A stretch of DNA of 21,883 bases, taken from the NCBI GenBank assembly GCA_016735355.1, contig JAERRQ010000231.1:1-21883 (forward strand), given 5' to 3'. Of this stretch, positions 1 through 21,883 are shown piece by piece. Under the pieces are notes generated by a model. That model ran no database searches. It had not been told where the DNA came from and saw nothing but the letters and a program-made list of their open reading frames with translations. This DNA comes from Desulfobacterales bacterium (GTDB lineage: Bacteria > Desulfobacterota > Desulfobacteria > Desulfobacterales > BuS5). Position 1 is the first letter of the stretch; the number at the start of each line of letters is the position of its first letter. A program made the position numbers and the translations under genes.

Positions 1-157
1 ATTACCCGAGGGAGTGGAGATGGTCATGCCTGGTGATAATGTAACGATAACGGCTGAGTTGATAACACCCATAGCGATGGAGGCGGAGTTAAGGTTTGCC
101 ATCAGAGAAGGCGGTCGCACCGTCGGCGCAGGTGTTGTGAGTGAAGTGATCGAATAG
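1..157 (+). CDS. tuf: Elongation factor Tu, 3' end (partial)
   Basis: The frame reading from base 2 encodes the last 51 residues of EF-Tu, the GTPase that delivers aminoacyl-tRNA to the ribosome. The visible part is the end of beta-barrel domain 3, with family hallmarks [28 protein letters not shown] and a final VSEVIE before the TAG at 155-157. The 5' part lies outside the window. Only 36 bases separate it from rpsJ, with no terminator between, so it is probably cotranscribed with the S10 operon, as in the usual str-S10 arrangement. Confidence 0.97.
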
Positions 158-193
158 AAGAGATCGTATTTCAACAATCCGAAAGAAAAAACA

Positions 194-505
194 ATGAAAG
201 TTAATACAAAAATAAGGATAAAACTCAAGGCTTATGATCATAAACTTCTTGATCAATCCGCCTCGGATATTTTAGACACAGCCAATAAAACAGGTGCAAA
301 AGTAGTTGGGCCGATTCCTCTTCCCACAAGAATAAATAAATATTGTGTTCTCCGTTCACCTCATAAGGACAAGAAATCACGAGAACAATTTGAGATAAGA
401 ACACATAAAAGAATTCTTGATATTGTTGAGCCGACCCAGCAGACTGTTGATGCATTAATGAAACTGGATCTTTCTCCTGGAGTAGATGTAGAGATAAAAC
501 TATAG
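194..505 (+). CDS. rpsJ: 30S ribosomal protein S10 (NusE)
   Basis: S10 belongs to the head of the 30S subunit; in E. coli it also pairs with NusB in transcription antitermination. The protein has 103 residues, the usual length. The family core is plain: [14 protein letters not shown] at the N-terminus, [29 protein letters not shown] in the middle (quoted here only as landmarks GPIPLP and RSPHKDK), and RTHKRILDI towards the end. The ATG at 194 has only a weak purine-rich upstream stretch. It is the first gene of the S10 block and is followed by rplC after 20 bases. Confidence 0.98.
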
Positions 506-525
506 GCATAGGAATCGTTAAAGCC

Positions 526-1158
526 ATGTGTAGAGGATTGATAGGGAAAAAAATAGGTATGTCCGGGGTTTTTTCCGCGGATGGTCAGTTTATACCTGTA
601 ACAGTTATACAAGCAGGCCCTTGTTTTGTAACACAGATTAAAACAATCGTTAATGAGGGATATAATGCCCTGCAAATCGGGTTCTGCGAGCAGAAAAAGT
701 CACGTATTAACAAACCGAAACAGGGGCATTTACAAAAGAGCGGCGGGCAGTCTTTTCTCTATCTTCGGGAAGTGGATGTCGATGAACCTGAACTATATAA
801 ACCCGGACAGCAGATTCTTCTTGATATTTTTAAAGTGGGTGAACGTGTTGACGTTGCCGGCACGAGCAAGGGGCGTGGTTTTGCTGGTGTTATAAAACGA
901 CATGGCTTCCATGGAGGCAAAAAGACCCATGGTAGTCATAGCCATAGAATCCCGGGTTCTGTAGGGTGTAGCGCTTGGCCAGGCAAGGTTATTAAAGGAA
1001 AGAAACTCCCGGGTCATTATGGCAATTCGAGAACAACAGTGCGTAACCTCGAAATTGTCGATATCCGGCCGGAAGAAAATTTGATACTGATAAAAGGTGC
1101 TTTGCCCGGTCATAGATCGGGTCTGGTAGCAATTAGAAAAAGGGCGCTTGCAGAATAA
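526..1158 (+). CDS. rplC: 50S ribosomal protein L3
   Basis: L3 is an early-assembly 23S rRNA-binding protein whose long loop reaches towards the peptidyl transferase centre. The 210-residue product starts [16 protein letters not shown] and has the family motifs [28 protein letters not shown] and KGKKLPGH. The segment after GSVG reads CSAWPG, so the glutamine that PrmB methylates in E. coli L3 (GQNQTPG) is not present. Other bacteria also vary here. A possible AGGA ribosome site lies about 12 bases before the ATG. A 235-base spacer with a repeat element and a hairpin follows before rplD, unusually long for this operon. Confidence 0.98.
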
Positions 1159-1159
1159 A

Positions 1160-1280
1160 TGTAGATTTTTTTATAAATTTCATTGCGTTATCGGTCGTCG
1201 GAGTGTTATAATACATTTTTTGTTTCTTCCTCTGACCTTGTGCAAAATTTTAAAATCAAGTAATTATCTGAAAATCTATA
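1160..1280 (+). repeat. MITE-like intergenic repeat, copy 1
   Basis: This is one of three diverged copies of a ~120-bp element. It begins TGTAGATTTTT and ends GAAAATCTATA, which are imperfect inverted repeats of each other. Shared internal blocks are TTTCATTGCGTTATCGGTC (1178-1196), CCTTGTGC near 1236 and AATTATCTGAAAATCTATA (1262-1280). Copies 2 and 3 are at 6410-6534 and, inverted, 8885-9003. This copy is the most eroded. It fills the first half of the rplC-rplD spacer, starting directly after the rplC stop codon. No obvious target duplication flanks it. Confidence 0.85.
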
Positions 1281-1311
1281 ATTTTTTTTTATTAACCGTG
1301 ATGGCTTAATG

Positions 1312-1360
1312 AAAAAGTTGTTTAAGAGCTATAGAAATATAATGATAAACAATTTTTTTT
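1312..1360 (+). terminator. Terminator-like hairpin with U-tract ahead of rplD
   Basis: The bases 1312-1324 (AAAAAGTTGTTTA) pair with 1346-1358 (TAAACAATTTTTT) over 13 positions, including one G-U pair, across a 21-base loop. The 3' arm runs into eight T's (1353-1360). The form is that of an intrinsic terminator, but the stem has only one G-C pair and the loop is long, so efficiency would be low. It ends 33 bases before the rplD ATG inside the operon, so an attenuator or an mRNA-end/processing structure is also possible. Confidence 0.4.
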
Positions 1361-1393
1361 GAATTCATCAACATTTATAGTTTGGTATTGCAA

Positions 1394-2017
1394 ATGGCTG
1401 TTGTGGATGTTTTAAATACAAAAGCGGAAAAAGTTTCAGAAATAGAACTGGCAGATGATATATTCGATATACCTGCCAAATCCCATGTTCTGCATGATGT
1501 AGTCAGGATGCAGTTGGCTTGCAGGCGCTCAGGAACTGCTTCAGTTAAACATCGTAGCGATGTAAAGGGAAGCAGAAGAAAATTATTCAGGCAAAAGGGC
1601 ACAGGAAGGGCGCGCAGAGGTGATATCAAATCTCCTCTCTTGCGTGGAGGAGGTTCTGTTTTTGGCCCTGATCCCAGGTCATACGCCTACTCGGTTCCTA
1701 AAAAGGTAAAAAAACTAGCCCTTAAGATGGCTCTAAGTAGCAAACTCAGGACTAATGAACTGGTTGTGCTGGATAATTTTGATTTAGAGAAGATCCGGAC
1801 AAAAAATTTTATAGGAATCATCAATCAATTGAATATAAAGAAAGCTTTGATTGTAACAGATAAAAAGAATGAAAAGCTTGAGCTTTCCTCAAGAAATGTT
1901 CCTAACATAAAAGTTATGAGATATGAGGGGCTTAATGTTTACGATATTCTCAAATATAATCATTTGGTGTTGTTGGAGTCATCCATTAAAAGCATCGAAG
2001 GGAGGTTTGTGGTATGA
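1394..2017 (+). CDS. rplD: 50S ribosomal protein L4
   Basis: L4 binds 23S rRNA domain I and its extended loop lines the narrow part of the exit tunnel. In E. coli it also represses its own S10 operon. The loop region is clear: [19 protein letters not shown], then [19 protein letters not shown] place the start at the ATG (1394, [13 protein letters not shown], 207 residues), in line with family length. A TTG four codons earlier (1382) is possible, but neither has a good ribosome site. It overlaps rplW by four bases (ATGA), which indicates translational coupling. Confidence 0.96.
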
Positions 2018-2301
2018 TTAAATATAGAATAATCAAGCGGCCTCTTGTTACTGAAAAAACAATGCTTCTGAAAGAAGAAGCAAACCAGTTTTCCTTTGAA
2101 GTAGACCGATCCGCCAACCGTATTGAAATCAGAAATGCTGTGGAAAAGATATTCAAGGTTAAGGTTGCTTCTGTTAATACTATTCAGGTAAAAGGCAAAA
2201 CCAAACAAAAAGGCAAAATAATCGGTAAGCGCAAGGATTGGAAAAAGGCTATTGTTCGATTATTGCCTGGTGAACGGATTGAATTTTTTGAAGGAGCTTA
2301 G
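2014..2301 (+). CDS. rplW: 50S ribosomal protein L23
   Basis: L23 sits at the mouth of the polypeptide exit tunnel and is the docking point for trigger factor and the signal recognition particle. The 95-residue protein has the N-terminal [12 protein letters not shown], the core [20 protein letters not shown] and [15 protein letters not shown], and the RRxG-type basic stretch ([16 protein letters not shown]). It lies in the usual place between L4 and L2. Its ATG overlaps the rplD stop, and a strong GGGAGG lies upstream inside rplD. Confidence 0.98.
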
Positions 2302-2318
2302 GAGTTTAAAGGTTTATA

Positions 2319-3146
2319 ATGGCTGTTAAAAGAGTAAAACCCACATCTCCCGGTCGCAGGTCCCAGACTTATTCTACTTTTGAAGAGATTACAACAACCA
2401 CCCCTGAAAAAAGTCTGTTGAAAATTATTAAAAAAACCGGTGGACGTAATGTAAATGGAAGGATTACAAGCAGGCATCGCGGCGGTGGTCATAAAAGGCG
2501 CTATAGGATAATTGATTTTAAGAGGAACAAAGTTGGTATTGCCGCAAAAGTTGCTACAATTGAATATGATCCGAACAGGTCTGCGAGAATAGCATTATTG
2601 CATTATGCTGATGGTGAAAAACGTTATATACTCGCCCCGCTTAATCTTTCTGTTGGAGATTCGGTTATATCATCAGTAGAAGCCGACATTAAACCTGGAA
2701 ATACTCTACCCTTAAAAAATATACCGTTAGGCACACACATTCATAATATTGAATTGACGATCGGCAAAGGGGGACAGATTGTCAGGAGTGCCGGTACATA
2801 TGCTCAGCTCATGGCGAAAGAAGATAGATATGCTCAAGTGAAATTACCTTCAGGTGAAGTCCGGATGGTTTTATTAAACTGTAATGCAACAATCGGCCAG
2901 CTGGGAAATGTAATACATGAAAATATTTCTTTGGGAAAGGCAGGCAGGAAGCGTTGGCTTGGGAGACGACCTAAAGTGCGTGGAGTCGCTATGAATCCGG
3001 TTGATCATCCCATGGGAGGCGGTGAAGGCCGTTCTTCAGGCGGGCGTCATCCTTGTACTCCATGGGGAATGCCTACCAAAGGGTATAAGACAAGGAACAA
3101 GAGGAAGAGCAACAAGTTTGTTGTTAAGAAAAGAACCAAAAAATAG
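2319..3146 (+). CDS. rplB: 50S ribosomal protein L2
   Basis: L2 is one of the most conserved ribosomal proteins, needed for subunit joining and peptidyl transferase activity. The 275-residue sequence contains [17 protein letters not shown], the OB and SH3-like barrels in the centre, and the C-terminal signature [13 protein letters not shown] followed by [19 protein letters not shown]. The position after VDHP is Met where E. coli has His; this position varies among phyla and the first His is retained. The gene starts 17 bases after rplW. Confidence 0.98.
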
Positions 3147-3193
3147 TATTTGATACTTATTGAAATATATTTATCATTTTTTCAGGAGTTTTT

Positions 3194-3475
3194 ATGCCGC
3201 GATCATTAAAAAAAGGTCCGTATGTTGATCCAAAGTTATTAAAAAAAATAACAACTGCTCAGGAGACTCGAAGTAATAGCGTTATAAAGACATGGGCAAG
3301 AAGGTCAACCATTATACCTGAGATGGTAGGATTTACTATGGCCGTTCATAACGGGAAAAAATTTGTTCCGGTCTTTGTTTCAGAAGATATGGTAGGTCAT
3401 AAACTCGGTGAATTTTCTCCGACACGTGTTTTTTATGGACATGCCGGGGATAGAAAATCTAGATTAAAGAAATAA
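3194..3475 (+). CDS. rpsS: 30S ribosomal protein S19
   Basis: S19 pairs with S13 in the head of the 30S subunit near the A-site tRNA. All 93 residues fit the family: [17 protein letters not shown], the conserved [29 protein letters not shown] and [12 protein letters not shown]. The ATG at 3194 follows a CAGGAG ribosome site. A 61-base spacer with a palindrome separates it from rplV. Confidence 0.98.
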
Positions 3476-3484
3476 TCAGCATTA

Positions 3485-3504
3485 ACAGATTTTCGAAAAT
3501 CTGT
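3485..3504. repeat. Perfect 20-bp palindrome between rpsS and rplV
   Basis: ACAGATTTTCGAAAATCTGT is its own reverse complement. As RNA it would form an 8-bp stem closed by a UCGA loop, 32 bases before the rplV ATG. There is no U-run directly after the stem, so I do not call it a terminator. It may be an mRNA structure or a chance palindrome. Confidence 0.5.
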
Positions 3505-3536
3505 ATAAATTTTGTATAAATAAGGAATTGCCGAAA

Positions 3537-3875
3537 ATGGAGTTTAGAGCAGTTGCAAAGTATGTGCGGATATCTTCAAGAAAAGTTCGTATGATAGTGG
3601 GAACTATTAAGGATAAGCCTGTTGAAGCCGGTCTGGATATCTTAAAATTTATGCCTCAAAAAGCGGCGGCCATAGTTGAAAAAACAATACGCAGTGCCGT
3701 TGCAAATGCTGACCAACATTCCGGGGTAGATATAGATGCATTGGTTATTCGAAATATTATTGCTGATCAGGGACCAACATTAAAACGATTCAGAGCCAGG
3801 GCACGCGGTAGGGGAACAAGAATTTTAAAACGTACCGCGCATATTACTGTTATATTATGTGATGATTTGGCATAA
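3537..3875 (+). CDS. rplV: 50S ribosomal protein L22
   Basis: L22 contacts all six 23S rRNA domains and its beta-hairpin lines the exit tunnel, where macrolide-resistance changes occur. From the ATG at 3537 the protein has 112 residues ([19 protein letters not shown]), matching the usual ~110. The tunnel hairpin is seen in [20 protein letters not shown], followed by [10 protein letters not shown]. An in-frame TTG at 3528 sits almost on top of the AAGGA ribosome site, whereas the ATG is about ten bases from it, so I prefer the ATG. Confidence 0.96.
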
Positions 3876-3890
3876 GGGAGGATAAAAAGC

Positions 3891-4526
3891 TTGGGCCAGA
3901 AAGTTAATCCTATAAGTTTGAGGCTGGGTGTAGTTAAGACTTGGGAGTCGAAATGGTATGCCGGTAAGAACTATTCTGATTATATTTTAGAAGATTTTAA
4001 TATCAGGAAGTTTCTTAAGAAAAAAAATTATCACGCAGGTGTTGCTAAAATTGAAATTGAGAGATCAAATAAGCGTGTCAGGTTAAGAATTTTTACTTCT
4101 AGACCGGGTATTATCATAGGAAAAAAAGGCTCTGAAATAGCTGCGTTAAAGAAAACGCTTGAAAAGATGATTTCTCAAGAAGTTTTTATTGATGTTCAGG
4201 AGGTACGAAAACCTGAGGTTGATGCTCAGCTTGTTGCAGAAAGTATTGCTCTTCAGATAGAACGTAGAGTAGCTTTTCGGCGTGCCATGAAACGTGGTAT
4301 TCAGTCTGCCATGCGATTTGGTGCTGAAGGTGTTAAAATTATATGCGCAGGTCGTTTGGGAGGTGCAGAGATGGCTCGGACGGAATGTTACAAAGAAGGA
4401 AGGGTCCCCCTGCATACCTTACGTGCGGATATTGATTACGGTTTTACGGAATCTCATACTACATATGGTGTAATTGGAGTTAAAGTTTTTATTTTTAAGG
4501 GTGAGATTTTAAAGAAAAACAAGTAA
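3891..4526 (+). CDS. rpsC: 30S ribosomal protein S3
   Basis: S3 forms part of the mRNA entry channel and helps unwind structured mRNA. The start is a TTG at 3891 ([13 protein letters not shown], the universal N-terminus) behind GGGAGG at 3876-3881, a good nine-base spacing. The type 2 KH domain shows the loop [12 protein letters not shown], and the C-terminal half has [12 protein letters not shown] and [20 protein letters not shown]. At 211 residues it lacks the longer tail of E. coli S3 but is typical of many other bacteria. Confidence 0.97.
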
Positions 4527-4622
4527 GGCTAACCGCGCAACTCAGGTATGAGATACATCGTTATTTTTTTGAATCTAAAAAATTATAGTTACGTATTATA
4601 GATATAATAGGAGTAATTTTAA

Positions 4623-5036
4623 ATGCTGAGTCCCAAGAAGATGAAATTCCGCAAGCACCAGAGAGGTAGAATGAAAGGTGTTGCACTCAGGGGTTGTAAT
4701 TTGAATTTTGGTGACTATGGACTGCAGGTAGTTGAGTGCGGAGCAATAAATGCGAGGCAGATAGAAGCAGCCCGTATAGCAATGACCAGGCATGTTAAGA
4801 GAGGTGGCAGAACCTGGATAAGAATTTTTCCGGATAAACCATATACAAAAAAACCGGCTGAAGTTAGAATGGGGAAAGGGAAGGGCGCTCCCGAAGGATG
4901 GCAAGCCATCGTTAAACCTGGAAGAATTCTTTATGAAATGGATGGTGTTCCCATAGAGCTTGCCAAGGAGGCTTTGCGCCTTGCGTCACACAAGCTTTCA
5001 GTGAAAACCAGGTTTGTTGCAAGGAGTTTATTGTAA
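4623..5036 (+). CDS. rplP: 50S ribosomal protein L16
   Basis: L16 sits near the central protuberance and helps position A-site tRNA and assemble the 50S subunit. The 137 residues start [17 protein letters not shown] and contain [21 protein letters not shown], split here into the landmark [12 protein letters not shown], then [14 protein letters not shown] and [12 protein letters not shown] 96-base AT-rich spacer precedes it, with GGAG about eight bases before the ATG. Its TAA shares a base with the rpmC ATG. Confidence 0.98.
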
Positions 5037-5239
5037 TGAAGACGGGTGAGATTAGAGAGCTAAGCATTGATGAGATGAATAACAAGCTCGTTAATTATGA
5101 GGAAGAATTGTTTAATCTTCGCTTTCAGCATGAAACCGACCAGCTTGAGAACACTCAATTAATGAAAAAGACAAAACGGAATATCGCCAGGGTCAAGACT
5201 GTAATAAGAGAAATGATCGACAACAAAGATATGGAATAG
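5036..5239 (+). CDS. rpmC: 50S ribosomal protein L29
   Basis: L29 is a small two-helix protein next to L23 at the tunnel exit. The 67 residues follow the family pattern: [13 protein letters not shown], the [10 protein letters not shown] block and the basic [16 protein letters not shown] helix. The start codon overlaps the rplP stop by one base (TAATG), and a GGAG site lies inside rplP, so translation is probably coupled. Confidence 0.97.
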
Positions 5240-5252
5240 AATAGTTGCTCTC

Positions 5253-5510
5253 ATGAAAAAAATTGGAATAAAAAGACAGGCTGTTGGAACTGTTGTTAGT
5301 GACAAGATGGATAAGACAGTTGTGGTAAATGTTGAGAGGCTTGTTAAACATAAACTTTATCATAAATATATAAAAAGGCGTTCAAAATTTGTTGCTCATG
5401 ACAAAGATAATGAATGCTGTTTTGGTGATAAGGTACTAATTATAGAATCAAAACCTATCAGCAAAACTAAGAAATGGGTTGTAAACAAGATACTTGACAG
5501 GGCTGTTTAA
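5253..5510 (+). CDS. rpsQ: 30S ribosomal protein S17
   Basis: S17 is an OB-fold primary binder of 16S rRNA needed for early 30S assembly. The 85 residues include [19 protein letters not shown] at the N-terminus, [17 protein letters not shown] and the loop [18 protein letters not shown], all family hallmarks. It starts 13 bases after rpmC; no strong ribosome site is visible, which suggests coupling to the upstream gene. It is followed by a 163-base spacer. Confidence 0.97.
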
Positions 5511-5673
5511 TCAGAAGGTGCCAAGTTTTAACATGTTTTTATTTGATATCTCCGGAATGTATAAAATTTAAACTTGGAGTAATTTATCTATTCACATGGT
5601 TTAAATTTTTTTCCCTTGATTTTGAACAAAATAGACTGATTGCGGGCGGCATTAGAAAAGGAAATACTTTATA

Positions 5674-6042
5674 ATGATACAGGCAGAAACAAGATTGACT
5701 GTAGCTGACAATTCAGGAGCTAAAGTTGTTTATTGTATAAAAGTCTTAGGCGGGTCAAGAAGAAGGTATGCTAGTGTTGGAGATATAATAGTTGTATCAA
5801 TAAAGGAAGCAATGCCAAATGCCAAAGCAAAAAAAGGTGACGTTCTTAAAGCGGTAGTAGTACGTACCAAGAAAGAGATTAAAAGGCCTGACGGATCATA
5901 TATAAGGTTTGATGATAATTCCGCAGTCTTAATAACCGCCAATCAAGAACCTTTAGGAACACGTATTTTCGGTCCGGTTGCAAGAGAGCTTCGGGCAAAA
6001 AAATTTATGAAAATTATTTCTCTTGCTCCTGAGGTTTTATAA
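5674..6042 (+). CDS. rplN: 50S ribosomal protein L14
   Basis: L14 lies on the subunit interface, contributes to an intersubunit bridge and is the target of the silencing factor RsfS. The 122-residue protein shows [17 protein letters not shown], the [13 protein letters not shown] strand, [25 protein letters not shown] (landmark [13 protein letters not shown]) and the ending [16 protein letters not shown] lies about 14 bases before the ATG. Confidence 0.98.
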
Positions 6043-6084
6043 AGCCGATATTTTTCCCTTGTATGATATTTTAAGAGGTTCTTT

Positions 6085-6414
6085 ATGGTTGCAAATAAAA
6101 TTCATTTAAAAAAAGATGATAAAGTTAAGATAATTGCCGGTAAGGATAGAGATAAGATCGGAAAAATTGTAAAGATTATCAGAAAAGACAGCCGGGTTAT
6201 TGTCGAGAACATTAACATAACAAAAAAACATTCCAAGCCAAGTGCAACTAACAGGCAGGGTGGCATAATAGAACAGGAAGCTCCGCTTCATTGGTCAAAC
6301 GTAATGTTGGTTTGTAATAAATGCCTTAAGGCAGTGCGTATTAAGAGGAAGCTTCTTGAAGACGGAAAAAAAGTTCGTCTCTGTAGCAAATGTAATGAAA
6401 TGATTGATGTATAG
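6085..6414 (+). CDS. rplX: 50S ribosomal protein L24
   Basis: L24 starts assembly of the 50S subunit by binding the 5' end of 23S rRNA. The KOW motif is in the first third ([20 protein letters not shown]), followed by the KKHSKPS and [16 protein letters not shown] blocks. The C-terminal half holds two Cys-X2-Cys pairs (CNKC and CSKC), a zinc-ribbon-like form absent from E. coli L24 but common elsewhere. Length is 109 residues. The TAG stop at 6412-6414 is part of the terminal repeat of the element that follows, so the last residue or two may have been set by that insertion. Confidence 0.97.
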
Positions 6415-6534
6415 ATTGTCACATAAATAGTTTCACTACGTTATCGGTCAAAACCTTCGGTCGACGTAATATCAGTACGTCTCCCTCAGGGGTTCTCCTT
6501 TATCCTTGTTAAATTAATTATTTGAAAATTTATA
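6410..6534 (+). repeat. MITE-like intergenic repeat, copy 2
   Basis: This 125-bp copy begins TATAGATTGTCACATAAATAG and ends TTTGAAAATTTATA. It shares with copies 1 and 3 the block TTTCACTACGTTATCGGTC (6431-6449), TATCCTTGTTAAA near 6501 and the AATTATTTGAAAATTTATA end. Its centre holds an inverted repeat GACGTA/TACGTC (about 6463-6481), in the same place as the GGCGTATT/AATACGCC hairpin of copy 3 but with a different sequence. It overlaps the rplX stop codon and ends 17 bases before the rplE ATG. Confidence 0.88.
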
Positions 6535-6551
6535 GTTTTCGGGGAAGATTA

Positions 6552-7091
6552 ATGTCACAGTTAAGAGAATATTACTGCAAAGTCGTTGTTCCTAAGATGA
6601 TGGAAACGTTTGATTATAAAAATATTATGCAGGTTCCCAAACTTGAAAAGGTTGTTATAAACATGGGGCTAGGGGAAGCGATAAATAATAATAAACTTCT
6701 TGATTCCGGAGTAGCTGAATTGAAAGTGATTTCAGGTCAGCAGCCTGTTATAACACGAGCGAAAAAGTCGATTGCTGCTTTTAAACTCAGAGAAGGTATG
6801 CCCATTGGATGTATGGTAACGCTTCGTCATAAACGTATGTTTGATTTCTATAACAGGCTTGTGAATATAGCACTTGCCCGTGTACGTGATTTTAGAGGCC
6901 TTTCAGGTAAGGCTTTTGATGGACATGGTAATTATTCCCTTGGGATAAAGGAACAGATAATTTTTCCGGAAATTGACTTTGACGCTATAGATAAGATTAA
7001 AGGGTTCAATATTACTGTTGTGAATACCGCAAAAAATGATAGAGAAGGGAAAGAGCTTCTTAAACTTTTAGGTATGCCGTTTAGAAACTAA
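6552..7091 (+). CDS. rplE: 50S ribosomal protein L5
   Basis: L5 binds 5S rRNA in the central protuberance and touches P-site tRNA. I choose the ATG at 6552, ten codons into the open frame, because it follows GGGGAAG at 6541-6547 and gives 179 residues, the family length. The upstream extension would lie in the end of the repeat element. Family motifs include [48 protein letters not shown] and the C-terminal [16 protein letters not shown]. Confidence 0.97.
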
Positions 7092-7127
7092 TCTATATAT
7101 GCATTCCTTGTGGAACAAATTTGGAGC

Positions 7128-7164
7128 ATTGCTGATTTAGTAATTTTTTTTCTAAATCAGCAAT
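7128..7164 (+). promoter_or_regulatory. Perfect 13-bp hairpin just before the rpsN ribosome site
   Basis: ATTGCTGATTTAG (7128-7140) is exactly complementary to CTAAATCAGCAAT (7152-7164) across an 11-base T-rich loop. The stem ends four bases before the AAGGAGG ribosome site of rpsN (7169-7175). There is no U-run after the stem; the T's are in the loop. That argues against a terminator and fits an mRNA structure affecting rpsN translation, transcript processing or a protein-binding site. The assignment is inference from the structure alone. Confidence 0.6.
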
Positions 7165-7180
7165 TTATAAGGAGGAAGAT

Positions 7181-7366
7181 TTGGCAAAAAAAGCTCTTAG
7201 AATTAAAGCTATGCGACAACCGAAGTTTAAAGTAAGAGCATATAATAGATGCCCTATTTGCGGAAGGCCAAGGGCGTTTATAAGAAAGTTCGGTATTTGC
7301 CGTATTTGTTTTAGGAATCTTGCATCTCAGGGTAAACTTCCAGGCGTTACTAAGTCAAGCTGGTAA
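7181..7366 (+). CDS. rpsN: 30S ribosomal protein S14, zinc-binding type Z
   Basis: S14 helps assemble the 30S head. This is the short, 61-residue zinc form (also called rpsZ) with cysteines C24, C27, C40 and C43 in a CX2CX12CX2C ribbon (CPICGRPR and CRICFRNLA), rather than the ~100-residue cysteine-free form of E. coli. Translation starts at a TTG at 7181, five bases after a consensus AAGGAGG. It has the normal position between L5 and S8 and is preceded by a perfect 13-bp hairpin. Confidence 0.97.
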
Positions 7367-7494
7367 AATTAGCCATTTATAGCTTTTGTTCTGAAATTTA
7401 TAATATTTTGGCATCATGCAATGATCTGGGTTTTATCTATGATTTGGCGGGTATGCCTAAATAATATGTTAATTTTTTTTTAACGGAGAGTAGA

Positions 7495-7893
7495 ATGTCA
7501 ATTAGTGATCCCATTGCGGATATGCTGACTCGAATCAGGAATGCGGTTAAGGCAAAATTTGCAAAAGTAGATATACCCGGCTCAAAAATAAAGATTGAAA
7601 TTGCTAACGTACTAAAAACTGAAGGTTTTATACAAAATTTCAAATTTATTGATGACAACAAGCAAGGTATCCTGCGTTTATATCTTAAGTACGGAGAGGG
7701 TCGTTCAGATGTTATTTTGGGAATTAAGCGTATAAGTAAACCTAGCAGAAGGGTTTATGCTAGAGCAAAGGATATAAAACCGGTTTTAAGTGGTATGGGT
7801 ATTTCTATTTTTTCTACCTCTTGCGGCGTAATGACCGATAAAAGAGCGAGAAAAGAAAATTTAGGCGGTGAAATTCTCTGTAACGTTTGGTAG
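7495..7893 (+). CDS. rpsH: 30S ribosomal protein S8
   Basis: S8 binds the central domain of 16S rRNA and in E. coli represses the spc operon by binding mRNA near the start of L5. The 132 residues start [21 protein letters not shown] and contain [34 protein letters not shown] and the C-terminal [20 protein letters not shown] region (landmarks STSCGVMTD and [10 protein letters not shown]). A CGGAGAG site lies five bases before the ATG. A 128-base AT-rich spacer precedes it. Confidence 0.98.
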
Positions 7894-7911
7894 TCATTGG
7901 GAGTAAAGCGA

Positions 7912-8451
7912 ATGTCACGTGTAGGAAAAAAAACGATTTGTATTCCAAGTAGTGTTAAAGTCACTTATTCTGAACATTTGTTGAATGTGAAGGGCGAAAA
8001 AGGTGTGCTTACAAGGTTGGTTCATCCTGACATTGATCTGAATATTGAAAATCAGAATATCAATGTAACTGTGAAAAAGGATGATAGGGTTAGCAGAGCT
8101 TTACAGGGCCTCACCAGAAGTCTGGTTTCCAATATGGTAATTGGAGTTGATAAGGGGTTTGAACGTGTACTTCAAATAAACGGTATAGGTTATCGCGCTA
8201 CAATTAAAGGACAGACCATAACATTTAATCTTGGATATTCAACTCCTGTTCTTTTTGATCTTCAGGAAGGTGTTTCGGCAACTGTGGACAAGAATAATAC
8301 TATCAAGCTTTCCGGCATTGATAAAGAGCAACTTGGTCAGGTCGCTGCAGCAATAAGAAAGTTGAGACCGCCTGAACCTTATAAAGGCAAAGGTATTAAA
8401 TATGCTGAAGAGCATATTAAAAGAAAAGCCGGCAAGACCGGAGTTAAATAA
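7912..8451 (+). CDS. rplF: 50S ribosomal protein L6
   Basis: L6 binds near the sarcin-ricin loop, where translation factors dock. I start it at ATG 7912 (MSRVGKKTICIPSSVKV, 179 residues), with GGGAG about eight bases upstream. A TTG five codons earlier overlaps that site and is less likely. The duplicated L6 fold is visible, with GVDKGFERVLQINGIGYRA in the centre and the C-terminal signature RPPEPYKGKGIKYAEEHIKRKAGK, of which KLRPPEPYKGKGI is diagnostic. Confidence 0.97.
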   Translation: MSRVGKKTICIPSSVKVTYSEHLLNVKGEKGVLTRLVHPDIDLNIENQNINVTVKKDDRVSRALQGLTRSLVSNMVIGVDKGFERVLQINGIGYRATIKGQTITFNLGYSTPVLFDLQEGVSATVDKNNTIKLSGIDKEQLGQVAAAIRKLRPPEPYKGKGIKYAEEHIKRKAGKTGVK

Positions 8452-8476
8452 AAATTTTTCTGAAGGGAAGTTTTAA

Positions 8477-8845
8477 ATGGGTTCGCTGGATTTAAAAAAA
8501 CAGGCGCGTTTGAAAAGAAAAAAGAGAGTTCGTAAGAAATTGACAGGAACATCGGAGCGGCCAAGGTTAACTGTATTTCGTAGTGCAAAACATATATATG
8601 CACAGGTTGTTGATGATACATCCGGTCACACGCTTGTTGCTGCTTCAAGTCTTGAGCCGGCCACTAAAGAACAACCTCAATTTGAAAGCAAAGTGGCGGT
8701 TGCTAATTATGTCGGCAAACTTTTGGGCGGACGAGCAATTGAAAAAGGAGTAACAAAAGTTGTTTTCGATCGTAATGGTTTTTTATATCATGGTCGAGTT
8801 AAAGCAGTATCTGAAGGAGCACGTGAAGCTGGTTTGGTTTTTTAG
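8477..8845 (+). CDS. rplR: 50S ribosomal protein L18
   Basis: L18 binds 5S rRNA with L5 and carries it into the central protuberance. The 122-residue protein has a basic N-terminus ([20 protein letters not shown]), then [30 protein letters not shown] and the C-terminal [23 protein letters not shown] block (landmark [12 protein letters not shown]). GAAGGGA lies about eight bases before the ATG. It is followed by a 189-base spacer that contains an inverted repeat element. Confidence 0.98.
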
Positions 8846-8884
8846 GGTATTGTTTTGCCTGTTTTTTATAATTAGGGCTATAAA

Positions 8885-9003
8885 TATAGATTGTCAGATA
8901 ATTACTTCATTTGAAAACTTGGCACAAGGATAGAGGGCGGAAGGCGTATTGGAATACGCCGATGACCGATAACGCAGTGAAATTATGTATGTGGCAATCT
9001 ATA
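8885..9003 (-). repeat. MITE-like intergenic repeat, copy 3 (inverted)
   Basis: This 119-bp copy runs opposite to copies 1 and 2. Its terminal inverted repeats are TATAGATTGTCA (8885-8896) and TGGCAATCTATA (8992-9003), 11 of 12 matching. Inside is a perfect GGCGTATT-GG-AATACGCC hairpin (8943-8960). The bases directly outside, GGGCTATAAA (8875-8884) and GGACTATAAA (9004-9013), match at 9 of 10 positions, as expected of a target-site duplication. It lies in the rplR-rpsE spacer and leaves the rpsE ribosome site intact. Confidence 0.9.
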
Positions 9004-9034
9004 GGACTATAAATAGGACTAAGGAGGAAAGCCC

Positions 9035-9529
9035 TTGTACAAAGAAGATACAGTAGAAAATCAATTAATTGATAAAGTCGTGTATATCAATCGCGTGGCG
9101 AAAGTAGTAAAAGGTGGCCGGAGATTCAGCTTTAGTGCTATTGTTGTAGTTGGAGATGGTGATGGTGCTATCGGTTATGGACTTGGTAAGGCCGGAGAAG
9201 TTCCCGTTGCTATTCGCAAGGGTATAGAAAAAGCAAAGAAAAATATGGTTAAAGTTTCCTTGAATAAAGGAACCATTCCTTTTGAAGTTATAGGAAAGTA
9301 TGGGGCTGGCAGAGTTTTTTTAAAACCAGCATCAGAGGGTACCGGTGTTATAGCAGGAGGTGCTGTGCGTGCGGTTCTCGAAGCTGCCGGAGTTCAGAAT
9401 ATTCTTACAAAGTGTATGGGCTCTCATAATCCCCATAACCTGGTAAAAGCTACTATTGAAGGGCTTACACAGCTTCAGAGTCGAGCGCAGGTTGCGGCAA
9501 GACGTGGTATAGATGTTAATAGTCTGTGA
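9035..9529 (+). CDS. rpsE: 30S ribosomal protein S5
   Basis: S5 sits at the mRNA entry and affects decoding accuracy. The 164-residue protein starts at a TTG (9035) seven bases after AAGGAGG (9021-9027). The double-stranded-RNA-binding half has [19 protein letters not shown] and [21 protein letters not shown] (landmark [14 protein letters not shown]). The C-terminal half has [28 protein letters not shown], of which [13 protein letters not shown] is diagnostic, and [13 protein letters not shown]. It is preceded by the inverted repeat element. Confidence 0.97.
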
Positions 9530-9590
9530 AGTTATTGGTAGCGAACCATAAGGCTTCAATGTGCCTTTAAATATCTGAGGTAGAAATTAT

Positions 9591-9788
9591 ATGACCGGAA
9601 CAATAAAAGTCACTCTTTTAAAAAGCATGATCGGTAGACCTGAAAAACAACGTAAAGTTTTGCGTGGCATGGGACTTACAAAGTGCAATAAAACCGTTGA
9701 GCTTGAAAATATTCCATCTATTCGAGGCATGATTAATAAGGTGTCGCATCTTGTCAAGGCTGAGGAGAAACCTGATGAAGTTAAATGA
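9591..9788 (+). CDS. rpmD: 50S ribosomal protein L30
   Basis: L30 is a small 50S protein found only in some bacterial groups. The 65 residues show KVTLLKSMIGRPEKQRKVLRG and GLTKCNKTVELENIPSIRGMI, with the family landmarks IGRPEKQR and PSIRGMINKV. It is slightly longer than E. coli L30 (59) because of an acidic tail (KAEEKPDEVK). The tail-coding region overlaps the rplO start by 14 bases in another frame. Confidence 0.97.
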   Translation: MTGTIKVTLLKSMIGRPEKQRKVLRGMGLTKCNKTVELENIPSIRGMINKVSHLVKAEEKPDEVK

Positions 9789-10209
9789 ACTTGCGCCGTC
9801 CCCAGGATCACGTAAACAGCGAAAACGCCTTGGACGCGGTGTTGGGTCCGGTACTGGTAAAACAGCCGGCAGAGGAACCAAGGGCTATAATAGCCGTTCG
9901 GGAGGAGGCGTCCGTCCTGGTTTTGAAGGCGGTCAGATGCCCATACACAGACGCTTGCCAAAGAGAGGCTTTACCAATATTTTTAAAAAAAGAATATCTG
10001 TTATTAATATATCTGATTTGTCCAGATTTGAAAATGGCAGTATTGTTGATGAGGCTTTACTTGTTAAAGCCGGTCTTGTCAAAGGCAGAAGAGACGGAGT
10101 TAAGCTTTTGTCACAGGGCGAAATTAATAAACAACTCACCATTCGGTTAGACAAATTAAGCAAAGCTGCTGTGGAAAAAATTTTGGCGGCAGGCGGAAAA
10201 ATAGAATAA
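9775..10209 (+). CDS. rplO: 50S ribosomal protein L15
   Basis: L15 is a late-assembling protein that spans the 50S interior. I start it at the ATG (9775, MKLNELAPSPGSRKQRKRLGRG, 144 residues, the exact E. coli length), with TGAGGAG ten bases upstream. This start is inside rpmD, so the two genes overlap by 14 bases and are probably coupled. The glycine/arginine-rich N-terminal arm (GRGVGSGTGKTAGRGTKG) and GFEGGQMPIHRRLPKRGF are unmistakable. Confidence 0.97.
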   Translation: MKLNELAPSPGSRKQRKRLGRGVGSGTGKTAGRGTKGYNSRSGGGVRPGFEGGQMPIHRRLPKRGFTNIFKKRISVINISDLSRFENGSIVDEALLVKAGLVKGRRDGVKLLSQGEINKQLTIRLDKLSKAAVEKILAAGGKIE

Positions 10210-10231
10210 CAAATAAAGGTTGAGGTATTAT

Positions 10232-11530
10232 ATGCCTGTTGGAGGTTTCGGAAATATATTAAATATACCGGAATTAAAAAAAAGATGCCTTGTTACCCTT
10301 GGTCTTCTTATTGTATATCGCATCGGAGTACATATTCCTACCCCTGGGATTGACGGCGTTGCATTAGCTGAAATATTCGCCAGGGCAAAAGGGACTATAT
10401 TAGGCGTATTCAATATGTTTTCAGGAGGTGCTCTCGAGCGGCTCTCTGTATTTGCTTTGGGTATTATGCCTTATATAAGCGCATCTATTATTATACAGCT
10501 TTTAACGGTCACAATACCATTTTTGGAACAACTAAAAAAAGAAGGTGAGCAAGGGCATAAAAAGATTACCCAGTATACGCGTTATGGGACTGTCTTTTTA
10601 AGTATAATTCAGGGCTTTGGTATAAGCATCGGTTTGGAAAAGATGGGAACTGTGCTTCATCCTGGCTGGGGTTTCAGGTTAATGACTGTGCTTACCTTAA
10701 CAGCCGGAACAGCCTTTATAATGTGGTTGGGAGAACAGATTACCGAGCGGGGTATAGGAAACGGGATTTCATTGATAATATTTGCAGGTATTATTGTCAG
10801 GATTCCGGCTGCCATAGGCAATACATTTCGATTGATTTCAACCGGTGAAATGGGCATCTTTATTGTTCTGATTTTACTTGTGTTTATGGTGGCTGTCATT
10901 GCGCTTATTGTTTTTGTTGAGCAAGGCCAGCGCCGTTTACCAGTACAATATGCAAAAAGGGTAGTAGGGAGAAAGATGTATAGCGGGCAATCCACCCATC
11001 TGCCTTTGAAGGTTAATACATCAGGCGTGATACCACCTATCTTTGCTTCATCAATTATGATGTTTCCTGCCACAATTGTAAGTTTTGTCACAGTTTCGTG
11101 GATTCAGGAATTTATCAATTTATTAAGACCCGGCAACATGCTTTATGAATTACTATATGTAATAATGATTTTTTTCTTTTGTTATTTTTATACTGCTATC
11201 ACTTTTAACCCCGTTGATGTAGCTGAAAATATTAAAAAACAGGGTGGTTTTATACCGGGAATACGCCCCGGCAAGCGGACTGCAGATTATATTGATAAGG
11301 TTTTAACGCGTATTACCTTGGGCGGTGCTATATATGTTTCTTTGGTATGTGTGTTACCATCGATTTTGATATCATATTTTAAAGTACCGTTTTATTTCGG
11401 AGGCACCGCTCTTTTGATAGTGGTTGGTGTTGGAGTAGATACTATATCTCAAATAGAATCACATATGCTGGTTCGTCATTATGAAGGATTTTTAAAAAAA
11501 AGCGGCGGTAAGATAAAAGGTCGATTTTAG
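10232..11530 (+). CDS. secY: Protein translocase subunit SecY
   Basis: SecY is the channel of the Sec translocon in the inner membrane, working with SecE, SecG and SecA. From the ATG at 10232, which follows GAGG by about seven bases, it has 432 residues. A TTG four codons earlier overlaps the ribosome site. About ten membrane segments are visible. Signatures are [18 protein letters not shown] near the first helix, [28 protein letters not shown] (landmark [11 protein letters not shown]), the cytoplasmic loop [18 protein letters not shown], and [22 protein letters not shown] (landmark [10 protein letters not shown]). Confidence 0.98.
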
Positions 11531-11557
11531 AAATATTCTTGTTATAGGATTTATATT

Positions 11558-11776
11558 ATGCCAAAAGAAGAGGCCATCAAGGTAGAGGGTAAAGTTATTG
11601 AGACCTTGCCTAATGCTATGTTTAAAGTTGAACTTGAAAACAATTACCAGGTTCTTGCGCATATTTCGGGCAAAATGCGTATGCATTTTATTAAAATATT
11701 ACCTGGAGATAAAGTTGTTGTAGAACTTTCACCTTACGACCTTTCCCGCGGCAGGATTACTTACCGGGTAAAATAA
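11558..11776 (+). CDS. infA: Translation initiation factor IF-1
   Basis: IF-1 is a 72-residue OB-fold protein that occupies the 30S A site during initiation. The sequence matches the family end to end: [37 protein letters not shown] and [16 protein letters not shown]. It follows secY by 27 bases, without the adk and/or map genes that many bacteria have here. TAGGA lies about ten bases before the ATG. Confidence 0.98.
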
Positions 11777-11940
11777 GATCGTATTTATTAGTTGGTTTAA
11801 CTAACCGGAAGACTGTAACTTTTATTATTGTCAAAGGTGCATCGGAAGTTAGTAAGTCTGATTAAAAAAAAGTTGATTGATTTTATAAGTCCTTTTGCAA
11901 AGTTTTTATACTTTTTTTTGTATATTGGGGAGTGGCAAAT

Positions 11941-12054
11941 ATGAAGGTTAGGGCTTCAGTAAAGAAGATTTGCAGTAAGTGTAAAATAATACGCAGGAAA
12001 GGTGTTGTAAGGGTTATCTGTGAGAATAAGAGACATAAACAGAGGCAGGGATAG
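11941..12054 (+). CDS. rpmJ: 50S ribosomal protein L36
   Basis: This 37-codon gene is too short for a 60-residue ORF cutoff but is certain. It encodes the zinc-ribbon form of L36: start [15 protein letters not shown], then [15 protein letters not shown] and a TAG stop. Zinc ligands C11, C14, C27 and H32 are present. The ATG at 11941 follows GGGGAG by about eight bases. It sits between infA and rpsM as usual, although the 164-base spacer before it is long. Confidence 0.97.
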
Positions 12055-12066
12055 AGGAGGGCAGCT

Positions 12067-12456
12067 TTGGCAAGAATTGCAGGTGTAGATTTACCCAAAC
12101 GTAAGCGTATCGAGATAGGTCTAACTTATATTTACGGAATTGGAAAAACTGTTTCAAAGCGTATAATTGCAAATCTGAATATGGATCCGAATACATTGAC
12201 CGACGACTTGTCGGAATCGGAGATTAACAGCATACGCAAAGTAATTGATAATGATTACACGGTGGAAGGTGAGCTACGCACAGAAGTCTCAATGAATATA
12301 AAAAGATTAATGGATTTCGGATCATATAAAGGACTTCGCCACCGAAGGTCACTTCCTGTACGTGGACAGAGAACAAGTACCAATGCACGTACTCGCAAGG
12401 GCCCTAAAAGGTCAGCAGTAAAGAAACAGGGTGGCGCAGGTAGCGTAAAGAAGTAA
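12067..12456 (+). CDS. rpsM: 30S ribosomal protein S13
   Basis: S13 lies in the 30S head, contacts L5 across the interface and touches P-site tRNA with its tail. It starts at a TTG (12067) after AGGAGG (12055-12060), giving [25 protein letters not shown], with landmarks IAGVDLP and LTYIYGIG. Further motifs are [22 protein letters not shown]. At 129 residues it is about ten longer than E. coli S13 because of a basic C-terminal tail ([11 protein letters not shown]). Confidence 0.97.
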
Positions 12457-12482
12457 TTTAAAAGAAGACAGGTGCAATATAA

Positions 12483-12869
12483 ATGGCTAAAAGAACGCAT
12501 ACAAAAAAGAAAGAAAAAAAGAATATACCTTCCGGTGTAGTCCATATTCAATCTACTTTTAACAACACCATTATTTCAATTACAGATCCGGCTGGTAATG
12601 TTGTTGCCTGGTCTAGTTCCGGTGTAAAAGGCTTCTCAGGTTCACGCAAGAGTACTCCCTTTGCTGCGCAGCTTGCTGCGGAAGACGCTGCAAAAAAAGC
12701 AATGGAACATGGCATGAGAACTGTAGATGTTTATCTAAAAGGGCCTGGAGCCGGACGAGAATCTGCTTTAAGATCTTTACAAGCGGCGGGGTTCAAAGTG
12801 ATTATGATAAAGGATGTGACTCCTGTTCCGCATAATGGTTGTAGACCCCCAAAAAGGCGTAGAGTTTAA
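12483..12869 (+). CDS. rpsK: 30S ribosomal protein S11
   Basis: S11 lies on the 30S platform near the E-site codon-anticodon pair. The 128-residue sequence has a lysine-rich start, then [42 protein letters not shown] (landmark [14 protein letters not shown]), [18 protein letters not shown] and the universal ending [15 protein letters not shown]. The gene lies between S13 and S4, as in the standard alpha operon. Confidence 0.98.
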
Positions 12870-12894
12870 TTTTTTTTTACTGGAGGAATTCCTA

Positions 12895-13524
12895 TTGGCA
12901 CGATATAGAGGTTCTGTTTGTCGGCTGTGCCGGCGCGAAAATTTAAAATTGTTTCTTAAAGGAGATCGTTGTTATTCGGACAAGTGTGCTTTTGACAGGC
13001 GCGGCTATCCGCCTGGTGATCATGGCCAGCGGCGGGGAAGAAAACCATCTGATTATGGTATTCAGTTGAGAGAAAAACAGAAGGTCAAGCGTATCTATTC
13101 ACTTTCTGAAAAACAGTTTCGACTTTTTTTTAAAAAAGCAGAAAAACAGAAAGGTATCACAGGAACGAATTTTCTTATGTTGCTTGAACGAAGGCTTGAC
13201 AATATTGTATATCGTATCGGTTTTGTTGACTCCCGTTCCCAGGGACGACATTTTGTGAAGCATAATCATTTTACTGTTAACGGGATAAAGGTCAATATTC
13301 CTTCATTTCTTGTTAAAATTGGTGATGTTATTGAGGTTAGAGAAAAAAGTCAAAAGATTAAGGTTGTTATAGACTCTCTAGATGCAGTGGTTCGGAGAGG
13401 TGTGCCTCAGTGGCTTGATTTGGAAAAAGAGAAATTTAAGGGAGTAGTAAAAAGTTTTCCAGTACGGGAAGACCTTACAATGCCTATGCAAGAGCAGCTG
13501 ATAGTAGAACTTTATTCAAAGTAG
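12895..13524 (+). CDS. rpsD: 30S ribosomal protein S4, zinc-binding form
   Basis: S4 nucleates 30S assembly and affects decoding fidelity; in E. coli it represses the alpha operon. I start it at TTG 12895 ([15 protein letters not shown], 209 residues), nine bases after TGGAGG. The longer open frame upstream runs into rpsK and has no support. The N-terminus carries cysteines C9, C12, C26 and C31 (CX2CX13CX4C), as in zinc-containing S4 of several Gram-positive bacteria. The S4 RNA-binding fold has [15 protein letters not shown] and [18 protein letters not shown]. Confidence 0.97.
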
Positions 13525-13599
13525 TTTTGAATTTTATCATGACTCTCTCACATTAATTTTTCATTTAGACATTTTCTAAAAAAAGCTGGAGATAAAATA

Positions 13600-14631
13600 A
13601 TGTCGTCAAACGAATTAATGTATATGAACTGGCAAGAAATGGTTAAGCCTGAAAAAGTTCATGTAACCTCTACACCATTATATGGTAAATTTGTGTGTGA
13701 ACCACTTGAAAGAGGATTTGGCTTAACTATAGGTAATTCATTACGAAGAATAATACTATCATCTCTTTATGGCGCGTCGATTGTATCCGTTAAATTTGAT
13801 TCCGTAATGCATGAATATAGTACTCTTCCAGGTGTACTTGAAGATGTCTCTGAGATTATTCTTAATTTAAAACAGGTTCGCTTAAAACTTAACGAAATCG
13901 AGTCCGCTAATGTTCATATTTCTGCTGCAGGTGAGGGTGTGGTTTTATCCGGAGATATTGTAAGCGATGATGGTAGCTGTGAAATTATGAATCCTGATTT
14001 GCATATTGCAACCCTTTCCGAAAATGCTGCTCTGGATATGTCTATGCTGGTTAAGGTTGGCAGACGATATGCGCTATCTGAAGAGAATAAGGATGAGGAT
14101 GCTCCTGAAGGAACAATACCTATCGATTGCATATTTTCTCCCATAAAACGAGTTACTTATGTAGTAAGCGATGCCCGTATCGGACAGAAAACCGATTATG
14201 ATAAACTGACTATGGAGGTTTGGACCGATGGCAGTATTGCACCCGAGGATTCTGTTGCATATGCTGCCAAGATTCTGAAAGAACAGATGAGTATTTTTAT
14301 CAATTTTGATGAATCGCTTGAGCCTGTTATTGAAAAGGAATCGGATGTGCCGGTGCAACCGGAGTTTAACACAAATTTATACAGACGAGTCGATGAGCTT
14401 GAGTTATCAGTACGCAGTGCGAATTGTCTTAAAAATGCCAATATATTAAAGATTTATCAACTGGTTAATAAATCCGAGTCAGAGATGCTTAAAACTAAAA
14501 ATTTTGGGCGAAAGTCATTGAACGAGATCAAAGAAGTTTTAAATGAAATGGGTCTTTCTCTTGGCATGAAACTTGACGGATTTGTTATACCTGAAGAAGA
14601 TATTGAAGAAGGAGAACAGGCGACCCCATGA
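13600..14631 (+). CDS. rpoA: DNA-directed RNA polymerase subunit alpha
   Basis: The alpha dimer is the scaffold for RNA polymerase assembly and its C-terminal domain contacts UP elements and activators. The 343-residue sequence has the N-terminal dimerisation domain ([21 protein letters not shown], landmark [15 protein letters not shown], then [21 protein letters not shown]) and, after a linker, the C-terminal domain [17 protein letters not shown] and [18 protein letters not shown]. The Arg, Asn, Cys and Lys positions used for DNA contact in E. coli look conserved. It overlaps rplQ by four bases (ATGA). Confidence 0.98.
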
Positions 14632-15095
14632 GACATAGAAAAGCTGTTTTGAAATTAAATAGAACAAGCAGCCATAGAAAGGCTATGTTCAGAAATATGG
14701 TAACCTCTCTGTTTAAGCATCAGAGTATCCGTACTACTGATGTTAAAGCAAAGGAAGTGAGACGGTGGGCAGATAAATTGATTACTCTGGCTAAACGTGG
14801 AGATCTCCATGCCAGGCGTCAGGCTCTTTCGATTATAAGAGAAAAGGGTGTTGTTCATGAGCTTTTTGCCGTTGCTCGTGAACGTTATGGCGCTATATCC
14901 GGTGGTTATACCAGAATTACTAAATTAGGCAGACGTTCCGGTGATGCGGCACCTGTTTCTATTATTGAATTATTAGGATCCGATACTAAGAAAAAAGATA
15001 CCAAGAAAAAAGATACCAAGAAAAAAGATACTAAGAAAATAGACATCGAAATTGAAACTGAGAAGGAAAAAGCTGGGGTAGCATCAAACGGATAG
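14628..15095 (+). CDS. rplQ: 50S ribosomal protein L17 with a lysine-rich repeat tail
   Basis: L17 lies near the tunnel exit. The core matches the family: [56 protein letters not shown] (landmark [24 protein letters not shown] shortened to [14 protein letters not shown]), and [25 protein letters not shown]. The core ends near residue 117. A 38-residue charged tail follows, with four DTKKK-type repeats, giving 155 residues against 127 in E. coli. It is the last gene of the cluster, translationally coupled to rpoA and followed by an intrinsic terminator. Confidence 0.97.
14982..15041 (+). repeat. Four 15-bp tandem repeats inside rplQ
   Basis: The unit GATACTAAGAAAAAA, with C/T variation at its sixth base and a changed end in the last unit, is repeated four times in frame and encodes Asp-Thr-Lys-Lys-Lys (the last is DTKKI). 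Units start at 14982, 14997, 15012 and 15027. The length is a multiple of three, so copy-number change by slippage would keep the frame. Confidence 0.95.
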
Positions 15096-15114
15096 AGTAA
15101 AATTGCTACATCTT

Positions 15115-15148
15115 AAAAAGCCTTATTGTGTTTAATAAGGCTTTTTTT
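15115..15148 (+). terminator. Intrinsic terminator of the S10-spc-alpha cluster
   Basis: AAAAAGCCTTATT (15115-15127) pairs perfectly with AATAAGGCTTTTT (15134-15146) over 13 bases around a GTGTTT loop, and the T-run continues to 15148. It lies 20 bases after the rplQ stop. The A-run before the stem also makes it a weaker terminator on the opposite strand. Confidence 0.93.
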
Positions 15149-15173
15149 ATTTCTTGTTCCACAATATGAGGTT

Positions 15174-15197
15174 GTTCCCACGCTGGAGCATGGGAAC
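15174..15197. repeat. REP-like palindrome
   Basis: GTTCCCACGCT-GG-AGCATGGGAAC is an inverted repeat with 11-base arms and one mismatch. A second, looser TTCCCA...TGGGAA palindrome occurs at 15304-15324. Both are in the non-coding spacer between the convergent rplQ and GGDEF genes. The motif resembles REP-type palindromes that I remember from other genomes, but I could not check this. Confidence 0.6.
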
Positions 15198-15216
15198 CGA
15201 TTTGAAAAGACTTTTT

Positions 15217-15433
15217 TGTAACCGTTCACGGTTTACAGTTATCAGTTTACGGTTGAAAAAACCAAAAATTTTGGAATTTATAGCTAAAATGTTTCAATCT
15301 GGATTCCCATGCAAAACTTGGGAACCTTTTACGCAGAGCCTTGTAAAAGCAAACTTTTGATTCCCTGTTTAAAATTCGAGTTTTGCTATGTTTTTAACCG
15401 TTAACTGTAAACCGACAACCGTGAACGGTTACA
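15217..15433. mobile_element. 217-bp non-coding element with 38-bp terminal inverted repeats
   Basis: The left end (15217-15254) and right end (15396-15433) are inverted repeats of 38 bases: the outer 17, TGTAACCGTTCACGGTT, are perfect and the inner 21 match at 16 positions. CTTTTT lies directly outside both ends (15211-15216 and 15434-15439), a candidate 6-bp target duplication, though it is low complexity. The interior has no convincing gene and contains the loose TTCCCA palindrome at 15304-15324. It fits a MITE or REP-composite (BIME-like) element. The right boundary is next to the stop codon of the GGDEF gene. The rest of the 15149-15439 spacer holds only the REP-like palindrome. Confidence 0.7.
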
Positions 15434-15439
15434 CTTTTT

Positions 15440-16525
15440 TTAGTTTTTCTTTCCCCTATTCTCTCTGTTGACAGGCAAATTAATTATATTAGATTTTTGT
15501 TCGGATCCTTTATTTTTTGTTTTTTTTACATTATATAGATCCTCGTCAGCGTGTCTTAAAAGAATGTCCGGCGATTTTATCGCTTTGTTCAATGTGGATG
15601 AGACTCCGAAACTAATAGAAACAGGTATGGATGATTTTTCAGTATTTAAAGGATGCTCAAGGCAATAAAGTTTAATACGATTAATGAGTTTTCTTGCATC
15701 GTTTTCATCGGTTTCGGGAAGGATCGCTACAAATTCATCTCCCGCAAATCTGGTTATTATATCGGATTCCCTGCTCTTGTATGACAATATATCGGCAACA
15801 TATTTTATCATAGCATCACCTGCATCATGACCATGCAAGTCATTGGTGCGCTTAAGGTTATCGATATCAAAAAAAATAACAGATAAAGGGCTTCCATATC
15901 TCTCTGACCTCTTAAATTCTCTTTTGATTACAGCATTCATTACCCTTCGGTTTAAAAGTCCGGTGAGGGGATCATGATAGGCCATTATTTTTAATTTTTC
16001 GTGTGCGGTGACGTTTGATAAACAGAGAGAAATTTTTACGGCAAGATGCTCAAGAAGAGCAGTGTCTATGCCGGGTTGAAAACGTATAGGTGAGGAGTCA
16101 GCCTGGTTTAGACTGCCTATGATTTCTCCGTCAATCGATATGGGCGCAATGGCTATAGAGCCTATAAGATGTTTTCTTTTTATGGGTATAAGGTCGTAAA
16201 AAAGTTTTAAATCTTTGTTTGCCAGCAGAGGAGTTTTGTTATTATCAACAAGTTTCTGAAAAGATGCTCGATCAATAATATTTATATTTTTTCTTAATAT
16301 TTTTGATAATTCCATCTGGCGAACAAAACTTGTCACTTCGCTTGTTTTGATTAAGGAAATCCATACATACGGTACATTGAATATATCTTTGATTTCTGTT
16401 AAAAGAACCTCGAAAAAATCTTTAAAATTCAAAACTTTTAAAATTTTGGTCTCAACCCGATAAAATTTTTTGGCAATCTCTTCATTTTCTTTTAAACGTT
16501 CGATAATCGTTTCTATGTTGTCCAT
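15440..16525 (-). CDS. GAF-like domain diguanylate cyclase (GGDEF)
   Basis: This probably makes cyclic di-GMP from two GTP. From the ATG at 16525, with AAGG about seven bases upstream, it has 361 residues; a TTG at 16540 would add five. Residues ~10-170 form a GAF/DUF484-like sensor region without membrane segments, so it is probably cytosolic. The GGDEF domain follows: DPLTGLLNRR, FFDIDNLKRTND, the active-site loop AGDEF (261-265, Ala replacing the first Gly, usually tolerated) and, five residues before it, RESD (252-255), a match to the RxxD product-inhibition site. The signal sensed is not evident. It lies 208 bases downstream of sdhB on the same strand, with no clear promoter of its own. 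Confidence 0.9.
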   Translation of the reverse strand: MDNIETIIERLKENEEIAKKFYRVETKILKVLNFKDFFEVLLTEIKDIFNVPYVWISLIKTSEVTSFVRQMELSKILRKNINIIDRASFQKLVDNNKTPLLANKDLKLFYDLIPIKRKHLIGSIAIAPISIDGEIIGSLNQADSSPIRFQPGIDTALLEHLAVKISLCLSNVTAHEKLKIMAYHDPLTGLLNRRVMNAVIKREFKRSERYGSPLSVIFFDIDNLKRTNDLHGHDAGDAMIKYVADILSYKSRESDIITRFAGDEFVAILPETDENDARKLINRIKLYCLEHPLNTEKSSIPVSISFGVSSTLNKAIKSPDILLRHADEDLYNVKKTKNKGSEQKSNIINLPVNRENRGKKN

Positions 16526-16733
16526 TGTCTGCCTTATCAAATGGGGCCGTCAGTAAAAACCATTTTTTAATTTGTAATTTTTTGTATGAACATAAGGCAT
16601 TCAGCCCCTGAATTTTGCAAGACTGCCACAGAAGGCAAACTTTTACTTTTAAAGTTTATAGCTTTGCAGCCATGAGGGAATTTTGTATCCCATGTGACAT
16701 AATAGTGTTGGCACTTATAACAGTTAATAGCCA

Positions 16734-17498
16734 TTATTGTACGGTCGAAATAAAACTTGCCTTTAAATATTCACGGTTCATACGCGCTATATTAGTTATA
16801 GAGATTTCTTTGGGGCATTCTGCTTCGCATTCTCTTTCATTGGTGCAGTTGCCGAAGCCGAGTTTGTCCATAACTCTGGTCATGGCAATGGCGCGTCGCG
16901 CTGCTTCCGGCTTGCCTTGGGGCAGTAATGCCAGTTGAGATATCTTGGCGCTTGTAAAAAGCATTGCTGATGCATTGGGGCATGCTGCGACACATGCACC
17001 GCAGCCTATGCATGCCGCTGCATCCATAGCAAGTTCGGCAGTTTCCTGGGGAACGAGGATAGAGTTGGCATCCTGCGCTCCTCCTGTGTTGACTGAAATA
17101 TAACCGCCTGCCTGGATGATTTTATCCAGAGCGCTTCGGTCTACAACCAGATCTTTTATCACCTTAAAAGCCTTGGCTCGCCATGGCTCAATAACTATTA
17201 TATCATTATCCGAAAATTGTCTCATGTGCAGCTGGCATAATGTTGTTCCTTTTTCAGGCCCATGCGCGCGGCCGTTTATAACAGCACCACACATTCCGCA
17301 AATGCCTTCCCGGCAGTCATTATCAAATGCTATCGGCTCTTTGCCTTCAAGGGTTATTTTTTCATTTACAACGTCAATCATCTCCAAAAAAGACATATCC
17401 GTGGAAATATTCTTTGCATCATAAGTTTCAAGCCTGCCTTTTAAGTCAGGCCCTTGTTGACGCCATACTTTTAGCGTTAAATTTATAGCCTTTGTCAC
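16734..17498 (-). CDS. sdhB: Succinate dehydrogenase/fumarate reductase iron-sulfur subunit
   Basis: This subunit passes electrons between the flavoprotein and the membrane cytochrome. The 254 residues hold all three clusters: C62, C67, C70 and C88 for [2Fe-2S] ([10 protein letters not shown]); C163, C166 and C169 with C228 for [4Fe-4S] ([12 protein letters not shown]); and C173, C218 and C224 for [3Fe-4S]. Its start overlaps the sdhA stop by four bases, so the two are coupled. The length and sequence style fit the type B (Wolinella/Bacillus-like) complexes. Direction in vivo, succinate oxidation or fumarate reduction, cannot be told from this subunit. Confidence 0.96.
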
Positions 17499-19408
17499 TT
17501 GTAGCTCCTTTGTGTCAATTCGACGTTTTTAAAAACCAGTGGTTCTTTATGCATTTCGGGATCCTTATCATCACCTTTGAATTCCCAGGCTGATACATGA
17601 CAGAAGTTTTCATCATCGCGCAAAGCTTCATTTTCATCTGTCTGGAAGGCCTCATTAAAATGGCCTCCGCATGATTCCTTACGTTCAAGGGCGTCTTCTA
17701 TCATTACCTGGCTGAATTCCAGAAAATCCGCCACACGTCCGGCACGCTCAAGTGATTGATTAAAGTCTTTCTCTCGTCCCGGGACAGTAACATTCTGCCA
17801 GAATTCTTCCTGCAGACCTTTGATATGCTCTTTAGCTTTTTTCAAACCCTCTTCATTTCTTGACATGCCGCAATGTTCCCAAAGAGTCAGCCCGAGTTCC
17901 CTGTGAAAATCATCTACCGTTCGTTTTCCCTTGATTGAAAGGAGGTTGTTCATACGTGCCTTGACCATTTTGACAGCATCTTTAAAAGCAGGATGATCTG
18001 TTGTAATATCCTTTCTGGATGTACCCGCAAGATAGCCGCCAATTGTATAGGGTATAATAAAATAACCGTCTGCAAGCCCCTGCATTAAGGCGCTGGCTCC
18101 TAGACGATTTGCTCCGTGATCTGAAAAATTGGCTTCGCCAAGAACAAACAATCCTTCAAGATTACTCATAAGATTATAATCTACCCATAGGCCACCCATG
18201 GTATAGTGGATCGCAGGATATATCATCATTGGTGTTTCATACGGATTCTCTGCTGTAATTTTTTCATACATCTGAAAAAGATTTCCGTATTTTTTTTCTA
18301 TTATATCCCGCCCATCACGTTCAATGGCTTCCGCAAAATCAAGATAAACTGCCAGCCCGGTTTCACCAACACCTTTACCAATGTCGCACTGTTCCTTTGC
18401 TCTGCGTGAGGCAACATCACGGGGAACCAGGTTGCCGAAGCTCGGGTATTGATTTTCAAGGTAATACTCCCTTTCCGATTCCGGAATCTGGTTTGCAGGC
18501 CGTTTGTCTCCCGGGTTTTTAGGTACCCATACACGTCCGTCGTTTCTTAAGCTTTCGCTCATGAGAGTCAGTTTCGACTGAAATGTTCCATGAACCGGGA
18601 TGCATGTTGGATGAATTTGAGTGAAACAGGGGTTTGCAAAAAACGCACCCTTTTTATATGCCCTGAAAGAAGCGGTAACATTGCTTGCCATAGCATTTGT
18701 AGAGAGGAAAAAAACATTTGCGTATCCGCCTGTGCAAAGAACAACAGCATCTGCGTCGTGTGACTCAATCTCTCCGGTTATCAGATTTCTAACTATTATT
18801 CCCCGGGCCTGATCATTTATCACCACCAGGTCGAGCATCTCCCTTCGGGTAAACATTTCGACCTTTCCTGCATTGATCTGCCTTGACAGGGCGCTGTAAG
18901 CGCCAAGAAGAAGCTGCTGACCGGTCTGGCCTCTTGCATAAAAAGTTCTGGAAACCTGGGCGCCTCCGAAAGACCGGTTTGCAAGGAGACCGCCGTATTC
19001 TCTTGCAAAGGGTACTCCCTGAGCCACACACTGATCTATTATATCTACGCTTGCCTGGGCGAGCCTGTAAACATTGGATTCCCTGGCTCTGAAATCACCC
19101 CCTTTTATGGTGTCATAAAACAGATGCTGGATACTGTCCCCGTCATTGGGATAGTTTTTGGCTCCATTTATACCACCCTGGGCAGCGATACTGTGTGCAC
19201 GTCTTGGGCTGTCCTGAATGCAGAATGTTTTTACATAATATCCGAGTTCGGCAAGTGATGCGGAAGCGGCGCCACCTGCAAGGCCGGTTCCAACCACAAT
19301 AATGTTAAATTTTCTTTTATTGGCTGGATTGACCAATTTTAACTCACAACGGTGTTTATCCCATTGTTCTGAAAGCGGCCCACCTGGAACCTTACTATCG
19401 AGTTGCAT
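17495..19408 (-). CDS. sdhA: Succinate dehydrogenase/fumarate reductase flavoprotein subunit
   Basis: The catalytic subunit interconverts succinate and fumarate at FAD. I start it at the ATG (19408, [10 protein letters not shown], 637 residues), which has AAAGGA seven bases upstream; a TTG five codons earlier is possible. The dinucleotide-binding fold has [12 protein letters not shown] (about 38-49), and H72 in the [15 protein letters not shown] motif is the expected covalent FAD site. Active-site landmarks are [25 protein letters not shown] and [11 protein letters not shown] conserved FAD-binding segment with [20 protein letters not shown] lies near residue 435. It is the middle gene of sdhCAB. 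Confidence 0.97.
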
Positions 19409-19488
19409 AACAAATCCTTTCAAGTTTCCATACGGAAATGTCTATTTTTTTTTATTTTTATGTCAGACTTAAATCCGGATGAATATTT

Positions 19489-20130
19489 CTAAACAATAAA
19501 CGCTATGAATATAGGTATAAAACCAAAACCTATTCCGATAATCAGACTGAACAGAATTCCTATGTTTTTTATTGTGGGCATATATTTAGGATGGTTGGCT
19601 CCTAATGTCTGGAACAGGCTCCAGAACCCGTGGCTTATGTGTACTGCTGCTATAATAACCGCAACGAGATAAATAGTAGCTAACCCGATTTGCGACAAGG
19701 AATTGGATACAATTTGATAAACAGTCTGATTGGTATGATCGACAAAATGAAAGTCAAACAGATGAAAAATAATAAACAGCATAAGAATAAAACCGGTATA
19801 CGGCATAGTAGCCGACCCCAGGGTACGCCCTCCGGCATTCTTGTTAACCTTGTATCTTACAGGTCTTGATATGAGATTTTGAAAAAAAAGAATTGAACCT
19901 GTAAGGATATGAATTATTGCCAGTAATAATAGCCCCCATTCGAACAGTGTAATAACAGGTCCTAAAGAATGAAGATGTTCAACATAGGCGTTGAAGAGAT
20001 CCTGACCACCATAAAGAGTAAGATTACCTATAAGGTGTACAGTAAGGAAGCCGCAGAAACTCAAGCCTGTAAGTGCCATTAATATTTTTTTGCCTATGGA
20101 AGTTGTAAATGTTTTTGTTAGCCAGTACAT
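19489..20130 (-). CDS. sdhC: Succinate dehydrogenase/fumarate reductase cytochrome b subunit
   Basis: This is the membrane anchor that exchanges electrons with quinone. The 213 residues contain five hydrophobic segments. H32, H74, H123 and H164 fall in helices at spacings that match the four haem ligands of the dihaem Wolinella FrdC (H44, H93, H143, H182). There is no SdhD, as expected for this single-subunit dihaem type. The residue two before H164 is Ala, where Wolinella has Glu C180. It is the first gene of the operon and is followed by sdhA after 80 bases. Confidence 0.94.
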   Translation of the reverse strand: MYWLTKTFTTSIGKKILMALTGLSFCGFLTVHLIGNLTLYGGQDLFNAYVEHLHSLGPVITLFEWGLLLLAIIHILTGSILFFQNLISRPVRYKVNKNAGGRTLGSATMPYTGFILMLFIIFHLFDFHFVDHTNQTVYQIVSNSLSQIGLATIYLVAVIIAAVHISHGFWSLFQTLGANHPKYMPTIKNIGILFSLIIGIGFGFIPIFIAFIV

Positions 20131-20171
20131 TATTTTCCCCGCTATTTTTTATGGTTATAAAGTTCATGCGA

Positions 20172-20200
20172 GTTTTAAAAATTTATTGTTTACTTGTCAA
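20172..20200 (-). promoter_or_regulatory. Candidate sigma-70 promoter for sdhCAB
   Basis: On the minus strand TTGACA (20200-20195) is followed after 17 bases by TAAAAC (20177-20172), a 4/6 match to the -10 consensus. It lies about 40 bases before the sdhC ATG in the divergent intergenic region. The call rests on pattern alone. Confidence 0.4.
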
Positions 20201-20325
20201 TATAATTTAAGGGTAAATGTAATAAAGGGTTTTGATGTCATCCATGCTTCGGGCTAAATTATACAAAAAATTTTTGCGGTTTGGGCATCTTTCATTTATC
20301 GTGACACTTTTGAAACAACAATGGG

Positions 20326-20365
20326 ACACAGATGCACACAGATAAACACAGATAAACACAGATAA
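20326..20365 (+). repeat. 4 x 10-bp tandem repeat (ACACAGATAA)
   Basis: The unit ACACAGATAA occurs three times in a row (20336-20365), preceded by one variant ACACAGATGC (20326-20335). It lies in the 368-base region between the divergent sdhC and beta-helix genes, just before the candidate plus-strand promoter. Apart from this repeat and the two candidate promoters I see nothing else in that region. Whether it is a protein-binding array or a dispersed repeat cannot be told from here. Confidence 0.85.
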
Positions 20366-20375
20366 GTTTATTTTT

Positions 20376-20403
20376 TTGACAAAAAGTGTAAACTACTTTT
20401 AAA
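20376..20403 (+). promoter_or_regulatory. Candidate sigma-70 promoter for the beta-helix gene
   Basis: A consensus TTGACA (20376-20381) is followed after 16 bases by TTTAAA (20398-20403), a 4/6 match to the -10 box. Transcription would start about 85-90 bases before the ATG at 20499. It begins 10 bases after the tandem repeat. Confidence 0.4.
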
Positions 20404-20498
20404 GTGATATTAAGGATACCATTTTTTTGTAGCTTTTTTGTATTGCACCCGGTAGAATTTTATTTTTTTTGAAAAATATTTTTTTGAGAGGATATACC

Positions 20499-21686
20499 AT
20501 GCCCGAACAGCATGCCAGGGGTCGTATAAGTGAACTGGTAAATAATTTAATAAAAAAAGGCGTAACAATATCCAATCCCGAAACTGTAGATATCGGCGAA
20601 GAGGTTGATATAAGCAGAATTTCAGGCAGCGGGGTTGTTATCTATTCCGGGTGTAAGATTTTTGGAAGCTCAACGCTTATTTTACGAAATTCAAAAATTG
20701 GGTTTGAAGGACCTGTAACTCTTGATAATTGTTTTATAGGCCCGGAAGTTGAACTGAAAGGAGGGTTTTTTCAGCAAGTGGTTTTTTTAAAAAAATCTTC
20801 CATGGGATCCGGCGCCCATGTGCGAGAAGGGACTATTCTTGAAGAGGAGGCATGCGCAGCCCATACGGTGGGGTTAAAACAGACGATTCTTTTTCCATTT
20901 GTAACTCTGGGCAGTCTTATTAATTTTTGTGATTGTTTTATGTCAGGCGGAACCAGCAGAAAGGATCATAGCGAGGTAGGGAGCTCCTATATTCATTTTA
21001 ATTATACCCCCGAACAGGATAAGGCCACCCCTTCTCTTATTGGTGATGTACCGAAAGGAGTCATGCTGGATCAGCGGCCTGTATTTCTCGGCGGACAGGG
21101 AGGGCTTGTGGGGCCGTGTCGCCTGGCATTCGGGACTGTGACTGCTGCAGGGTCGATATGCCGAAAAGACGAAACCAGGGAGAATAGACTGATTATCCAG
21201 GGCCCGGTTAAAAGCGGTAATATTCCATTTTCACCCGGCCGATATCAGAACAGAAAAAAAATTTTACAGAATAATATTATATATATTGCAAATCTTATTG
21301 CCTTAAGGGAGTGGTATCTGCATGTACGTTCAATGTGTATTTCAGATGATTTTCCGGAAGCCCTTTTATCGGGGCTAAATGAGAATATCGGCCTGGCGCT
21401 GGATGAAAGGGTGAAAAGATTAAAAGAGGTCTGTCTTAAGATTCCTGAATCCGATCTTTATACTTCATGGCCGAAGATTGAGGGATTACTTGATAATGAG
21501 AAATACCACAAAGGGGATACGGGGTTGAGAGATGATTTCCTCGAGAGGATTCATTCTATTATATTGCAGACAGGTAAGGATTACATATCTGTGATAAAAA
21601 ATATCGGTGCTGTTGATAGAGCAAAAGCGACAGCCTGGCTTCAGGGGATTGTTGATAATATAACATTCAAAATAAATGAATTATAA
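20499..21686 (+). CDS. Left-handed beta-helix protein, GlmU C-terminal-like
   Basis: The protein has 395 residues from the ATG at 20499, which follows GAGAGGA by about seven bases; an upstream TTG at 20469 lacks support. Residues ~25-240 read as imperfect hexapeptide repeats of a left-handed beta-helix (for example VVIYSGCKIFGSSTLILRNS, shown as a landmark), with conserved-looking blocks TLGSLINFCDC, GGTSRKDHSEVGSSYIHFNY and FLGGQGGLVGP. The last ~150 residues look helical. I recall similar proteins annotated as UDP-N-acetylglucosamine pyrophosphorylase or GlmU-like in deltaproteobacteria. However, the uridylyltransferase nucleotide-binding N-terminus of GlmU is absent, so that reaction is unlikely. 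An acyl- or acetyltransferase-like role is possible but unproven. It is followed closely by the UbiB-like gene. Confidence 0.85.
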   Translation: MPEQHARGRISELVNNLIKKGVTISNPETVDIGEEVDISRISGSGVVIYSGCKIFGSSTLILRNSKIGFEGPVTLDNCFIGPEVELKGGFFQQVVFLKKSSMGSGAHVREGTILEEEACAAHTVGLKQTILFPFVTLGSLINFCDCFMSGGTSRKDHSEVGSSYIHFNYTPEQDKATPSLIGDVPKGVMLDQRPVFLGGQGGLVGPCRLAFGTVTAAGSICRKDETRENRLIIQGPVKSGNIPFSPGRYQNRKKILQNNIIYIANLIALREWYLHVRSMCISDDFPEALLSGLNENIGLALDERVKRLKEVCLKIPESDLYTSWPKIEGLLDNEKYHKGDTGLRDDFLERIHSIILQTGKDYISVIKNIGAVDRAKATAWLQGIVDNITFKINEL

Positions 21687-21731
21687 ATATAGCTTTTCAG
21701 AAACGATACGGATAAACGGAGAAGGATTTCT

Positions 21732-21883
21732 ATGGGTTTTAAAATAGGCCGAATCGGGCGGACCTACAGGCATATGCAGCGATACCGTCAAATTGTGACA
21801 GTGCTGATAAAATACGGTTTCGGAGATCTGGTGGATGTTCTGAAGATCGAGCAATATCTGGAGATCGGCTTAAAGATTGTCTC
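21732..21883 (+). CDS. UbiB/AarF-family (ABC1) atypical kinase, N-terminus (partial)
   Basis: The ATG at 21732 follows GGAGAAGGA by about seven bases and opens a frame that runs to the window end (50 codons). The residues GRTYRHMQRYRQIVTVLIKYG and GFGDLVDVLKIEQYL resemble the N-terminal helices of UbiB/AarF proteins, atypical kinases tied to quinone synthesis and lipid homeostasis. The kinase motifs lie outside the window, so this rests on a short stretch. It starts 45 bases after the beta-helix gene on the same strand, probably one operon. Confidence 0.75.
   Translation, partial: MGFKIGRIGRTYRHMQRYRQIVTVLIKYGFGDLVDVLKIEQYLEIGLKIV

Follow-up and report, generated by a model that had tools for sequence, protein, structure and literature searches.

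Few gene blocks of bacteria are as conserved or as highly expressed as the S10-spc operon. In a stretch of 21,883 nucleotides from a Desulfobacterales bacterium (the window, hereafter), three short noncoding repeats lie in the spacers of this operon, which raises the questions of what these repeats are, how they arrived there, and whether the operon uses them or only carries them. A preliminary description made from the sequence alone proposed that they are mobile and MITE-like. The observation of three repeats is confirmed and the mobile-element reading is supported. The repeats belong to a large MITE family that has repeatedly landed in the S10-spc operon of related bacteria, most likely carried in by an IS630-type transposase and tolerated as a passenger.

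Three elements of two subfamilies

All three elements are present and alignable at the positions first reported. Copy 1 (1160..1280, plus strand) lies in the rplC-rplD spacer and copy 3 (8885..9003, minus strand) in the rplR-rpsE spacer, and alignment places both in a 119-bp subfamily. Copy 3 is near-intact: over 119 bp it agrees with the family consensus at 90% of positions. In copy 1, erosion has made the first 19 bp unalignable, and identity to the consensus over positions 20-119 is 84%. Judging from the TA duplication seen at sites elsewhere, the TA dinucleotides at 8885..8886 and 9002..9003 are probably the left and right parts of the target-site duplication of copy 3.

Copy 2 (6410..6534, plus strand), in the rplX-rplE spacer, matches the 119-bp consensus over its first 40 bp only, as it is a member of a second subfamily, of 125 bp, whose centre differs; its best-matching other copy in the genome shows 82% identity. 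The preliminary description had presented one three-copy family whose members differ in age, the first being the most eroded. The arms are indeed common to both subfamilies and copy 1 is eroded, but copies 1 and 3 belong to one subfamily and copy 2 to the other, and therefore the three cannot be ranked by age against one consensus. The elements had also been placed exactly in three named spacers with the ribosome sites left intact. The spacers are correct and the ribosome sites beside all three copies are spared, but copy 2 extends five bases into rplX, where its TATAG end provides the stop codon TAG (6412..6414, plus strand); G049 and G098 have TAA. As first described, none of the three copies contains a gene of its own.

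A dispersed family that inserts at TA

Members of the family are about 105-130 bases long, mostly falling into size classes of 105-108, 119 or 125 bp, and are imperfect palindromes with terminal inverted repeats and the ends TAGATTGTCA...TGACAATCTA. Dispersed copies had been put forward as a mark of mobility, and absence elsewhere in the genome as a mark against it; copies are in fact abundant in the host genome and in its congener G049. The host genome yielded 105 candidates, and all 40 of those scored match the family. Its ends were matched 88 times compared to 0 for a reversed-pattern control, so a chance origin of the likeness is excluded. In G049, a slightly looser pattern gave 409 end matches compared to 4 for the control. 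Within a 400-kb sample of that genome, 85% of which is called coding, 23 of 25 elements have their midpoint between genes. The distribution over the order is patchy (52 of 291 genomes carry the family), and within genus g43 one species holds 255 block copies whereas 11 of 18 species lack them. Searches of plasmid, phage and viral contigs for the family, one of them with a single exact 21-mer, gave no match.

Empty orthologous sites, the other proposed mark of mobility, were also found, including in the S10-spc operon. Comparison of 21 host copies with a near-complete congener gave 11 empty sites, 4 filled or partly filled sites and 6 undecided ones. A duplication of TA is the best fit at 11 of the 13 sites tested, which comprise nine clear cases, two marginal ones (L017 and L020), one tie (L014) and one that is uninformative (L006). 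Mobility is demonstrated through these empty sites, as is insertion at TA with the TA duplicated. At one site in G049 (L030), a 1.8-kb insert proved to be an unrelated IS within the element. Being short, noncoding and dispersed, with terminal inverted repeats, a TA duplication and partner ends in a relative, G093 (see the next section), the family to which the three repeats belong is one of MITEs.

A probable IS630-type source

A search for a parent transposase bearing these ends had been suggested as a further check. Such ends occur with IS630 genes in the relative G093, and IS630 was undetected in the host genus itself. Either arm of the MITE was sought in 50 DDE_3 loci, allowing at most 5 of 26 positions to differ, and six arms were found, exclusively in G093. 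These 26-bp ends flank one IS630 gene on both sides (contig C10, 87670 and 90251) and four more on the 3′ side. Five of the six arms come immediately after the IS630 stop codon; the sixth lies 107 bp upstream of a start, and the other part of the same gene ends in one of the five. Shuffles of 20 of these loci contained no arm. Both halves of one G093 gene match the NCBIfam IS630 model, each under the whole-protein cut-off, as well as Pfam DDE_3 and HTH models. The G093 genes appear to be broken relics, and they have only the terminal ~26 bp in common with the MITEs, the inner block being absent. The repeats of a three-copy IS630 in G273 likewise end in TATA and contain the motif TAAATAATT at an equal distance (16 and 13 of 22 positions). 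This likeness of ends points to an IS630 transposon as the likely source of the MITE family.

No DDE_3 match at E<=1e-6 was found in G000 (the host), G049, G098 or G133, of which all except G049 are fragmented and incomplete assemblies, and therefore recent movement in the host genus is unexplained by any gene seen. It could be that a transposase other than IS630 moved the MITEs and that the likeness of the G093 ends reflects shared ancestry or coincidence, as TA targets are used by several transposase families besides IS630, and PF01609 transposases are plentiful in G049 (68 matches). This is unlikely, however, given that all six arms in DDE_3 loci sit at IS630 gene ends, that the G273 repeats resemble those of the MITEs, and that the PF01609 element present in about 40 copies in G049 has different ends (12 loci read) and was rejected as a parent. 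Eight long end pairs were also rejected: four looked like host genes on visual inspection, three fall inside the ribosomal operon, and the remaining one spans 315 bp.

It is very probable that the elements are non-autonomous MITEs which an IS630 transposase would have moved in trans, and that those in the window operon are mainly neutral passengers. The transposase would then have been lost from the host genus, or been missed there. Hundreds of orphan repeats per genome would thereby be traced to IS630, a source seemingly lost from the host genus.

Passengers or adopted elements

The preliminary description left open whether the copies are neutral passengers or were adopted by the operon, and held that spacers conserved by descent over a whole order would point to fixed elements. 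Instead, presence and absence vary. Copy 2 is common to the window and G049, in which copy 1 keeps only its last 36 bp and copy 3 is a 28-bp remnant, while a third species, G098, is without all three. G049 also has operon copies at sites that are empty in the window: a 106-bp element in the rpsZ-rpsH spacer, where the window has an empty target TA at 7378..7379, and a reversed 125-type element in the rpsC-rplP spacer (empty target at 4597..4600). Between the window and its congener, copy 2 is identical at 97 of 115 positions compared to 1149 of 1268 third codon positions. The operon copies of this genus are undergoing decay.

Among the lineages examined, elements occupy eleven different spacers of the operon region, and the family lies within the operon in 11 of 19 genomes, most of them picked as carriers. 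With a strict block, 8 operon copies were observed compared to 3.1 expected (P=0.014, 19 genomes), in a sample biased by the choice of the window for its copies and of the other genomes for carrying the family. Because of this selection, and because 5 copies compared to 2.8 expected remain without the window, enrichment in the operon was dropped as a claim.

Adoption would mean that the operon has recruited the copies as fixed elements for mRNA processing or attenuation. The elements fold far more strongly than shuffles on both strands (mean z -5.9 and -6.6; 60 of 141 elements). Co-transcribed with the operon in either orientation, each would give rise to a long hairpin in the mRNA, probably an RNase III substrate. 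Rfam, however, gives no match over the window at the gathering threshold, and none at E<=1 for 6380-9040. For the window's genus, the passenger reading is the better fit, because the congener has lost most of copies 1 and 3 and copy 2 falls below third-codon identity; G098, with none of the copies, also speaks against fixation. Such passengers would be tolerated because they occupy spacers, leave the ribosome sites intact and contain no terminator-like site (13 such sites are predicted compared to 5.0 in shuffles, none of them within the elements).

One copy outside the window's genus, in the rpsZ-rpsH spacer of genus g108, is unusually conserved, contrary to what would be expected of a pure passenger. 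It is present in five of seven species, and is identical between G266 and G186 over 106 aligned bases, while identity in this pair is 84% at third codon positions in rplE, rpsZ and rpsH and 50-93% in other spacers. In all 10 species pairs, the copy has changed less than third codon positions have. However, the remainder of the rpsZ-rpsH stretch is likewise conserved (95/101, G266-G186), and the copy of G272, which is split by another insert, has diverged no more than the others (104/106 compared to G186). The site is empty in two species, one of which, G150, has rpsZ and rpsH genes closest to those of a filled species; this suggests that alleles have been exchanged between species.

A broader proposal holds that one IS630-borne MITE superfamily of the Desulfobacterales lands time and again in the S10-spc operon, and that the g108 copy has become a domesticated RNA hairpin between cistrons, maintained by purifying selection and passed between species by recombination. 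This seems improbable; if true, transposon rewiring of a ribosomal-protein operon would be observable in progress. Adoption of the copies as fixed elements of the operon seems quite improbable. Finally, the family could be a structured non-coding RNA, or a repeat that binds protein, which recombination rather than transposition has spread. This would account for a block, TTTCACTGCGTTATCGGTC, that is exact in many genera while the central hairpins vary, and for two ends that co-vary, but it is extremely improbable in view of the clean empty sites with TA duplicated, the hundreds of copies in one species with zero in congeners, and the IS630 genes bounded by these ends.

Relation to known repeat families

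Correia elements (CREE, NEMIS) of Neisseria have TATAG...CTATA ends, are about 105-155 bp long, duplicate TA and are intergenic, with hundreds of copies; their hairpins have been reported as RNase III substrates. ERIC (IRU) elements of enterobacteria are imperfect palindromes of about 127 bp that duplicate TA and occur in transcribed spacers. The family described here resembles Correia elements in its TATAG ends with TA duplication, its approximate length, its intergenic location, its hundreds of copies and its predicted co-transcribed hairpin, and differs from them in phylum, in its variable central hairpin and probably in the sequence past TATAG. It is like ERIC in palindromic form and approximate length, TA duplication and transcribed spacers, and unlike it in host range and probably in sequence. 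With IS630-family MITEs (Tc1/mariner superfamily) it has in common the TA duplication and ends found with a relative's IS630 genes, although here the terminal ~26 bp alone are common and IS630 is undetected in the host genus.

The filled and empty alleles of close species provide natural pairs for the cost or effect of a hairpin in ribosomal-protein spacers. Such repeats probably also contribute to the fragmented assemblies of these uncultured bacteria. In a further difference from Correia elements, promoter activity is not suggested by the counts of predicted promoters over 1100-9100, which are 25 compared to 24.1 in shuffles. Two predicted minus-strand promoter sites overlap copies 1 and 3.

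Copies, empty sites and the inserted unit

The preliminary description placed one three-copy family in the spacers of the operon, and all three elements are present, at 1160–1280 (rplC-rplD), 6410–6534 (rplX-rplE) and 8885–9003 (minus strand, rplR-rpsE). Copies 1 and 3 do belong together, as members of a 119-bp subfamily whose consensus, from an alignment of 32 copies, starts with TATAGATTGTCACATAAATAATTTCACTGCGTTATCGGTC and ends with TAATTATCTGACAATCTATA. Copy 2, however, is of a 125-bp subfamily, which has the same arms and a different centre; elsewhere in the host genome (G000; 2.2 Mb, 411 contigs, 83% complete) its closest match is 82% identical, and about ten further places there match over most of its length. 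With copy 3 as the query, 105 candidates are found in the host, and among those scored 40 of 40 match at E ≤ 1e-3. The end pattern TATAGAYNGTCANATAA, with at most one mismatch, occurs 88 times in this genome compared to none for the reversed pattern.

The flanks of 21 host copies were located in the congener G049 (4.2 Mb, 2 contigs, 97% complete) to class their sites. Eleven are empty (L003, L006, L007, L014, L017, L020, L021, L022, L023, L026, L027), four hold a whole or partial element (L002, L024, L030, L010), and six are undecided (L004, L005, L008, L015, L018, L028). At the L010 site G049 has element positions 1–49 only, and at the L030 site it has a filled element with an insertion sequence (IS) inside. 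In L204 (G049:C1:3559800-3562300), one arm of an element copy is interrupted by an IS whose open frame, about 460 codons long, is transposase-like.

Predicted junctions that assume a duplication of 0, 2 or 4 bases were compared at 13 sites, namely the 11 empty ones and two rpsZ-rpsH sites (the G049/window and G290/G150 genome pairs). A TA duplication scores best at 11 of the 13, clearly so at nine; at L017 and L020 it is best, but by a margin attainable from two added letters alone. At L014 TA ties with TATA, and the L006 junction is uninformative. The unit is therefore TAGATTGTCA...TGACAATCTA, inserted at TA.

Distribution in the operon and between genes

The nearest relatives compared, both of the window's genus, are G049, whose operon is mostly 94–97% identical to the window, and G098, at 76–84%. 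The rplC-rplD and rplX-rplE copies are common to the window and G049, though in G049 the former is reduced to its final 36 bp. At rplR-rpsE the window has a complete copy and G049 a remnant of 28 bp; G098 lacks this and the other two window copies and has one of its own at rpsE-rpmD instead. At rpsZ-rpsH and rpsC-rplP, G049 has copies and the window is empty.

The S10-spc-alpha region was examined in 19 genomes, some on partial contigs: the window, G049, G098 and 16 of 20 others picked as family carriers, the remaining four having been left out as no rplE was found. One or more elements or remnants lie in the region in eleven of the 19, and the occupied spacers are rpsJ-rplC, rplC-rplD, rplB-rpsS and rpsC-rplP; rplN-rplX, rplX-rplE and rpsZ-rpsH; and rplR-rpsE, rpsE-rpmD, infA-rpsM and rpsD-rpoA. 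Judged by spacer, orientation, subtype and genus alone, these represent about 17 insertions. Enrichment of elements in this region is not established. Within a 400-kb stretch of G049, 23 of 25 elements or fragments have midpoints outside called genes, though 85% of the stretch is called coding (simple ORF calling). In three of the 25, the element and the end of a called gene share five bases, the gene ending in the TAG of TATAG, and copy 2 shows the same overlap.

IS630-type ends

The elements are a MITE family with IS630-type ends, which we take to be nearest in behaviour to the Correia/NEMIS and ERIC elements; they match no Rfam family. A parent transposase with the same ends, as the preliminary description envisaged, has a counterpart in an IS630 of the relative G093 and was not detected in the host genus: no DDE_3 match at E ≤ 1e-6 occurs in G000, G049, G098 or G133 (host genus and family), while nine of 20 genomes searched have one. 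Fifty DDE_3 loci from these nine genomes were checked, in sets of 30 and 20 with four places of the second set seen twice. Six MITE-arm-like sequences (at most 5 of 26 bases differing) were found, every one in G093. Five follow an IS630 gene directly after its stop codon (L222, L301, two in L297, L309); of these right ends, three are similar to the left arm of the MITE (22–23/26) and two to its right arm (23/26).

The sixth, in L234 (24/26), lies 107 bp upstream of a start codon. Over its first 26 residues the L234 gene shares 81% identity with the beginning of the L301 gene. It is then broken by a second, inserted IS630, and the remainder runs on in L222 to the right end, its pieces there sharing 76% and 80% identity with L301. 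Together these make one interrupted IS630 gene on contig G093:C10 with MITE ends on both sides (87670, 90251). Each half of the L301 gene has a match to NCBIfam IS630, under the cut-off for a whole protein, and to Pfam DDE_3 or HTH models. G093 has 22 DDE_3 matches, several with internal stop codons. A three-copy IS630 in genome G273 has ends TATACATAGCGACATAAATAATTGCG and TATACACAGCGTCTTAAATAATTGCG, laid out as in the MITE and less alike in sequence. The inner MITE block is not seen in the IS630 ends described, and the MITE is thus not a simple internal deletion of those IS630.

Taxonomic spread

Of the order's 291 genomes, 58 match the consensus at E ≤ 1e-6, and the block TTTCACTGCGTTATCGGTC (at most one mismatch) is found in 52, with one control hit. 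In genus g43 the block is absent from 11 of 18 genomes and has 255 copies in G218. In a phylum sample the block occurs in 10 of 395 genomes (one control hit), five inside the order, including the host, and five outside; two of the latter, of genus g284, have 30 and 9, and three have single hits, which may be chance. At least 108 stretches in named records match, mostly MAGs of Desulfobacterales, Desulfobacteraceae or 'Deltaproteobacteria'. Chance or misbinning may account for the single records under the names Prolixibacter, Hyphomicrobiales and Desulfuromonas among the matches listed. The plasmids, phages and viral contigs searched contain no match.

Folding, differing centres and conservation

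Mean folding z is −5.9 on the element strand and −6.6 on the reverse (60 of 141 elements); the window copies on the operon strand give −1.7, −3.3 and −3.9. Element ends match at positions 7–9 with frequency 0.73 compared to 0.47 with ends shuffled (141 elements), and double changes occur in 5 of 27 predicted pairs among 21 copies, three of the five in the ends. Kinship among copies can be a partial source of both signals.

Elements of different genomes have the same arms and differing, largely self-complementary centres. The orthologous copies L002 (G000)/L206 (G049) and L030/L204 have different central hairpins in the two congeners, as if a cassette had been swapped in place; the simplest guess is replacement of the centre via gene conversion between copies.

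In the window's genus, shared operon copies decay, with deletions, and the rplX-rplE copy is identical at 97 of 115 aligned positions compared to 1149 of 1268 third codon positions. Of seven species of genus g108, five have a filled rpsZ-rpsH site and two (G150, G284) an empty one. Across all ten pairs of filled species 100–106 of 106 aligned columns are identical, in each pair a higher identity than at third positions (82–93%). For G266 and G186 the element is identical at 106/106 and third positions at 84%, with other spacers from 63/125 to 27/29. The remainder of the rpsZ-rpsH stretch is likewise conserved (89–97%), and G150 is empty, yet at third positions of rpsZ and rpsH it is closest to G186 (97–98%). 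Given these conserved surroundings and the empty G150 near G186, the sequence comparison would point to spacer-allele exchange as much as to constraint. In genome G272, the rpsZ-rpsH element has near its centre a 104-bp insert with TATAG ends (L276, about 8982–9085), which is another, nested palindromic repeat.

Other repeats

A 220-bp insert 3′ of rplQ (15217–15436), with long imperfect inverted ends, is missing from G049 and represents a second MITE-like family; other loci contain related pieces, of which one, in L012, is 94% identical over 143 bp. The rpsQ-rplN spacer (5531–5644) is about 110 bp longer than that of G049 and has no match at E ≤ 1e-3 among the loci compared. G049 contains about 40 near-identical PF01609 insertion sequences (390-codon frame, ends TCAGTAGTGTCCGGTT; for example L255), and the host genome has one PF01609 match. 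At 20326–20365, ACACAGATAA-like units form a short tandem array, with similar stretches in several other loci. Finally, a 15-bp tandem repeat at 14982–15056, in the 3′ coding region of rplQ, results in a Lys/Asp/Thr-rich tail.
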